This document shows, piece after piece, positions 1 to 64,000 of a stretch of DNA of 64,000 nucleotides (position 1 is the stretch's first letter; each line of letters starts with the position of its first letter). The translations under genes were made by a program, and so were the position numbers. The notes beneath the pieces were generated by a model that worked only from the letters and a program-made list of their open reading frames with translations, was not told the origin of the DNA and did not search any database. The DNA is from Eisenbergiella porci (GTDB lineage Bacteria > Bacillota > Clostridia > Lachnospirales > Lachnospiraceae): positions 62,001 through 126,000 of the forward strand of contig NZ_VUMI01000010.1 of the NCBI RefSeq assembly GCF_009696275.1, given 5' to 3'.

Positions 1-2
1 CG

Positions 3-173
3 GCCCTGGCAAACAACGTACTTTTTTACCCTGTTCTTGTAAAACAGGAAACGGCCAGCTGGGAACGCTTTCGCACGCAGGCGCTGCCCAAATTCCTGCA
101 GGGGAGCTATGCCGGGACGTACCAGGAAGAACTGACAGACCTGTTTCATGACAATCTGAAAGGCAAAGCATAA
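3..173 (+). CDS. C-terminal end of an unidentified protein (5' truncated by window)
   Basis: The window opens inside a reading frame that runs from base 3 to a TAA at 171-173. About 56 residues are visible, ending in DLFHDNLKGKA. The tail is mixed hydrophobic and charged, with no membrane segment or motif that I recognise. It lies 56 bases upstream of the GH3 gene on the same strand and may be co-transcribed with it, but the function cannot be read from this fragment. Confidence 0.6.
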   Translation, partial: ALANNVLFYPVLVKQETASWERFRTQALPKFLQGSYAGTYQEELTDLFHDNLKGKA

Positions 174-185
174 TATGGAAAGGAT

Positions 186-212
186 GTAACTGTGAAATTG
201 CTGCGCAGTTAT
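186..212. repeat. Short imperfect palindrome resembling the end of the structured repeat
   Basis: The segment begins GTAACTGTGA and ends CAGTTA, so it can fold into a small hairpin just ahead of the GH3 ribosome site. It resembles the 3'-terminal hairpins at 57551-57577 and 57620-57645, which share the same first ten bases and the CAGTTA end; the middle bases differ. It could be a diverged solo copy or a chance match. Confidence 0.35.
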
Positions 213-229
213 GAAAGGATAAAGGAAAC

Positions 230-1930
230 ATGGTAAATTTGAAAGAAAAACCCTTCTACCTGAAAGAGGAAGATATTAAATGGGTGGAGGAAACCATAGC
301 CGGCATGACCACAGAGGAAAAAATCGGCCAGCTGTTTGTATATATGGTAACCAACCGCGATCCAGCAGTCATGAAATCGGTTCTTGACCGTTTCCATGTG
401 GGAGCAATCCGTTATCACAATGCGCCTAAGGAAGAACTGTATGAACAGAACCGGATACTTCAGGAAAATACCAAAATTCCTCTTTTAATAGCCTCTAACT
501 GTGAAGCCGGAGGAAACGGCGGAATTGAGGGCGGGACCGCTGTTGCCAACGGAGCTGCGGTCGCCGCAGCGGATTCTGAGGAAATGGCCTATGAAATGTC
601 CTGTGTAGGCGCTTCCGAATCCGCCGCCGTGGGCTGCAACTGGAATTTTGCCCCGGTTGTGGATCTGCTTTTTAACTGGAGAAATACCATTGTGCAGACA
701 AGGGCCTTCAATGACAATCCGGAGGATACCATACGCTATGCAAAGGCTTTTATGCGCGGCGCAAAGGAAAAAGGCTTCGCTACCTGCTGCAAGCATTTTC
801 CCGGAGATGGGACGGAAGAGAACGATCAGCATCTGCTTATGGGTATCAATGATCTTTCCTGTACGCAATGGGACAATACCTTCGGCAGAGTATACCAGGA
901 ACTGATAGACGACGGTGTAATGACCATTATGGCAGGCCACATTGCCCTGCCTTCCTACCAAAGGGAACTCCATCCCGGCCTGAAAAATGAAGAGATTTTA
1001 CCGGCCACACTGTCGCCTGAGCTTATTACCGGGCTTTTAAAGGAAAAAATGCAGTTCCATGGCCTGGTGGTAACAGATGCGTCCCATATGATAGGCATGT
1101 TCGCCGCCATGCCGAGAAAGGAACAGGTGCCGAGGGCAATTGCCGCAGGCTGTGACTGCTTCCTCTTTTTTAATGATCCCGAAGAAGACTTCGGCTATAT
1201 GCTGGAGGGCTATCGCAGCGGTATCATCACGGAAGAAAGGCTGAAGGATGCTCTTTACAGGATCCTGGGCGTAAAAGCAGCCATCGGCCTCCACCGTAAG
1301 CAGGCGGAAGGCACCCTTATGCCTCCCAGGGAAGCGCTGGAGGTTGTGGGCTGCAGGGAACACCGCTGGATAGCGAAAAAGGCTGCAGATCAATTCATTA
1401 CACTGGTAAAGGATACCCAAAGCATCCTCCCGCTGACCCCTGAAAAAAGCAGGCGGCTGAAACTTGTATTTATCGGCGGCGGAGAAGGCATGGTGGTGGC
1501 CGGCAAGCTGATCAAGGACAACAGTGAGGAAGTAAAAGAACAGCTGCTCCGCCTGCTACAGCAGCAGGGCTTCCAGGTGGATGCCCAGACGCCTCAGGGA
1601 AAAGGGAAAATGGAGGATTTCCAGGCAAAATACGATGCCTGCATTGTCGCCCTCCATGTGACAGGCTTTGCCCAGTATAATTCGATGCGTGTCAAATGGG
1701 CCTCACCTGCGGATCAGCCCTGGTATGTTTCACAGATCCCCACCATCTTTTTATCGCTTGGCTTTCCCAACCACCTCATTGATGTACCGATGGCCAGGAC
1801 CTATATCAACGCCTATTTTGATTCCGAAACAGTTATGGAAGCCGCGATAGAAAAGATTATGGGAAAATCAGAATTCAAAGGACGTTACCAGGAAAATGTA
1901 TTCTGCGGCAGGTGGGACACCAGGCTTTAG
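230..1930 (+). CDS. Glycoside hydrolase family 3 N-terminal domain protein (beta-N-acetylhexosaminidase/beta-glucosidase type)
   Basis: A 566-residue GH3 protein, expected to cleave terminal beta-linked sugars. The N-terminal TIM-barrel is visible: the substrate-site motif KHFPGDG starts at Lys188 and the likely catalytic nucleophile is Asp283 in VVTDASHMIG. NagZ enzymes usually have KHFPGH in the first motif; the change to GD suggests a relative rather than a true NagZ. A second alpha/beta domain follows from about residue 380. No signal peptide is seen, so it should be cytoplasmic and act on imported oligosaccharides. The start has an AAAGGA-type ribosome site about 8 bases upstream. A strong terminator follows at 2019-2060. 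Confidence 0.85.
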   Translation: MVNLKEKPFYLKEEDIKWVEETIAGMTTEEKIGQLFVYMVTNRDPAVMKSVLDRFHVGAIRYHNAPKEELYEQNRILQENTKIPLLIASNCEAGGNGGIEGGTAVANGAAVAAADSEEMAYEMSCVGASESAAVGCNWNFAPVVDLLFNWRNTIVQTRAFNDNPEDTIRYAKAFMRGAKEKGFATCCKHFPGDGTEENDQHLLMGINDLSCTQWDNTFGRVYQELIDDGVMTIMAGHIALPSYQRELHPGLKNEEILPATLSPELITGLLKEKMQFHGLVVTDASHMIGMFAAMPRKEQVPRAIAAGCDCFLFFNDPEEDFGYMLEGYRSGIITEERLKDALYRILGVKAAIGLHRKQAEGTLMPPREALEVVGCREHRWIAKKAADQFITLVKDTQSILPLTPEKSRRLKLVFIGGGEGMVVAGKLIKDNSEEVKEQLLRLLQQQGFQVDAQTPQGKGKMEDFQAKYDACIVALHVTGFAQYNSMRVKWASPADQPWYVSQIPTIFLSLGFPNHLIDVPMARTYINAYFDSETVMEAAIEKIMGKSEFKGRYQENVFCGRWDTRL

Positions 1931-2018
1931 AAAGCCCATTTTTGTACAGCTTTACAGTATGTAGGTTTGCAGCGAAGGAAAATCCGTCCTGAAAATGCAT
2001 CCGGCGAAAAAAATACAG

Positions 2019-2060
2019 GAAAGGCCATACAGCACACCAAAGCTGTACGGCCTTTCTTTT
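2019..2060 (+). terminator. Rho-independent terminator after GH3 gene
   Basis: A 15-base stem (2019-2033 with 2042-2056, one mismatch) with an 8-base loop is followed by a T tract. It lies between the GH3 gene and the convergent ABC permease gene, so it may also slow transcription from the minus strand. Confidence 0.85.
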
Positions 2061-2061
2061 A

Positions 2062-2889
2062 TCATTTCTTTTTATAATAATGCTCCAGCCACTGAATCAT
2101 CTGATAAAGTCCCATGGCAATAATACAGAGTATAATAATAGAAGTAATTACCATATTCAGCTGGAAGACCTGGCTTCCATAAATGATCAGATAACCAAGC
2201 CCTCTTCTTGCCGCCAGGAATTCCCCGATGATTACACCCACAAGGGCAAGCCCGATATTCACCTTCATTGTGCTCAAAATAATAGGAATGGAACCGGGAA
2301 GCACCACCTTAAAAAGTGTATCCCTCCGGTTCCCGCCCAGGGTGTAAATCAGTTTGATTTTTTCCTCATCCACCTGACGGAAGCCGGTGTAAAGATTGAT
2401 AATGGCTCCGAAGATAGCAACGGAAATACCGGCTACGATAATTGTGTTCATTCCGGTTCCCAGCCATACGATAAGAAGCGGCGCCAGGGCGGATTTGGGA
2501 AGGCTGTTAAGCACCACCAGATAAGGCTCCAGAATTTCCGTCAGCCTGGAGGAATACCACAGCAGGGTGGCGCACAGCATGCTGAAGCCGAATACCAGCA
2601 GAAAGCTTAAAATGGTTTCATACAGCGTTACTCCAATATGCATGCATAAGGAGTTCTTTTGCAGCATAGTAATAAAACAGGTAACCACCCGGCTGGGACT
2701 GGAAAAGAAAAAGGAGTCGATGATTTTCAAATCAGCGCACAGCTCCCAGACAGCCAGGAATACAAGCAGGATAAAAAAACGCATGAAGGTCACCATTCTG
2801 TGGTGCCTTCTGTGATCAGCAACAAAACGCTCCTGGGCAGACGCGGAAAGTTCTGCCGGAGTATTTTTCATTTTATTTTTATGATTCAT
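2062..2889 (-). CDS. ABC transporter permease, SsuC/TauC/ThiX-like
   Basis: A 275-residue inner-membrane permease of the nitrate/sulfonate/taurine family. About six hydrophobic segments are visible from residue 32 on, and the central region holds the EAA-type coupling loop (LGGNRRDTLFKVVLPGSIP) that contacts the ATPase. The gene overlaps the end of the upstream ATPase gene by 11 bases, which implies translational coupling. A substrate-binding protein is not next to it, so the substrate (sulfonate, thiamine precursor or other) cannot be named. The N-terminal ~30 residues are charged and cytoplasmic. Confidence 0.85.
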   Translation of the reverse strand: MNHKNKMKNTPAELSASAQERFVADHRRHHRMVTFMRFFILLVFLAVWELCADLKIIDSFFFSSPSRVVTCFITMLQKNSLCMHIGVTLYETILSFLLVFGFSMLCATLLWYSSRLTEILEPYLVVLNSLPKSALAPLLIVWLGTGMNTIIVAGISVAIFGAIINLYTGFRQVDEEKIKLIYTLGGNRRDTLFKVVLPGSIPIILSTMKVNIGLALVGVIIGEFLAARRGLGYLIIYGSQVFQLNMVITSIIILCIIAMGLYQMIQWLEHYYKKK

Positions 2890-3649
2890 CTGTCAGTTCC
2901 TCCCATAGCAGATTAAAATAATCCTTGAATTCAGGCGCATTTCTGGAGGCCAGCGGAGAGTCGTCCTTCAGGGTCAGATGGATGGGAATTTCCGCCTTAA
3001 CCCGGGCGGGCCGGTTGCTCAGTACAATGACTCGTTCTGCGAGGCTGACGGCTTCCGAAAGATCATGAGTGATCAGGATGGCTGTTTTCCCGGCGGAACG
3101 TATAATGCGGCAGATATCAGCCGATACGGTCAGGCGCGTCTGGTAATCCAGGGCGCTGAAGGGTTCGTCAAGCAGCAGTATTTCCGGCTCCAAAGCCAGG
3201 GTGCGCACCAGTGCGGCACGCTGCTTCAGCCCCCCTGAAAGCTCGCTGGGCTTCTTGTGAAGGAACGGTGTAAGCCCGTAATCATCCACCATGGCAAGAA
3301 CCTTTTCCTTCTTCTCAGGCGTCATCTGCTTATTGATCTCCAGGCCCAGCATAACGTTTTTATAAATATCCCGCCATTCAAACAGGTGGTCGTGCTGAAG
3401 CATATACCCGATGCCGGGCTTTTTGTCCTGAGGATCCTTTGTATAAAAAGTAATATCGCCGGATTCAGGCTGAAGCAATCCGGCAATAAGTGATAAAATC
3501 GTGGATTTTCCGCAGCCGCTGGGACCGACGATGGCCAGGAATTCTCCGGTTTTGACCGAAAAGGATATATTGTTGAGTGCTTTTATTTCTCCATTCAGGC
3601 TGTGATAGGAGAATGCTATATTTTTCAATGAGAGTATGATATCTTCCAT
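2879..3649 (-). CDS. ABC transporter ATP-binding protein, SsuB/TauB-like
   Basis: A 256-residue ATPase that pairs with the permease encoded just downstream. Walker A is GPSGCGKST (about residues 42-50), the signature is LSGGLKQRAALVR, and Walker B is ILLLDEPFSALD followed by the switch histidine in LITHDLSEA. The length and the FSALDYQTR segment are typical of nitrate/sulfonate-type ATPases. A GGAGG-like ribosome site precedes the ATG. The pair forms a two-gene minus-strand unit without a binding protein, so it is either an orphan transporter core or uses a binding protein encoded elsewhere. Confidence 0.88.
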   Translation of the reverse strand: MEDIILSLKNIAFSYHSLNGEIKALNNISFSVKTGEFLAIVGPSGCGKSTILSLIAGLLQPESGDITFYTKDPQDKKPGIGYMLQHDHLFEWRDIYKNVMLGLEINKQMTPEKKEKVLAMVDDYGLTPFLHKKPSELSGGLKQRAALVRTLALEPEILLLDEPFSALDYQTRLTVSADICRIIRSAGKTAILITHDLSEAVSLAERVIVLSNRPARVKAEIPIHLTLKDDSPLASRNAPEFKDYFNLLWEELTDES

Positions 3650-3853
3650 GTCAATCCTCCAATCTGGCCGGGAAAGGAAGCGGCAGGTCCCACAGCGGCA
3701 ATCCAGGTCCGGTCAGTTATATAACATATCATATGAAACCGGGGGGAAATGGTTCCTTCCCGGTATTTTTCCGGTGGAAGAAAACAGGGGAAAATGGTAA
3801 AATAAAAAGAAAAAGCCAGCTTTTTGTCGGCTTATGTAAGGGGGACTGCATAT

Positions 3854-4455
3854 ATGCGGGGCTTGAAGCTTATGTGGGGGTTGTTATGGCCTTTTCTATG
3901 GTTCCTGGCGGCATTGGGAGCTGCTGCATTCTCCTGTCCCCACAGTTTTTCCGTACTGGAGGTGACGGGGATTGGCGCAGCTGCAGCAATCCTTACCCTG
4001 CTCGCCTGGGAACGTCTGCAAAAAGGAAAGGGCCTGACGGACAGGCTGTTTTGGGGAGGAAAGGCCCTGGGCTGCGGTTGGCTTCTCATCCCTGCGGGGA
4101 TCTCGGTATGCATTACGCTTAACGGCTTATTGATTCTCACCTGGCTGGAAAGCGCGTCCGGAATGTATGACGGGATGGCGGAGCTTATCTACGGCAGCGG
4201 GTTCAGGCGGTCTACGCGGCGGGACTGGGGCTTGTGCTGGCGGCGGCCTATGAAAAATGCGGCGGTTTTTTGGCGGCGTTTCTGGTCCATGCCGTGTCCA
4301 ATCTGGCCTCTGTGGCAATGACGCTGGGAGAGGAGAATAATCAGCTATGGAATCGCCGGAGTGCGGCCGCTGTCTTTACTGTGGCATCAGGTCTGGTGCT
4401 TTTTGTCTGTCTGCGGAAGATACTGGCGTTTGATAAGAAAACTTTATTGCAATAA
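3854..4455 (+). pseudogene. CPBP-family intramembrane protease, internally deleted and frameshifted
   Basis: The first frame starts at ATG 3854 behind an AAGGGGGA ribosome site and encodes several hydrophobic helices up to about base 4190. The second frame, open from 4171 to 4455, encodes VQAVYAAGLGLVLAAAYEKC and then LVHAVSNLASVAM, which matches the last conserved His/Asn motif of CPBP (CAAX/bacteriocin-processing) proteases. The first catalytic motif, EExxxR, and the middle His motif are absent. The simplest reading is an internal deletion of roughly 60-80 codons with a frame change near 4185-4205, which makes this an inactive remnant. Confidence 0.7.
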
Positions 4456-4475
4456 AGTTCATTTTATGGTAGTAT
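4447..4475 (+). promoter_or_regulatory. Sigma-A promoter for argH
   Basis: TTGCAA, a 17-base spacer and TAGTAT sit about 75 bases ahead of the argH start. The -35 overlaps the right side of a small palindrome (ACTTTATTGCAATAAAGT, 4441-4458), which could bind a regulator or help end the upstream remnant. Confidence 0.55.
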
Positions 4476-4549
4476 CATTTTTAAATTGATTTTTAAGGTC
4501 ATTTTTTATCGAATAAAAGGCCGGATTTTTGGCGGAATGGAGGATGTTT

Positions 4550-5938
4550 ATGGCACAGCTCTGGGGCGGACGTTTTACCAAGGAAACGGACAGGCTGGCA
4601 TATCAGTTCAATGCGTCTATTAATTTTGACAAAAGGTTTTTCGTACAGGATATTGAAGGAAGCATTGCCCATGCGGCGATGCTTAAGGAGCAGGGAATCC
4701 TGACGGAGGAAGAGAAGGAAGCAATCACGGAGGGCCTGACCGGCATCCGCAGGGATGTGGAAGAGGGACGTCTTGTGATTACCGAAGAGTATGAGGATAT
4801 CCACAGCTTTGTGGAAGCGAATCTGATTGACCGGATCGGGGATGCCGGAAAGAAGCTTCACACCGGAAGGAGCCGCAACGATCAGGTGGCTCTGGATATG
4901 AGGCTGTATGTGCGTCAGGAGCTGCTGGAAATCGACGGCCGCCTGAAGGAACTGCTGGAAACGCTGATAACGCTGATGGAAGAGAACCTGGATACCTATA
5001 TGCCAGGCTTCACACATATGCAGAAGGCGCAGCCCACCACGCTGGCACACCATCTGGGAGCTTACTTTGAAATGTTTAAAAGGGACAGGCTTCGGATGAA
5101 GGATATTTATGCGCGCATGAATTACTGCCCTCTGGGAGCCGGCGCTCTGGCGGGTACCACCTATCCGCTGGATCGCTGTATGACGGCTTCCCTGCTGGGG
5201 TTCGCGGGTCCTACGTTAAACAGCATGGATTCCGTTTCCGACAGAGACTATCTGATAGAGTTTTTATCAGCGCTTTCCACGGTGATGATGCACTTAAGCC
5301 GTTTTTCGGAGGAGATAATCACCTGGAATTCCAATGAATATCGATTTGTGGAGATCGACGACGCCTATTCCACCGGCAGCAGCATCATGCCGCAGAAGAA
5401 GAATCCGGACATTGCTGAGCTGACAAGAGGCAAGACCGGACGTGTTTACGGAGCGCTTGTTTCTATTCTGACAACAATGAAGGGAATTCCTCTCGCCTAT
5501 AACAAAGACATGCAGGAAGACAAGGAACTGACCTTTGACGCCATAGATACAGTAAAGAACTGCCTGATCCTTTTTAACGGAATGGTAAAGACCATGCGCT
5601 TTAATAAAGCCGTCATGGAAAAGAGCGCGGTAAACGGCTTCACCAATGCCACGGACGCCGCCGATTATCTTGTGGGAAAAGGCGTGCCCTTCCGGGATGC
5701 CCACGGCATTATCGGCAGGCTGGTGCTGTACTGCATTGAGAAGAATACCAGCATTGACAGCTTAAGCCTGGAGGAACTCAAAAACGTCAGCCCTGTATTT
5801 GAGGAAGATATTTTCGATGCGGTATCACTGAAAACCTGCGTGGAAAAAAGGCTGACACTGGGAGCGCCAGGTATGGAGGCCATGAAGGAAGTCATCCGTG
5901 TTAACAGGGAATACCTGAAGGAAGAATGGCATTCTTAA
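4550..5938 (+). CDS. argH: Argininosuccinate lyase
   Basis: This cytoplasmic enzyme splits argininosuccinate into arginine and fumarate, the last step of arginine synthesis. The 462-residue length is normal. It opens MAQLWGGRF, carries the substrate loop HTGRSRNDQ, and has the fumarase/lyase signature GSSIMPQKKNPD at about residues 276-287, which contains the catalytic serine. I chose ATG 4550 because GGAGG lies directly upstream and the MAQLWGG start is conserved; an in-frame ATG at 4529 would add seven unsupported residues. argG is not adjacent. Confidence 0.97.
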   Translation: MAQLWGGRFTKETDRLAYQFNASINFDKRFFVQDIEGSIAHAAMLKEQGILTEEEKEAITEGLTGIRRDVEEGRLVITEEYEDIHSFVEANLIDRIGDAGKKLHTGRSRNDQVALDMRLYVRQELLEIDGRLKELLETLITLMEENLDTYMPGFTHMQKAQPTTLAHHLGAYFEMFKRDRLRMKDIYARMNYCPLGAGALAGTTYPLDRCMTASLLGFAGPTLNSMDSVSDRDYLIEFLSALSTVMMHLSRFSEEIITWNSNEYRFVEIDDAYSTGSSIMPQKKNPDIAELTRGKTGRVYGALVSILTTMKGIPLAYNKDMQEDKELTFDAIDTVKNCLILFNGMVKTMRFNKAVMEKSAVNGFTNATDAADYLVGKGVPFRDAHGIIGRLVLYCIEKNTSIDSLSLEELKNVSPVFEEDIFDAVSLKTCVEKRLTLGAPGMEAMKEVIRVNREYLKEEWHS

Positions 5939-6014
5939 ACCACATTTAAGAAGATACACCGTCCTAAACAGTTACATTTAGAATATATATAGAAGAAAGA
6001 TGAGGAGAGAAAAA

Positions 6015-7100
6015 ATGAGTGAGAAACTGAAGGTAGGTATTTTAGGCGGAACAGGTATGGTGGGACAGCGTTTTATATCCCTGCTGGAGAATCATCCCTG
6101 GTTTGAAGTGACCACAATTGCTGCAAGTCCCAGATCCGCAGGCAAAACTTATGAGGATGCCGTGGGTGACAGATGGAAAATGACCACTCCCATGCCGGAA
6201 GCGGTTAAGAAAATCGTGATTATGAATGTCAACGAAGTGGAAAAGGTTGCCGCTCAGGTGGATTTTGTTTTCAGCGCCGTTGATATGACAAAGGAAGAGA
6301 TCAAGAAGATTGAAGAGGAATATGCGAAAACGGAGACCCCTGTGGTATCCAACAACAGCGCACACCGCTGGACCCCGGATGTTCCCATGGTAGTGCCGGA
6401 AATCAATCCGGAGCACATGAAGGTAATAGATTTCCAGAAGAAACGCCTAGGAACCACAAGAGGCTTTGTTGCCGTAAAGCCCAACTGCTCCATTCAGAGC
6501 TATGCCCCCGTGCTGACCGCCTGGAAGGAATTCGAGCCTACAGAAGTGGTAGCCACCACCTATCAGGCGATTTCCGGCGCCGGAAAGACCTTTAAGGACT
6601 GGCCGGAGATGGTTGGAAACATCATTCCCTATATTGGCGGAGAAGAAGAAAAGAGTGAAAAAGAACCTCTCCGTATCTGGGGTAAAATTGAAGACGGCGT
6701 CATCGTTCCGGCGACAAGCCCGGTGATCACCTGCCAGTGTATCCGCGTCCCCGTACTCAATGGACATACGGCCGCTGTTTTCGTGAAGTTTAACAAGAAG
6801 CCCACCAAAGAGCAGCTGATTGAAAAGCTTGTGAATTTCAAAGGCCTGCCTCAGGAGCTGGAGCTTCCCAGCGCGCCGAAGCAGTTCATCCAGTATCTGG
6901 AGGAAGATAACCGTCCGCAGGTTTCCCTGGATGTGGATTATGAAAAGGGCATGGGGATTTCCGTGGGACGTCTCCGTGAAGATACGGTTTATGACTGGAA
7001 GTTCATCGGACTTTCCCATAATACGGTCCGTGGAGCAGCAGGCGGAGCCGTTCTGTGTGCGGAACTGCTGAAAGCACAGGGATATATTACTAAAAAATAA
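6015..7100 (+). CDS. asd: Aspartate-semialdehyde dehydrogenase (archaeal/fungal-type)
   Basis: It reduces aspartyl phosphate to aspartate semialdehyde with NADPH, the branch point to lysine, methionine and threonine. The Rossmann start VGILGGTGMVGQRF is at the N terminus and the catalytic cysteine is Cys158 in KPNCSIQSY. The 361-residue length and this motif context fit the archaeal/fungal ASADH branch more than the classical E. coli type. GAGGAGAG precedes ATG 6015, which is preferred over the ATG 15 bases upstream. It lies between argH and topB and may have its own promoter in 5939-6000, but none is clear. Confidence 0.93.
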   Translation: MSEKLKVGILGGTGMVGQRFISLLENHPWFEVTTIAASPRSAGKTYEDAVGDRWKMTTPMPEAVKKIVIMNVNEVEKVAAQVDFVFSAVDMTKEEIKKIEEEYAKTETPVVSNNSAHRWTPDVPMVVPEINPEHMKVIDFQKKRLGTTRGFVAVKPNCSIQSYAPVLTAWKEFEPTEVVATTYQAISGAGKTFKDWPEMVGNIIPYIGGEEEKSEKEPLRIWGKIEDGVIVPATSPVITCQCIRVPVLNGHTAAVFVKFNKKPTKEQLIEKLVNFKGLPQELELPSAPKQFIQYLEEDNRPQVSLDVDYEKGMGISVGRLREDTVYDWKFIGLSHNTVRGAAGGAVLCAELLKAQGYITKK

Positions 7101-7123
7101 GCCCTGAAAAAAAGAGGTATGAT

Positions 7124-9256
7124 TTGGGCAAAGATTTATTTATTGCGGAAAAACCCAGTGTTGCCCGCGAATTTGCAAAAGCTTTAAAATACAATATGAG
7201 CAACCGGGACGGCTACATGGAATCAAACGAGGCCGTTGTCACATGGTGTGTCGGACATCTGGTAACCATGAGCTACCCGGATGCTTATGACCCGGAATTA
7301 AAAAGGTGGACGTTAAAAACGCTGCCTTTTATTCCGGAGGAATATAAATATGAAGTAATTCCCGGCGTCCAGAAGCAGTTTGACATTGTGAGCGGCCTGC
7401 TGAACCGGGCCGATGTCACCAGAATTTATGTCTGTACCGACTCCGGGCGGGAAGGAGAATATATCTACCGTCTGGTGGAAAGACAGGCCGGCGTCCATGG
7501 CAAGGAACGCCGCCGGGTCTGGATTGATTCCCAGACAGAGGAAGAGATTCTCAGAGGCATCCGGGAAGCCAAGGATCTTTCTGCCTATGACAGCCTTTGC
7601 GATGCGGCTTATCTGCGCGCCAAGGAAGATTATCTGATGGGCATCAATTTTTCCCGTGTACTGACCCTGAAATACGGCACACCGGTGAAGAACTACCTGA
7701 AAAGAGACAAGGCTGTTATTTCTGTAGGCCGGGTAATGACCTGTGTCCTGGGAATGGTGGTAAACCGCGAGCGGGAAATCCGGCAGTTTGTGAAGACGCC
7801 GTTTTACAGGGTAACCGGGCGCTTTTCCATTGTCTGCCAGGCGAAGGACAACCAGGCAAGTGCTTCTTTGGCGGCCGCTGAGAACGGCAGCCGCAGCTTT
7901 GAAGGAGAATGGAGGGCAGTGGAAGGCTCCAGATGGTTCCAGTCGCCTTTACTGTATAAGGAAAACGGCTTTAAGGATAAGGAAGAAGCGCAGAAGCTGA
8001 TAAATTTCCTGGAGGAGGAGCCCAGGGAAATTCCCGTTGTGGATAAAATCGAGCGGAAGAAAGAACAGAAGAATCCGCCGCTTTTGTATAATCTGGCAGA
8101 GCTTCAGAATGACTGCTCCAAATATTTTAAAATCAGCCCGGATGAGACATTGCGGATCGTCCAGGAGCTTTATGAAAAAAAGCTGACTACCTATCCGAGA
8201 ACGGATGCCCGTGTGCTTTCCACCGCTGTTGCAAAGGAAATCAGCAAAAATATCAGCGGGCTTCGGGGAATCAGTTCCGTTGCCCCCTTTGCGGCGCAGA
8301 TTCTGGAAAGCAAAAGCTATCAGGGAATTGCCAAAACAAGATACGTCAATGATAAACAGATTACGGATCACTATGCGATTATTCCTACCGGACAGGGACT
8401 GGGGGCGCTGAAAAGCGTTTCCGCCACGGCCGCAAAGGTTTATGAAATTATCGTGAGACGGTTTTTAAGTATTTTTTATCCGCCTGCGGTATACCAGAAG
8501 GTATCCCTGGTCAGTATTATGAAGGGAGAGCGTTTTTTTGCCAGCTTCAGGGTGCTGACGGAGGAAGGCTACCTGAAGGTGAGCCAGTTCTCTTTTTCCA
8601 GGAAAAAAGAAGACGTTCCTGCAAATGCAGAGAACAGAAATGAGGAGAAAGACGGCGCACAGGAGGATGTGAAATGCGATGCCGCCTTCCTGAAAATACT
8701 CCAGGGGCTGAAAAAAGGCACGCCGCTTGTAAATGAGGGCCTGGAGATCAAGGAAGGGGAGACATCTCCGCCAAAGCGCTATAATTCAGGAACCATGATC
8801 CTGACGATGGAAAACGCCGGCCAGTTCATTGAAGATGACGAACTTCGCGCCCAGATTAAGGGAAGCGGTATCGGGACCAGCGCCACAAGGGCGGAGATCC
8901 TGAAGAAGCTGGTATCCATCCAGTATCTTGACCTGAATAAAAAAACACAGATCATCACGCCCACGCAGATGGGGGAAATGATTTATGACGTGGTATCCGA
9001 TTCCATCAGGCCGCTGCTGAATCCGGCACTTACGGCCAGCTGGGAAAAAGGCCTGACCATGGTAGCGGATGGCACGATTACATCACAGGAGTATATGAAA
9101 AAGCTGACCGATTTTGTTGGACGCAGAACCAACATCGTGAAGCAGCTGAACAATCAACAGATTCTGTACAGGCAGTTTGAGGAAAATTCAAAGTATTACA
9201 CGAAGCAGCCCTCCAGGGCGGCTGCCGGAAAGAAAACGGAGGCGAAGGAAGCCTGA
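7124..9256 (+). CDS. topB: DNA topoisomerase III (type IA)
   Basis: A 710-residue type IA topoisomerase that passes single strands to resolve recombination and replication intermediates. The Toprim domain is at the N terminus (LFIAEKPSVAREFAKAL), and the catalytic tyrosine is Tyr357 in TTYPRTDARVL. GSGIGTSATRAEILKKL is the conserved C-terminal core motif. No zinc-finger tail is present; the protein ends in a short basic tail. The start codon is TTG at 7124 with AGAGGT upstream; the nearby ATG at 7120 is out of frame. The insert around residues 480-520 is acidic and variable. Confidence 0.93.
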   Translation: MGKDLFIAEKPSVAREFAKALKYNMSNRDGYMESNEAVVTWCVGHLVTMSYPDAYDPELKRWTLKTLPFIPEEYKYEVIPGVQKQFDIVSGLLNRADVTRIYVCTDSGREGEYIYRLVERQAGVHGKERRRVWIDSQTEEEILRGIREAKDLSAYDSLCDAAYLRAKEDYLMGINFSRVLTLKYGTPVKNYLKRDKAVISVGRVMTCVLGMVVNREREIRQFVKTPFYRVTGRFSIVCQAKDNQASASLAAAENGSRSFEGEWRAVEGSRWFQSPLLYKENGFKDKEEAQKLINFLEEEPREIPVVDKIERKKEQKNPPLLYNLAELQNDCSKYFKISPDETLRIVQELYEKKLTTYPRTDARVLSTAVAKEISKNISGLRGISSVAPFAAQILESKSYQGIAKTRYVNDKQITDHYAIIPTGQGLGALKSVSATAAKVYEIIVRRFLSIFYPPAVYQKVSLVSIMKGERFFASFRVLTEEGYLKVSQFSFSRKKEDVPANAENRNEEKDGAQEDVKCDAAFLKILQGLKKGTPLVNEGLEIKEGETSPPKRYNSGTMILTMENAGQFIEDDELRAQIKGSGIGTSATRAEILKKLVSIQYLDLNKKTQIITPTQMGEMIYDVVSDSIRPLLNPALTASWEKGLTMVADGTITSQEYMKKLTDFVGRRTNIVKQLNNQQILYRQFEENSKYYTKQPSRAAAGKKTEAKEA

Positions 9257-9323
9257 CCGGGCCAGGGGCAGCAGGCAGCGTGTAAGCAGGCAGCGAGTGT
9301 CACGGACACAGTAAGGAGCGGAC

Positions 9324-10016
9324 ATGGAAGAATGTAAAATCATACATCTGTATAACTTGAATGAAACGATTGCAGCGCCTTTATTTGAGGGCCTTACCTA
9401 TCCCTGGGAGGCATTACCGAAAATCAAGGCTTTTATCATACAACTGGGAAATACGCTTTCTGCAGATAAATTCAACAAAATCGGCGAGGATGTGTGGATT
9501 GCAAAATCTGCCAAAGTTGCACCTACCGCTTATATCAACGGTCCGGCCATCGTGGACGAGGAAGCGGAGATCCGCCACTGTGCCTTTATCAGGGGCAGCG
9601 CCATCGTTGGAAAAGGAGCCGTGGTAGGCAATTCCACTGAGCTTAAAAATGTAATCCTGTTCAATAAGGTGCAGGTTCCCCATTATAATTATGTGGGAGA
9701 CAGCATTCTCGGCTTTAAATCTCACATGGGAGCCGGTTCCATTACCTCCAATGTAAAGAGCGATAAAACCCTCGTTGTAGTTAGATGCAATGGAGAGGAA
9801 TTCCATACGGGCCTGAAAAAATTCGGCGCCATGCTGGGCGATAATGTGGAGGTCGGCTGTAATTCCGTCCTGAATCCCGGAACGGTAATCGGCAGAGACA
9901 GCAATATTTATCCCACCTCTATGGTAAGAGGCTTTGTACCTGCCAACAGCATTTATAAAACCAGAACGGAAATATCCGAAAAACGCGGCACACAGGCTGG
10001 TACGGACAGACAGTAA
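9324..10016 (+). CDS. Left-handed beta-helix (hexapeptide-repeat) protein, GlmU C-terminal-like
   Basis: A 230-residue protein built of hexapeptide repeats such as AKVAPTAYINGPAIVDEEAEIRH and GNSTELKNVILFNKV, followed by HYNYVGDSILG, a pattern typical of nucleotide-sugar acyltransferase trimers. It lacks the nucleotidyltransferase domain of GlmU and is usually annotated as a UDP-GlcNAc pyrophosphorylase-like protein. The likely activity is acyl transfer to a sugar, or a structural or regulatory role; the substrate is not evident. GTAAGGAGCG precedes the ATG. Two GCAGGCAGCG copies in the 67-base gap after topB look incidental. Confidence 0.75.
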   Translation: MEECKIIHLYNLNETIAAPLFEGLTYPWEALPKIKAFIIQLGNTLSADKFNKIGEDVWIAKSAKVAPTAYINGPAIVDEEAEIRHCAFIRGSAIVGKGAVVGNSTELKNVILFNKVQVPHYNYVGDSILGFKSHMGAGSITSNVKSDKTLVVVRCNGEEFHTGLKKFGAMLGDNVEVGCNSVLNPGTVIGRDSNIYPTSMVRGFVPANSIYKTRTEISEKRGTQAGTDRQ

Positions 10017-10076
10017 GTACTGGCAAACGGCGGATAAACAGTAATTTCAATGGAATGAACCGGATATTTATATATC

Positions 10077-10110
10077 AAAAAAGCGGGTGGAGCAATCTGC
10101 CCGTTTTTTT
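10077..10110 (+). terminator. Terminator after the beta-helix gene
   Basis: An A-rich arm with GCGGG is matched by CCCG and a run of seven Ts, forming a short stem extended by A-T pairs. The rest of the 320-base gap to 10336 holds a promoter and a palindromic leader, described separately. Confidence 0.55.
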
Positions 10111-10231
10111 GATTGCCATTTTTATGGGGAATACATGAGGTTTTTTGAATAAGGGGTAAATTTTATAACAGCTTCAATAAATGAGCTGCTACAAAATATT
10201 GCAGGCCATATACGAAATATTGAAATTATTA

Positions 10232-10260
10232 TTGACGAAAGCCTTATTTTCGTGTATAGT
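10232..10260 (+). promoter_or_regulatory. Strong sigma-A promoter for the TrpXYZ-like operon
   Basis: TTGACG, a 17-base spacer and TATAGT give a near-consensus promoter. The transcript would start near 10267 and enter a segment with related half sites, ACGCGTTAATGC (10270-10281) and ACGCGCTAAAGC (10286-10297). The palindrome ATGCTT...AAGCAT (10278-10299) overlaps them. These could be operator or leader hairpin elements. Confidence 0.75.
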
Positions 10261-10336
10261 TACTGTTAGACGCGTTAATGCTTGCACGCGCTAAAGCATC
10301 GAACTGTAAAAGATACATAGAAAAGAGGAAAAAGTT

Positions 10337-11410
10337 ATGAAAAGGTTATTAGCAGTAGCAACCGTTTTAACAATGACGGCAGCCATGCTGGCCGGCTGCG
10401 GCAGCAGTGCACAGAATGCTGCTTCCACGGCTTCGGAGCCGGCTGTACAGGAGTCGGTCCAGGCACCTGCGGAAAGCCAGGCGGCAGCCGACAGTGAAGC
10501 GCCCGCAGCGCAGACCGATTCGGATAAAGTATACAGGATCGGTATCTGCCAGCTTTTGCAGCACGAAGCGCTTGACGCCGCAACAAAAGGCTTCAAGGAA
10601 GCCATGATAGAAAAGCTTGGCGAGGATAACGTGGAATTTGACGAGCAGAATGCTTCCGGTGATTCCGCAACCTGCGCAACCATTATCAATCAGTTTGTTT
10701 CTGCAGACGTGGATCTGATTCTGGCAAACGCAACAGCTTCCCTTCAGGCAGCAGCGGCAGGGACCGGAACCATTCCGATTCTTGGAACCTCCATCACAGA
10801 CTATGCGACTGCGCTGGAAATTGACGAGTGGACAGGAACCACCGGCAAGAATATCTCCGGAACATCCGATCTGGCTCCCCTGAAGGAACAGGCAGCCATG
10901 CTGAATGAGCTTTTCCCGGATGCCAAAACTGTCGGCCTGCTTTACTGCTCTGCAGAAGCCAATTCCGTATATCAGGCAAATACCATCCAGGAACATCTGG
11001 AAGGGCTGGGATATACCTGCAAGACCTACACCTTCGCAGACTCCAATGATATCGCTTCCGTAACCACCAATGCGGCGGGAGAGTGTGATGTAATCTATGT
11101 CCCCACAGACAATACGGCTGCTTCCAATACAGAGGTTATCAATAATGTATGTCTGCCCGCAGGCGTTCCCGTCATTGCCGGTGAAGAAGGAATCTGCAAG
11201 GGCTGCGGCGTAGCCACCCTGTCCATCAACTATTACGATATCGGATATAAAGCCGGCGAGATGGCAGTGGATATTCTTGTAAACGGCGCTGACATTACAA
11301 CCATGGCGATTGAATCCGCTCCCAATGTAACCAAGGAATACAATGAAGCAATCTGCAAAGAACTGAATATTACAGTGCCTGATGACTATGTTGCCATCAA
11401 AGCCGAATAA
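10337..11410 (+). CDS. ABC transporter substrate-binding lipoprotein, TrpX/PF04392 family
   Basis: A 357-residue extracellular solute receptor anchored by lipid. The signal peptide ends in a lipobox (MLAGC, lipidated Cys21), followed by an Ala/Ser/Gln-rich linker to about residue 60. The two-lobed fold continues with segments such as IPILGTSITDYATAL, ATKTVGLLYCSAEANS-like repeats and VPVIAGEEG. The family imports aromatic amino acids in streptococci (TrpXYZ), but members in Clostridia have unknown ligands. It heads an operon with a permease and an ATPase. AGAGGAAAAAG is the ribosome site. Confidence 0.82.
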   Translation: MKRLLAVATVLTMTAAMLAGCGSSAQNAASTASEPAVQESVQAPAESQAAADSEAPAAQTDSDKVYRIGICQLLQHEALDAATKGFKEAMIEKLGEDNVEFDEQNASGDSATCATIINQFVSADVDLILANATASLQAAAAGTGTIPILGTSITDYATALEIDEWTGTTGKNISGTSDLAPLKEQAAMLNELFPDAKTVGLLYCSAEANSVYQANTIQEHLEGLGYTCKTYTFADSNDIASVTTNAAGECDVIYVPTDNTAASNTEVINNVCLPAGVPVIAGEEGICKGCGVATLSINYYDIGYKAGEMAVDILVNGADITTMAIESAPNVTKEYNEAICKELNITVPDDYVAIKAE

Positions 11411-11488
11411 CCAATGTTTCTAACATAAAGTACATCCCCGCAGCCATCTGCGGTGAACTGGGGAACGGTTTTAGTTCCTTACGTACAG

Positions 11489-11525
11489 AAGCGGTTAAAA
11501 AAGCCCTGCTTTTTTACCGCTTTTT
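11489..11525 (+). terminator. Terminator between binding protein and permease genes
   Basis: AAGCGGTTAAAAAAGC pairs with GCTTTTTTACCGCTT, leaving a 3-base loop and a T run. It lies inside the transporter operon, so it probably lets the binding protein be made in excess over the membrane parts. A second GC hairpin (CCGCAGCCATCTGCGG, inside CCCC...GGGG) precedes it at about 11435-11465. Confidence 0.75.
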
Positions 11526-11666
11526 GTCGTACTCTATAGTTGGAAAAGAAGATCATATTTTTTCCTGTTATAAATATATATTTGGCTGTGAAAATACGTA
11601 AAAGCCCTAAAAATGAAGAAAAGTCCAAAGAGGCTTAATTAAAAAGATACGCGGAGGTAAAATGAA

Positions 11667-12596
11667 GTGAATATCATGTCGCTCTTTAACGCGCTGCCAG
11701 GCGCCTGCGCCCAGGGATTGATCTGGGGCATTATGGCAATCGGGGTTTATATTACCTACAAGATACTGGATCTGGCGGACCTGACAGTGGATGGAACAAT
11801 GGCCACCGGAGGCGCTGTTTGTATTATGATGATACGAAGCGGACATTCCATCGGCCTTTCCCTCTTATGCGCGGTTCTGGCAGGGGCGCTTGCCGGACTG
11901 GTTACGGGAATTTTTCATACGGCCATGGGAATCCCGGCAATTCTTGCAGGAATACTGACCCAGCTCGGCCTTTATTCCATTAACCTGAGAATTCTTGCCA
12001 ACAGCTCCAATCAGGCAGTCAGCGTGGATAAGTATTCCCTGCTGGTTTCACTGCGCTACATAAAGGGCGTTCCTTTTTATAAAAATACAATACTGATTTG
12101 TATCGTAATTCTTATTGTACTGATCGCTTTACTGTACTGGTTTTTCGGTACTGAGCTTGGATGCTCCATCCGCGCCACCGGTTCCAACCCGAATATGTCC
12201 AGGGCACAGGGAATCAATACGGATTTCTGTAAAATCCTGGGACTTATGCTTTCCAACGGAATCGTTGCTTTTGCCAGTGCGCTTTATGCCCAGTATCAGG
12301 GCTTTGCGGATGTAAATATGGGACGGGGCGCTATCGTTATCGGCCTGGCGGCCGTTATTATCGGTGAAGTAATCTTCAGCCGTGTCCGCGGGAACTTTGC
12401 TTTCAAGCTGTTTTCGGCGGCCCTGGGAGCAATTATCTACTATATCGTTCTGCAGGTGGTTCTGTGGCTGGGCCTGAATTCCAACGATCTGAAGCTGTTT
12501 TCAGCCCTGGTTGTGGCTCTGTTCCTGGCAATCCCTTACCTGAAGGACAAATATTCCAAAAAGACGGTAAAAAAAGGAGGTGCTTCCCGTGCTTAA
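11667..12596 (+). CDS. ABC transporter permease, branched-chain/TrpY type
   Basis: A 309-residue permease of the LivH/RbsC-like superfamily (PF02653) with about eight hydrophobic segments. The conserved ITYKILDLADLTVDGTM near the N terminus and the stretch STALG-like GCSIRATGSNPNMSRAQGINTD mark the TrpY/PF04392-partner group. The start is GTG 11667, about ten bases after CGGAGG; an ATG three codons later is an alternative. Its stop overlaps the start of the ATPase gene. Confidence 0.82.
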   Translation: MNIMSLFNALPGACAQGLIWGIMAIGVYITYKILDLADLTVDGTMATGGAVCIMMIRSGHSIGLSLLCAVLAGALAGLVTGIFHTAMGIPAILAGILTQLGLYSINLRILANSSNQAVSVDKYSLLVSLRYIKGVPFYKNTILICIVILIVLIALLYWFFGTELGCSIRATGSNPNMSRAQGINTDFCKILGLMLSNGIVAFASALYAQYQGFADVNMGRGAIVIGLAAVIIGEVIFSRVRGNFAFKLFSAALGAIIYYIVLQVVLWLGLNSNDLKLFSALVVALFLAIPYLKDKYSKKTVKKGGASRA

Positions 12597-13383
12597 GCTA
12601 ACAGATATTACCAAAACCTTCAACGCGGGTACGATTAATGAAAAAACAGCGCTGAACGGCCTTTCCCTTGAGCTTCAGGAGGGAGACTTTGTAACCGTCA
12701 TTGGCGGAAACGGGGCAGGAAAGTCAACGATGCTCAATGCAGTGGCAGGTGTTTTTTATGCAGACGCGGGTACGATAAGCATAGACGGCATCGATGTGAC
12801 CAAGCTGCCGGAATATAAACGGGCCAAATATCTGGGGCGCGTGTTTCAGGACCCGATGACGGGAACTGCCGCCAATATGCAGATAGAAGAAAATCTGGCA
12901 CTGGCGGCACGGCGGGGAGGCCACCGCACCCTCAGGTTGGGAATTACGCAGAAGGAAAGAGAAGAGTATCAGGAACAGCTGAAAATTCTGGAGCTCGGAC
13001 TGGAATTCCGCATGACCAGCAAAGTCGGCCTCCTTTCCGGAGGCCAGCGCCAGGCGCTGACCCTGCTTATGGCAACCCTGAAAAAGCCCAGACTTCTGCT
13101 CCTTGACGAGCATACGGCGGCGCTGGATCCGAAAACAGCGGCAAAGGTTCTGGATATCACGGAAAAGATCGTTGACAGGGATCACCTGACCACCCTGATG
13201 ATTACCCATAATATGAAGGATGCCATCGCTCACGGAAACCGCCTTATCATGATGCATGAAGGAAGAGTTATCTATGACGTGTCAGGAGAAGAGAAGAAGA
13301 AGCTTCAGGTATCAGACCTCCTGAAGAAATTCGAACAGGCCAGCGGCGGAGAATTCGCCAACGACCGGATGATGTTGAACTGA
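12589..13383 (+). CDS. ABC transporter ATP-binding protein, TrpZ-like
   Basis: A 264-residue ATPase powering the importer. Walker A is GGNGAGKST, the signature is LLSGGQRQALTL, and Walker B is LLLLDEHTAALDPKT, with His in MITHNMKDA. The DEHTAALD form (His in place of Pro) is typical of this TrpZ-like group. I choose GTG 12589 because AAGGAGG at 12573-12580 is correctly spaced for it, whereas GTG 12580 would overlap the ribosome site. The gene overlaps the permease by 8 bases. Confidence 0.85.
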   Translation: MLKLTDITKTFNAGTINEKTALNGLSLELQEGDFVTVIGGNGAGKSTMLNAVAGVFYADAGTISIDGIDVTKLPEYKRAKYLGRVFQDPMTGTAANMQIEENLALAARRGGHRTLRLGITQKEREEYQEQLKILELGLEFRMTSKVGLLSGGQRQALTLLMATLKKPRLLLLDEHTAALDPKTAAKVLDITEKIVDRDHLTTLMITHNMKDAIAHGNRLIMMHEGRVIYDVSGEEKKKLQVSDLLKKFEQASGGEFANDRMMLN

Positions 13384-13402
13384 TAACAGAAATGTGGATT
13401 TT

Positions 13403-13447
13403 ATAAGCGTATCCGAAGCCTCATAAGCATCGGATACGCTTATTTTT
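13403..13447 (+). terminator. Terminator of the TrpXYZ-like operon
   Basis: A stem of about 14 bases (ATAAGCGTATCCGA with TCGGATACGCTTAT) is followed by TTTTT. Confidence 0.9.
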
Positions 13448-13648
13448 ACCACTTCGACAATTCTTTGACAAATTTTTTCAAAAAGGCTGGATTTTTAAGT
13501 TGAAATATGAGAAAATAATATGAGCGATTAGGGACAGGTATTTTTGCGGCCTTTTTGCCGCAAAGGTATTTTGTTATCAATAAGGCGCTTTACCATACGG
13601 CGCCGCACTGTTTGCTAATACAATCTACATATCGAAAGGAGTTTTCAC

Positions 13649-14341
13649 ATGATCTATTCAAAAGAAGTTGAAGAAATGTGTCCAGTAGCACAAGGCGTTG
13701 CTCACGGCTGTGCTCCGATCCCTGAAGAAGCAAAATGGGTAAAATCCAAAGAAGTAAAAGACATTTCCGGTCTGACACACGGTGTTGGCTGGTGTGCTCC
13801 TCAGCAGGGTGCCTGCAAGCTTACCCTGAACGTTAAGGAAGGTATTATCCAGGAAGCTTTGGTTGAGACAATCGGATGCTCCGGTATGACCCACTCCGCA
13901 GCTATGGCAGCAGAGATCCTTCCGGGCAGAACTGTTCTGGAAGCTTTAAATACAGACCTTGTATGTGATGCTATCAACACAGCTATGAGAGAACTGTTCT
14001 TACAGATCGCTTACGGCAGAACACAGAGCGCGTTCTCCGAAGACGGACTTCCTGTAGGCGCAGGCCTGGAAGACCTTGGAAAGGGCTTAAGAAGCCAGGT
14101 TGGTACTATGTACGGTACTCTGAAGAAAGGCCCTCGTTATCTGGAAATGGCAGAAGGCTATGTAACAGGCATCGCTCTTGACGAAGAAGATCAGATTATC
14201 GGCTACCAGTTCGTAAGCCTTGGAAAAATGACAGACTTTATCAAGCAGGGCGACGATCCGAACACAGCTTATGAAAAAGCAAAAGGTCAGTACGGTCGTG
14301 TTGCTGATGCTGTTAAGATCATCGATCCGAGAAAAGAATAA
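13649..14341 (+). CDS. NifU-like iron-sulfur scaffold domain protein, partner of GGGtGRT protein
   Basis: A 230-residue cytoplasmic protein whose first ~120 residues resemble the NifU/IscU scaffold: the start MIYSKEVEE, and the cysteine positions in GWCAPQQGACKL and ETIGCSGMTHSAAMAAE. Extra cysteines are at 11 and 21. The second half has no domain I can name. In Clostridia it is annotated as an iron-sulfur scaffold and sits directly before the GGGtGRT gene, as here with a 15-base gap. Codon choice (many GGT, GCT, AAC and AAA, few rare codons) differs from neighbours and suggests high expression. GAAAGGAG is the ribosome site; a 7-bp hairpin (13544-13563) lies in the leader. The biochemical role is unknown. 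Confidence 0.8.
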   Translation: MIYSKEVEEMCPVAQGVAHGCAPIPEEAKWVKSKEVKDISGLTHGVGWCAPQQGACKLTLNVKEGIIQEALVETIGCSGMTHSAAMAAEILPGRTVLEALNTDLVCDAINTAMRELFLQIAYGRTQSAFSEDGLPVGAGLEDLGKGLRSQVGTMYGTLKKGPRYLEMAEGYVTGIALDEEDQIIGYQFVSLGKMTDFIKQGDDPNTAYEKAKGQYGRVADAVKIIDPRKE

Positions 14342-14356
14342 GAGGAGGTAGCGAAA

Positions 14357-15367
14357 ATGGCTTTATTTGAATCATATGAAAGACGTATTGATAAAATCAA
14401 TGCCGTACTGAACAGCTACGGCATCGCTTCCCTTGAAGAAGCTGAGAAAATCACAAAAGACGCTGGACTTGACGTATATGATCAGGTTAAGAAAATCCAG
14501 CCTATCTGCTTTGAAAATGCTTGCTGGGCTTACATTGTAGGCGCTGCAATTGCAATTAAGAAGGGCTGCAAGAGAGCAGCTGACGCAGCTGCAGCAATCG
14601 GCGAAGGACTTCAGGCTTTCTGTATTCCCGGTTCCGTTGCTGATACCCGTAAAGTAGGCCTTGGCCATGGTAACCTTGGAAAGATGCTTCTTGAAGAAGA
14701 AACCGAATGCTTCTGCTTCCTGGCTGGACATGAGTCCTTCGCAGCAGCTGAAGGCGCTATCGGTATCGCAGAGAAAGCAAACAAGGTTCGTAAGAAACCC
14801 TTAAGAGTTATCCTGAACGGCCTTGGAAAAGATGCAGCTCAGATTATCTCCAGAATCAACGGATTTACTTTCGTTGAGACAGAATATGATCCTTACACCA
14901 ACACTGTAAAGGAAGTATACCGCAAATCCTATTCCGAAGGACTTCGCGCAAAAGTTAACTGCTACGGTGCAAACGATGTTTGTGAAGGCGTTGCTATCAT
15001 GCATAAAGAAGGTGTTGACGTTTCCATTACCGGTAACTCTACCAACCCCACAAGATTCCAGCATCCCGTTGCAGGTACCTACAAGAAGGAATGCATCGAG
15101 CAGGGTAAGAAATACTTCTCTGTTGCTTCCGGCGGTGGTACAGGCCGTACACTTCATCCCGATAACATGGCAGCAGGCCCTGCTTCCTACGGTATGACAG
15201 ATACCATGGGACGTATGCACTCTGACGCTCAGTTCGCTGGTTCTTCTTCCGTTCCGGCTCACGTTGAGATGATGGGTCTGATTGGCGCGGGTAACAATCC
15301 GATGGTCGGCATGACTGTGGCTGTGGCTGTTAGTATCGAAGAGGCTGCTCAGGCTGGCAAGTTCTAA
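14357..15367 (+). CDS. GGGtGRT family protein, function unknown
   Basis: A 336-residue protein containing the naming motif ASGGGTGRTLHPDN and a Gly-rich C-terminal part ending LIGAGNNPMVGMTVAVAVSIEEAAQAGKF. The middle has KPLRVILNGLGKDAAQIISRI, which looks like an alpha/beta nucleotide or cofactor fold, and the conserved ITGNSTNPTRFQHPVAGTYKKE. No membrane segment or signal is present. It is translated from a strong GAGGAGG site right after the NifU-like gene, with the same highly biased codon use. The fixed pairing with an Fe-S scaffold protein implies a joint role, perhaps a metallocluster enzyme or carrier, but no reaction is established. Confidence 0.82.
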   Translation: MALFESYERRIDKINAVLNSYGIASLEEAEKITKDAGLDVYDQVKKIQPICFENACWAYIVGAAIAIKKGCKRAADAAAAIGEGLQAFCIPGSVADTRKVGLGHGNLGKMLLEEETECFCFLAGHESFAAAEGAIGIAEKANKVRKKPLRVILNGLGKDAAQIISRINGFTFVETEYDPYTNTVKEVYRKSYSEGLRAKVNCYGANDVCEGVAIMHKEGVDVSITGNSTNPTRFQHPVAGTYKKECIEQGKKYFSVASGGGTGRTLHPDNMAAGPASYGMTDTMGRMHSDAQFAGSSSVPAHVEMMGLIGAGNNPMVGMTVAVAVSIEEAAQAGKF

Positions 15368-15391
15368 GTAAATGACATAAATATATAATTG

Positions 15392-15428
15392 ACCGTACCG
15401 ACCTTTTATGGTTGGTACGGTTTTTTTT
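15392..15428 (+). terminator. Strong bidirectional terminator after GGGtGRT gene
   Basis: A 12-base stem (15392-15403 with 15410-15421, a single G-T wobble) is followed by eight Ts. On the other strand it would end the inverted GGGtGRT fragment. Confidence 0.93.
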
Positions 15429-15454
15429 CTGAAAAATCTGTAAATTCTTCGGAT

Positions 15455-15540
15455 ATAATTACAGTTTCTTCGATAGAGACAGCAAAATCCGCGGTCATAC
15501 CAACCATCGGGTTATTACCTGCGCCAATCAGTACTATCAT
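15455..15540 (-). pseudogene. Inverted fragment of a second GGGtGRT gene
   Basis: Read on the minus strand, this stretch encodes VLIGAGNNPMVGMT followed by ADFAVSIEET, matching the C-terminal 25 residues of the neighbouring GGGtGRT protein. The nucleotide match is broken mostly at third codon positions, so it is not a recent copy of the adjacent gene but the tail of a diverged paralog lying convergently against it. Nothing of the remaining ~300 codons is visible upstream on that strand. Confidence 0.7.
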
Positions 15541-15611
15541 TTTATTTCCCATTAACCAACATATATTTCCATAAAACAGCAATTGCTTCTGTAAATTTTT
15601 ATAAGTGAAAT

Positions 15612-15645
15612 GGAACCTTTCTCCATACAGGATACTCTTATAATC
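15612..15645 (+). promoter_or_regulatory. Possible ECF-type autoregulatory promoter
   Basis: GGAACCTTT, about 13-16 bases, then ACTCTTATAA precedes the sigma-factor gene by roughly 35 bases. The GGAACC -35 element is typical of ECF sigma targets; the TATAAT inside the -10 area would also suit sigma-A. Confidence 0.35.
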
Positions 15646-15676
15646 AGAAGCTTCTGAAAAAGAGAGGTGAAAGCAG

Positions 15677-16133
15677 GTGCGGATAACAAAAGAAAAATTT
15701 GCGGATTTAATCAGAGAATATAAGCTGCCCATGTACCGGCTTTCTTATGGAATACTGCAAAATGAAATGGATGCGGTAGGCGAAGCGGTGATAAAAGCCT
15801 ATGAGCATCTGGATTCTTTAAGGGAGATCGATAAGTTCAGGCAATGGATTATGATGATTACCGCAAACGAAGCAAAACATATTTTCCGGAAAAGGAAAAG
15901 GGTGGAACTGACTGAGGATGTGAGTCGGTATGGAATGACACAAAATGATAAATACGATGAACTGTGGGACATTATATTAACCCTTGATGAAAAATATCGC
16001 TCCGTAATCATTTTTATTTTATTATGATCAAATGAAAATAAAGGAAATCAGTGAAATTCTCCATATCACGGAGGGAACCGTTAAATCCAGGATGTCCAGG
16101 GCTAAGGATATATTAAAGAAACAGCTGGCATGA
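15677..16133 (+). pseudogene. ECF-like RNA polymerase sigma factor with one-base frameshift
   Basis: The first frame (GTG 15677, ribosome site AGAGAGGTGA) encodes sigma region 2 (YKLPMYRLSYGILQNEMDA...KFRQWIMMITANEAKHI) and ends at a TGA at 16025-16027. The +1 frame continues without a break as YYDQMKIKEISEILHITEGTVKSRMSRAKDILKKQLA, the region 4 helix-turn-helix, to a stop at 16131-16133. The junction is the T/A-rich run at about 16008-16024, where one extra base explains the shift. The gene is therefore either a recent pseudogene, a slippage-dependent gene, or a sequencing error. The next gene follows as a typical membrane partner. Confidence 0.8.
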
Positions 16134-16156
16134 TTCTGGATGGAAAGGAGCGGACT

Positions 16157-17671
16157 ATGATTGATAATTTTGATAAAAAAATAATGAAGCTGGCTCAAAA
16201 GGAAGCGGACAGAACGCCGAAGCTGCCCCAAAACTTTGACGAACATATTGAAAACATCCTGAGCGGACTTCCCAACGGGAAGAAAAGGCGGTTTGCATGG
16301 AAGAAGGCGATAATACTTGCGGCAGCATTGGCTGCAACACTGTCTGTTACGGTAACGGCAGCGGTTAATTACGTTAGGAAGCGGATGGAGGCTATGAATG
16401 AGGCTGAAAGATCAAGTCATTTCCAGGCATCGCTGAATACCGCACCGGCTGATTTTTATTCCAGGGAGCTGAACGATACGGAAAAAAAGAAAATGGAAGA
16501 GCTGAATGAGAAATATTATAACGAGGGCGTATTTCCGGAGGGAACATTGAAACGAATAGAGGCTGCATCGGAATATGATGGGAACGGAGTCGCCTTCCTT
16601 GCATCGCGCGGCACATTCTTTTTACCGGAAAAAGAACTGAATGATGAAGAAATCCTGCAAATTATTGATTTCCGGGAAAAACGGGAATTTAGTATACATG
16701 AGGCCGAAAGCAAAGCTGCCGCCGGAGATCTGGATGGTTCTGCGTATAATGCAATCTATGAACCGGTACAGATAGAGCTGACGGCTCAGGATCAGGTTAT
16801 AAATTACAGTGGCGAAATGCGGATTGATGCTGCGGCAGCTTTCGGCAATACTCTTTATATCGGAGAAAGAAGCAATAAAGCGAATGGAAGTCAGGCATGC
16901 TTGTATCAGCTGGAGCTTGGCAGTGATAAGCCGGTGCAAATAGAGGTACAGGTGCCTGACGGCATGGATATTTCCATGATGACATGCGATGGAAAAGGGA
17001 ATCTTTGCCTTCTTCTTACCCAGTCAGAAAATGGTTCCTTTGAGAATGTACGCTCCTGTCTGTGGAAGCTGTCGCCTGAGGGAGAGGAACTTGAAAAGGC
17101 TGATATTAATCAAATCAGTGGGACGAAAATGCCTTATCAGGCGATTGCTGCAGATAAGGATGGCAGAATTTATCTGGCAGAATGGAAAGGCGCCAAGAAG
17201 AGTCAGAGAATACTGGTTCTGAATGAAGACTGCACCCTGGCAGGCAGCATTACCTGTGACGACGGCGATGTCCGGGGGCTGGGACGGGCCAGAAACGGAG
17301 AGGTATACGGAGTGCTTATGGCTGGGCATGAATGGATCCCTACTATAGTTGGCTTTGATATACAAAACTTCACAATTGATGAAAAATACAGCAATGTCCT
17401 TCCTGATGATGTGGGAGCCTTTGATACGATGGGAGCCGGGACAAACTCAGATCTGCTAATCTGGGGGCCTTATGGTATTTATACCTATAATATCGGAGAC
17501 CAGAAGGCTGTTGCCACGCGTGCACAGTATGAACTCCCCGATGGGGCCGCCATGTGTTTTACACCAGGAAGCAGAGCCTTGTTCATTTCCAATAACTATA
17601 CCGTGAAAGATGGAATTATGGATTTTGATAACTATAGTCTGGAAAAGATATATCTTATGAAAGCAGAATAA
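16157..17671 (+). CDS. Membrane-anchored anti-sigma-like protein with extracytoplasmic beta-propeller-like domain
   Basis: A 504-residue protein with a short cytoplasmic N terminus (LAQKEADRTPKLPQNFDEHI), a single membrane helix at about residues 50-75 (AIILAAALAATLSVTVTAAV), and a large outside domain. From about residue 240 the outside domain has repeats like LYIGERSNKANGSQACLYQLELG and DKDGRIYLAEWKGAKKSQRILVL, which resemble beta-propeller blades. The layout and position after an ECF sigma gene fit an anti-sigma or signal receptor. AAAGGAG supports ATG 16157; an ATG at 16130 overlapping the sigma stop is the alternative. It stays intact although its sigma partner is frameshifted. Confidence 0.65.
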   Translation: MIDNFDKKIMKLAQKEADRTPKLPQNFDEHIENILSGLPNGKKRRFAWKKAIILAAALAATLSVTVTAAVNYVRKRMEAMNEAERSSHFQASLNTAPADFYSRELNDTEKKKMEELNEKYYNEGVFPEGTLKRIEAASEYDGNGVAFLASRGTFFLPEKELNDEEILQIIDFREKREFSIHEAESKAAAGDLDGSAYNAIYEPVQIELTAQDQVINYSGEMRIDAAAAFGNTLYIGERSNKANGSQACLYQLELGSDKPVQIEVQVPDGMDISMMTCDGKGNLCLLLTQSENGSFENVRSCLWKLSPEGEELEKADINQISGTKMPYQAIAADKDGRIYLAEWKGAKKSQRILVLNEDCTLAGSITCDDGDVRGLGRARNGEVYGVLMAGHEWIPTIVGFDIQNFTIDEKYSNVLPDDVGAFDTMGAGTNSDLLIWGPYGIYTYNIGDQKAVATRAQYELPDGAAMCFTPGSRALFISNNYTVKDGIMDFDNYSLEKIYLMKAE

Positions 17672-17886
17672 ATTTCCAGAGATGCAACAGTATTTCACTG
17701 TAAGCAAAATTCTACCTGAAATTAAGGAGGGGAAGCTATTGCTCCTCCTCCTTAACGATACTTTCCAGGACGTCAATCAAATCGTAAACGTCATTGATTT
17801 GAACGTTTTTGCCCCTTATATAAGCTGGGATTCACTTAAAAGTCATTTTTCATTGCTATGTTTTACCTTGAAAGAAGGTGGCGCTT

Positions 17887-18220
17887 ATGAAGGAAATAAA
17901 GGATGTCCCGTATATTGGGATAAAGCTGCAAAATAGCGACGAAGTGAAAAGAAGCGGCGGTGATAGCATTCCTATGAAAAGCTATCTTAGGCTAACGGCG
18001 GCATATGAGAAGATACACCGGAAAACAGAGCGTATCACAGAACGGCACTGCTGGGGCTTTTGGGAGAAAGTGAAAACAGTTTAATGCGTTCCCTGTATCT
18101 GATAGCGGCCCTGTTGGTTTTGCTGGTGCTTGCGGCCGGGACAGTGATGATATCGCAGAGCTCTCCATCCGGCAGCCTGCCCCGAGAATCTGCGGGATGG
18201 CTGTTGTTGATACGATAAAT
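17887..18220 (+). pseudogene. Remnant of an FtsX-like ABC permease (tentative)
   Basis: The frame from ATG 17887 gives MKEIKDVPYIGIKLQNSDEV and SYLRLTAAYEKIHRKTERITER, then continues in another frame as TALLGLLGESENSLMRSLYL and IAALLVLLVLAAGTVMISQS, a membrane helix, before losing sense. The order, a basic amphipathic segment followed by a helix and a short polar loop, is what FtsX-type permeases of peptide-sensing ABC systems show, and I recall similar sequences in Lachnospiraceae. Start and end parts of the gene are missing. The upstream stretch 17672-17886 has two weak hairpins and no clear gene. Confidence 0.35.
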
Positions 18221-18404
18221 AAGTAGCAGTAGTTCTGCCAAAGCCAGAGCAATTAAAGCAAGATTCTTTTCTTTCCTTATTCATACACAACGTAGTATAA
18301 TAGGGAAATGAAATTTTGTGTGCAAAATCAAACATTGGACCGGGGAAAAATTCTCCGGCCCGTTTAACGTCACAGGATACATCAATGCAGAAAGGAAAAC
18401 AGAA

Positions 18405-19367
18405 ATGAAATTATATTTTGCCCCCATGGAAGGAATTACAGGCTACATATACAGGAATGCCTACCATAGTATATTCCATCCCATGGACAAGTATTTTACA
18501 CCCTTTATTGCGCCGAAGCAGGACAAGACCCTGAATTCCAAAGAACGGAATGATATTCTGCCGGAGCACAATCAGGGGATGTATGTAGTTCCGCAGATTC
18601 TGACCAACAGAGCGGAGGATTTTATCCGCACGGCCAAAAAGCTTGCCGAATATGGCTACCGGGAGGTGAACCTGAATCTGGGCTGCCCTTCGGGAACCGT
18701 GGTGTCCAAGAAAAAAGGGGCAGGTTTTCTGAGGGAGAGGGAAGCATTGGAACGGTTCCTTGCGGAAGTATTTGAAGCTCTGGATATGCAGATATCCCTG
18801 AAAACCAGGCTGGGGCTGGAGGGAGCGGAGGAATTTGGCCTTTTACTGGAAATCTTCAATAAATTTCCGCTAAAGGAGCTGATTATCCATCCCAGGGTAC
18901 AGACGGATTATTATAAAAATAAGCCCGACTGGGAGGCCTTTGGGAAAGCGCAGGAATTAAGCCGGAATCCGGTCGTTTATAATGGGGACATTTTTACCGC
19001 AGAGGATTACCTCCGTTTTTCCTCTGCCTTTCCGCAGACTGAAACGGTAATGCTGGGCAGGGGAATCCTGGCAAATCCCGGCCTGCCGGGAGAACTGGCG
19101 GGAGAGGAGCGGCCAGGAAAGCAGGAAATAAAGCGTTTCCTTGAACGGCTGGAACAGGATTACAGAGAGGTGCTTTCCGGCGAACGGGATGTACTGTTCC
19201 GGATGAAGGAATTATGGTACTATCTGGGCTGCCTGTTTTCCAACTCTGAAAAATATGTAAAAAAGATCAGGAAAGCGCAGCGTCTGTGCGATTATGAGGA
19301 GACCGTCCGCAGTCTGTTCCGGGAACAGGAGATAGCAGAGAACGCCGGCTTCAGGCCTATGGGTTAA
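18405..19367 (+). CDS. dus: tRNA-dihydrouridine synthase
   Basis: A 320-residue flavoenzyme that reduces uridines in tRNA D-loops. It opens with the FMN-site motif LYFAPMEGITGYIYRNAY, and the catalytic cysteine is Cys94 in NLNLGCPSGTVVSKKKGAG. The barrel continues with HPRVQTDYYKNKPDW and MLGRGILANPGL. ATG 18405 follows AAAGGAAAAC; the longer open frame upstream has no ribosome site and no family similarity. The gene stands alone, and a structured repeat begins 50 bases after its stop. Confidence 0.93.
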   Translation: MKLYFAPMEGITGYIYRNAYHSIFHPMDKYFTPFIAPKQDKTLNSKERNDILPEHNQGMYVVPQILTNRAEDFIRTAKKLAEYGYREVNLNLGCPSGTVVSKKKGAGFLREREALERFLAEVFEALDMQISLKTRLGLEGAEEFGLLLEIFNKFPLKELIIHPRVQTDYYKNKPDWEAFGKAQELSRNPVVYNGDIFTAEDYLRFSSAFPQTETVMLGRGILANPGLPGELAGEERPGKQEIKRFLERLEQDYREVLSGERDVLFRMKELWYYLGCLFSNSEKYVKKIRKAQRLCDYEETVRSLFREQEIAENAGFRPMG

Positions 19368-19417
19368 TTTCATGGCGGATAAGAAAAAAACGGAGCTTCA
19401 GCTTTCGAAAAAGCAGG

Positions 19418-19554
19418 GTAACAGTTCAGGCAGGTTTGCGCATTCACTGCGCAAACCGTGCGAAAACGTAGTGGCAGCAGGCATCCGCCCCTCGCCGAAG
19501 GCGACTTATCATGGGCAGATGCAGTAACAGTTCGGCCGAAGGCTGAACTGTTAC
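19418..19554. repeat. Structured palindromic repeat, copy 1 (137 bp)
   Basis: The element is bounded by GTAACAGTTCAG at the left and its exact complement CTGAACTGTTAC at the right. Inside are hairpin A (GGTTTGCGC, loop, GCGCAAACC at 19433-19457), hairpin B with apex CGCC-GAA-GGCG (19493-19503), and a 3'-terminal palindrome (19524-19554). The same order, with compensatory base changes, is found at 57448-57577. It lies between dus and the promoter at 19583. It may be a structured RNA element or a small non-autonomous mobile element. Confidence 0.85.
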
Positions 19555-19582
19555 AAAGCAGGCAAAAGAAATGAAAAATGAC

Positions 19583-19611
19583 TTGCTTTCCTTGTACAGG
19601 AATGTTACAAT
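19583..19611 (+). promoter_or_regulatory. Sigma-A promoter ahead of the symporter fragment
   Basis: TTGCTT, a 17-base spacer and TACAAT lie about 95 bases before ATG 19708. It would now drive the symporter remnant and the genes behind it. Confidence 0.6.
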
Positions 19612-19707
19612 AATATGGCTTTACTGCTTTAAAGCGTGTGCGCAATAAAGCGCACAAAAAGCAGCGAAGCAAAACCCAAGATAAATCATCTAAAGGAGAC
19701 AGAAATT

Positions 19708-19998
19708 ATGGGGGGAAACACAGTTATTGTAACAATTTGTGTGGTGTATTTCCTGGTCATGATCGGCACGGGAATCTATGCATCCAGAAAAAATAAGAAG
19801 GCCTCGGATTTCCTGGTGGCAGGACGGAAGCTGAATGCGCCGATGACGGCAATCACCCTTGCAGCAGTTCAAATCGGCGTGGGGATCGTGCTCAGCAGCG
19901 CGACCAATGGCTACAACGAAGGCGTATGGCCCGGAATCTATTACTCTATAGGCTGCGGCGGCGGACTGATTCTGGCAGGGCTTCTTACCGCAAGATGA
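19708..19998 (+). pseudogene. Sodium:solute symporter, N-terminal fragment only
   Basis: From ATG 19708 (AAAGGAG upstream) 96 residues match the start of SSS-family transporters: a first membrane helix, then YASRKNKKASDFLVAGRKL and a second helix region ending in GGGLILAGLLTAR. The family normally has 450-550 residues and 12-13 helices. The frame stops at 19996-19998 exactly where a different protein sequence begins in another frame, so the rest was removed by a deletion that also took the front of the following flavoprotein gene. Confidence 0.85.
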
Positions 19999-21745
19999 CC
20001 ACTGGGAATCCGCCTGTACCAATCCCTGTTCCCGGGTGACTCCCAAGGAAATCGCAGAGGCTTATATTGAAGAGCAGGATTATTACAGCAACGGTATCGC
20101 CCACTATATCGAATGCAGGGAGGGCTACGACCGTCTGCTGGATATGGAAAGCTTCGGCGGAAAGGTGCGGGACACGGAGGATGAGTTCAAGGGCGCAGAG
20201 TTCAGGGATGAAGAAACCAGGCTCATGTTCGCCTATGATTATAAAAACCGTTTTACGCTCCGTGTGTGGGGAAGTACCTTCAAGCCTGCTTTGTACCGTG
20301 AGCTGAAAAAGCTTGGTGTGGCCGTTTATGACAGAACGGAAGCCACAGCCCTGCTGACGGCCGTGGTAAATGGGGAAAAAAGAGGGACAGGCGCGCTGGG
20401 CATGAATGTGCGTACCGGTAAATTCATGATTTTCAGGGCAAAGGCCACAATACTCACCATGTCGCGTCCCGCCAGGGTATGGCTTTTTAATCCTGACCTG
20501 GTTGGACTGTGCGAATTCCGTCCCACCCAGAGCATCGGCAGCGGCCATGCCATGGGATACCGGGCCGGGATCGAATTTACCATGATGGAAAAATCGGTGA
20601 AGGGCGAGTTTTCAGCGGCCGGCCGGAGCTTTCCTCCCTATGGCACCGGAAATAACCACAATACCTGGTACGCGGCCACCATGGTGGATGCCAGGGGCGT
20701 GGAAATCCCTTATGTGGACCGGGACGGCAAGGAGCTGAAAACCGTATCAGAGCGTTATTATCCTGCGCCCGGGCAGAAATTCTTCCTCAAGGGCGGCGTA
20801 ATTGACGAAGCGAAATATGAATACAGAGGACCGGAAACCCTGCCCTTTGACGAACTGATAAAACGCGGCTACCAGCTTCCTTTTTATGCGGATTTGAGCC
20901 GGATGCCTGAAATGGAACGCAAGGTTATCTGGGGCATGATGGTAGGCGAAGAGGGAAAAACCAAGATCCCGATTCTGGAAAACTATACAAAACGCGGCTT
21001 TGACCCGGAAAAGCATATGCTGCAGAGCTACGGAAACGGCTGGCAGTCCGCGGCTTTTCTGGCTCAGGAACGGCAGCTGTTCGGCGCGCCCGGCGGCATC
21101 ATGCATGACTGGGATCTGAAAACGAATATTGACGGGATCTATGCTGCCGGGGATCAGCTTTTTGCCTCGGACTGCTGTGGTTTTGCTGCCGCAACCGGAT
21201 ATTATGCGGGCAGAAAGGCTGCGGATTCCATAGAAGATGTGGAACTGGCAGTTCCAGACAGGCAGCAAATCGAAGCGGAAAAAAAACGCCTGTATGCGCC
21301 GCTTTACGTGGAGGACGGCATGGACTGGAGGGAGCTGAATATGGCGGTTTCCAAGGCCATGCAGAACTACTGCGGCGGAATAAAATGCAGCGCTCTCCTG
21401 GAGGAGGGGCTGGCCCTCTTAAACAGCTATGAGAAGGAAGCGGTTCCCCTGGTAAAGGCGGATAACCCGCATGAGCTGATGCGCGCCCATGAGGTGTTTG
21501 ATATATTAGAGGTTGCAAAAATGATTCTGCAGGCATGTCTGTTCCGGGAATCCAGCTCAAAGCCTCTGTGCTTTGAACGAAGCGATTATCCGCAGATGGA
21601 CCCGGAAGCCGACAAATGCTTTATCACCATCCGCCAGGAAAACGGGAAAGCCGTGAAGGGAAGAGTGCCGCTTGGATATTTCGGGGATGTGGAAGAGGAA
21701 TATGAAAAACGGAACCAGGATTATATTGGCGGCAGATTACGGTAG
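19991..21745 (+). pseudogene. FAD-dependent oxidoreductase (fumarate reductase/APS-reductase-like), 5' end lost
   Basis: The open frame enters at about 19991 as QDDHWESACTNPCSRVTPKE and runs to 21745, ending in GDVEEEYEKRNQDYIGGRLR. Features of the succinate dehydrogenase/fumarate reductase flavoprotein group are present: GTGNNHNTWYAATMVDARGVE, the FAD-site segment NIDGIYAAGDQLFASDCCGFAAATGYYAG, and a helical C-terminal domain. The N-terminal dinucleotide-binding fold (GxGxxG), about 60-100 residues, is missing, so FAD binding is unlikely even if GTG 20036 is used. A ferredoxin gene follows 14 bases later and would have been its partner. Confidence 0.8.
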
Positions 21746-21759
21746 AAGGAGAAGCGAGC

Positions 21760-22029
21760 ATGGAAAAGGAACTGACGGCTTCCGTAGTGCCCTGCAGTGC
21801 AAGGCCGCTGAAGTTTGACGAAAGCCTGTGTGTCGGTTGCAACCGCTGCGCCGATGTATGCCAGGTGGATATTATGATACCAAACCCGGTCAGGGGAAAG
21901 CACCCTCTTGTTATTTATCCGGGAGAATGTTATTATTGTGGCAGTTGTGTAATGGCCTGCCCGAATAAAGGGGCGATTTCCCTGGAGCATCCGCTGATGA
22001 ACCAGGCGAAGTTCGTACCGGTGAAATAG
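21760..22029 (+). CDS. Ferredoxin-type 2[4Fe-4S] protein
   Basis: An 89-residue cytoplasmic electron carrier with two cluster motifs, CVGCNRCADVCQVD (about residues 25-38) and CYYCGSCVMACP (about 60-71). AAGGAG lies upstream of the ATG. The gene follows the flavoprotein remnant closely, in the arrangement of flavin oxidoreductase plus iron-sulfur subunit such as AprA/AprB-like pairs. With its flavoprotein truncated, it is probably an orphan subunit now. Confidence 0.88.
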   Translation: MEKELTASVVPCSARPLKFDESLCVGCNRCADVCQVDIMIPNPVRGKHPLVIYPGECYYCGSCVMACPNKGAISLEHPLMNQAKFVPVK

Positions 22030-22110
22030 GATCGCCTGCGGCGGTCCCTTTTCATTTATCGGGACTTTTTTCAGATATCGGCAGGAAACAGCCGGGAAAG
22101 GGGAGAATAT

Positions 22111-22788
22111 ATGGAGAAGGAAAAATGTGGGCAGTTGAAAGATTTTTTCCCTTTCTGGGAGAAGCTGACTGCTGCGGAAATGGAAAGTATCTGCCGCAGC
22201 GCCGCTGAGATGACGTATTCCAGGGGAAGCTTCATTCACAAGGCTTCGGAGGACTGTGTGGGGGTAATCCTTGTGCAGGCAGGAGCGCTGCGGGTATATA
22301 TCCAGTCAGAGGACGGCAGGGATATCACGCTTTTCCGTATTGAAGAGGGAGAGGCCTGTATTCTTAGTGCATCCTGTTTTATGCAGGAAATCACCTTTGA
22401 GATTCTCATTGACGCAGAGGAAGACAGCAGGGTAACTGTCATCCCCACCGCTGTTTTTAAGAAGCTTTCCGATGAAAATATATATGTGGAAAATTTTATT
22501 TATAAGCAGACCACAGAACGTTTTTCCGATGTGATGTGGACGATGCAGCAGATCCTGTTCATGAGCTTTGACCGCAGGCTGGCAGTTTTTCTCATAGATG
22601 AGTCCGCAAAGACAGGAAAGGATACGCTGACCATGACCCATGACCAGATCGCCAAATATACGGGAAGCGCGCGTGAGGTTGTTTCACGGATGCTTAAATA
22701 TTTTGAAAATGAAGGTATGGTGGAGCTGGGCCGGGGCAGGGTCCGGCTGAAAGATAAGAAACGGCTGAAGGAGCTAGCCAGGCAGTAG
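22111..22788 (+). CDS. Crp/Fnr family transcriptional regulator
   Basis: A 225-residue regulator. The N-terminal cyclic-nucleotide-type barrel covers about residues 15-130 (SRGSFIHKASEDCVGVILVQAGALRVYIQSEDG), and the C-terminal winged helix has the Crp signature LTMTHDQIAKYTGSAREVVSRMLKYFENEG. No cysteine cluster of an Fnr iron-sulfur sensor is obvious at the N terminus (one Cys near residue 6, one near 30). It lies between an electron-transfer pair and the sulfur-handling fusion protein, so it probably controls one or both in response to redox or sulfur signals. Confidence 0.88.
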   Translation: MEKEKCGQLKDFFPFWEKLTAAEMESICRSAAEMTYSRGSFIHKASEDCVGVILVQAGALRVYIQSEDGRDITLFRIEEGEACILSASCFMQEITFEILIDAEEDSRVTVIPTAVFKKLSDENIYVENFIYKQTTERFSDVMWTMQQILFMSFDRRLAVFLIDESAKTGKDTLTMTHDQIAKYTGSAREVVSRMLKYFENEGMVELGRGRVRLKDKKRLKELARQ

Positions 22789-22899
22789 CGGCAGGAAGGG
22801 TGTGTATGGCAGCAGAATCAATCAGCCGTCAAACGTATCTTTTTCCGAATGATGAAGGGCGCAGGGGCCCCTGTATGTTATGTGACCTGGTTACGGAAG

Positions 22900-22955
22900 A
22901 AATACACTCCATAAGGTAAGATGAGTCCATCAGCTTACTGTAAAGGAGTGTATTT
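22900..22955 (+). promoter_or_regulatory. Leader hairpin covering the ribosome site of the CoADR fusion gene
   Basis: AAATACACTCC (22900-22910) pairs perfectly with GGAGTGTATTT (22945-22955), and an inner GTAAG/CTTAC pair extends the stem. The right arm holds the GGAG of the ribosome site just before ATG 22959, and a T run follows. The fold would hide the ribosome site or act as an attenuator. Upstream, GTGACCTGGTTAC (22882-22894) is a weak Crp-like half-palindrome. Confidence 0.7.
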
Positions 22956-22958
22956 TTT

Positions 22959-25472
22959 ATGAGCAAAACAGTGATTATCGGCGGTGTGGCCGGCGGGGCC
23001 ACAGCAGCAGCAAGACTACGCCGTAGGGATGAGGGCATGGAAATCGTGGTTTTGGAGAAGGGCGGTTATATTTCCTTTGCCAACTGCGGGCTGCCATATT
23101 ATATAGGAGATATAATCCGAAGCAGGGAGGCGCTTCTGCTTCAGACGCCGGAAGGAATGAAGAGCAAATTTAATATTGATGTCCGGGTGGAGAATGAGGT
23201 AACCGCCATCCGGCCCGAAGAAAATAAGGTAACGGTAAAAAACCTGCTTACGGGAGAAACCTATGAGGAAAGCTATGATCACCTGATTATCGCCACAGGC
23301 TCATCCCCGCTGAAGCCCGGTATTCCGGGAATTAACGGAGAACATATCTTTACCCTGTGGAATATCGCCGACACAGATCGGATCAAAGCCTTTGTGCAGG
23401 AAAACCATCCCCGCAGCGCAGCGGTGATCGGAGGCGGTTTTATCGGGGTGGAGATGGCAGAAAACCTTCATGCGGCAGGGCTTGCAGTATCCATTATAGA
23501 AATGCAGAACCAGGTAATGGCTCCCATGGATTATGAAATGGCCCAACTGCTCCATGAAAATATGGAATTGAACGGTGTGAGGCTGCTGCTTGAGGATGGG
23601 GTTAAGAGCTTCGGACAGGAGAACGGGCAGGTGGAAATCCTGCTGTCTGGCGGCAGGAAGGTAAACGCGGATATGGTCATTCTTTCCATCGGTGTACGTC
23701 CTAACAGCGCGCTTGCCGCCGATGCAGGCCTGGCGCTGAACGAAAGGGGAGGCATTGTGGTCAACGGCCATCTGCAGACCAGCGTCCCCAACATTTATGC
23801 GGTGGGAGATGTGATTGAGGTGACTCAGTTTACTACGGGTAATAAAACCATGATCCCCCTCGCCGGCCCGGCAAACAAGCAGGCCAGAATCTGTGCGGAC
23901 AACATCGCAGGTGATAAAAAAGTATATGAAGGGACCCTGGGCGCCAGTGTGGCGAAATGCTTTGACCTGACGGCTGCCGCCGTGGGAATCAATGAAAAGA
24001 CGCTCCTCGCCTCCGGGAAAAAGAAGGGCCGGGATTATGACACAATACTGATTCAGCAGAAATCCCATGCAGGCTATTATCCCGGCGCGGTTCCCATGAC
24101 GCTGAAACTCGTTTTTGATGGGGCGGCAAAGATTTTAGGCGCGCAGATCATCGGTCAGGACGGCGTGGATAAAAGAGTGGATACCATTGCCTCCGTCATG
24201 CGTCTGCACGGCACCACAGATGCTTTGGCAGAACTGGAGCTGGCTTATGCGCCGCCCTATTCCTCCGCCAAGGATCCTGTAAATATGGCCGGCTTTGTTG
24301 CTGAAAATGTGAGAAACGGGCTGGTTTCCTTCATAGGCGTCCGTGAACTGGAAAAGCTGCAGGCAGATGAGGCTGCGAAGGACACTTACCAGATCCTGGA
24401 TATCACGGAAAATGTGGAACGCATGGTTTTCGCGCTTCCGGGTTCCGTACACATTCCCCTGGGAGAGCTGCGCGGCAGGCTGGATGAGCTGGATCGTTCA
24501 AAGCTGATTATTCCCTACTGCGCCATCGGCGTGCGTTCCTACAATGCGGCCCGCATCCTGCAGCAGTCCGGCTTTCTGAAGGTACGGGTCCTGGAGGGCG
24601 GCAGCGCCTTTTATAAATCCTATCACTACAAAGAATATGCGGGAAGCCTTCCGCAAAAGGAGCCGCAGATGAAAGAGGAAAACCTTCCGAAAAAGGAGAG
24701 AAGCATAAAGATCCTTGACTGCTGCGGCATGCAGTGCCCGGGGCCTATCATGAAGGTAAATGAAGCGCTCAAAGAGATGGAAGAGGGGGAGCAGCTCTGT
24801 GTCACAGCCACAGACATGGGCTTTGCCAGGGATGTGCAGGCCTGGTGCAGCAGAACCGGAAACCGGCTGGTAAACGTGGAAAGAGAAAACCGTGAAAATA
24901 AGGTTACGATTGAAAAAGGGTGCAAAAATTCCGCGGAGGGAACCGCTGCGTCAGGCTGCGCCTGTCCGTCCGGTTCCGGAACAACGCAGTATCCTGCCGA
25001 AAACCAGGGTAAGACCATCATCGTTTTTGACGGTGATCTGGATAAGGTGCTGGCAGCCTTTATTATCGCCAACGGGGCGGCGGCCATGGGCAGGCCGGTT
25101 ACCATGTTTTTTACTTTCTGGGGGCTGAACGCACTGCGTAAGCCGGAAAAGGTAAAGGTGAAAAAACCGTTCCTGGATCGTATGTTCGGAATGATGATGC
25201 CGAGGGGCACAGGGAAGCTGAAGCTTTCCAACATGAACATGTGCGGCATGGGAACCAGGCTCATGAAAAAGGTAATGAAGGATAAAAACGTAAGCTCTCT
25301 GGAAGAGCTGATGCGCCAGGCCATGGCCCAGGGTGTCCGCCTTGTGGCCTGTACCATGTCCATGGACGTGATGGGCATAACAAAAGAAGAGCTTATCGAT
25401 GGTGTGGAGTTAGCCGGCGTAGCTTCTTATCTGGGAGATGCAGAAATCTCCAATGTTAATCTCTTTGTATAA
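22959..25472 (+). CDS. Four-domain CoA-disulfide reductase / rhodanese / TusA / DsrE fusion protein
   Basis: An 837-residue cytoplasmic protein that appears to handle persulfide sulfur. Residues 1-445 are a pyridine-nucleotide disulfide reductase (GGVAGGATAAARLRR FAD site; redox Cys43 in SFANCGLPYY). Residues ~455-550 are a rhodanese domain with active Cys521 (PYCAIGVRSYNAA). Residues ~585-650 are TusA-like, with Cys593 in CGMQCPGP. From about 685 on there is a DsrE/DsrF-like domain (IIVFDGDLDKVLAAFIIANG, later NMCGMGT and RLVACTMSMDVMGI). A low-complexity linker precedes the DsrE part. The chain of cysteines suggests sulfur is passed between domains and finally reduced with NAD(P)H and CoA. 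Expression is probably set by the leader hairpin and the nearby Crp/Fnr gene. Confidence 0.9.
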   Translation: MSKTVIIGGVAGGATAAARLRRRDEGMEIVVLEKGGYISFANCGLPYYIGDIIRSREALLLQTPEGMKSKFNIDVRVENEVTAIRPEENKVTVKNLLTGETYEESYDHLIIATGSSPLKPGIPGINGEHIFTLWNIADTDRIKAFVQENHPRSAAVIGGGFIGVEMAENLHAAGLAVSIIEMQNQVMAPMDYEMAQLLHENMELNGVRLLLEDGVKSFGQENGQVEILLSGGRKVNADMVILSIGVRPNSALAADAGLALNERGGIVVNGHLQTSVPNIYAVGDVIEVTQFTTGNKTMIPLAGPANKQARICADNIAGDKKVYEGTLGASVAKCFDLTAAAVGINEKTLLASGKKKGRDYDTILIQQKSHAGYYPGAVPMTLKLVFDGAAKILGAQIIGQDGVDKRVDTIASVMRLHGTTDALAELELAYAPPYSSAKDPVNMAGFVAENVRNGLVSFIGVRELEKLQADEAAKDTYQILDITENVERMVFALPGSVHIPLGELRGRLDELDRSKLIIPYCAIGVRSYNAARILQQSGFLKVRVLEGGSAFYKSYHYKEYAGSLPQKEPQMKEENLPKKERSIKILDCCGMQCPGPIMKVNEALKEMEEGEQLCVTATDMGFARDVQAWCSRTGNRLVNVERENRENKVTIEKGCKNSAEGTAASGCACPSGSGTTQYPAENQGKTIIVFDGDLDKVLAAFIIANGAAAMGRPVTMFFTFWGLNALRKPEKVKVKKPFLDRMFGMMMPRGTGKLKLSNMNMCGMGTRLMKKVMKDKNVSSLEELMRQAMAQGVRLVACTMSMDVMGITKEELIDGVELAGVASYLGDAEISNVNLFV

Positions 25473-25674
25473 AATTAAGGGAAAGCAGCAAGCTTTCTGG
25501 AGAATACAAAAACTTCATTTGTAAATACAGAATGCAGATGCCAGCCGTTAAGGGCATAGCTCTCCAGTGTTTTCTGAAGCCAACCACCCTTTTCAGGCTG
25601 AAATCATAATGGCAGTTGAAACAGATTTTTACGCTGTCGCCGACCAGTTCGTGACAGTTAGGGCATTCCTTCAT
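25456..25674 (-). pseudogene. Zinc-ribbon small protein, C-terminal part probably lost
   Basis: On the minus strand, ATG 25674 with AAAGG upstream begins a zinc ribbon, MKECPNCHELVGDSV then KICFNCHYDFSLKRV, a clear CxxC...CxxC pair. After residue 30 the sequence turns into unlike, hydrophobic text and ends inside the tail of the CoADR fusion gene on the other strand. Related proteins I recall continue with a membrane helix or charged tail. It is likely truncated, though a functional 72-residue protein cannot be excluded. Confidence 0.45.
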
Positions 25675-26003
25675 ATTTTACCTTTCTGCGCAAGGCGCAC
25701 CTGTCGTTTGGTTTCTGTCTGTATTATAACTGGTATTATGCAAATATACTCTGATGGCAGGCGGTACCGTAATGCTGTGTGTCTATGACACAATCAAATA
25801 GTTTTAATGATGTTTTTCCATCTCGTGCAGATTCAAGTTGCCGGAACCCTGAAAGGAATGTATAGGCATAGGTATCAATGAAACGAACTGAAAAGCAGGG
25901 AGGACGGGCTTATGTGTCAGTTGGGGATGAAGGCAGCGGAGATGATTGATTTGTATATTACTAATATAACCGATACTATTTTGTCGGGCGCCAAAAATAC
26001 GGT
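25675..26003. other. Gap with no clear gene
   Basis: This 329-base stretch holds no convincing gene. A short + frame from 25912 (MCQLGMKAAEMIDLYITNIT...) ends in the acetyltransferase gene in a different frame and may be the former front of that gene or chance. A TATAAT-like element on the minus strand (25726-25731 area) could serve the zinc-ribbon gene. I see no repeat or strong terminator here. Confidence 0.4.
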
Positions 26004-26492
26004 ATGCCAGACAGAGTTATATTTTTTCCAGACCCTATGGGAAATTCACTCGGAGGATTCGATACGCTGTTTATGCCGGTTGGAAGAACGGATGCGCAAG
26101 CTGCCAATGCGTATGTCAAAAAGCCGATCGGAATACCGGAGCCATTAAAATTTCCCGCATACATCGTCGGCGCTTTTTATGAGGACAAGCTGGTCGGGCT
26201 GATACGCGCCATGTTTGACGGATTATCGGCAGATATCCGGGAATTCTGTCTGGAATGTGAGCTTCAGGGGGATAATCTTAAATATAATAACGGTTCTGTA
26301 ATTGAACAGGATAAATATGGGATTGCAGGCCGTATGGGGAACCTGCTTACCGAAGAACTCCGGAAACTGGGAAATACTTTTACGGTTGCCTATATTGTGA
26401 AAGGGACGGAAGAGGATATCTACCGCTCCATAGGATTGAAGCATAATCAGGGACATGCCGTCTATTACAGGGATGAAAGGCCTTATGTATAA
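26004..26492 (+). CDS. GNAT-family N-acetyltransferase
   Basis: A 162-residue protein of the GNAT type: an early beta-strand region (GAFYEDKLVGLIRAMFDGLS) is followed by LLTEELRKLGNTFTVAYIVKGTEEDIYRSIGLKHNQGHAVYYRDE, typical of the acetyl-CoA fold and the last strands of the domain. The substrate is unknown. The start is uncertain: ATG 26004 has no good ribosome site, and the overlapping frame from 25912 has its own AGGGAGG upstream, so the gene may have lost its original 5' end by a frameshift. Confidence 0.65.
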   Translation: MPDRVIFFPDPMGNSLGGFDTLFMPVGRTDAQAANAYVKKPIGIPEPLKFPAYIVGAFYEDKLVGLIRAMFDGLSADIREFCLECELQGDNLKYNNGSVIEQDKYGIAGRMGNLLTEELRKLGNTFTVAYIVKGTEEDIYRSIGLKHNQGHAVYYRDERPYV

Positions 26493-26604
26493 ATGGGGAA
26501 ATATATGACGCGTATTCAAGGCAGTCAGGAAAGCAGCAAATGTGAAGGGACCGGACAGTTTCAGGAAATTTTAAAAACAGTTCCTGAAAATATTAAAAAT
26601 TCGT

Positions 26605-26633
26605 TTGGATTCTATCACGGAACGCGATATAAT
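26605..26633 (+). promoter_or_regulatory. Sigma-A promoter for the DUF389 gene
   Basis: TTGGAT, a 17-base spacer and the perfect -10 TATAAT lie about 70 bases ahead of ATG 26705. Confidence 0.75.
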
Positions 26634-26704
26634 AGGAAAGTCAAAACATTACTATTTTCATAACAAATTACATAAAAGAAACCCATGGAAGGCGGTACCA
26701 CGAA

Positions 26705-28171
26705 ATGAACCAGCTGCGGAAAATATTGATCGACACCTTTAATCTGAACACGGACTGTGCATCTCAGGAGGAAATAGCGGACAGAATAAAGAGCGGAGGG
26801 CAGCTGAGGGGAACGAACATGTGCATTATGATTTTAGCCATGTTTATCGCTTCCATTGGACTGAATATGAACAGCACCGCGGTTATTATAGGGGCAATGC
26901 TGATTTCTCCGCTCATGGGCGGGATCATGAATATAGGTTACGGGATTGCCACCTATGACATGGCATATGTCAGACATGCGTTTATGAAGCTTGCCTTCCA
27001 GGTGGTGTTCTGTGTGATGGTATCCACCGTATATTTTATGCTGTCGCCTATAACCGCGCCGTCCAACGAGCTGCTGGCCAGAACCTCGCCCACCATATGG
27101 GATGTCCTGATAGCCGTTTTCGGCGGCCTTGCAGGAATTATCGGAACTACAAGGGAAGAAAAGGTAAGCAACGTTATCCCCGGTGTGGCAATTGCCACCG
27201 CCCTGATGCCGCCCCTTTGTACGGCGGGCTATGGCATCGCCCGTCATTCCTGGAAGTTTTTCGGCGGGGCCATGTACCTCTTTTTCATTAACTGCTTTTT
27301 TATCTGCCTTTCGGCTGTGGTGGTCCTCAAGATCATGCATGTCCATGCAAAGCAGGAAATTTCTGGGAAGGTGCTGCGCAAGCAGAAAATATATGTGATG
27401 CTGGTAGGGATTATCACTGTGCTGCCAAGCGTCTATTTAGCCTACCAGATGATCAATACCAGCGCGGTCAACAGCCAGTTTAGCAGCTTTATTTCCAAAC
27501 AGTTTGATTTTGATGAGACGCAGGTGGTTTCCAAAAGCCTGGATACGCAGAACGGAATCATACGCGTGGCTGTGGTGGGCAAGCGCCTGGACAGCGCCAC
27601 ACGGGATGCAATCGAACAGTCTCTGGCAGATTACAGCCAGCTAAAGGGCATGAAGCTGTACCTGACGCAGACGGAATTTACGGGCGGTATCAGTAAGGAA
27701 GAGGTGGAAAACCTGATTAATTCGGAAATTGCGGCAGGAGAGGAAATCCAGCTGGATTATGAGGAAAAAACCAAGGCATTGTCAGAGAAAACAGAGCTGT
27801 ACTGGCCTGCCTATGCCCAGTTTTCCTTCAGCGCCTCTCTGAAGGAACAGCTGATGGACGAACTCCCCCTTTTCTATCCCCAGATCAAGGACCTGGACTG
27901 TGCCGCGCTGGGAGGGCTGGATGAAGAGAAGAAGGTGGTTGTGGAAAAATACCTGCTTATCCTTCAGACAGATACTCCCCTGGATAAGGCGCAGCTTGAA
28001 AAAATAGAAGAATGGGCGTCCCGGATTATTGGACAGGAGGTGACAGCTTCCTGGCGGCTGCTTCCGGGAATTTCCGAAAATTCCGTATCAGCTAACAGTA
28101 TCTCTGAAAACAGCGTGCCGGAAGAAAATAGTGCGGAGAATCCGGATGCAGAGGAAGCGGATGAAATATAA
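26705..28171 (+). CDS. DUF389 family membrane protein
   Basis: A 488-residue protein with the DUF389 (uncharacterised hydrophobic domain) core: MNSTAVIIGAMLISPLMGGIMNIGYGI, then several helices including VLIAVFGGLAGIIGTTREEK and VIPGVAIATALMPPLCTAGYGI. Six to seven membrane segments occupy residues ~35-260. The C-terminal ~230 residues are soluble and acidic, with an unusual tail rich in the repeat SxNS (SENSVSANSISENSVPEENS). The function of the family is unknown; transport has been suggested. It has its own promoter and GGAAGGCGGT ribosome area. A hairpin (28203-28221) follows the stop. Confidence 0.85.
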   Translation: MNQLRKILIDTFNLNTDCASQEEIADRIKSGGQLRGTNMCIMILAMFIASIGLNMNSTAVIIGAMLISPLMGGIMNIGYGIATYDMAYVRHAFMKLAFQVVFCVMVSTVYFMLSPITAPSNELLARTSPTIWDVLIAVFGGLAGIIGTTREEKVSNVIPGVAIATALMPPLCTAGYGIARHSWKFFGGAMYLFFINCFFICLSAVVVLKIMHVHAKQEISGKVLRKQKIYVMLVGIITVLPSVYLAYQMINTSAVNSQFSSFISKQFDFDETQVVSKSLDTQNGIIRVAVVGKRLDSATRDAIEQSLADYSQLKGMKLYLTQTEFTGGISKEEVENLINSEIAAGEEIQLDYEEKTKALSEKTELYWPAYAQFSFSASLKEQLMDELPLFYPQIKDLDCAALGGLDEEKKVVVEKYLLILQTDTPLDKAQLEKIEEWASRIIGQEVTASWRLLPGISENSVSANSISENSVPEENSAENPDAEEADEI

Positions 28172-28273
28172 ATAAAAAGCGGCAGACAGAGGAAAAAGGC
28201 GGCAGTTCAGTTTTAGAACTGTTGTCGAAATCCGTCTGTCAGTCCCTTTTACAGTAATGAATGAGGAATATGA

Positions 28274-31200
28274 ATGACGGATATGCGGACAATTTTTGAT
28301 AAGACAACTGCGGACTGGTTTGCGGCTGCGCTGGGAGAACCCACTCAAGTGCAGAAGGAAGCCTGGCCTGCGATTGCAGGAGGAAAGCATGCGCTTGTAT
28401 CAGCTCCCACAGGAACGGGCAAAACGCTTTCCGCCTTTCTTGTGTTCATTGACAGGCTGATGAAGCAGGCGAGAGAGGGGACGCTTCCAAGGAAGCTGCA
28501 ACTGATATACATTTCGCCGTTAAAATCCCTAGCAGGCGATATCAGGGAAAATCTGCGCCGTCCTCTGGACGGTATTTCCGGCGGCGGGACCGATCTGATC
28601 GACGTGGCGATCCGTACCGGAGATACGCCCCAGAGGGACAGGCAGCGCATGGTGAAATATCCGCCGCACATTCTGATTACCACGCCGGAATCCCTGTATC
28701 TGATGCTCACAAGCAAATCAGGACAGTCTGTGCTTAACAGCGCCAGGGCCATTATCCTGGATGAGCTTCACGCCATGATTGATACCAAACGCGGAGCGCA
28801 TCTGATGCTTTCCGTCGCCAGGCTGGATAAAATCTGCGAAGCGCCTCTGCAGCGCATCGGGCTTTCAGCAACCATAGAACCGCTTTCCCTGGCGGCGGCC
28901 TATCTGTCGCCTGATCCGGTAACCATTGTGTCCCCAGGCATGAAAAAAGAAGTGGAGCTTGTGATAACCAGTCCCTTTGCGGATGCCGCTAAGGGGAAAC
29001 GCAAGGATCCTGTCTGGGAAGAGCTGGCGGAGCTGGTCTACCGCCATTGTCAGGGAAGCCGCAGCGTCATCGCTTTTGTGGAGGGACGCCGTTATGCGGA
29101 AAAACTGGCTTACTATGTGAATCTTCTGGGAGGAGACGGCTTCGCCAGGGTTCATCATGGCAGCCTGTCAAAAGAACAGCGTTTTGAGGTGGAGCAGTCG
29201 CTGCGTGACGGAAGCCTGCGCCTTTTGTGCGCCACCTCTTCCATGGAGCTGGGCATTGATGTGGGAGAAATCGACCAGGTGCTTCAGGTCGGCTGCCCGA
29301 AAACCATTTCCGGCACCATGCAGCGGCTGGGCCGCGCCGGGCATAACCCGGGGCGGGTGAGCGTGATGTATCTTTTTCCCCGTACAGCGCCTGAGGGCGT
29401 TTGGTGCGGCATGACGGCAGAACTGGCCAGGCGGGGCGGGGTGGAGCATGCCAATCCGCCTAAAGGCTGCCTGGATGTGCTGGCGCAGCATCTGGTATCC
29501 ATGGCGGCTTTCCGCGGTTATGAGGTGGATGAGGTTATGGAAATCCTGCCGCGCGCTTATCCCTTCCGGGAAATAACCAGGGAGGATGTCCACTCTGTTC
29601 TTGGCATGCTGGCAGGGGATTTTGAGCATGACAGGGATATTCCGGTCCGCCCGAGGATATTATATGACAGGATTCACGGGCGTGTGGAGGGAGACGGATA
29701 CAGCCGGATGCTTGCCGTATCCGCCGGAGGTACCATACCGGATAAAGGTCTTTATACAGTACGTACAGGCGATGGAGTCAAGGTGGGGGAGGTAGACGAG
29801 GAATTCGTATACGAATCCCAGAAGGGCGACCGTTTTCTGCTGGGCGCTTTTGCATGGAAGATTCAGGATATCAGCCGGGATTCGGTCACCGTTGCCCAGG
29901 CGCCTTTGGAGGGAGCCAGAGTGCCGTTCTGGAAAGGAGAGTTAAAAGGAAGGGATCTTCGTACCAGTAAGGCCTTTGGCCGTATTTACCATGAATTGCA
30001 GGAGGCCTGTGAGAAAGGGACCCTGGTTCAGGCGCTGAACAGGCTTGGGTTGGATGATGCGGCCGCTGATCTGTCAGCTGGCTTTATTAAAAGACAGGTC
30101 CAGGCAACGGATGGCCTGCCTGACGATAAGACGATTCTTGTGGAGCATTTCCGGGATCAGTCCGGCAACGCGCAGATTATGATACATTCCCTGTTCGGCA
30201 AGCGTGTAAATGCGCCGCTTGCGCTGCTTCTGCAGCAGGCTGCCAGGCAGCGGGCCGGCATCAATGTTGGCTGTGTGGAGGAAGAGGATGGCATCCTTCT
30301 ATATTCCTACGGAGAGGAGCGGATGCCGGAGGGCCTGCTTTATCAGGTGGATCCGGAAAGTGTGGTTCCTGTTTTGGAAGCCCTTCTTCCGGCAACGCCT
30401 ATTTTCGGTATTGCTTTCCGTTATAACAGCGGCAGGGCTTTGATGATGGGGGTCAAAAAAAGCGGCAGGCTTCCTCTGTGGATGCAGCGTCTCCGCAGTG
30501 CGGAAATGCTGGATACGCTGGTAAAGGATACTTCCGGAGGAGTGTCCCTGGAGAAGGCTCATCCGTTGATCCGGGAGACAATGCGGGAATGCCTGACACA
30601 GATCTGGGATCCGGAGGGAGTGAAGGAGATTCTTCATGACATCCGATCCGGCGCAATCAGCGTACGCGAATTCCATTCGGAAACACCTTCTCCCATGTCA
30701 CTTCCCCTGCAGTGGGCACAGGAAGCCGCGGTCATGTATGATTATTATCCCACCACCAGAGGAGTCCAGGCTGCGGTGGAGGATGAGCTGAAGCAGGCGC
30801 AGATGATTGCCGCAGGGAAAGAGGAACTGGCGGATGTGCAGCAACGCCGCCATCTTCCGGAGGATGAAAAGCAGCTGCATACCCTGCTGATGACAGAAGG
30901 AGATCTTACCGCCGGGGAACTGGAGGTCCCTGTGGAGTGGCTGGAAAGTCTGGCTGCCCAGGACCGGGCGGCATATCTTGAGCCCGGACTGTGGATAGCC
31001 ATGGAACACAGGGAGGAGTATCTCCTTGCGCTTTCCGTCTGTGAATCAGAGGATGGGGAACTTCTGCCGCTTGCAAAACCGGAAACGGACACAGAGACGG
31101 TCCAGGCACGGCTTCACATTGTCAGGCGGCTGCTCAGATACCGGGGAGGGCAGACCGCCTGGCAGACGGCACAGCGTTATTTCTGGACGGAAACAGAAGC

Positions 31201-32470
31201 CCTGGAAATACTGAACGAGCTTGTCTGCCGGGAAGAGGCCGTGGAAAGTGAAGGTGTGTATTATCATGGAAAGCTGTATGACAGAGCCCGCAGGCAGACT
31301 CTGAAAAACAGGCGAAACCAGATACAGACACGGCCTGCCGCCTCCTATGAAGCGTTGCTTCTTTCCAGAATGAGTATTCATGCGCCTTCCGGGGAACAGC
31401 TGGAACGGACCTTATCCATATTTGCAGGACACCCTTTCCCTGCGTCATTATGGGAAAGCGTTATTCTGCCGGCGAGAGTGAAGGGCTACAGAGAGTCCCT
31501 GCTGGACGCCATTTTAGCTGAAGGCACCTTTTTCTGGCATATGGAGGAAGGCGGTATGCTCCGCTTTGATGATCCGGAAAACACTGACTGGGAAGCGGAT
31601 CTTTCCCCTAATCTGGAAACGTTATCGGGAAAGGAACAAATTATCTACCAGGCTCTGTTAAAGCGCGGCGCCAGCTTTATGCAGGCGCTGAAGGGTCTGC
31701 TGGAAGGGGAATCTCCCCACGGGATTCTGCTCTCCCTTCTGGAAAAGGGACTTGTATATGCGGACAGCTTTGTCCCCGTCAGACAGTGGCTTGACCGGGA
31801 TAAAATAAAAAAAGCAACCGCGAGGCAGCGGGTGAACGCGCGCGTAATGGCTCTGCAGGCAGGGCGCTGGGACGTGGTAAGGCCTCAGAAGGAAACAAAC
31901 GGCCAGGAATGGGAACGCTGCTTTGACCGCAGCATTATTTTGTGCCGGGAAACTGTGGCTTCCTGGAATATGTCCTGGCAGGCGGCGCTTTCCGTCCTGC
32001 GTATCCGGGAATATACGGGCCAGGTCCGCAGGGGGTATTTTGTGGAAGGTCTTTCCGGGGCACAGTTTATCCGGGAAAAGGATTTTCACAGTACAGTACT
32101 GGCCCTGGAAAAACCGGAGCAGGAAATAAAATGGCTGAATGCGTCTGATCCGGCGCAGATCTGGGGAAAGGTGCTGACGCATCAGGAGGGGAAAGGCTTT
32201 ACCTGCATTCCCGGAACCCTGGTTGCCATGAAGGGCGGAAATCCCATTGCGGTCATGGAGCGGCAGGGAAAAACACTCCGCTTTTTCGGCGGATGTCCGC
32301 CGGAGGAATGCCTTGCGCTCATGCAGCTGTTTGCGGAGGATTTCCGGCAGAAGCGTATTTTTGCCGGATTGAAACGGATTGTTGTGAAGGATTATCCCGC
32401 AGAAGGGGCCGGCGCGCTGTCCGGCGCCGGTTTTATCAGAGAAATGCAGGATTACGTCCTGTACCGTTAG
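28274..32470 (+). CDS. lhr: Lhr-like superfamily 2 ATP-dependent helicase
   Basis: A 1398-residue helicase of the Lhr (large helicase-related) group, which unwinds DNA/RNA and is linked to repair. Walker A is SAPTGTGKTLSAFL (about residues 42-52) and Walker B is IILDELHAM. Motif III is GLSATIEPL and motif VI is MQRLGRAGHNPGR. The Lhr core winged helix and beta-barrel regions follow to about residue 870, and the last ~500 residues are the extended C-terminal half seen in bacterial full-length Lhr. The gene is intact and uninterrupted, unlike many neighbours. A NERD-like gene follows 24 bases later. Confidence 0.9.
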   Translation: MTDMRTIFDKTTADWFAAALGEPTQVQKEAWPAIAGGKHALVSAPTGTGKTLSAFLVFIDRLMKQAREGTLPRKLQLIYISPLKSLAGDIRENLRRPLDGISGGGTDLIDVAIRTGDTPQRDRQRMVKYPPHILITTPESLYLMLTSKSGQSVLNSARAIILDELHAMIDTKRGAHLMLSVARLDKICEAPLQRIGLSATIEPLSLAAAYLSPDPVTIVSPGMKKEVELVITSPFADAAKGKRKDPVWEELAELVYRHCQGSRSVIAFVEGRRYAEKLAYYVNLLGGDGFARVHHGSLSKEQRFEVEQSLRDGSLRLLCATSSMELGIDVGEIDQVLQVGCPKTISGTMQRLGRAGHNPGRVSVMYLFPRTAPEGVWCGMTAELARRGGVEHANPPKGCLDVLAQHLVSMAAFRGYEVDEVMEILPRAYPFREITREDVHSVLGMLAGDFEHDRDIPVRPRILYDRIHGRVEGDGYSRMLAVSAGGTIPDKGLYTVRTGDGVKVGEVDEEFVYESQKGDRFLLGAFAWKIQDISRDSVTVAQAPLEGARVPFWKGELKGRDLRTSKAFGRIYHELQEACEKGTLVQALNRLGLDDAAADLSAGFIKRQVQATDGLPDDKTILVEHFRDQSGNAQIMIHSLFGKRVNAPLALLLQQAARQRAGINVGCVEEEDGILLYSYGEERMPEGLLYQVDPESVVPVLEALLPATPIFGIAFRYNSGRALMMGVKKSGRLPLWMQRLRSAEMLDTLVKDTSGGVSLEKAHPLIRETMRECLTQIWDPEGVKEILHDIRSGAISVREFHSETPSPMSLPLQWAQEAAVMYDYYPTTRGVQAAVEDELKQAQMIAAGKEELADVQQRRHLPEDEKQLHTLLMTEGDLTAGELEVPVEWLESLAAQDRAAYLEPGLWIAMEHREEYLLALSVCESEDGELLPLAKPETDTETVQARLHIVRRLLRYRGGQTAWQTAQRYFWTETEALEILNELVCREEAVESEGVYYHGKLYDRARRQTLKNRRNQIQTRPAASYEALLLSRMSIHAPSGEQLERTLSIFAGHPFPASLWESVILPARVKGYRESLLDAILAEGTFFWHMEEGGMLRFDDPENTDWEADLSPNLETLSGKEQIIYQALLKRGASFMQALKGLLEGESPHGILLSLLEKGLVYADSFVPVRQWLDRDKIKKATARQRVNARVMALQAGRWDVVRPQKETNGQEWERCFDRSIILCRETVASWNMSWQAALSVLRIREYTGQVRRGYFVEGLSGAQFIREKDFHSTVLALEKPEQEIKWLNASDPAQIWGKVLTHQEGKGFTCIPGTLVAMKGGNPIAVMERQGKTLRFFGGCPPEECLALMQLFAEDFRQKRIFAGLKRIVVKDYPAEGAGALSGAGFIREMQDYVLYR

Positions 32471-32494
32471 TGCAGGAGGAAAGCGGCGGAAATT

Positions 32495-33127
32495 ATGCTG
32501 AGCTTACTCGTTTTAATTTTGTTGTTTATTTATATGTATAAAAAAAGAGCCTCCTATAATCCCTATGATGTAAAGTACAGTCACAGCTCTTATTATGAAT
32601 GCTCCTTTACTAAAAGGGAAACCTGTACGGAGGAGATTCTGGATATTCTCAGGCCTGTGGCCGGATATAAAAGGATTCTGACAGATCTGTGTCTGACGGA
32701 TGAATTGGGCCGGACCGGCGGTGCGGATGTGGTGATGATCCATGAATCAGGTATTTATGTAATTTATTCCGGGAATTTCCCGGGAGTGATCTCCGGCAAT
32801 CCGGAAGGGCGTTACTGGATACAGTCCTTCCGGGAGAGCTGGTTTCTTTCCTGCCGCAATTATCTGTATAATCCTTTCCTGGAAAATAAGCGGATTCTGG
32901 ACCGGATGCAGTGGGAGTTTAAAGACATGCCCTGGCTTCCTTATTATTCCATTGCGGTCTTCGGAAAGGCGGGCTTACTGGCTACGGCCGGATATATGGG
33001 AGAAAACCGTTTTGCCCTGCCTGTTTATGCGCTTTCTGCGGCTGTGGCGGATATATTCCGCCATAACAGACGGTTTCTGAAGGCTCAGGACATAGACCGC
33101 GTGTGCGAACGGCTTGAAAAGCTGTAG
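32495..33127 (+). CDS. Membrane-anchored NERD-like (nuclease-related) protein
   Basis: A 210-residue protein with an N-terminal membrane helix (LSLLVLILLFIYMY, residues 2-16) and a cytoplasmic domain that resembles NERD. The signs are TCTEEILDILRPVAGYKRILTDLCL, the acidic segment GGADVVMIHESGIYVIYSGNFPGVISGN, and a C-terminal strand region with IAVFGKAGLLATAGY. NERD domains belong to the restriction-endonuclease-like fold; here the D...(D/E)xK pattern is incomplete, so nuclease activity is doubtful. AGGAGG is present but about 17 bases from the ATG. It is probably co-transcribed with lhr. Confidence 0.6.
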   Translation: MLSLLVLILLFIYMYKKRASYNPYDVKYSHSSYYECSFTKRETCTEEILDILRPVAGYKRILTDLCLTDELGRTGGADVVMIHESGIYVIYSGNFPGVISGNPEGRYWIQSFRESWFLSCRNYLYNPFLENKRILDRMQWEFKDMPWLPYYSIAVFGKAGLLATAGYMGENRFALPVYALSAAVADIFRHNRRFLKAQDIDRVCERLEKL

Positions 33128-33166
33128 GGACTGGATTTCGTTTGTCGAAGAGTTTGAGATTTCGGC

Positions 33167-33195
33167 TTGCTTTTATTGTTATGTCATGTTATTAT
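33167..33195 (+). promoter_or_regulatory. Promoter of the ABC-F leader
   Basis: TTGCTT, a 17-base spacer and TATTAT predict a transcript starting near 33202, more than 500 bases ahead of the ABC-F gene. The segment to 33735 therefore reads as a long regulatory leader. Confidence 0.6.
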
Positions 33196-33228
33196 AAAAC
33201 ACAAAGATTGCAGAGGAAGGAAAGAAAG

Positions 33229-33390
33229 ATGGTCGGATTTGTTCCTGGTCATACAATTTTAGACAGATTGCCGATATCTATGTGCGGAATTATACATGTT
33301 TATTCCGGATCACAGGTGGAGTCTGCCCAAAATTGCATATCAGGAAGTGAGCAACCGAAACCGGAGGCCGCGTTTTGTGCGGCAGGGTAA
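33229..33390 (+). CDS. Possible leader peptide (53 aa) upstream of ABC-F
   Basis: ATG 33229 follows AGGAAAGAAAG closely, so translation is plausible. The product begins MVGFVPGHTILDRLPISMCG and has no domain I can recognise. Codons 26-28 contain CCGGATC (33305-33311), which is the exact complement of the left arm of the terminator at 33466. A translating or stalled ribosome here could decide whether that terminator forms. It may instead be a chance frame. Confidence 0.4.
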   Translation: MVGFVPGHTILDRLPISMCGIIHVYSGSQVESAQNCISGSEQPKPEAAFCAAG

Positions 33391-33465
33391 GTGATTTCTG
33401 AACTTGGTTTTCCGTATTTTTTCAGTGCGGGAAGCGGCGATCGAGAAATTATAGAATGATATCAG

Positions 33466-33499
33466 GATCCGGGCGGTATTGCTCCCCGGGTCTTTTTTT
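33466..33499 (+). terminator. Terminator/attenuator in the ABC-F leader
   Basis: GATCCGGG pairs with CCCGGGTC (one G-T pair) around a loop, followed by eight Ts. It lies 264 bases after the predicted transcription start and 237 bases before the ABC-F start. CCGGATC at 33305-33311 can pair with its left arm as an antiterminator. Confidence 0.7.
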
Positions 33500-33516
33500 G
33501 TATATCTGAGGATTAT

Positions 33517-33699
33517 ATGGATGGATATGGTGAACAGCCGGCAGGGCTTTGCATTTTTTTGTGCGGGGCCGCGGGGTGTTTATCGTATACAGAAGGAGAG
33601 GCCCTGGCAGGCTGCGGTAAATTATGGCAGCCTGTTGGTGCTTTTTTTATGGCGGCAGAACGTGTGACAGGCGCGTTGGAGCCGGCTCAGGCAGGATGA
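33517..33699 (+). CDS. Possible second leader peptide (60 aa) directly before ABC-F
   Basis: ATG 33517 lies behind TGAGGATTAT, a usable ribosome site, just after the terminator T run. The product is MDGYGEQPAGLCIFLCGAAG and onward, without a known domain. An overlapping frame from ATG 33529 (MVNSRQGFAFFCAGPRGVYR) is a rival. One of them may be a regulatory uORF; coding is unproven. A hairpin GAGCCGG...CCGGTTC (33678-33718) separates it from the ABC-F ribosome site. Confidence 0.3.
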   Translation: MDGYGEQPAGLCIFLCGAAGCLSYTEGEALAGCGKLWQPVGAFFMAAERVTGALEPAQAG

Positions 33700-33735
33700 G
33701 GGGAGTGGGCCGGTTCGGGAAGAAGGAGAGTAAAA

Positions 33736-35694
33736 ATGATAGAGTTATCATGCAGTCAATTGAAAAAGTATTATGGAGCACAGCTGGTGCTTGAAAACAT
33801 TACCTTTGAGGTGCAGGAGGATGAGCGGGTGGCCGTAATTGGAAAAAACGGCTGCGGGAAATCCACCATTCTGAAGCTGATTACCAGAGTGGAGGCGCCG
33901 GATGAAGGATGTGTATCCATCCGCAAAAATGCGGTGACAGGTTATCTGGAGCAGATGCCTGTTTATGAAGAGAAAATGACGGTAAGGCAGGTGTGCGAGC
34001 AGGCTTTTTGCGAGTTAGTAATGCTGCAGGAGCAGATGCAGGCGCTGGAAAGAGCGTTGGAGAATGCTGCAGGTTCCGGGGGCGAAGAGGATATTGATGT
34101 TCTTTTGAAAAAATATACTCTTTTGCAGGAAAGGTATGAGGCAGGCGGCGGATATGAAATGGAGGAGCGTTTTGCGCGTATCTGTACGGGGCTTAAGCTG
34201 TCCGGCGAATTTCTGGAGGCGGAGTTCAGGACGCTCAGCGGAGGAGAAAAGACGCTGGCCTGCCTGGCAAAGGTCCTTTTGCAGAATCCGGATATCCTGG
34301 TGCTTGATGAACCTACGAACCATCTGGATATGTCCATGCTGCAGTGGCTGGAGGAATATTTGAAGAACTATAAAGGGACTGTGCTTATGGTTTCCCACGA
34401 CAGATATTTTCTGGATGCCGCGGCTACCAGAATCCTGGAGGTAGAGGACGGGACGGCCGTGGAATATCTGGGGAATTATTCTTATTACCTGGAGGAAAAG
34501 GAACGGCGCAGGCAGCGGCAGCTGGATGCTTACAAGGAACAGCAGAAGAAAGTTAAGGCTATGGAAAAGGCAATCAAGGATATGCGTTCCTGGGCCGCGC
34601 AGGCTGATAATGAGAGTATGTATAAGCGGGCGGCTTCCATGCAGAAGAGGCTGGATCGGATGGAAAAAGTGGAGCGTCCGAAAAACGAGGGCCCGGGAAT
34701 GCGGGTAACTTTTGAGGAGGGTGAGCGTTCCGGAAAGGATGTTCTGCTGTTGGAAGGCGTTGCAAAAAGCTTTGGTAATAAAAAGCTTTTTTCCAATCTC
34801 GATCTGGAGGTGTATTATCAGGAACATGTGGCTCTGCTTGGAAGAAACGGGTGCGGAAAGACAACGCTGCTCCGTATGATACTGGGAGAGCTTCCGGCAG
34901 ACGCAGGGAGCATCCGTGTGGGCGCCAGCGCCAGAATCGGCTATCTGCCGCAGCAGGTGCATTTCCCCAGGGAGGATGTGTCCGTATTGGAGGCCTTTCG
35001 GGATGGATTGGTTATCGGGGAGGGCAAGGCACGTGAAGAACTGTCCAGATATCTTTTTACCGGTGAAAGTGTTTTTAAAAAGGTGGAAAATCTGTCCGGC
35101 GGCGAGAAAAGCCGACTTTATCTGGCCAGGCTGATGCAGACCGGGGTGTATACTCCCGGAGAAAATAGCCAGGGCATCAATTTCCTGATACTGGATGAGC
35201 CAACCAACCATTTGGACATTCTTTCCAGAGAAAATCTGGAAACAGCGCTGGAACAATTTAAGGGGACGCTTCTTATTGTATCCCACGACAGGTATTTCCT
35301 GAACAAAATGGCTGACAGGATGGTGGAAATCACGCAAACGGGCGCCTGCAGCTATGCCGGCAATTATGAATATTACCGGCAGGAAAAGGCAAAAAGAGCC
35401 GCCATGCCAAGTGCGCCCGCTCAGGAAACGGAAAAGAAAACGGAAAGGAGGTGGGAAACAAACACTGTCCCGGCTAAACCGGCTGCGACAGGAAGCGGAC
35501 GGAACCAATACCGCCAGAAGCAGCTGGAGCAGGAAATCAGGATGCTGGAGAAATTAAAAAACGCCTGCGAGGCCGATACGGCTGCGGCAGGAACTGATTA
35601 TGAGCGGCTGCTGGAGCTGGAAGCTGAGAAAAAAAGACTGGAAAACCAGATTGATGAAAAAATGGAGGAATGGCTGGAATTGACGGAAGGGTAA
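33736..35694 (+). CDS. ABC-F family ATPase (ribosomal-protection-like)
   Basis: A 652-residue soluble protein with two ATPase domains in tandem and no membrane part. Walker A sites are GKNGCGKST (residues 36-44) and GRNGCGKTT (near 369). The ABC signatures are TLSGGEKT and NLSGGEKSR, and both Walker B motifs read LVLDEPTNHLD or LILDEPTNHLD. The interdomain linker (~residues 240-325) is long, basic and helical, as in factors that reach the ribosomal E/P sites. A charged C-terminal coiled coil covers ~590-652. Members act as translation factors or protect ribosomes from antibiotics; the long leader favours an inducible resistance type. AAGGAGAG precedes the ATG. Confidence 0.9.
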   Translation: MIELSCSQLKKYYGAQLVLENITFEVQEDERVAVIGKNGCGKSTILKLITRVEAPDEGCVSIRKNAVTGYLEQMPVYEEKMTVRQVCEQAFCELVMLQEQMQALERALENAAGSGGEEDIDVLLKKYTLLQERYEAGGGYEMEERFARICTGLKLSGEFLEAEFRTLSGGEKTLACLAKVLLQNPDILVLDEPTNHLDMSMLQWLEEYLKNYKGTVLMVSHDRYFLDAAATRILEVEDGTAVEYLGNYSYYLEEKERRRQRQLDAYKEQQKKVKAMEKAIKDMRSWAAQADNESMYKRAASMQKRLDRMEKVERPKNEGPGMRVTFEEGERSGKDVLLLEGVAKSFGNKKLFSNLDLEVYYQEHVALLGRNGCGKTTLLRMILGELPADAGSIRVGASARIGYLPQQVHFPREDVSVLEAFRDGLVIGEGKAREELSRYLFTGESVFKKVENLSGGEKSRLYLARLMQTGVYTPGENSQGINFLILDEPTNHLDILSRENLETALEQFKGTLLIVSHDRYFLNKMADRMVEITQTGACSYAGNYEYYRQEKAKRAAMPSAPAQETEKKTERRWETNTVPAKPAATGSGRNQYRQKQLEQEIRMLEKLKNACEADTAAAGTDYERLLELEAEKKRLENQIDEKMEEWLELTEG

Positions 35695-35778
35695 AAATGA
35701 ATGATAATAAAAGGGAACATTTTAATCGTTCCTTTCAGGAAGCGTCCTGAAAAAAGCAGGTAAAAGGAGAATGGAACT

Positions 35779-36648
35779 ATGGAAAAGAATCAAAAAAAGC
35801 AGGCAAAACAGGCAGGATGGTTTATGGAAATGCTGGTATTGACAGCAGCGGTAGCCGTTATTTCGGCGGCGGTATATTTTTTCCTAATACCCAGCCATGC
35901 TTCGGTGAGCAGTATTTCCGGATTGGCCATAGTGCTTTCCAATTTTGTTCCCTTATCCATATCAGCCATCACAATGATTTTAAATGTGATACTTTTGGTG
36001 ATTGGTTTCTTTACCTGCGGAAAGACCTTTGGTGTCAAGACGGTCTACACAAGCATTCTTCTGCCCGTATTCTTAGGCATTTTTGAACGGGTACTGCCGG
36101 ATAACCAGTCAATGACGGGCAGCGCGGAGCTGGATGTGGTCTGCTATATTTTCGTAGTCAGCATCGGGCTGAGTATTTTATTCAACAGAAATGCTTCTTC
36201 CGGCGGGCTGGATATTGTAGCTAAAATCATGAATAAGTACCTGCATATGGAATTGGGTAAGGCTATGTCTCTTTCCGGAATGTGCGTGGCGCTTTCCTCC
36301 GCCCTGATTTATGACAAAAAGACGGTAATCCTCAGCATCCTGGGAACCTACCTGAACGGCATGATTTTGGATCATTTTATCTTCGGGCAGAATGTAAAAC
36401 GGCGGGTCTGCATCATCACAAAAAAAGAAAGACAGCTGAGAGATTTTATTATCAATACCCTGCACAGCGGCGCTACCGTCTATGAGGCAATCGGCGCTTA
36501 CAATCTGGAAAAGCATAATGAAATCATTACTATTGTAAATAAAAGCGAGTACCAGAAGCTGATGAATTATATTAACCATGAGGACCCGGAGGCATTTATT
36601 ACGGTTTATACGGTCACAGATATGCGCTACCGGCCGAAGGTTTGGTGA
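35779..36648 (+). CDS. YitT family membrane protein (DUF161/DUF2179)
   Basis: A 289-residue protein with about five membrane helices in residues 18-200, including SISGLAIVLSNF and RNASSGGLDIVAKIMNKYLHMELGK, which is a family hallmark. A cytoplasmic DUF2179 domain follows (RRVCIITKKERQLRDFIINTLHSGATVYEAIGAYNLEKHNEIITIV). The function of the family is not settled. AAAAGGAGAATG gives the ribosome site. It is 84 bases from the ABC-F stop and could share its transcript. Confidence 0.9.
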   Translation: MEKNQKKQAKQAGWFMEMLVLTAAVAVISAAVYFFLIPSHASVSSISGLAIVLSNFVPLSISAITMILNVILLVIGFFTCGKTFGVKTVYTSILLPVFLGIFERVLPDNQSMTGSAELDVVCYIFVVSIGLSILFNRNASSGGLDIVAKIMNKYLHMELGKAMSLSGMCVALSSALIYDKKTVILSILGTYLNGMILDHFIFGQNVKRRVCIITKKERQLRDFIINTLHSGATVYEAIGAYNLEKHNEIITIVNKSEYQKLMNYINHEDPEAFITVYTVTDMRYRPKVW

Positions 36649-36671
36649 TATTAGAAAACAGGAGAAAATAA

Positions 36672-36846
36672 ATGAACTATTTTAATGAAAACAAAAAGGC
36701 CTGGGAAGAGGCCTTCGAACACAAACTTCCCGGATGGGGAGAAGAAAACTACGAAAGGCTTTGAATGAACACCTTACCTTTTTTGCCCTGATTTGGCAAA
36801 AGAGCTGGAAGCTTTGGATTTTAAAGGGAAGACAGCTGCGCAGTTT
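36672..36846 (+). pseudogene. SAM-dependent methyltransferase, short N-terminal remnant with two frameshifts
   Basis: ATG 36672 behind AGGAGA gives MNYFNENKKAWEEAFEHKLP and GWGEENYERL, then a stop. The text continues one base out of frame as LNEHLTFF, and again out of frame as FCPDLAKELEALDFKGKTAAQF. Read together this is the familiar front of a class I methyltransferase, ending just before the SAM-binding CCNNGRE-type motif. At about 36846 the sequence switches to an unrelated protein, so the catalytic domain has been lost. Confidence 0.75.
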
Positions 36847-36859
36847 GATTGCATGGGGT

Positions 36860-37243
36860 AATTTTTCAAGCCTGTTTGTAAAAAAGACGGCGAAGGAGGT
36901 TGACGCGCTTCCTTACCGATTTGACAGCTCTTTTCAGGGGAGAGGCGGAATTCTCTATATCGACATGACAAACGGCATGATTGGCTTCATTTCTTCCTAC
37001 AATCCTTTTAAAATCCAGATTTTCAATGCCTCCCGCATTGACCGTATTGAAACAATCGCTTCCGCCATGACAGGGATACGTTTTGTTTTTTATCTGGATG
37101 GTAAAAAAATATCCATGCCGACCCTTCTGACCAACCGGGTGGTGAGTACGAAATCCGGAATAGGCGCTGAGGCGGTATCCAAGGCCGATGCCTTCGTGGA
37201 AATACTGAAGGCGGCAAAGGCCAGGGCGGAAGGAAGGATGTAG
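36860..37243 (+). pseudogene. C-terminal fragment of an unidentified conserved-looking protein
   Basis: The frame open from 36734 to 37243 becomes protein-like from about 36860: NFSSLFVKKTAKEVDALPYRF, then GRGGILYIDMTNGMIGFISS and RIDRIETIASAMTGIRFVFYLDGKKISMPTLL. The alternation of short strands resembles a PH-like or short-chain sensor fold, but I do not recognise it. Its front is fused to the methyltransferase remnant in a mismatched frame, so it is most likely the tail of a gene whose beginning was deleted. It could still be translated from GTG/ATG codons within. Confidence 0.45.
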
Positions 37244-37453
37244 CAATGAGCTGGATATGCTATTGCAGACAATAAATCATATAATATGAAAGACTTGTAA
37301 TAGCCTTTGCTCATCCGGGAAACTATTCCCGCGGACGGCAGGCCGGCCGGATATGCAGTGAACACTGCCAGGTTATATATCCAATTGGCTTCTGTCGCGG
37401 GAATCAAATGTCCGCAGCTTACTGCGGGGGATTTGACTTTTCAGGAGGGCAGA

Positions 37454-37504
37454 ATGGGCTACAGAAAGGCAGAAAAAATATTGCCGCCGGAGGTGGTAAA
37501 AAAT
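37454..37504 (+). pseudogene. N-terminal scrap of a CD3324-like small HTH protein
   Basis: AGGAGGG followed by ATG 37454 encodes MGYRKAEKILPPEVV, which looks like the first 15 residues of the CD3324 family (MGYxKAxxxLPxE). The family would continue with KYVDGxxIYIP, but here the text breaks after codon 16 and runs straight into a terminator. A deletion probably joined the start of the gene to its terminator. Confidence 0.45.
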
Positions 37505-37537
37505 GCCGGTTCCCTGACAATGGAACCGGTATTTTTT
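37502..37537 (+). terminator. Terminator in the gap before the sugar ABC operon
   Basis: CCGGTTCC pairs perfectly with GGAACCGG (37506-37513 with 37522-37529), extended by A/T pairs and followed by TTTTTT. It ends transcription from the YitT side. Confidence 0.85.
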
Positions 37538-37570
37538 GCATTATACATTCATCTGCTGAAAATCATTTGT

Positions 37571-37642
37571 CCGTCTGGATTATACCGCCATCAGAATATC
37601 ACATATCCGCCTGTATTATATCTCTATCAAAATATCAACTCC
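37571..37642. repeat. Two-unit degenerate tandem repeat (36 bp each)
   Basis: Units at 37571-37606 and 37607-37642 agree at 26 of 36 positions, sharing ATTATA and AATATCA blocks; a third unit begins but fades. The 609-base gap 37244-37852 otherwise holds the CD3324-like scrap, a terminator and, at 37799-37804, a TATAAT that may serve the ABC operon. Confidence 0.45.
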
Positions 37643-37852
37643 CGCCTCATAAAAATGTTTGCTTACAATATGCAAAAAGGCTGTATTATAAGCAATTTTA
37701 CAATGCGACCAATTAATCGCAATCACCAGCTTATAAAAATCTAAAAAAATAACACATATTTCAATAAATAATGGGTATAAGTGCACAAAATAAATTTATA
37801 TAATAATTTTGTCAACAAAAAACAAATATATTGAATTGTGGAGGAATTCGTT

Positions 37853-39229
37853 ATGAAGAGAAGGTTAGGATGTATGGTGTTAGCAATTCTTATGGCGGCT
37901 TCACTGACGGCAGGTTGCGGAAGCAGCCCTGCCCAGACAGGAGGGAACGCGGGAAGCGAAGCGCCTGAGCAGGGCACTGGTAAAGATACTGCTCAGTCCG
38001 AAGGAACGCAGGAGCAGGTGACAATCAATTTCCAGACATGGAATCCGGGTGAAGGGGCAGCTATTGATGAGGTCATTGCAGCTTTTGAGGAAAAGTATTC
38101 CAACATCAAAGTAAATCATGTTTATATGCCCTATACTGATCATGTGGAAAAGCTGAAAATTGATCTGGCAAGCGGCGAGGGAGCCGATGTTTTCGGAATG
38201 CAGACAGGTGCAACAATCAAGGAATTCAGAGACTTTGAGATGGATTTGACTCCATATGCGGAAAACTTCTGGGGCTCCGACTGGCAGTCACAATACATGG
38301 ACTTCTGCATGGATCTCCTGAACGAGGACGGGCACTATTACGGCCTTCCTTTAGGACTTACCTACGCCGGTTTTACCTGGGCGGATGTAAATATGCTGAA
38401 GGAATATGGCCTGGAAATCCCCGGCTCCTATGACGATCTGAAAGAATGCGCCCGGGTTCTCAGGGAGAACGGACAATATCCGCTTACCATCGGAGCTAAA
38501 GATGCCTGGATTAACATCGATACATGGATGAGCATGGCAAATGATATCAATTCAGAAAAGCTGTACTCAGCAATTGAGGGAAAAACACCTTTTACAGATC
38601 CTGATTTGGTGGAATCCTTCAGAATCTGGCAGTCCTGCTTTACGGAAGGGATTTTTCAGGACGGAGCGTTAGGTGTGGGTGTTTATAATGATACCTCAGA
38701 CCTTTTTGAAAAAGAAGGAAGCATTCCCATGATACAGAATGGTTCCTGGGCCGCTGGCTTTTATGTAAGCGGTGATCCGGACCAGGATAAGGTATTCAAT
38801 TCGGAAGGCGCGGACCATGATATTTTTCTGATTGACTGGAATAACGACGGTAAGATCTGTCCGGTTACGGCTTCTGTTGACGTATGTCTTTGCATGAATA
38901 AAAACACTAAGAATGCGGATGCGGCCTGGACCTTTATCGATTTCATGCTGCATGAGGGACAGGATATACTGATAAACCATTATTTTTCCTATTGTCCTTC
39001 CAGAAAAGATCTGGATCTGAAGGTACAGGGAATGAACCAGGATGGGCTTGACAACCTGGCTTACATATTGGAACAGGCTGAAAATAATCTGGGCGGCTAT
39101 CGTGAAATGGCTTATGCGGATCTGAAACAGATAATCAGTGACCAACTGACGGTCCTTGCCTTAGGAGAAGCCACACCCGAAGAAGCGGCTGCCACAATTG
39201 AGGCCGCCTCTCAGACACAGTCCCGATAA
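37853..39229 (+). CDS. Sugar ABC transporter substrate-binding lipoprotein (SBP family 1)
   Basis: A 458-residue extracellular receptor. The signal peptide ends in the lipobox LTAGC (lipidated Cys22), followed by a Gly/Ser/Gln-rich linker to about residue 55. The mature part reads ITINFQTWNPGEGAAIDEVI, an opening typical of MsmE/UgpB-type binding proteins, with EKEGSIPMIQNGSWAAGFY later. GGAGG at 37841 supports ATG 37853 over the upstream in-frame codon. It starts a six-gene unit with two permeases, a YesM kinase, an ADP-ribosylglycohydrolase and a YesN regulator. The ligand cannot be named from sequence. Confidence 0.9.
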   Translation: MKRRLGCMVLAILMAASLTAGCGSSPAQTGGNAGSEAPEQGTGKDTAQSEGTQEQVTINFQTWNPGEGAAIDEVIAAFEEKYSNIKVNHVYMPYTDHVEKLKIDLASGEGADVFGMQTGATIKEFRDFEMDLTPYAENFWGSDWQSQYMDFCMDLLNEDGHYYGLPLGLTYAGFTWADVNMLKEYGLEIPGSYDDLKECARVLRENGQYPLTIGAKDAWINIDTWMSMANDINSEKLYSAIEGKTPFTDPDLVESFRIWQSCFTEGIFQDGALGVGVYNDTSDLFEKEGSIPMIQNGSWAAGFYVSGDPDQDKVFNSEGADHDIFLIDWNNDGKICPVTASVDVCLCMNKNTKNADAAWTFIDFMLHEGQDILINHYFSYCPSRKDLDLKVQGMNQDGLDNLAYILEQAENNLGGYREMAYADLKQIISDQLTVLALGEATPEEAAATIEAASQTQSR

Positions 39230-39289
39230 CTATAATACCCACAGCGGTGCCTGGACATGGGCGCCGCTGTATTGAAAGGAAGGGCAACC

Positions 39290-40177
39290 GTGAAAAAGAA
39301 AGATTATTCAGGCTACCTGTTTATCCTTCCCATCATAATATTGTTTCTGATATTTATTGTCTATCCCATATGCTACAATTTCGTTATCAGTTTTTTTGAA
39401 TGGAATGGGATTAATATCGAAAAATTATTTGTGGGATTCGATAACTACAAAACGGTTCTTCGTGATCCGATTATGCGTAAGATTATTAAAAACTTCGTTG
39501 TTTTTGCGTTGTTCACCATAATCATCCAGGCATTTTTCGGGTTGGTATTTGCCAATTTTTTTATCAGGCGGCTTAAGTTTTCGCAATTTTACCGGATTAT
39601 CTTTTATATCCCGGTAATTGCTACCCCTGCAATTGTAGGAAATGTTTTTTCCAAAATTTTCGAAACAAACAGGGGATATCTGAATGTATTCCTGCGGTTC
39701 CTTCATTTGGACGGCTTCTGCCAGCAGTGGCTGGCCGATCCTAAATGGGCGCTGGTATGTATTATTTTCGTAAATATCTGGCAGTGGACCGGCTACAGTA
39801 TGCTGATGTACTACGCAAACATGCTGAATATTCCTCAGGATCTTTATGAAGCGGCGACCATTGATGGCGCAGGGCAGATACAGCAGTTTGTGAAAATCAC
39901 TTTTCCGCTGCTTCGTGGCACCCATTATACGCTTTTCATTATGGGAATGCTGGGATCGCTGAAATGCTTTGATCTTCCCTATGTGCTGACGAAGGGAGGA
40001 CCCAATTATGCAACGGAATTCTTTTCCACCTATATTTATAAACAGTCCTTTAATCTGTTTAAGCAGGGTCCCGCCTCCGCAATTGTAGTTGTGATGTTTC
40101 TAATTGCAATGATAATAACGCTGATACAGCTGAAATTTTATTATCGGAATGATAAGGATAAGGAGTTGGCAGGCTGA
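39290..40177 (+). CDS. Sugar ABC transporter permease, UgpA/MsmF-like
   Basis: A 295-residue MalF-type permease with six membrane helices, beginning YLFILPIIILFLIFIVYPICYNFVISFFEWNG. The coupling loop is YEAATIDGAGQIQQFVKITFPLL. GTG 39290 follows GAAAGGAAGGG with good spacing and gives the conserved basic start VKKKDYSGY, so I prefer it to ATG 39257. Its stop overlaps the next start as TGATG, which implies coupled translation with the second permease. Confidence 0.9.
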   Translation: MKKKDYSGYLFILPIIILFLIFIVYPICYNFVISFFEWNGINIEKLFVGFDNYKTVLRDPIMRKIIKNFVVFALFTIIIQAFFGLVFANFFIRRLKFSQFYRIIFYIPVIATPAIVGNVFSKIFETNRGYLNVFLRFLHLDGFCQQWLADPKWALVCIIFVNIWQWTGYSMLMYYANMLNIPQDLYEAATIDGAGQIQQFVKITFPLLRGTHYTLFIMGMLGSLKCFDLPYVLTKGGPNYATEFFSTYIYKQSFNLFKQGPASAIVVVMFLIAMIITLIQLKFYYRNDKDKELAG

Positions 40178-40971
40178 TGAGAAAATCATTACTTTTTAAA
40201 ATAACCGGACAGCTGATCTGTCTGGCGGCTACCGCGGTATTCCTGTTTCCGCTGGTGCTCATGGTAATCCGCTCCTTTCAGGGAAGGGGCATCAATAATT
40301 ATGTGCGGGTTTTTAAAACGGTAAATCTGGCGCCCAATTTCCTTACCAGCATCGCGGTTGTTTTCGGCACCCTTGTCATTGTATCTGCTGCGGCGGCAAT
40401 GGCGGCTTTTGCCTTTTCCAAGCTGGATTTTCCTTTCAAAAAGGCGATTTACTATATGCTTTTAACGGGAATGATGATACCGACCTCTGCATTGATTTTC
40501 CCATTGTTTCAAATCGTAAAAGGGCTTAAAATAAATAATACCCCTTTTTCCCTGATTTTTCCGTACGCAACCCTGAACTGCTGCTTTAATTTGATGGTAC
40601 TGAAAAATTATTTTGATGCGCTGCCCAATGAATTAATGGAATCCGCCCGAATTGACGGCGCGGGAAAGGGACGGATTTTTACAAGCATCATGATGCCTAT
40701 CGCCGTACCCGGACTTGCTTTTGTGCTGATTCAGACATTTCTTTCCGCCTGGAACGAGCTGCAGATGGCAATGATTTTTATAAATGATACATCGTTGCAG
40801 CCGATTTCGGTAGTCCCGCTGCGTTTTACACAGACGGCAGGAGTACAGGGCTTCCCTCTGGAAGTTATGTATGCGGCGTTGGTCATCTGTCTGAGTCCGA
40901 TTGCAGTTTTTTACATCTTTGGTTCCAGATTTTTAATCGCCGGACTGACACAGGGAGCCATCAAAGGATAA
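40177..40971 (+). CDS. Sugar ABC transporter permease, MalG/MsmG-like
   Basis: A 264-residue MalG-type permease with six helices and the coupling loop MESARIDGAGKGRIFTSIMMPIAVP. The end GSRFLIAGLTQGAIKG is characteristic of carbohydrate uptake (CUT1) permeases. The ATG overlaps the stop of the first permease gene. No ATPase gene is in the operon; CUT1 systems in Firmicutes often share a general MsmK/MsmX ATPase encoded elsewhere. Confidence 0.92.
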   Translation: MRKSLLFKITGQLICLAATAVFLFPLVLMVIRSFQGRGINNYVRVFKTVNLAPNFLTSIAVVFGTLVIVSAAAAMAAFAFSKLDFPFKKAIYYMLLTGMMIPTSALIFPLFQIVKGLKINNTPFSLIFPYATLNCCFNLMVLKNYFDALPNELMESARIDGAGKGRIFTSIMMPIAVPGLAFVLIQTFLSAWNELQMAMIFINDTSLQPISVVPLRFTQTAGVQGFPLEVMYAALVICLSPIAVFYIFGSRFLIAGLTQGAIKG

Positions 40972-40992
40972 GCAGTCCCGAAAAGAGGAAGC

Positions 40993-42882
40993 ATGAAAGG
41001 CATTCTTTACAAACTTCGGATCCAAAAGAGCCTCAGCGCCAAGATTACATGGATGAATGTGAGCATTATTCTACTGATTTTCATCACCCTGATAATTGCA
41101 ACCGTATCCATCAATTATCAACTGACGCTGGGGAATGAAAAGCAGAAAATGAATGTTTATATTTCCAATACGCTGAGTTCCATAGATAACAAGCTGAAGG
41201 ATATGGGACGTGTTTCCCTCATGACCTATTCCGATGAAAGGACCCAGGAAATATTAAAGTCCTATAATTCCTACGAGTATGCCAAACAGCTTGAAAGTGT
41301 GGAATATCTGAGAAAATTATACACCTCACTGATTACCATAAGGGAAGATATCAATTCCGTTTACCTGTTTGACCTGGATTCCCTGATTTTCTGGCAGGAC
41401 AACATGGATCCTTCCCAGAGAAGGAATTATGACATGAGTAGCTTTATCAAAAAAATGGAGGAGTGGGAACGAAGGGAAAAAAGTGTGTCCGGATGCCGGC
41501 TTGTTGTGGGTACCCAGCCGGATTTTATGCGCTACAGCTTAAGGCGGCTTGAAAATGAATACACCAATCACTGCATTTATCTGGTCAGGGGGATTAAAAG
41601 TTTTTCTCCCAATGAGCAGATAGGGCATATCGTACTCATTACCAATATGGAGGATATCCGGGATGTGCTGAATGAGTATCTGGATGATGAGGTGGAATAT
41701 ACGCTGCTCACGGAGGAGGGAGACATTGTCTGCGACGAGGCCTCCGAATGTCTTGGAAAAAACATGAAAAATGCAGCACCTGAAATATATTATAAAATGA
41801 ACGGCAGCAGCGGTGTTTTCCAGGAAAATATCAACGGTGTGCCTTGGCTTATCACCTACCAGAAATCGGATTACAGCGGTATGATCCTCGTTACCAGGAG
41901 GGCTGTCGGGCTGATATGGAAGGATGCCATGCGTTTTATCGGTATAACCGTAATCATATTTGTTATTTTGCTGGGGATCACCGTATGGCTGACCTTTCAT
42001 GGGACAAAAAGGATGTTGCGGCCGCTGAAATTCCTGTCAGATTCAATGGCTCATTTTGACCAGGACGATATGGGGATGCGTTTTGTGGTCACCACACAGG
42101 ATGAAACAGGCCAGCTGGTCGCCTCCTTCAATAATATGATGGATATCATCAACCAGCTGATTGAATCTGAATATGAGGGAAAGGTCCGGCTGAAAGAAGC
42201 GGAGTTGAAACAGCAGAGAATGTCACTGCTTTATTTAAAAAATCAGATCAATCCCCATTTCCTTTACAATACGCTGGATACCATACGGATAAAGGCGGAG
42301 CTGAATGGAGACCGGGACGTGGCGGCAATGATTATGCAGATGGTGGATTTTTTCAGGCTCAGTGTAAAAGCGGACAGCCAGATGGTTACGGTAAGCCATG
42401 AAATCCGGCTGATACAGGCATATCTGAAGCTGATGTGTTGCAGATATCCGCAGCTTATCTGTGAGTACGAAATAGACGAAACGCTGCTGCAGGTGGAAAT
42501 GCCTAATTTTATCCTCCAGCCTTTGATAGAGAACAGCGTCATGCACGGCCTTCGTGCGGTGGGATACCGTGGAAAGGTGAAACTTTCCGTATGCCGCGCT
42601 GAAGAAAATGAAGAGAAAATTATAATAAAAATTTATGATAACGGGGCAGGCATGTCCCGGGGAACGAAAAGTCTTCTGGAGAATGTGCTCAAGAATGCAG
42701 GGGATGAATCCTGTGAAACAGGATCGGAAGAAATGCACATAGGGATTGTTAATGTACAAAGACGGCTGAAAATGTTTTACCCAGATACGGCGGGCCTGTC
42801 ATACCAGGATAATCCGGAAGGCGGCGTAACGGTGACATTAATAATAAACAACAATTTAGAAAGAGAGGGTATGAAAAAATGA
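40993..42882 (+). CDS. Sensor histidine kinase, YesM/LytS type
   Basis: A 629-residue membrane kinase. The first helix lies at residues 16-39 and the second at about 312-335, enclosing an extracytoplasmic sensor domain of ~270 residues (dCache-like by position). HAMP follows (RMLRPLKFLSDSMAHFDQDDMGMRF), then the His_kinase domain with phospho-accepting His422 in NQINPHFLYNTLDTIR, and the ATPase domain (FILQPLIENSVMHG, IKIYDNGAGM). It presumably senses a sugar or the loaded binding protein and signals to the regulator at 44459. Its end overlaps the next start (ATGA). Confidence 0.92.
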   Translation: MKGILYKLRIQKSLSAKITWMNVSIILLIFITLIIATVSINYQLTLGNEKQKMNVYISNTLSSIDNKLKDMGRVSLMTYSDERTQEILKSYNSYEYAKQLESVEYLRKLYTSLITIREDINSVYLFDLDSLIFWQDNMDPSQRRNYDMSSFIKKMEEWERREKSVSGCRLVVGTQPDFMRYSLRRLENEYTNHCIYLVRGIKSFSPNEQIGHIVLITNMEDIRDVLNEYLDDEVEYTLLTEEGDIVCDEASECLGKNMKNAAPEIYYKMNGSSGVFQENINGVPWLITYQKSDYSGMILVTRRAVGLIWKDAMRFIGITVIIFVILLGITVWLTFHGTKRMLRPLKFLSDSMAHFDQDDMGMRFVVTTQDETGQLVASFNNMMDIINQLIESEYEGKVRLKEAELKQQRMSLLYLKNQINPHFLYNTLDTIRIKAELNGDRDVAAMIMQMVDFFRLSVKADSQMVTVSHEIRLIQAYLKLMCCRYPQLICEYEIDETLLQVEMPNFILQPLIENSVMHGLRAVGYRGKVKLSVCRAEENEEKIIIKIYDNGAGMSRGTKSLLENVLKNAGDESCETGSEEMHIGIVNVQRRLKMFYPDTAGLSYQDNPEGGVTVTLIINNNLEREGMKK

Positions 42883-44438
42883 AACTGGATTTTGCAACCT
42901 ACAAAGACAAGGTGATGGGCTGCTGGGCAGGAAAAAACATCGGAGGTGTGCTGGGGGCGCCCTTCGAAGGGAGGCGTCAGGTAAACGATATTTCTTTCTA
43001 TACGCAGGATCTGTCCATGGGGCCTCCGCCCAACGATGATCTGGATCTGCAGATTATCTGGCTGGCCGCGGTGGAGCGTTACGGAAGGAATGTAAATGCT
43101 TCTATTTTGGGAGAATACTGGCTTTCCTATTGTATTCCCAACTGGGTGGAATACGGGACAGGAAAGGCTAACCTGCGGGCGGGCCTGCAGCCTCCCCTTT
43201 CGGGCCTGATCGATAATACTTATAAGGACAGCTGCGGCTGCTATATCCGCTCCGAAATCTGGGCCTGCCTGGCTCCCGGCCATCCGGATCTGGCGGCACG
43301 CTATGCCTACGAGGATGCCATTGTCGATCATGAAGGCGAAGGCATGTATGGTGAAATTTTCTTCGCGGCTCTGCAGAGCGCCGCCTTTGCGGAAAGTGAC
43401 AAACGGACCCTGATAGATATCGCCCTGTCCTATATTCCTGAGGAAAGCGCAACGGCAAAAGCTATCCTGAAGGCTCTGGAATGCTACGATAAGCATACGG
43501 ATTTCAGGGAAGCCCGCATCCAGATCCATAACACGGCTCCCGGTACCTTTGGCATTCAAAGCGGCACCCTCAATGAAATCCCCGTGGAAGGCAACGAAGG
43601 AATGGAGACGGGAGCACCGGGCTTTGACGCTCCTGAAAATGTGGCATTCACTATTGCCGGCTGGTTATACGGCGAAGAGGATTTCGGCAGAAGCCTCTGC
43701 ATGGCGGTGGCCTGCGGCGAAGATACGGACTGCACATGCGCCACATTAGGCGCAGTACTGGGAATCATAGCCGGCGCATCAGGCCTTCCGGAAGAATGGA
43801 CAGCTCCCCTTGACGACAAAATTGCAACGCTCTGTATTGACAAAACAAGCGGGGGAATCTGGGTGCCCTCCACGGTAACCGAACTGACAGAACGGGTAAT
43901 GAAGGCAGCCCCCGGGTTCCTGGGACAGGATATCTGCGATATTTTTGCCGAGGGCGGAATGACAATCGAATGTAAAGAGGGCAAAGCGCTGTATTGCAGC
44001 AGGACGACGGATTATCTGCCTAAAATAAACGGCAACGGAAAGGATGAAGCGCTGCCCATCAGAGAGCTTTGCCGCCTGTCTCCCTATGCGGTAAGATATT
44101 CCTTCCCTGCTTTTAACCTTATGGTTGATTATGAAAATTCCGTTTTCTTCAAAGCAGGAGAAGAGCGTAAGGTAAAAGTAACCGTTACCAATTCGCATAC
44201 GATGAGGCAGCAGCAGTGGGCCAGGATTACGGTTTATATGCCGTCAGGCGTGGAACTGAAAAACGGAAGGGCATTTACGCTTCCCCTGAATAATCTGTAT
44301 GGCTCAAAGGCTGAAGCTGAAATCGTTTTTAATGCGGATATGTTTGACGGCGGCAGGCTGGAATTTATAATTGAAGTATCTCTGGAAGGCAGACATTCTT
44401 CAGGCGCGGTTAAGGTTACACTGATGAGAGAGGCATAA
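42879..44438 (+). CDS. ADP-ribosylglycohydrolase family protein with C-terminal beta domain
   Basis: A 519-residue protein. Residues 1-350 match the DraG/ARH fold: DKVMGCWAGKNIGGVLGAPFEG, the metal-site motif PPNDDLDLQI (about residues 48-57) and the second Asp cluster ACGEDTDCTCATLGAVLGI. DraG removes ADP-ribose from proteins; relatives cleave N-ribosyl or other glycosidic bonds. The C-terminal ~130 residues form a beta-sandwich-like extension (FFKAGEERKVKVTVTNSHTM). There is no signal peptide. Its position between the kinase and the regulator of a sugar ABC operon suggests it hydrolyses the imported ribosyl-type compound rather than modifying proteins; this is inference. Confidence 0.85.
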   Translation: MKLDFATYKDKVMGCWAGKNIGGVLGAPFEGRRQVNDISFYTQDLSMGPPPNDDLDLQIIWLAAVERYGRNVNASILGEYWLSYCIPNWVEYGTGKANLRAGLQPPLSGLIDNTYKDSCGCYIRSEIWACLAPGHPDLAARYAYEDAIVDHEGEGMYGEIFFAALQSAAFAESDKRTLIDIALSYIPEESATAKAILKALECYDKHTDFREARIQIHNTAPGTFGIQSGTLNEIPVEGNEGMETGAPGFDAPENVAFTIAGWLYGEEDFGRSLCMAVACGEDTDCTCATLGAVLGIIAGASGLPEEWTAPLDDKIATLCIDKTSGGIWVPSTVTELTERVMKAAPGFLGQDICDIFAEGGMTIECKEGKALYCSRTTDYLPKINGNGKDEALPIRELCRLSPYAVRYSFPAFNLMVDYENSVFFKAGEERKVKVTVTNSHTMRQQQWARITVYMPSGVELKNGRAFTLPLNNLYGSKAEAEIVFNADMFDGGRLEFIIEVSLEGRHSSGAVKVTLMREA

Positions 44439-44458
44439 TTTTTAAACTGGAGGCAGGC

Positions 44459-45190
44459 ATGGGAAATTCTCTGAAGGTGATGCTGGTTGATGATGAAGTG
44501 ACAATATTGGAAGGGTTTAAAAGGCTGTTTGACTGGAAGGCCTATGGCTGTGAAATCGTCTGTGAAGCATACGACGGGGTAATGGCTGTCAATCTGGCAA
44601 AAACATATAAGCCGGATATTATCATAATGGATATCAATATACCGGTAATGTCCGGCCTGGATGCCCTGCGCATGATTCGGAGCCATAATGAGAACTGTGC
44701 CTGCATTATTGTAAGCGGCTATGATGAATTTGAATACTGCCGGGAAGCCCTCCGCCTGCAAATAACGGATTATATCTTAAAGCCGGTTGATTTCAGGGAA
44801 TTCGGCAAGGTAATCGACGCCGTAAAACTTAAGCTTATCCGGGAAAAGCAGCCGGCGGCGGAAGAAAAAGACAATAAGCCGGTATTCCAGCTGGCAGCCT
44901 ATCTGCAGCAGCATTTGTCAGAGGATATCACACTTCAGAGCCTGGCGGATGAGTTTCACATGAATCCATCCTATATCAGCCAGCTGTTCAAAAATGAGCT
45001 GGGCATGAAATACCATGATTACCTGACAAGGCTCCGCATAGATAAAGCGAAAACACTGCTTGCTGCAACCAGGAAGAGTATATGCGAAATTTCAGGTGAA
45101 GCCGGGTTCCATGATTACAGGGTATTTACCAAGGTGTTTAAGAGCGTGGAGGGAGAGTCGCCTTCCGCTTACAGGAACCGGTTTTTGTAA
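44459..45190 (+). CDS. Response regulator with AraC-type DNA-binding domain (YesN-like, short form)
   Basis: A 243-residue regulator. The receiver domain covers residues 6-125, with phospho-acceptor Asp58 (IIIMDINIPVMSG), Asp11/Asp12, and Lys in YILKPVD. The AraC helix-turn-helix pair follows directly (LADEFHMNPSYISQLFKNELGMKYHDYLTRLR and ISGEAGFHDYRVFTKVFK). Most YesN proteins are ~500 residues with a long middle region; this one has only a short linker. It should be phosphorylated by the kinase at 40993 and activate the transporter operon. CTGGAGGCAGGC is the ribosome site. Confidence 0.92.
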   Translation: MGNSLKVMLVDDEVTILEGFKRLFDWKAYGCEIVCEAYDGVMAVNLAKTYKPDIIIMDINIPVMSGLDALRMIRSHNENCACIIVSGYDEFEYCREALRLQITDYILKPVDFREFGKVIDAVKLKLIREKQPAAEEKDNKPVFQLAAYLQQHLSEDITLQSLADEFHMNPSYISQLFKNELGMKYHDYLTRLRIDKAKTLLAATRKSICEISGEAGFHDYRVFTKVFKSVEGESPSAYRNRFL

Positions 45191-45290
45191 CAAATAATTT
45201 TGAAAAATTTTCAAATGATCAGTTTGCTATAGCATGATATTTTTTGCAACATAATTATATATTCAAAACAATACCGGATTAATTCCCGAA

Positions 45291-45334
45291 AAAAAAGGAT
45301 TTCGTCAGCCGCACAGCGGCCGGAATCCTTTTTT
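45291..45334. terminator. Bidirectional terminator after the sugar ABC operon
   Basis: AAGGATT pairs with AATCCTT, and the inner GCCGC pairs with GCGGC; an A run precedes and a T run follows, so it can act on both strands. Confidence 0.88.
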
Positions 45335-45481
45335 CGTGGCGCATCCTTCCTTCTGAAAAGAGCATGGGAAGCTCAGAGCGAATAAAAAGCTTGGTAACGA
45401 TTTTCTTTACCGATGTTGAATAATCCACCCGCTTCGTTATAGTATAATGGTTAATGAACTTAAACGAAAGGAGCCCGGATA

Positions 45482-46092
45482 ATGAAACAGCATCAAGTGG
45501 AAATTGATACGTCAAAATGCATTGGCTGCGGTATATGCGCCAGGGTATGCCCCGCGCACAGCATAGAGATAAAGGACAAAAAAGCAGTAACCCTGTTGGA
45601 CGATTGCCTGATTTGCGGGCAATGCACCGCAGTCTGCCCTATGAGGGCCGTTTCAATCAGCGGCTACGATACCGGACAAAATGAGAAAAAAGAAGATCTC
45701 CGCCTGAAGCCCGAGGAGGTTTTGGACGTCATCCGTTTCCGAAGATCCATAAGGCAGTGTTCCGGAAAATAAAGCCGTTTGCCGATTTATTCAGCCCCAT
45801 GGCACGCAAAAATAAAATTGATGAACACTTCTTCTTTTTTAACGCTCCGACAGTAATTGTTATTCTGGCCAGGGATAAAACGAATGGTATCCTCGCCGCA
45901 CAGAATATGGAATTTGTGGCGGAGGCGAACGGCCTGGGCGTGTTATTCAGTGGATTTTTCACAATGGCGGCAAATACCTCCTCTAAAATCAGAAAGGCAA
46001 TAGGCATTCCGAAGGGAAAACGTGCCGCCATGACATTGATGCTGGGCTATCCGGATGTGAAATTCTTACGTTCCGTACAACGTAAAAATTAA
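45482..46092 (+). pseudogene. Ferredoxin-nitroreductase fusion gene with internal deletion
   Basis: The front (ATG 45482, AAAGGAG upstream) encodes a two-cluster ferredoxin domain, CIGCGICARVCP and CLICGQCTAVCP, followed by the start of the nitroreductase domain VLDVIRFRRSIRQ. The frame then stops at 45770-45772. The back, in another frame, encodes FRKIKPFADLFSPMARKNKI, DEHFFFFNAPTVIVILARDK and AAQNMEFVAEANGLGVLFSGFF, the second half of the same protein type. About 60-90 middle codons with FMN contacts are missing. TTCCGGAAAA (45760-45769) fits both sides of the junction, a sign of deletion at microhomology. Confidence 0.85.
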
Positions 46093-46119
46093 TCGTCAAA
46101 TATATGTAGAGGGCTAAAA

Positions 46120-46467
46120 GTGGCAAAAGAATGTGAAGAAAATTTACAGAAAATCGTGGCCGGGTTCCGAGACTGCCGGAATGCATTCACCGCTATTGGC
46201 GATGAAACGAGACAGTTGATTCTTCTCGTGCTTTTGGAAAGTGCTCTGTCGGGAATCCGGGTTGGGGAGATTGCGGAAAAAACCCATTTAACGAGGCCTT
46301 CCGTTTCCCATCATCTGCAGATCCTGAAAGAAGCCGGAATCGTCGCAATGCGGAGAGAGGGAACGAAAAATTATTATTATCTGAGCGCCGATGAAACGCA
46401 GTGGAAAGAGATTTCAGATGTAATCAACCTTATTTATGCAAGCGTCCGGCATATCAGCAAATCATGA
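46120..46467 (+). CDS. ArsR-family winged-helix regulator
   Basis: A 115-residue repressor-type protein with AIGDETRQLILLVLLESALSG at the first helix and the recognition segment HLTRPSVSHHLQILKEAGIV followed by the wing REGTKNYYYL. The start is GTG 46120 with GAGGG six bases upstream. No CxC metal site of the ArsR/SmtB type is seen in the recognition helix, so the ligand is unclear. It sits 16 bases before the EFR1 gene and behind the nitroreductase remnant, and probably regulates this redox cluster. Confidence 0.88.
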   Translation: MAKECEENLQKIVAGFRDCRNAFTAIGDETRQLILLVLLESALSGIRVGEIAEKTHLTRPSVSHHLQILKEAGIVAMRREGTKNYYYLSADETQWKEISDVINLIYASVRHISKS

Positions 46468-46483
46468 CAGGAGGAAGCAGATT

Positions 46484-47245
46484 ATGATTTTATTCTTTTC
46501 CGGGACAGGTAACAGTGAATATGCCGCTAAGAGAATCGGCAAAGCAATCAATGACGACGCCGTGGATTTATTTGGGAAAATCCGCAGTCATGATTATTCT
46601 CAGCTGCACTCAGAAAAGCCCTGGGTTATCGTTGTCCCCACCTATGCCTGGAGGATACCGCGCATCGTGCAGGAATGGCTGGAGAATACAGCGCTTACGG
46701 GAAACAGAAGCATTTATTTCGTAATGACCTGCGGCGGCAGTATCGGAAATGCAGGCGCTTATCTTGAAAAGTTATGCAATGCAAAGAAGCTTGATTTCTG
46801 CGGCTGCATGGAAGTGGTAATGCCGGAAAACTATATTGCGATGTATTCCGCGCCGGCACAGGACGAGGCGCTGGAAATTATCCGCCGGTCGGAAAAAGTG
46901 ATGGATGAGGCCGCCCTTTTGATAAAGAGCGGCAAAGTATTTCCCCGGCCTGCCGTCGCATTGAAGGATAAAATAAGCAGCGGTATTGTGAATGACATTT
47001 TTTATCCGGTATTCGTCCATGCCCGGAAATTTTATGCTGATGATTCCTGCATTTCCTGCGGCAAATGCATTCAGGTCTGTCCCCTGGACAATATCCGCCT
47101 GTCAGACGGAAAACCTGTATGGGGTAAGAGCTGCACCCACTGCATGGCCTGTATCTGCCGCTGCCCTGCGGAAGCGATTGAATACGGAGAACACAGTAAG
47201 GGCCTGATACGATACATCTGCCCGGAAAACCCGGAAAAAAGCTGA
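46484..47245 (+). CDS. EFR1 family flavodoxin-ferredoxin protein
   Basis: A 253-residue protein that joins a flavodoxin-like N terminus (ILFFSGTGNSEYAAKRI phosphate loop, TYAWRIPRIVQEWL) to a C-terminal two-cluster ferredoxin (CISCGKCIQVCP and CTHCMACICRCP). Such EFrodoxins carry electrons in anaerobic Clostridia, with unknown partners. ATG 46484 follows CAGGAGGAAGC; the longer upstream frame has no support. The gene is preceded by the ArsR gene and the ferredoxin-nitroreductase remnant, which may have been its electron partner. Confidence 0.9.
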   Translation: MILFFSGTGNSEYAAKRIGKAINDDAVDLFGKIRSHDYSQLHSEKPWVIVVPTYAWRIPRIVQEWLENTALTGNRSIYFVMTCGGSIGNAGAYLEKLCNAKKLDFCGCMEVVMPENYIAMYSAPAQDEALEIIRRSEKVMDEAALLIKSGKVFPRPAVALKDKISSGIVNDIFYPVFVHARKFYADDSCISCGKCIQVCPLDNIRLSDGKPVWGKSCTHCMACICRCPAEAIEYGEHSKGLIRYICPENPEKS

Positions 47246-47277
47246 GGTACGTAAAAATGTATTTGCGGCAAAATAAA

Positions 47278-47327
47278 TTGACAGGGAAGGTTTATTGTTA
47301 TAAACTAGGTTTATGACAATAAACCTT
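47278..47327 (+). promoter_or_regulatory. Promoter with two BlaI-type operators
   Basis: Two 16-bp palindromes of the form GTTTAT-N4-ATAAAC lie at 47290-47305 and 47309-47324, and together they form a larger palindrome (47287-47305 with 47309-47327, one mismatch). TTGACA at 47278-47283 and a weak -10 (TAAACT, 47301-47306) are overlapped by the first operator, so repressor binding would block transcription of blaI-blaR1. A degenerate third site is at about 47331-47341. Confidence 0.8.
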
Positions 47328-47390
47328 TTTACATATATAAACTGAAAACAGCTGTTTAACCGCCAATGAAGAAAGTGAGGCCCGACATTC

Positions 47391-47771
47391 ATGGAAATAC
47401 CGAAAATCCCGGATGGAGAATACCGTTTTGCAGATCTTGTATGGGAGAACGAGCCCATAAATTCCACAGCATTAATTAAGACAGCCCAGGAACGCCTTGG
47501 CTGGAAGAAAGCCACCAGCTACACCGTTTTAAGAAAGCTGTGTGAAAAAGGCATTCTGAAAAATGAAAATGCTACCGTAACCGCTATTGTAAAAAAAGAC
47601 GAGGTATGCAGGCAGGAAAGCAAACAGCTGATACACCGGAGTTTCGGAAACTCCCTGCCTGCCTTTGTCGCCGCTTTCCTCAGGGATAAGAAGCTGACCC
47701 GTCAGGAAGCGGAAGAGCTGAAGCGTCTGATAGATGCCGCAAGCATGTCGGATGGACGAAACGATTCATAA
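47391..47771 (+). CDS. BlaI/MecI/CopY family transcriptional repressor
   Basis: A 126-residue winged-helix repressor. The first part reads RFADLVWENEPINSTALIKTAQERLGWKKATSYTVLRKLCEKGIL, typical of BlaI, and the C-terminal dimerisation part has QLIHRSFGNSLPAFVAAFL followed by LTRQEAEELKRLIDAA. In the known system the BlaR1 protease signal leads to BlaI cleavage and derepression. Two matching palindromes lie upstream. The gene is directly followed by a BlaR1-like gene, 17 bases on. No beta-lactamase gene is adjacent. Confidence 0.92.
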   Translation: MEIPKIPDGEYRFADLVWENEPINSTALIKTAQERLGWKKATSYTVLRKLCEKGILKNENATVTAIVKKDEVCRQESKQLIHRSFGNSLPAFVAAFLRDKKLTRQEAEELKRLIDAASMSDGRNDS

Positions 47772-47788
47772 GAAGGGAGAGAAAAAAT

Positions 47789-49687
47789 ATGGAAGGCCTG
47801 CTGCATATTTTTCCGAAAATACTGAACATGACCCTGTCCGCTTCCTGTGCGGGCGTTGTGGTCCTGCTTCTGAGAGCCTTGCTGAAAAAAGTGCCTGCGG
47901 GGTATTTTTATGCGCTCTGGATCCTGGTGTTTGTAAGATTTTTGTGTCCCTTCAGCCTGGAATCGGCTCTCAGCCTTATTCCAGTCCGGCAGGATACAGT
48001 AACCTATAAAGGGATGGTTTCCGCCGGTTTTCAGGCATATACCTCCGTAGTCAACAGCCTTGCGCCGGACAGTGCCGTACGCAGGGCGACAGCTGCGGCC
48101 GGAAGAAGCGGCATCGCGCCTGACAGACTGCTGATGGGAATGTTTTTCACTCTGTGGCTGCTGGGAGTGTTCATAATATTGACGGTTGCATTGTATACTT
48201 TTCTGCGCTTGAAGAAACGAACGGCCCAGGCCGTAATTCTTGTGGAAAATACGAAAGGACGGGCGCCGGTTTACGAATCGGCAGCGCTGGAAACACCCTT
48301 TCTGCTGGGATTTTTCCATCCTGTGATCTACCTGCCCGCCGGGATGTCCCAGGAAGAGCAGCACCATGTGATTTCTCATGAAAACGAACACTTTTCCCGC
48401 CGGGATTATCTTGTTAAGCCATTCTGTTTTCTTGCCGCCTTGCTGCACTGGTTTAATCCCCTTGTCTGGCTTTATTTCAAGCTGATGACAGAGGACATGG
48501 AGCGTTCCTGCGACGACCGGGTGCTCCGTAAAATGACGTCACAGGAGCGTGCCGGCTATGCGGAAACACTGCTGCAGCTGGGTATGAAAAGCAGCGGTAT
48601 CCATCTGCTTGCGCCCATGGCCTTCGGAGAGAGCAATACCAAAAAACGGATTCAGCATGCTCTTGGCTTCAGGAAGCCTGCCGGCTGGCTATGCGCTGCG
48701 GCGCTGCTTCTGGTAGCGGCAGTTGCAGTCGTCCTTCTGACTTCGCCGGTAAGAAAAGAGCCCGGACCGGAAGCTGTGGCAGAGACAATTCCAGCAGACG
48801 GCAAGGCTCTGTCAGCAGACGAGCTGGCTGCTTATCTTTCCGCCGGAAGGACTCCTTATATCGGAAGCCCCTTCCAGGATCAGGCTTTATTTGGAAGGCT
48901 ACCCGTACCGGAGGAGCTGGTCTATGAGAAAATGGAACTGCAGACCTCGGAGGAACCTTATGAGCTGCGTATGATCTACCGGGTAAAGGACGGCAGCCAG
49001 CGGCCGGAGGATTCCGGGTGGACCTTCTCCAATGCGGTTTTGCTTTTCGCCACAATAGAAAACGCAGGGAAAATCAGCTATGCTATCGAGGAAGGCAATA
49101 ACACCTATTATCACCAGTATGAACGAAGCAGTCTGGAGGAGGTTTTCGGCCCTCTGTATGAGTATTCCTCAGACAGGGATAAAACAAGACAGCTTCTGGC
49201 GAAGCTGGAAGCCTATGCTTCAGAGAATTATCCTGATGGTTTATATACCGCTGTTTCCGGGCAAATCCTAAATTCCAACATTGATTTTATGACAAAGGAA
49301 GAAGCCGAGCTGTTTCCTCCGGCACAGCCGGAGGAGGGTATTCTCATGGAAACCGACAGGGATACCTGCACCGCAGATGATACCAGCCTTACCCTGACCA
49401 TTTCAAACTTTACCGGCCAGACTGTTTATTACGATGACGAATATCGTATGCTGATAAAAGAAAACGGAGGCTACCGCGAGCTGCCCATGAAGGAAAATAC
49501 GGCATGGCTTCAGGTCCTGCGGGTCATCCCCGCCGGAGGCAGCGCCGAAGAAACCATCGATTTTTCCATTATGTATGAAGGAACAGCGCCGGGAGAATAT
49601 CTCATACAGAAGGTCTTTACCATAGAACATGAAAACGGGGAAAATGAGGACTATATCCTGCAGACCGCTATCAGAGTGGAAGAATAG
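47789..49687 (+). CDS. BlaR1-like M56 membrane metallopeptidase sensor
   Basis: A 632-residue membrane protein. Four helices lie in residues 1-320 (about 12-32, 38-60, 112-135, 298-318), and the zinc motif HENEH (residues 197-201) marks the M56 peptidase domain, with MTEDMERSCDDRVL behind it. The outside C-terminal part (residues 320-632) lacks the penicillin-binding SxxK/SxN context of true BlaR1; instead it has a domain like DTCTADDTSLTLTISNFTGQTVYYDDEYRML, an immunoglobulin-like fold also seen in related Clostridial proteins. So it probably senses a different cell-envelope signal than beta-lactams. Confidence 0.88.
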   Translation: MEGLLHIFPKILNMTLSASCAGVVVLLLRALLKKVPAGYFYALWILVFVRFLCPFSLESALSLIPVRQDTVTYKGMVSAGFQAYTSVVNSLAPDSAVRRATAAAGRSGIAPDRLLMGMFFTLWLLGVFIILTVALYTFLRLKKRTAQAVILVENTKGRAPVYESAALETPFLLGFFHPVIYLPAGMSQEEQHHVISHENEHFSRRDYLVKPFCFLAALLHWFNPLVWLYFKLMTEDMERSCDDRVLRKMTSQERAGYAETLLQLGMKSSGIHLLAPMAFGESNTKKRIQHALGFRKPAGWLCAAALLLVAAVAVVLLTSPVRKEPGPEAVAETIPADGKALSADELAAYLSAGRTPYIGSPFQDQALFGRLPVPEELVYEKMELQTSEEPYELRMIYRVKDGSQRPEDSGWTFSNAVLLFATIENAGKISYAIEEGNNTYYHQYERSSLEEVFGPLYEYSSDRDKTRQLLAKLEAYASENYPDGLYTAVSGQILNSNIDFMTKEEAELFPPAQPEEGILMETDRDTCTADDTSLTLTISNFTGQTVYYDDEYRMLIKENGGYRELPMKENTAWLQVLRVIPAGGSAEETIDFSIMYEGTAPGEYLIQKVFTIEHENGENEDYILQTAIRVEE

Positions 49688-49786
49688 GCTCCTTTTTTAC
49701 TGCTATATATTAACCGAAAAGCTGGGACTTTTTATTAAAAAGATGGTATACTGATAAAAAGTATTTGTGCATGGGTGGGGCTGTAT

Positions 49787-51059
49787 ATGTCAAAATGGAA
49801 GAAGGGGCCGCGCGCATGGGTTAAATGGGGGCTGATTGCGTGCATAACGGTTCTAATCTGTTTTCTCTGCTACAGGATAGAAGCAGGGGGCAGACAGTTT
49901 GATCACGAATTTGATGATGGAAGCCGTGTTTCCATCGGCTCGCCGGATCAGGAAATGTCGCAGCGGCTTCATAAGCTGTGCCGGGTCTGGGGGTTTTGCA
50001 AAGTATTACCATCCTAAAATCCTGAAGGGCGATGTCAACTGGGATTACGAGCTTTTCCGCGTCCTTCCGGCTGTTATCGGTGCATCGGACGAAGAGGAAG
50101 TCAATGCTGTTTTATATGGCTGGATTCATAAGCTGGGGACGGTTAAGGAGAATGAATCTGAGGAAAAGGGCGAGATAGTCCTGGAGGCCGGAACGGACTG
50201 GATTTATGACAGCAGCTACTTATCCCCGGAGCTGAGCAGCCTTCTTATCAATATTTCCAAATCAGGCTATATAGATAAAAACCGTTCCTATGTTTCCTTT
50301 GATAAAATAATGGTTCCCCAATGAATTATGCCGATCAGGGCTACCGTATGCTGGGCCTTTTCCGTTACTGGAATATGATAGAGTATTATTATCCTTATAA
50401 GGACATAATTGGGGAGGACTGGGACAGTGTATTCCTGGAATTCCTGACGGCATAGAGATATGAGATTATATCGCGGAGAAAAGCAAAATCAAATCCACTG
50501 TGGTGCTCAATGACCTGCCTGAAGATATTTTCCGGGGATATGCGGATGAAATCACACTGACCGTAAAAAGGGACGATGAAATTTTTGATATTGCCGTTCC
50601 CTGCATTGAACGGGTCAGGAGTGAATCCTCCAATGAGCCTGAACCGTTTTCCCATCGGCTGCTTGAGAATTCCATAGGCTATATCGATCCGGGTGCATTG
50701 AAGGCAAAAGAAATCTTTACCATCATGGAAGAATTTAAGGATACGTTGGGTATCATTGTGGATCTGCGCCATTATCCCAGCGATTTCATCGTTTATTCCC
50801 TGGGCTGCCTTATTATGCCGGAACAGAAAAACTATGTTATCATGTCCCTGACGGTCCCCGGCCGGTTTATTTTAGATAAACCCATGTATGTTGGCGTTGA
50901 TAATCCAGATTACTATAAAGGGAAAAATGTCGCAGACACAGAGGGTGGGGACTGACTCCGGATATTTATGTGGAACCCACCATCCAGGGAATCTGGGAAG
51001 GCCGTGATGAACTGATTGAAAAAGCGGTGGAGGTTATTCTGGAAAGTGCTTCCTCATAA
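49787..51059 (+). pseudogene. S41-family peptidase, broken by frameshifts and deletions
   Basis: The pieces, in order, read as one protein: signal anchor from ATG 49787 (WGLIACITVLICFLCY), then RLHKLCRVWGF, a one-base insertion in a T run near 49995, then AKYYHPKILKGDVNWDYELF up to a stop at 50322. A frame change follows, then MNYADQGYRMLGLFRYWNMI to 50455, then DYIAEKSKIKSTVVLNDLPE and DTLGIIVDLRHYPSDF to about 50940, then LTPDIYVEPTIQGIWEGRDE and a stop at 51059. The tail is the usual S41 ending. The central PDZ-like part and the stretch with the catalytic serine are missing, so at least two deletions occurred. Confidence 0.85.
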
Positions 51060-51066
51060 TATTTTT

Positions 51067-51114
51067 AAACGCAGCGCATCGGATTTTTAACATCTGATGC
51101 CGCTGCGTTTTTTT
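51067..51114 (+). terminator. Terminator after the S41 remnant
   Basis: AACGCAGCG pairs with CGCTGCGTT, with an inner ATC/GAT extension, followed by seven Ts. Confidence 0.9.
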
Positions 51115-51190
51115 ATTTAATCATAAAGCCTACGGATTCGTTTCCTGAAAAGCTTCCCTGTATTTTCTAATCCTGATTATTCTTGTTTTT

Positions 51191-51268
51191 ACAGTCAAAA
51201 TGACTGTGGAACACAAGAATTCATGTAAAACGTAAGGCACAATTGAATATTAAAGTGTACACAATTGA
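51191..51268 (+). promoter_or_regulatory. Candidate operators upstream of the hydrogenase operon
   Basis: The 381-base gap 51060-51440 is AT-rich. After the terminator it contains a perfect palindrome ACAGTCA-AAA-TGACTGT (51191-51207) and two direct copies of CACAATTGA (51238-51246, 51260-51268), 22 bases apart, about two helical turns. Several TATA-like boxes follow at 51300-51360, but no clean -35/-10 pair stands out. These sites may bind a redox regulator. Confidence 0.45.
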
Positions 51269-51440
51269 TTTGCTTCTTGTAAAAATGTATTAATATTTTT
51301 TGCATATAAAAGTTAAAATTATTCAATTATGCTAGTATACAGGATAAATATATGTTATAATTTTAACAGTCTTAAAATCCTCAGAATCAGAAAATACATA
51401 AAATATGCAAAAGCAGAAGGAAAGGGGAAGTTACATATCA

Positions 51441-53291
51441 ATGAGCCGACTGAAAATCAGCACACCAGACCGGGCCCAGCTGACTGTGGAACGGTTGTAC
51501 AAGGATTTGGAGCGTCATATCGTTGCCAGCCCGCCGGGTCTGTGCCCGGTGGATTTGCAGCTGTCATTTCTCAAGCTGTGCCATGCGCAGACCTGCGGTA
51601 AGTGTGTACCCTGCCGTATAGGCCTGGGACAGCTTCAGAATCTGCTGGAACAGGTTCTGGACGGCACCGCGACCATGGATACCCTGGCGCTCATCGAAGA
51701 AACCGCCAACAACATTACGGATTCCGCAGACTGCGCCATCGGCTTTGAAGCCGCCCACATGGTGCTGGCAGGACTCCAGGGCTGCAGAGATGACTTTATC
51801 TATCATATTGAGCACGGAAAATGCTCCTATTCCATCACCCAGCCGGTGCCCTGCGTGGCACTCTGTCCTGCGGGGGTGGATATTCCAGGTTATATTGCGC
51901 TGGTGGGAGAGGAACGGTACGCGGACGCCGTATCTCTTATCCGTAAGGACAATCCCTTCCCCACCGCATGCGCCCTCATCTGCGAACATCCCTGCGAAGC
52001 CCGCTGCCGTCGGAATATGATTGACAGCTCCGTCAACATCCGCGGCCTGAAGAGAATGGCCGTGGACAATGCGCGGGCCAATACAGTCCCGGTGCCTCCC
52101 AAAGCGCCGTCCACAGGAAAACGGATCGCCATTGCCGGAGGCGGCCCCGGCGGCCTTTCCGCCGCTTATTATCTGGAGCTGATGGGGCATCATGCTGTTG
52201 TTTTTGAGCAGAAAAGCAAGCTGGGCGGAATGCTGCGCTACGGAATTCCCAACTACCGTTTCCCGAGGGAACGGCTGGACGAGGATATTGAAGCGATTCT
52301 GTCCACCGGCGTGGAAGTACATACCAATGTGAATATCGGGAATGGGGAAAACGACATTCCCCTAAGCCGCCTCCGTGAGGAATTTGACGCGGTTTATATT
52401 GCCATAGGCGCGCATACTGATAAGAAGGTGGGGATGGAGGGAGAGGATGCCCGCGGCGTAATATCCGCGGTGGAAATGCTCCGCAGCATCGGGGACGGCA
52501 ATCCCCCTGATTTTACAGGAAAACGTGTGGTTGTAGTAGGCGGCGGAAACGTAGCCATGGACTGTACCCGTTCCGCGCTGCGCCTTGGCGCTTCCAAGGT
52601 TGGCATCGCTTACCGCAGACGCCAGAATGACATGACCGCCCTGCCGGAGGAGGTAGAGGGCGCGATTGCGGAAGGCGCCGAGCTTTACAGCCTGAAAGCC
52701 CCGGTAAGGGTAGAAGCTGATGAAAAGGGTAATGTGGCCGCACTTTGGGTAGAACCGCAGATTATCGGCCCCATTGACGCCTGGGGCCGCGCCCGTCCGG
52801 TAAAGGCCAACGTGGAACCCAAAAGAATCCCCTGTGATATCGTCATCGTTGCTGTCGGCCAGGGTATTGAATCCCGCCATTTTGAAGATTCCGGCGTCCC
52901 TGTGAAAAGAGGGACCATTGAAGCGCTGGAGGAATCCACGGTAAAGGATATCCCCGGCATCTTCGCAGGCGGCGACTGTGTAACAGGTCCCGCCACGGTT
53001 ATCCGTGCCATTGCGGCAGGAAAGGTGGCGGCAGCAAATATTGATGAATACCTGGGCTATCATCATGTCATAGCCTGCAATGTGGATATCCCTCAGGTAA
53101 ATTACGGGGACAAGAAGGCCTGCGGACGCGTCAATATGGAAGAGCGGGAAGCTGACGAGCGGAAGCAGGATTTCTGCGAAATAGAACGCTGCATGACCAG
53201 AGAAGAGGCGGCGCAGGAAGCCGGACGCTGTCTGCGCTGTGATCATTACGGATATGGGAACCTGAAAGGAGGCCGCGCGGCAATATGGTAA
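51441..53291 (+). CDS. GltD-like NAD(P)H:FAD subunit with NuoF-type Fe-S segment (hydrogenase partner)
   Basis: A 616-residue flavoprotein. Residues 1-110 contain the 4Fe-4S motif CGKCVPCRIG seen at the end of NuoF/HydB, but the FMN-binding NuoF core is absent. Next is the GltD N-terminal iron-sulfur region (CVALCPAGVDIPGYI, CEHPCEARCRR), then two Rossmann folds for FAD and NAD(P) (IAIAGGGPGGLSAAYYLE, VVVVGGGNVAMDCTRSALRLG) and GIFAGGDCVTGPATVI. It should pass electrons between NAD(P)H and the hydrogenase encoded next, whose start overlaps by 7 bases. ATG 51441 gives the conserved MSRLKI start; AGGGGAAG upstream is distant. Confidence 0.85.
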   Translation: MSRLKISTPDRAQLTVERLYKDLERHIVASPPGLCPVDLQLSFLKLCHAQTCGKCVPCRIGLGQLQNLLEQVLDGTATMDTLALIEETANNITDSADCAIGFEAAHMVLAGLQGCRDDFIYHIEHGKCSYSITQPVPCVALCPAGVDIPGYIALVGEERYADAVSLIRKDNPFPTACALICEHPCEARCRRNMIDSSVNIRGLKRMAVDNARANTVPVPPKAPSTGKRIAIAGGGPGGLSAAYYLELMGHHAVVFEQKSKLGGMLRYGIPNYRFPRERLDEDIEAILSTGVEVHTNVNIGNGENDIPLSRLREEFDAVYIAIGAHTDKKVGMEGEDARGVISAVEMLRSIGDGNPPDFTGKRVVVVGGGNVAMDCTRSALRLGASKVGIAYRRRQNDMTALPEEVEGAIAEGAELYSLKAPVRVEADEKGNVAALWVEPQIIGPIDAWGRARPVKANVEPKRIPCDIVIVAVGQGIESRHFEDSGVPVKRGTIEALEESTVKDIPGIFAGGDCVTGPATVIRAIAAGKVAAANIDEYLGYHHVIACNVDIPQVNYGDKKACGRVNMEEREADERKQDFCEIERCMTREEAAQEAGRCLRCDHYGYGNLKGGRAAIW

Positions 53292-54991
53292 CACTGACAA
53301 TAGACAACAGGAAAATCAGCGTGCCGGAAGGTACGACAATCATGAAGGCAGCGGCGTCCGTGGGGATTATGATTCCCCATCTCTGCTATCTGGAGGGCAT
53401 CAACGAAATCAGCGCCTGCAAGGTATGCGTGGTGGAAATGCAGGGAAAAACCAAACTGATCACCGCCTGCAATAACCCGGTGGAGGAGGGCATGGTGCTT
53501 TTTACCAATTCTCCCAAGGTGCGTTCCGTCAGGCGGACAAACGTGGAACTGATTTTATCCCAGCACAACAGCAACTGCGCCACCTGCGTCAGGAGCGGAA
53601 ACTGTAACCTCCAGAAGCTGTCAAACGATCTGGGCATCATTGACATTCCTTATGAAAAAGAAATTACGGAAATGCCGTGGAATAACAGCTTCCCGCTGAT
53701 CAGGGATTTCGGCAAATGTATCAAATGCATGCGTTGCGTACAGTTCTGCGATAAGGTACAGGACCTGCATATCTGGGACGTACAGAACACCGGTTCCAGA
53801 ACTACAGTGGATGTTTCCCGGAACCGGAGGATAGAAGAATCTGACTGCAGCATCTGCGGACAATGTATTACCCATTGTCCAACGGGCGCGCTGCGGGAAC
53901 GGGATGATACCGCAAAGGTTTTCCGCGCTCTGGCCGATCCGGAAACCATTACCGTGGTGCAGGTGGCCCCCGCCGTCAGAGCGGCCTGGGGAGAAGCGCT
54001 GGATCTGCCTGCTTATATGGCCACGGAAGGGCGCATGGCGGCGGCCCTTAAGAAAATCGGTTTTGATTATGTGTTTGACACCAATTTTTCCGCAGATCTG
54101 ACCATTATGGAAGAAGGGAACGAGCTGCTTGCAAGGCTTGCCGATCCGGAAGAGAAGAGATGGCCCATGTTCACCTCCTGCTGCCCGGCCTGGGTACGTT
54201 TTCTCAAATCCCAGTATCCCGACATGGCGGATCACCTTTCCACGGCAAAATCGCCGCAGCAGATGTTCGGCGCCGTGGCCAAAAGCTATTTTGCAGAAAA
54301 AATCGGTGCGGATCCCGGGAAAATATGCAGTATTTCCATTATGCCCTGTGTCTCCAAAAAAATGGAGGCAACGCTTCCTGATATGTACAGCGCCGGAGGC
54401 GGAGCAGATGTGGACATTGTACTTACCACAAGAGAATTCTCCAGACTGGTGCGCGCGGAGCATATTGCGCCGGCGCTGCTTACCGAGGAGGCCTTTGATT
54501 CCCCGCTGGGGGAGAGCACAGGAGCGGGCGTTATTTTCGGCGTAACCGGCGGTGTTATGGAAGCGGCCTTAAGAACGGCCTACTACTGTGTGGAAGGCGT
54601 CAATCCTCCGGCGGATACATTTTCCGATGTCAGAGGTTTTGAAGGCCGCAGGGAGGCGGAGTTTTCTCTGGGAGGAAGGACGCTGCGCACATGTACGGTA
54701 AGCGGACTGAAAAATGCAAGGGATCTGATAGAGGATCTCCGCGCGGGAACCGTCCATTATGACTTTGTGGAGGTAATGGCCTGCCCCGGCGGCTGTGTGG
54801 GCGGCGGGGGACAGCCCATACTGGACGGCGTGGAGATGGCGGACGTAAGAGGCCCCAGGCTTTACAAGCTGGACGAGCAGCGGCCGCTGCGTTTTTCCCA
54901 TGACAATCCGGGAATCAAAAAACTTTATGCGGAATATATGGGCGCGCCCCTTGGAGAAAAAGCCCATCAGCTGCTGCATACCCATAATTAA
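53285..54991 (+). CDS. [FeFe]-hydrogenase catalytic subunit, glutamate-synthase-linked (group A2-like)
   Basis: A 568-residue iron hydrogenase that makes or uses H2. From the N terminus there are a 2Fe-2S domain (HLCYLEGINEISACKVCVVE), the His/Cys cluster (HNSNCATCVRSGNC), two 4Fe-4S motifs (CIKCMRCVQFC, CSICGQCITHCP), and the H-cluster domain. Its ligands are in TSCCPAW (297-303), MPCVSKK (353-359) and MACPGGCVGGGGQP (498-511). All catalytic cysteines are present. Pairing with a GltD-like subunit instead of HydB/HydC fits the A2 class, whose physiology is poorly known. Maturation genes hydEFG are not in the window. Confidence 0.92.
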   Translation: MVTLTIDNRKISVPEGTTIMKAAASVGIMIPHLCYLEGINEISACKVCVVEMQGKTKLITACNNPVEEGMVLFTNSPKVRSVRRTNVELILSQHNSNCATCVRSGNCNLQKLSNDLGIIDIPYEKEITEMPWNNSFPLIRDFGKCIKCMRCVQFCDKVQDLHIWDVQNTGSRTTVDVSRNRRIEESDCSICGQCITHCPTGALRERDDTAKVFRALADPETITVVQVAPAVRAAWGEALDLPAYMATEGRMAAALKKIGFDYVFDTNFSADLTIMEEGNELLARLADPEEKRWPMFTSCCPAWVRFLKSQYPDMADHLSTAKSPQQMFGAVAKSYFAEKIGADPGKICSISIMPCVSKKMEATLPDMYSAGGGADVDIVLTTREFSRLVRAEHIAPALLTEEAFDSPLGESTGAGVIFGVTGGVMEAALRTAYYCVEGVNPPADTFSDVRGFEGRREAEFSLGGRTLRTCTVSGLKNARDLIEDLRAGTVHYDFVEVMACPGGCVGGGGQPILDGVEMADVRGPRLYKLDEQRPLRFSHDNPGIKKLYAEYMGAPLGEKAHQLLHTHN

Positions 54992-55017
54992 TGTGAAAAA
55001 GCTTTTTTGCAAAAAGC

Positions 55018-55047
55018 TTGACAGCTGCCGAAGCGGCACAGTATAAT
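55018..55047 (+). promoter_or_regulatory. Consensus promoter of the DEAD-box helicase gene
   Basis: Perfect TTGACA and TATAAT are separated by 18 bases. The -35 abuts a palindrome AAGCTTTTT...AAAAAGCTT (54999-55019), which may end the hydrogenase transcript. The predicted transcript starts near 55054, only 16 bases before a terminator hairpin. Confidence 0.88.
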
Positions 55048-55069
55048 AGAAAAGATTCGTAGAAAGAAG

Positions 55070-55103
55070 GACAGCACCCTGATATCACGGGTGTTGTCTT
55101 TTT
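55070..55103 (+). terminator. Terminator hairpin inside the helicase leader (attenuator)
   Basis: GACAGCACCC pairs with GGGTGTTGTC (one G-T pair) and is followed by TTTTT. Because the consensus promoter lies just upstream, this is in the 5' UTR of the helicase, about 38 bases before ATG 55141, and is likely used to limit read-through. Confidence 0.8.
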
Positions 55104-55140
55104 GCGTGAAAAAAGAGTGGAAATAAGAAAGGACTTTTGA

Positions 55141-56733
55141 ATGGAAATAACGAGATACCAGGATGCAGACATTGATTCCCGGATCCTCCGCGCTGTGGAG
55201 GAAATGGGCTTTGACCAGATGACACCTATACAGGAGCAGGCGATTCCCGTATTGCTGGAAAGAAAAGACGTGATAGGCCAGGCACAGACAGGAACCGGCA
55301 AGACGGCGGCCTTCGGAATCCCCGTCATACAGAATATCGACCCTGACAACAGAAGCCTGCAGGCAGTCATCCTCTGCCCCACAAGGGAGCTTGCCATCCA
55401 GGCGGCAGATGAAATGCATCGTTTTGCCAAATATATGCATGGAATAAAGATCCTGCCCATTTACGGCGGCCAGGATATCAGCAGACAGATTAAAGCCTTA
55501 AGAAGCGGCGTACAGATTATTGTAGGCACCCCCGGCCGTGTAATGGACCATATGCGCCGCCATACGCTGAAGATGGAGCATGTGAATATGGTGGTTCTGG
55601 ATGAAGCGGATGAAATGCTCAACATGGGCTTTCGGGAGGACATCGAAACTATCCTCCAGGGAATCCCTTCCGAGCACCAGACAGCGCTCTTCTCAGCCAC
55701 AATGCCCAAGCCCATCCTGGAGATTACCGATACCTACCAGAAGGATGCGGTCTATCTGAAGATGACCAAGCAGGAGCTGACCATTCCGCTTGTAAAGCAG
55801 TATTATTACCGTGTGAACAGCCAGATTAAGGTGGAGGTTGCAAGCCGCCTTCTGGATTATTACGGGATTCAGAGATCCCTGATTTTCTGCAATACCAAGA
55901 GAATGGTGGATGAGCTTTCTGAAACCCTGAAAAATAAAGGCTATACGGCCGAAGGCCTTCATGGTGATCTTTCCCAGAACCAGAGAGATACCGTAATGCA
56001 CCGTTTCCGTAACGGCAGCCTTCAGATTCTGATCGCAACGGATGTGGCGGCCAGGGGAATTGATGTGGATGATGTGGAAGCCGTATTTAATTACGATCTT
56101 CCCCAGGATATCGAATACTATGTGCACAGAATCGGACGTACCGGACGCGCAGGAAGAGAAGGCCGTTCCTTTACCTTTGTTTCCAACCGGGAAATGTACC
56201 GTTTAAGAGACATTGAAAGAAGCTGTAAGACAACCATTCAGGAAAGAAAGGTGCCGTCCGCTGCGGACATCGTATCCATCAAGGCTGAAAAGGCGCTGCG
56301 TGCCGCATTTGAGACACTGGAAGGCGCACAGCTGGATAAACTGACGGATATGATAGAAAGGAAGCTGGAAGACAGCGATTACAGCGCTGTCGAGCTTGCA
56401 GCCGCCTTCCTGAAAATGCAGATGGGAGAGGAACCCCAGGAAATCCAGGAGGTGATCCCCGAAAGACGCAGGAATTACCGCGGCAGCCGTGATTTCGGCA
56501 GCGGCCGTCAGGACAGAGACAATCGTTCCGGAAAAGACGGACGTGGAAATAATCCCCGTTACGGCAGGAATGACGGCAAGCGCAGGAGCTTTCCCGAAGA
56601 CAAAGGGGGAGAACGCCGCAAATACCGCGATTCGGCATCCGGCAGACCCGCAGGAGCCGGCCGTACAGGCAGTTCCTCCCGCCGTAACAGCGGGGAAACT
56701 ACGCGCCGTGAAAAAGACAGACGCATCGGCTAA
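55141..56733 (+). CDS. DEAD-box ATP-dependent RNA helicase, CshA/DeaD type
   Basis: A 530-residue RNA helicase for RNA turnover and ribosome assembly. The motifs are MTPIQEQAIP (Q motif), AQTGTGKTAAF (motif I), PTRELAIQ (Ia), VLDEADEML (II), SATM (III) and HRIGRTGRAGREG (VI). After the core (to ~370), an accessory region has the helical AALETLEGAQLDKLTDMIERK-like part, and residues ~440-530 are Arg/Gly/Asp/Ser-rich (RGG-like tail) for RNA binding. AAGAAAGGAC precedes the ATG. Expression seems to be controlled by an unusual promoter-terminator leader. Confidence 0.93.
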   Translation: MEITRYQDADIDSRILRAVEEMGFDQMTPIQEQAIPVLLERKDVIGQAQTGTGKTAAFGIPVIQNIDPDNRSLQAVILCPTRELAIQAADEMHRFAKYMHGIKILPIYGGQDISRQIKALRSGVQIIVGTPGRVMDHMRRHTLKMEHVNMVVLDEADEMLNMGFREDIETILQGIPSEHQTALFSATMPKPILEITDTYQKDAVYLKMTKQELTIPLVKQYYYRVNSQIKVEVASRLLDYYGIQRSLIFCNTKRMVDELSETLKNKGYTAEGLHGDLSQNQRDTVMHRFRNGSLQILIATDVAARGIDVDDVEAVFNYDLPQDIEYYVHRIGRTGRAGREGRSFTFVSNREMYRLRDIERSCKTTIQERKVPSAADIVSIKAEKALRAAFETLEGAQLDKLTDMIERKLEDSDYSAVELAAAFLKMQMGEEPQEIQEVIPERRRNYRGSRDFGSGRQDRDNRSGKDGRGNNPRYGRNDGKRRSFPEDKGGERRKYRDSASGRPAGAGRTGSSSRRNSGETTRREKDRRIG

Positions 56734-56908
56734 TCAGCCATAAACATCGGCAACCGGCCGCCGCTGAACCTACAGCGGCGGCTATATTTATGCCCGAACC
56801 GCAGCCGGGAGGTTATATGGACAGGACACAGGAATATATATATAAAGAAACTTTGTCGTAACTTTATGGAAGAAAAAAGTTATGAAGCTTTTTTATGGAG
56901 GAAAAACT

Positions 56909-57394
56909 GTGTTAAGATTAATGACGGATTCAATTCTGCAGTTCCTTGCAAATCAGCCAAGAGCCTTTGCCCATGTGCAGGGCTCCGAAAAATACCCGCA
57001 GGTGGAAGGACTTGTCACCTTCTATGACTTTCTGGACGGCACCATCGTGATGGCCGATATTTCCGGTCTGCCTCATGAGGAAGAAACCTGTGAAAGGGGA
57101 TTCTTCGGCTTCCACATCCATGAAGGGGCCGCCTGCACGGGAAATGAAGAGGATCCCTTTGCCGATGCCGGCTCCCACTTTAATCCCGACGGCTGCCCCC
57201 ATCCGGCCCATGCCGGGGATATGCCGGTGCTTGAAGAAAACCGGGGAAGATCATGGCTCGCATTTTATACGGAACGATTTACACCCAGAGATGTGTTGGG
57301 AAGAACGGTAGTTATCCATTCCATGCCCGATGACTACCATACCCAGCCTTCCGGGGATTCGGGAGAGAAGATGGCGTGCGGCGTAATTCAATAG
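56909..57394 (+). CDS. Cu/Zn superoxide dismutase family protein, cytoplasmic form
   Basis: A 161-residue SodC-like protein that would convert superoxide to peroxide and oxygen. All metal ligands are visible: FHIHEG (two Cu His), SHFNPDGCPH (bridging and Zn His), HAGD (Zn His and Asp) and VVIHSMPDD (last Cu His). The disulfide Cys pair is GAAC and MACG. The usual active-site Arg before the last Cys is Lys (EKMACG). There is no signal peptide, unusual for bacterial SodC. I prefer GTG 56909 with GGAGG at good spacing; ATG 56882 and ATG 56921 are alternatives. Confidence 0.85.
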   Translation: MLRLMTDSILQFLANQPRAFAHVQGSEKYPQVEGLVTFYDFLDGTIVMADISGLPHEEETCERGFFGFHIHEGAACTGNEEDPFADAGSHFNPDGCPHPAHAGDMPVLEENRGRSWLAFYTERFTPRDVLGRTVVIHSMPDDYHTQPSGDSGEKMACGVIQ

Positions 57395-57414
57395 GAAACA
57401 GAACATTTTTCTGT

Positions 57415-57443
57415 TTGCATGGAAAAAATACCTAGTGTATAAT
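57415..57443 (+). promoter_or_regulatory. Promoter of the rluB-ligA-metA operon
   Basis: TTGCAT, a 17-base spacer and a perfect TATAAT. Transcription would start at about 57449-57451, that is at the first bases of the structured repeat, so the whole repeat becomes the 5' end of the mRNA. Confidence 0.8.
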
Positions 57444-57447
57444 AAAC

Positions 57448-57577
57448 GTAACTGTTCAGCAGGTCAGCGCATTTACTGCGTTGACCGTAAGAAAGTGATT
57501 CAAGAGTGCTAAAATCCATCGCCAAAGGCGATTTAGGATGGATTTTAGCAGTAACTGTGAGGGTACTGAACAGTTAC
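57448..57577. repeat. Structured palindromic repeat, copy 2 (130 bp)
   Basis: Bounded by GTAACTGTTCAG and its complement CTGAACAGTTAC. Hairpin A is GGTCAGCGC-loop-GCGTTGACC (57462-57486). Hairpin B is a 13-bp stem (57508-57520 with 57537-57549) with apex CGCC-AAA-GGCG. A 3'-terminal hairpin starts at 57551. Compared with the copy at 19418, paired positions changed together at the terminal repeat and twice in hairpin A, while the loop (ATTTACT versus ATTCACT) and the apex are kept. Confidence 0.88.
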
Positions 57578-57619
57578 TAATAAACAATATGCGCTTTGGG
57601 AAAGAATACGGAATGAGGA

Positions 57620-57645
57620 GTAACTGTGAGGGCACTGAACAGTTA
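57620..57645. repeat. Solo 3'-terminal hairpin of the structured repeat
   Basis: GTAACTGTGAGGGCACTGAA followed by CAGTTA repeats 57551-57576 with one internal difference. It lies just upstream of the rluB ribosome site (ATGAGGATAAT) and could affect translation. Confidence 0.8.
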
Positions 57646-57658
57646 AAATGAGGATAAT

Positions 57659-58381
57659 ATGGACGATAATACAAAACAGGAACGGTTAAACAAATATCTG
57701 GCTGACTGCGGGATCTGCTCCCGCAGGGAAGCCGACCGCATGATAGAAGCAGGCAGGGTCATGGTAAACGGTATCCCTGCTGAAACGGGCATGCGGATCA
57801 CTCCGGCGGATGATGTTGCGGTGGACGGGCGCATGCTGGAAAAGAAGGATCGTAAGGTAGTGCTTGCCTATTATAAGCCCGTGGGAGTTACCTGTACGGA
57901 AAAGGATAAATATGCGGAGAAAACCATCCGTGACGCCATCGATTACCCTATCCGGGTGACTTATGCCGGACGGCTGGACAAGGATTCGGAGGGGCTGCTT
58001 CTTTTGACAAACGACGGGGATCTGATCAACGGACTGATGCGGGCGGCCAATTACCACGAGAAGGAATACCTGGTCCGTGTGAATAAGCCGATTAATGATA
58101 CCTTCCTGGAAAAGATGGCGGCGGGCGTTTTTCTCAAGGAGCTCAATGTCACCACCCGTCCCTGCACAATTGAGCAGGAGGGAAAATTTGTATTCCGGAT
58201 CGTCCTCACCCAGGGGCTGAACCGGCAGATCCGCCGCATGTGCCGTGCGCTGGGCTACGACGCCCAGGGAATCAAGCGTGTCCGCGTAGCGAATATTACC
58301 ATCGGGAAGCTGAAGCCGGGCAATTACCGTCTGGTGACGGGAGAAGAATTGGAAGAACTATATGGAATGCTGCATTCCTGA
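57659..58381 (+). CDS. rluB: rRNA pseudouridine synthase, RsuA/RluB/E/F family
   Basis: A 240-residue enzyme that isomerises uridine in ribosomal RNA. An S4 RNA-binding domain is at the N terminus (RLNKYLADCGICSRREADRMIEAGRVMVNG), and the catalytic aspartate is Asp107 in AGRLDKDSEGLLLLTNDG. The end has GLNRQIRRMCRALGYD. The precise target (RluB, RluF or RsuA) is not certain, so the symbol is tentative. It is first in a tight operon with ligA (15-base gap) and metA (6-base gap), and its long leader carries the structured repeat. Confidence 0.88.
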   Translation: MDDNTKQERLNKYLADCGICSRREADRMIEAGRVMVNGIPAETGMRITPADDVAVDGRMLEKKDRKVVLAYYKPVGVTCTEKDKYAEKTIRDAIDYPIRVTYAGRLDKDSEGLLLLTNDGDLINGLMRAANYHEKEYLVRVNKPINDTFLEKMAAGVFLKELNVTTRPCTIEQEGKFVFRIVLTQGLNRQIRRMCRALGYDAQGIKRVRVANITIGKLKPGNYRLVTGEELEELYGMLHS

Positions 58382-58396
58382 GAAAAGGAGCGTTAA

Positions 58397-60367
58397 GTGC
58401 AGATGGACAAGACTGCAAGAATGAAGGAACTGATCGCAAAGCTTGGAGAGGCCGCGAAAGCATATTATGCCGAAGATCGCGAAATCATGAGCAACTACGA
58501 ATATGATAAACTTTATGATGAGCTGACAGCACTGGAAGAGGAAACGGGCACCGTTATGGCGGGAAGCCCTACCATCAGCGTAGGGTATGAGGCTGTTGAC
58601 GAGCTGCCCAAGGAGCGGCATGAAAGCCCCATGCTTTCGCTGGGAAAAACAAAGAGCAGGGAAGAGCTGAGGGACTGGCTGGGCGCGCAGAAGGGACTGC
58701 TGTCCTGGAAGCTGGACGGCCTGACCATCGTCCTGACCTACCGCGACGGCCGGCTGTTCAAGGCCGTCACAAGAGGAAACGGAGAGATCGGGGAAGTGAT
58801 CACCGGCAATGCCAGGGTATTTGTGAATGTCCCGCTGGCAATTCCTTACCAGGGAGAACTTGTTCTCCGGGGAGAGGCTGTCATCACTTATGAGGATTTC
58901 CGCAAAATCAATGAACAGATCGAGGACGCCGACGCCAGATACAAAAATCCGAGGAATCTCTGTTCCGGTTCCGTCCGCCAGCTGAATAATGAAATCACCG
59001 CACAGAGAAACGTCCGTTTTTTTGCCTTTGCCCTTGTACGCGCGGACGGAGCGGACTTTCAGAATTCGAGAAAAGAACAGTTCATATTTTTAAAAAAGCA
59101 GGGCTTTGAGGTGGTGGAATATCAGGAGGTGGATGCACAGTCCATCCTGTCCGCTGTGGAGGATTATGAAAGCCGTGTGGCGGAATATGACGTTCCCTCG
59201 GACGGACTGGTGCTGATTTATGATGATATTGCTTACGGTCAGTCACTGGGCCGGACAGCGAAGTTCCCCAGGGATTCCATCGCCTTTAAATGGGCGGATG
59301 AAACCGCGGAAACAACGCTTCAGGAAATCGAATGGAGCGCAAGCCGTACGGGGCTGATTAACCCGGTTGCCATATTCGATCCGGTAGAGCTGGAGGGCAC
59401 TACGGTGAGCAGGGCCAGCGTGCACAATGTGAGCATCGTAAAAGCGCTGAAGCTGGGAATCGGGGATCGGATTACCGTTTATAAAGCCAACATGATTATC
59501 CCCCAGATCGCGGAAAACCTCACCGGAAGCGATACGCTGGAAATCCCCCATACCTGTCCGGTCTGCGGCGGAGAAACCAGGATCGAGCAGGTGAATGATG
59601 TACAGTCTCTCTACTGCATGAATCCTGACTGCGATGCCAAAAAGGTGAAGTCCTTCACTCTTTTTGTCAGCAGGGACGCCCTGAACATCGATGGACTGTC
59701 GGAGGCCACACTGGAAAAATTCCTGGGAAGGGGCTATCTGCATACCTTTGCCGACCTGTTCCATCTGGAGCAGTACCGGGAGGAAATCGTGGAAATGGAG
59801 GGCTTTGGCGAAAAGTCCTATCAGAATCTGGCGGACAGCATTGAAAAATCCAGGAAAACCACGCTGCCCAGAGTGATCTACGGGCTGGGGATCGCGAATA
59901 TCGGCCTTGCCAATGCAAAAATGATCTGCCGTGAGTATCATGATGATCTGGAACGCATGATGCAGGCGGATGTAGAGGAATTAAGCCTGATAGACGGCAT
60001 AGGGGAAGTCATCGCCGGAACCTTCCATGATTACTGGCAGTCCGAAAAGAACCGTGAGAATATGAAGAAGCTGCTTGAGGAGCTGGAAATCGAGCAGATA
60101 GAGGTGGACGAATCCGCACTCACCCTGAAGGGGATGGTGTTTGTCGTTACCGGAAGCCTTATGCATTTTGACAGCAGAAGCGAGCTAAAGGAACTGATCG
60201 AAAGCAAAGGCGGCAAGGTGACCGGAAGCGTTACCGGAAAGACCACCTGCCTGATTAATAACGATTCCGCCTCAGGCTCTTCCAAGAACAAGAAGGCCAA
60301 GGAGCTTGAGGTTCCCATCGTTACAGAAGAAGAATTCATGAAGCAATATCTGGATATGGAGGTATAA
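58397..60367 (+). CDS. ligA: NAD-dependent DNA ligase
   Basis: A 656-residue ligase that seals nicks in replication and repair. The adenylated lysine is Lys105 in SWKLDGLTIV. The OB fold, the zinc finger (CPVCGGETRIEQ...CMNPDC), helix-hairpin-helix repeats (GIANIGLANAKMIC, LIDGIGEVIAGTFHDY) and a C-terminal BRCT domain (LKGMVFVVTGSLMHFDSRSELKELIESKGGKV) are all present. AAAGGAG is six bases before GTG 58397; ATG 58403 is possible. The N-terminal Ia domain is short but present. If this is the only ligA it is essential. Confidence 0.95.
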   Translation: MQMDKTARMKELIAKLGEAAKAYYAEDREIMSNYEYDKLYDELTALEEETGTVMAGSPTISVGYEAVDELPKERHESPMLSLGKTKSREELRDWLGAQKGLLSWKLDGLTIVLTYRDGRLFKAVTRGNGEIGEVITGNARVFVNVPLAIPYQGELVLRGEAVITYEDFRKINEQIEDADARYKNPRNLCSGSVRQLNNEITAQRNVRFFAFALVRADGADFQNSRKEQFIFLKKQGFEVVEYQEVDAQSILSAVEDYESRVAEYDVPSDGLVLIYDDIAYGQSLGRTAKFPRDSIAFKWADETAETTLQEIEWSASRTGLINPVAIFDPVELEGTTVSRASVHNVSIVKALKLGIGDRITVYKANMIIPQIAENLTGSDTLEIPHTCPVCGGETRIEQVNDVQSLYCMNPDCDAKKVKSFTLFVSRDALNIDGLSEATLEKFLGRGYLHTFADLFHLEQYREEIVEMEGFGEKSYQNLADSIEKSRKTTLPRVIYGLGIANIGLANAKMICREYHDDLERMMQADVEELSLIDGIGEVIAGTFHDYWQSEKNRENMKKLLEELEIEQIEVDESALTLKGMVFVVTGSLMHFDSRSELKELIESKGGKVTGSVTGKTTCLINNDSASGSSKNKKAKELEVPIVTEEEFMKQYLDMEV

Positions 60368-60373
60368 GAAGCA

Positions 60374-61291
60374 ATGCCGATTAAAGTACAAAGCGATCTG
60401 CCCGCAAGGACAATACTGGAAAATGAAAATATATTTGTCATGGACGAATACAGGGCGCAGCATCAGGATATGCGTCCCCTTGCGATCTGCATTCTCAACC
60501 TGATGCCAGTGAAGCAGGATACGGAGCTGCAGCTGCTTCGCTCTCTTTCCAACACCCCCCTGCAGGTGGATGTGACATTTATGAAAATGAACAGTCATGT
60601 ATCGCTGAATACTTCCATAACGCATCTGAATAAATTTTACAATACCTTCGATGAGCTTAGGGGAAAACAGTATGACGGCCTGATCATCACAGGCGCTCCC
60701 GTGGAACAGATTCCCTTTGAGGAAGTGGATTACTGGCCGGAGCTGTGCGAAATCATGGAATGGTCCAAAACCCATGTGACAAGCACCTTTCACATCTGCT
60801 GGGGCGCCCAGGCCGGCCTGTATTACCACTTCGGGTTGAACAAGGTGCTGCTTCCCCAGAAGCTGTTCGGCGTGTTTTCACATAAGGTATCCAACCGCAG
60901 GGTGCCGCTGGTGAGAGGCTTTGACGACTATTTTTATATTCCCCACAGCCGCCATACGGCGGTTTCCGCGGAAGAAATCCATGCATGCAAAGAACTGATG
61001 GTCATGGCGGAGTCTGAAGAGGCAGGCGTCCTGCTCGCCATGGCGGGAGACGGCCGGCAGATTTTTGTTATGGGGCATCCGGAATATGACCGGTATACGC
61101 TGCATAATGAGTATATGCGGGACAAGGAAAAGGGACTGCCCATCCAGGTGCCAAAGAATTATTATCCGGATGACGACTGTACCAGACGGCCTAACCTGCT
61201 GTGGAGATCCCACTGTAATAACCTGTATACCAATTGGCTGAATTATTACGTATACCAGGCAACTCCCTACGAATGGGGCCAGCTTGTATAA
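60374..61291 (+). CDS. metA: Homoserine O-acetyltransferase (MetA/HTS family)
   Basis: A 305-residue enzyme that activates homoserine for methionine synthesis. The catalytic cysteine is Cys142 in [12 protein letters not shown]. Residue 111 is Glu ([14 protein letters not shown]); in this family Glu111 favours acetyl-CoA while Gly, as in E. coli, favours succinyl-CoA, so acetyl transfer is predicted. HSRHTAV and [15 protein letters not shown] carry the His and Glu of the active site. The gene begins 6 bases after ligA. asd, which feeds the same pathway, is at 6015. Confidence 0.93.
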
Positions 61292-61315
61292 AATATGCAT
61301 ATGCATAAGCTTCAG

Positions 61316-61366
61316 CCAGGCTGACCTCTGAAAATGGCAGCATCGTGAACGAGGAGGTCAGCCTGG
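61316..61366. repeat. 13-bp perfect inverted repeat at the kinase-remnant boundary
   Basis: CCAGGCTGACCTC (61316-61328) and GAGGTCAGCCTGG (61354-61366) are exact complements with a 25-base spacer. The right arm is kinase coding sequence (EVSLE), and the left arm lies between metA and the remnant. No T run follows, so it is not a standard terminator. It looks like a scar of a fold-back or template-switch event. Confidence 0.75.
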
Positions 61367-61806
61367 AAGAACTCCTTGCAGAGTCAGCAGAGGAGCTTTC
61401 CAGGCCGATCCAGGAAAAGCATCTGACGGTTTCCATCGGAAGCATGCCTGGCTTAAAGCTGACAGGCAGCCGTGTGATGCATTCCCGTGCGGTGGGCAAT
61501 CTGTTCGAAAATGTGGTAAAATACAACAGAGATTACGGTACAATTTCCATTTCAGCCAGAAAAGAAGCAGGAAAAATAATTATGAGGATGGCAGATACGG
61601 GAATCGGAACCCCAAAAGAGGAAATTTCCCGCATATTTGAACCGTTTTACAGGGTGGACAAGTCCCGTTCCCGTGCCATGGGCGGATCGGGATTGGAACT
61701 GCCGCTTGTAAAGGACATCCTGGAAAAGCATGGAGGAAATATTACGGTAAAGAGCACTCGGTGAATCCACTGTGTTTATACTTGAATTTCCTGAAAATTA
61801 TTTTCG
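61345..61806 (+). pseudogene. Histidine kinase, C-terminal remnant with frameshift
   Basis: The frame gives EVSLEELLAESAEELSRPIQ, then LFENVVKYNRDYGTISISAR (N box), MADTGIGTPKEEISRIFEPFYRVDKSRSR (G1 and F boxes) and GGSGLELPLVKDILEKHGG (G2). This is the ATP-binding half of a membrane histidine kinase. The sensor, membrane helices and phospho-accepting His are gone. After ITVKS the frame shifts by one base and the last strand, STVFILEFPENY, is read out of frame. Gly at the G2 box reads GGSGLEL where GxGLGL is usual, another sign of decay. Confidence 0.8.
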
Positions 61807-61857
61807 GGAATTTATTATGGATGCGGATTAAAGAAAGATAAAAACCTGACATAATAG

Positions 61858-61911
61858 CAGCAGAACTCCAGTACCGGATAATAATCTGGCTGGCAAGTTC
61901 TGCTGTTTTTT
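61858..61911 (+). terminator. Terminator after the kinase remnant
   Basis: CAGCAGAACT pairs perfectly with AGTTCTGCTG across a 28-base loop that contains a CCAG/CTGG sub-stem; six Ts follow. Confidence 0.85.
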
Positions 61912-62083
61912 GTTATAGATTTTAATATATTTTCTGTTATTTTGGCTTTTTGTGGAATACAGCATACCATACATTGAATGAACAAATTTTCAGATTTTGT
62001 TGAAGTGGAGGAAATATAAATATATTATAAATAAATAATTACATATTTTTGATTAAGAGTATTATAAAAAGGCAAAATAAGCA

Positions 62084-62340
62084 ATGAAAGATATCCTTGT
62101 AACTGGATACAACAGAATAATAAAAGAAATTCTCTGGAGTGACCTGGCAAAAGATTTCCGGGTTATTACTGCTGGAAGCGGCGCATGCCCATGTGGACAA
62201 AGTGGTGATACTTTCCTCCATTGAAAGCATGAACTATGTTCCTGCCATAGGGACAGGAGGTATTGAACTGGACAGGAATTTCTATCAGGCCGCATCCCTG
62301 CGCGCCGATCAGATGGAAAAAATGTGCCGTTTTCCTGGGT
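62084..62340 (+). pseudogene. SDR (NAD-dependent epimerase-like) front part of the PelD gene, broken
   Basis: ATG 62084 starts MKDILVTGYNRIIKEILWSD and LAKDFRVITAG, an SDR beta-alpha start although the usual GxxGxxG is poor. The text then changes frame near 62170 to LLLEAAHAHVDKVVILSSIE and SMNYVPAIGTGGIELDRNFY, and changes again near 62335 to the long frame of the next entry. About 60-70 codons between the first two pieces are missing. This domain should therefore be non-functional, while the downstream part of the gene remains open. Confidence 0.65.
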
Positions 62341-63951
62341 AAACTTTTCCGGAATATTTATGAAAACAAAAAATTACTCCTGCCTTACAGAGAGAATGAC
62401 CGGGTAGATTTTATCAGTCAGGAGGATTTTGCGGAGCTTCTCAGGCGTATTGTTGAAGAGGATGAAGATGAGTGCGGCAGTTATTTTGTCAGCAGCGGTT
62501 ACCGTCATACCTACGGGGATCTGGCTGCTGTTTTGTCCTCCCTGTCACCTGGCCTGCGTATCCTTTATGAAAATAAGGCGGATGTAATCCCCAGGGAGGA
62601 TTATCCCTTTGAACTGAGGAAAATTTATGGCTGGATTCCCAAAGAAGATGTCATGGAACAGACTGCATGGCTTTATGAACTTTTTTGCAAAAAAGTGATG
62701 AAAGGGAAGCGTTCCCTTCGGGACTGGCTTGAAAAGCTTCTGAACCGACAGGAAGGGATTTTCAAATATGTGGAGCTGTTGGTTGTTTTTCTGTTCACAG
62801 AGCTTCTCAACCATTATCTGGGTGTAAAAGTGTATTTCCGCTTCGTTGACATCCGCCTGTTTTTTATTGTTATCATGGGCACAATTTATGGAATGCGGAC
62901 CGGACTGCTGGCGGCACTGCTGGAATGTATCGCTCTGTTTGTGCAGTATCTGGGGATCGGCGTGGACTGGACGCTGCTGTTTTACAATGTGGAAAACTGG
63001 ATCCCCTTCATGATTTACCTGATGGCCGGTTCCGTAACGGGTTACATAAAAAATAAAAAAACGGAAGAAATCAAGTTCTCACGGGAAGAATACGGACTGC
63101 TTCGGGATAAATACCTCTTCCTGAATGAAGTATACCGAAGCGCCGTGGAAAATAAAGGAGAATATAAAAAGCAGATACTTGGCTTCAAGGACAGCTTCGG
63201 CAGAATTTTCGATGCAGTGCAGCGGCTGGACAATATTCTGCCGCAGAGCATATTTATTGAGGCTCTGCTGACAATGGAGGATATTCTTGAGAACCGCAGT
63301 ATTGCTATTTATTCCGTGGATCAGTATGAACGATTTGGACGTCTGGTGGTCTGTTCCGATCAGCTTCGGACTAAACTGCCAAAATCCATGGTGCTGGAAG
63401 AATCCGGAGGCCTTTTTGAGATGGTCCGGGAAAGAAAAATTTACAAAAACACGGAAATGCAGGAAGGGATGCCTGTTTACGCCAGCGGAATCTTCCGGGA
63501 AGAAAAGCTTGTTCTGTTCGTAGTAATCTACGAAGTAAATCCAGATCAGTACGGTATGAACTATATGAATATTTTCCGTATCCTGTGCGGCCTGGTTCAG
63601 ACCTCTTTTCTCAGGGCACTGGATTATGAAGAGCTTGCGGAGGAAAAAATCTATTATCCCCAGACCAATGTGGTGCGCAGGGAACGTTTTATGGAAATTC
63701 TTGCCGTCCAGTCCGAGATGAAAGAAAAAAAGATAGCGGACTACGTTCTGGTGAAGCTGGAGGAAAAGGAACGGCACAAGGTCAGCGATTCTCTTTCCAG
63801 AATCATCCGGGCGGCGGATGTGATCGGAGAAGGAACGGATGGAAATCTGTATGTTCTTCTCGCTCAGGTTAATTTGGAAAGTTTTCATTTTGTGGAAACC
63901 CGGCTGGCCGGAACCGGACTTTCCTATCAAGTGGTAGAGAAAGTGGGGTGA
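62263..63951 (+). CDS. pelD: PelD-like c-di-GMP receptor of a Gram-positive Pel polysaccharide system
   Basis: The open frame gives the end of an SDR domain (about 62338-62690), then a basic segment. Four membrane helices follow (FKYVELLVVFLFTELLNHYLG, IRLFFIVIMGTIYGM, LLAALLECIALFVQYL, WIPFMIYLMAGSVTGYI), then a GAF-like domain and a degenerate GGDEF domain at the end. The inhibitory-site motif RxxD is kept (codons 63808-63819), and five residues later TDGNL replaces GGDEF, as expected for a c-di-GMP sensor without cyclase activity. PelD activates Pel polymerase on binding c-di-GMP. The true start is unclear: TTG 62263 has a ribosome site too close, and ATG 62653 or 62698 could give the sensor part alone. 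Confidence 0.75.
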   Translation: MNWTGISIRPHPCAPIRWKKCAVFLGKLFRNIYENKKLLLPYRENDRVDFISQEDFAELLRRIVEEDEDECGSYFVSSGYRHTYGDLAAVLSSLSPGLRILYENKADVIPREDYPFELRKIYGWIPKEDVMEQTAWLYELFCKKVMKGKRSLRDWLEKLLNRQEGIFKYVELLVVFLFTELLNHYLGVKVYFRFVDIRLFFIVIMGTIYGMRTGLLAALLECIALFVQYLGIGVDWTLLFYNVENWIPFMIYLMAGSVTGYIKNKKTEEIKFSREEYGLLRDKYLFLNEVYRSAVENKGEYKKQILGFKDSFGRIFDAVQRLDNILPQSIFIEALLTMEDILENRSIAIYSVDQYERFGRLVVCSDQLRTKLPKSMVLEESGGLFEMVRERKIYKNTEMQEGMPVYASGIFREEKLVLFVVIYEVNPDQYGMNYMNIFRILCGLVQTSFLRALDYEELAEEKIYYPQTNVVRRERFMEILAVQSEMKEKKIADYVLVKLEEKERHKVSDSLSRIIRAADVIGEGTDGNLYVLLAQVNLESFHFVETRLAGTGLSYQVVEKVG

Positions 63952-63955
63952 CAGA

Positions 63956-64000
63956 ATGGGCCTGTGGATGTTTGTGTTGTTCCATTGTGTTTTGTGCCTG
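63956..64000 (+). CDS. Start of the next gene, probably pelE (cut by the window edge)
   Basis: ATG 63956 lies 5 bases after the PelD stop. The first 15 residues, MGLWMFVLFHCVLCL, are hydrophobic, as in PelE, which follows pelD in pel operons and starts with membrane helices. The identification rests on position and hydrophobicity only. Confidence 0.45.
   Translation, partial: MGLWMFVLFHCVLCL

Follow-up and report, generated by a model that had tools for sequence, protein, structure and literature searches.

The structured repeat of about 130 bp that occurs twice in the window, the 64,000-nucleotide stretch of Eisenbergiella porci DNA analyzed here, belongs to a real MITE family. This family has an ordinary likely mechanism and an unusually conserved internal fold, and it is undescribed in the open-licence literature that we searched. 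We consider it very likely that the MITE is moved in trans by an IS66-family DDE transposase (ISBst12 group), leaving 8-bp duplications. In our model, the transposase of this single-ORF group would act on GTAACNGTTCAG or GTTACNGTTCAC ends and would insert the MITE into short intergenic stretches, duplicating 8 bp of the target as it does so.

A previous reading, made from the sequence alone, had described two copies with four parts in the same order and with paired bases that change together. The positions, the four parts, and the covarying pairs were all as claimed (Table 1). The element is 130 to 137 bp long, too short to encode a transposase, and is laid out as complementary 12-bp ends, hairpin A, a linker, hairpin B (apex CGCC-RAA-GGCG), and a 3' hairpin C. 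Among 38 copies from this genome, the 12-bp ends pair in 93% of cells. The loop of hairpin A is CATTTACTG or CATTCACTG in the two window copies. The linker after it is GT(A/G)AGAA, often beginning GTAAGAA, with GTGCGAA in copy B. In hairpin C, the right end pairs with an internal GTAACNGT, which precludes end-to-end pairing at the same time; both arrangements score well on the alignment. As a single strand, the element folds far better than shuffled sequences, with z values of −7.8 and −6.1 for the two copies and 0 of 200 shuffles equal to the native fold in each case.

Table 1. Positions in the window of the two full-length copies, their parts, the solo hairpins, and the promoter next to copy A
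Feature	Position	Strand	Remarks
Host sigma-70-type promoter upstream of copy A	57414..57443	+	−10 region also in two congeners without the element
Copy A, full-length MITE, subfamily A	57448..57577	+	Covariance-model match of 140.6 bits; target-site duplication; empty site in two congeners
Left target-site duplication TAATAAAC of copy A	57440..57447	.	Same as 57578-57585; overlaps end of −10 box
Right target-site duplication TAATAAAC of copy A	57578..57585	.	
Copy A left terminal inverted repeat GTAACTGTTCAG	57448..57459	+	Pairs with 57566-57577
Copy A hairpin A, loop CATTTACTG common across genera	57462..57486	+	
Copy A hairpin B, apex CGCC-AAA-GGCG	57507..57550	+	
Copy A hairpin C, internal GTAACTGT paired with right terminal repeat	57551..57577	+	Alternative to end-to-end pairing
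Copy B, full-length MITE, subfamily B	19418..19554	+	Duplication AAAGCAGG at 19410-19417 and 19555-19562
Copy B hairpin A, loop CATTCACTG	19433..19457	+	
Copy B hairpin B	19481..19522	+	
Copy B hairpin C, 31 bp, 14 pairs	19524..19554	+	
Solo hairpin C, 27 bp	57620..57646	+	Flanks AATGAGGA at 57612-57619 and 57647-57654; duplicates ribosome-binding region; absent in two congeners
Solo hairpin C, 27 bp	186..212	+	Flanks GAAAGGAT at 178-185 and 213-220

What the sequence-only reading had overlooked was target-site duplications. Both full copies and both solo hairpins lie between perfect 8-bp direct repeats, which is the signature of transposition. These repeats show that the solo hairpin reported at 57620 is real, as is the one at 186 that had been put forward with a “perhaps.” With the boundaries fixed by the model, as opposed to being picked by the best flank match, a duplication of at least 7/8 bases flanked 43 of 94 fetched copies (29 of the 43 were perfect) and 0 of 940 control placements, none of which rose above 6/8. 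The duplication is 8 bases long, given that the next base outward and inward agreed in 4/29 and 1/29 of the perfect copies, respectively. We read the 51 of 94 copies with fewer than 7/8 identical flanking bases as older or rearranged.

A covariance-model search of this genome (6.10 Mb in 149 contigs), one of the checks suggested by the sequence-only reading, returned at least 104 matches. The model was built from 38 copies and used at a threshold of E ≤ 0.001; 104 is a lower bound because the best 150 of 2191 candidates were scored. We fetched 94 of the 104, leaving out the 10 weakest. BLAST scored 40 of 147 candidates with copy A as the query and 40 of 73 with copy B, and the motif GTAACNGTTCAG occurs 121 times in this genome compared to 3 times for the reversed control. 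Three subfamilies of 27, 25, and 12 members hold 64 of the 94 copies, the 12-member one having GTTACTGTTCAC ends, and the rest are single or in small groups. At two loci (L260, C128:97221-97487, and L261, C63:25489-25760), MITEs of different subfamilies adjoin as pairs in opposite orientation, which suggests insertion into or beside one another.

We then have the site of copy A itself, which lies between a gene for Cu/Zn superoxide dismutase upstream and a gene for a pseudouridine synthase of the RsuA/RluB/RluF group downstream. The downstream genes had been named rluB-ligA-metA. The names ligA and metA are right, but “rluB” is only approximate because the best-scoring model was RluF and the score fell below that model's cut-off. 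The search for empty sites in relatives succeeded: the superoxide dismutase-pseudouridine synthase interval of congeners G001 and G012 keeps GTGTATAATA and contains neither copy A nor the 57620 solo. Since these two congeners keep the promoter without copy A or the solo, the promoter is older than the insertion. Just as had been reported, 4 bases separate its −10 hexamer TATAAT, whose last base is 57443, from the repeat. With copy A lying just downstream of this older promoter, the rluF-like/ligA/metA mRNA probably begins with it. The claimed use of the repeat as an mRNA 5' end would then be a by-product of where the element landed. For copy B, the element is absent from the site in G012, but the region has diverged and contains another GTAACAGTTCAG stretch, so there is no clean empty site. 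Taken together, the short length, terminal inverted repeats, lack of coding capacity, fixed-length duplication, many dispersed copies, and empty site (copy A and one solo) are those of a MITE, and the target-site duplications, the empty site, and the approximately 100 copies bear out the “palindromic mobile element” that the sequence-only reading had offered as one of two options.

The family extends well beyond this genome. A covariance-model search of Lachnospiraceae, likewise suggested beforehand, gave matches in 42 of 250 sampled family genomes, including that of E. porci, and in 41 of 249 genera. In a class-wide sample, 4 of 291 genomes had a match (again counting E. porci), all four within Lachnospiraceae; stricter filters applied to both the family and class samples, with weak matches lost. 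An exact-pattern scan of named genomes found at least 109 stretches. Among the 80 matches listed were Lachnospiraceae-type names, e.g., Blautia parvula, Eisenbergiella, Dorea, Fusicatenibacter, Roseburia, and [Clostridium] symbiosum, together with some broader labels, e.g., Clostridium sp. and uncultured Eubacteriales. Plasmids had no match to the element, and viral contigs had 0 matches for one exact pattern. Three short human-gut records labeled “Bacteriophage sp.” (MT837311.1, MT836459.1, and MT839789.1) contain a copy at 81 to 84% identity; these may be phage insertions or mislabeled bacterial fragments. Judged by titles and the starts of abstracts, the open-licence literature on IS66 or Lachnospiraceae and MITEs held no account of such an element.

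The ends of the element point to its candidate mobilizer. Locus L303, in congener G012, encodes a 507-amino-acid IS66-family protein (PF03050, E = 1.7e-17; NCBIfam IS66 model, E = 1.1e-37, below cut-off). It has the ends GCAACAGTTCAG and GTAACAGTTCAG, also written GCAACAGTTCAGACGG and GTAACAGTTCAGACAG, and is flanked by repeats of (C)TAATTGGA that are 8 or 9 bp long. The element at L308 is 2358 bp, with the ends GTTACTGTTCAC and GTTACTGTTCAG, a perfect 8-bp duplication, and a 558-amino-acid protein (PF03050, E = 1.6e-25). The ends of both L303 and L308 match the MITE ends over the first 11 to 12 bases with small differences, and an IS66 copy at a contig end of this genome carries GTAACTGTTTAG. 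We surveyed the ends of 33 IS66-type loci, mostly fragments, and only L308 combined two ends with a perfect repeat. The flanks of the two such ends of the L304/L309 element agree at 2/8 bases, as do those of the two ends near the L313 gene; the left flank of L311 is off the contig; and a single such motif, as a putative end, is present in each of L317, L318, L319, L320, and L324. In L319, L320, and L324, the motif forms a local hairpin like hairpin C, and hairpin C resembles the palindromic ends beside some IS66-type genes. Within L303 (3297-5296), an IS66-type element is directly followed by a miniature element of 105 bp, at 5192-5296, that has related ends. Since TAATTGGA is found before, between, and after the two, the later arrival inserted next to the earlier one at a shared site.

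The comparison with known members of the ISBst12 group goes the same way. According to the accessible part of PMC12898284, ISDge4 from Deinococcus geothermalis, which belongs to this group and was seen to transpose, is bounded by GTGACTACTCAGCA and GTAACTGCTCAGCA, with a repeat of 8 bp. The duplication length is thus that of the MITE, and the MITE end GTAACTGTTCAGCA shares 13 of its 14 bases with GTAACTGCTCAGCA. Duplications of 8 bp for IS66 are also stated in the accessible part of PMC11946415. Lachnospiraceae elements with such ends are known here as well (L303 and L308). Unlike the MITE, members of the group are autonomous; L303 and L308 measure about 1.9 to 2.4 kb and each have a single transposase gene. 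They also differ in hairpin A, whose loop was not found with good arms in five such IS66-type loci; the search gave three loop matches with at most 4/8 arm pairs. Canonical GTAAGCG-type IS66 elements were considered as the partner and rejected because the ends at L181, L298, and L299 (GTAAGCG or GTAAACG), which also have 8-bp repeats, differ after GTAA.

We observed the ends, the duplications, an empty site, and elements with matching ends, and from these we infer the identity of the transposase and its action in trans. All 7 PF03050 matches in this genome (two inspected by sequence) are partial, interrupted, or at contig ends, so that none of them provides an intact partner; an autonomous partner with the exact ends was not found there. 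PF03050 is present in 13 of 41 relatives. Drafts of congeners G004, G006, and G009 (81 to 92% complete) had no PF03050 match, yet they gave 35, 34, and 23 BLAST matches, respectively, to copy B plus its flanks. That these MITE-rich congeners show no IS66 gene slightly lowered our confidence in the explanation as a whole. The MITE and an L303-type protein occur together in 8 genomes compared to 4.7 expected, when two lists assumed to cover the same 250 genomes are compared.

Solo hairpins of 27 to 31 bp can most simply be accounted for as deletion footprints, left when a full copy loses the stretch between its two direct GTAACNGT motifs. Since full copies carry these direct repeats at the two fused points, one deletion would be enough. 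It is rather doubtful that the solo hairpins are transposing units themselves, with the internal GTAAC motif as the left end; synapsis of ends 27 bp apart would be unlikely, although the 57620 site is empty in two congeners and perfect 8-bp duplications surround some short hairpins of this kind. The fetched loci contained 154 short inverted GTAACNGTTC-type pairs, whose flank identity was bimodal: 11 had 0 mismatches (one of them a 58-bp element), 3 had 1 mismatch, and 8 had 2 mismatches. A bigger group at 5 to 8 mismatches seems to consist mostly of C hairpins that belong to full copies. In own-genome loci, where a one-base shift was allowed and the two solos of the window are outside the count, 4 of 56 short inverted pairs had 8/8 flanks.

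Both solos in the window (178-220 and 57612-57654 with their flanks) are located just upstream of a start codon. The duplicated target has Shine-Dalgarno-like letters, and such a site is therefore regenerated after the insertion. Shorter variants with perfect 8-bp flanking repeats were seen at L095, L109, L130, L180 (69 bp), and L123:3119-3176 (58 bp), the last of which keeps hairpin A and is missing B and C. Other short palindromes (L104:4041, L141:6323, and L174:1082), some with GTATCTGTTC-type ends, have perfect or near-perfect 8-bp flanking repeats and perhaps represent a further end type.

The sequence-only reading had argued for selection on structure, and the cross-genus covariation upholds this. 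In A1, an alignment of 38 full-length own-genome copies, 94.3% of pair cells were standard and 19 of 34 pairs had changed on both sides, with 0 of 500 shuffles reaching either value. In A3, the cross-genus alignment, 92.0% of cells were paired and both sides had changed in 27 of 34 pairs, which none of 500 shuffles reached; all 47 rows were counted, including a palindromic copy matched on its reverse strand and a copy truncated by a contig end. A2 and A3, which were fitted to the model, are tilted toward its structure; A1 was aligned by MAFFT, free of that, and agrees with A3 on pairing. For hairpin A, 220 distinct sequences were narrowed to the 195 that have the loop frame and then to 67 representatives. 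The loop is near-fixed across genera (30 of 33 representatives with the loop frame; 15 with CATTTACTG and 10 with CACTTGCTG), and the stems vary among the 33, e.g., CACCAAAA/TTTTGGTG versus GGTCTGCG/CGCAGACC. We also considered a pairing of the hairpin A loop with the linker (TTTAC with GTAAG), in which one position seemed to covary. This was dropped because the neighboring position was unpaired in 40 of 98 representatives, drawn from 191 sequences.

Where this structure is kept was examined by clustering rows of 115 to 160 bases (97/120 in A2 and 46/47 in A3) into clusters of at least 3 (31/38 rows in A1 and 68/97 in A2). Cluster consensuses were Watson-Crick at 68/68 pair positions in A1 (2 clusters) and 225/233 in A2 (7 clusters), and differences between consensuses were Watson-Crick on both sides in 9/9 and 100/126 cases. 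For the changed pairs of single copies, the corresponding counts were 16/81 and 33/73. The same length limits defined the rows behind the 67 hairpin A representatives, the loop-linker pairing, and the helix counts given below. Because the consensuses keep pairing while single copies often lose pairs, it is probably at the level of the spreading lineages, and not of the individual host site, that the structure is maintained. Pairing kept in this way favors a role in mobilization or in the cost of insertion, and the internal hairpins would most likely serve mobilization or a low cost at the point of insertion.

The other option in the sequence-only reading, a structured RNA, fared less well. In this account, a riboregulator, mRNA-stabilizing leader, or small RNA gene was spread by transposition and is selected for its RNA function at host loci, which would agree with the strong covariation and the conserved loop and linker. 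Paired sites also change less than unpaired ones in the own-genome subfamilies (approximately 5.9% versus 8.3%, by arithmetic from subfamily counts). However, G-T and A-C mismatches were equal in these same three large subfamilies (at least 5 members each; 64 of 94 copies), where the changed pairs of single copies comprised 80 G-T, 77 A-C, 81 other, and 45 compensated. By clusters, the G-T to A-C counts were 26 versus 20 in this genome and 18 versus 6 in other genomes, and the latter excess led us to raise our estimate for the RNA account slightly. Internal helices gave 28:19 in A1, 31:14 in A2, and 15:13 in A3 (74:46 in sum, from rows that are not independent), and the terminal helix gave 10:17, 40:14, and 15:17. 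This strand evidence is mixed, and a single-stranded form (RNA or DNA) in some lineages is possible. Orientation was counted for 92 own-genome copies with enough flank, using simple ORF-based gene calls. With co-directional neighbors, 46 of 63 elements were co-oriented and 17 ran against them (P = 0.0003), but other genomes gave 37 versus 29 (P = 0.39), and we set the bias aside because it was not repeated. By medians, co-directional elements are nearer to the 3' end of the upstream gene than to the next start. Rfam had no match at the gathering score in the whole window, and with a permissive threshold nothing rose above cut-off in the 401 bases around each copy, the best being RT-9 at 19.7 bits (E = 0.93; cut-off, 46.1). 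All told, we regard the RNA account as improbable.

Slightly less probable again is that the linked changes are a mutational by-product. Template switching is known for quasi-palindromes, and in elements as highly palindromic as these it could perfect the arms of the inverted repeats without selection on structure. It should, however, hit resident copies, yet the changed pairs there were non-Watson-Crick in 65/81 cases in this genome (26 of them G-T) and in 40/73 elsewhere (18 G-T). The upkeep of pairing along lineages likewise speaks against arm correction of this kind, which also leaves unexplained why conserved loop letters stand beside changing stems. Short palindromes in high copy number at intergenic locations would also suit a REP/BIME-type palindrome moved as single-stranded DNA by a Y1 transposase (RAYT, IS200/IS605), but REPs, which Y1 transposases move, are not known to make target duplications, and this reading is contradicted by the 8-bp duplications present here and opposed by the matching IS66-type ends, leaving it next to no probability.

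Returning to an ISBst12-group transposase acting in trans, we tentatively propose that hairpins A and B may serve as a structural passport. The ISBst12-group machinery, or a host factor that it uses, would read the element as a folded DNA strand or as a transcript, and compensatory change would have preserved the fold in more than 25 genera although the element encodes no gene. Hairpin C, at 27 to 31 bp, could then be a minimal end module that persists or even moves alone.

Similar elements are known from other hosts. The bcr1 repeats of the Bacillus cereus group are mobile repeats of about 155 bp with a conserved secondary structure, although their ends and duplication differ from those of the MITE. 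The BOX, RUP, and SPRITE repeats of Streptococcus pneumoniae are, like the MITE, short interspersed repeats with extensive predicted secondary structure that can be cotranscribed with their neighbors, as described in the accessible part of PMC3049150; the host is different, and the likeness is one of description. REP/BIME palindromes, at 20 to 40 bp in the accessible part of PMC3733652, are similar in size to the solo hairpins.

Thus, an orphan structured repeat is linked to a little-studied group of transposases, and a high-copy passenger transposon is found across many genera of a gut bacterial family. It provides a case of structure that is kept in the spreading lineage and often lost in single copies. 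It also calls for caution, since a “conserved structured RNA leader” in one of these genomes may be an inserted transposon.
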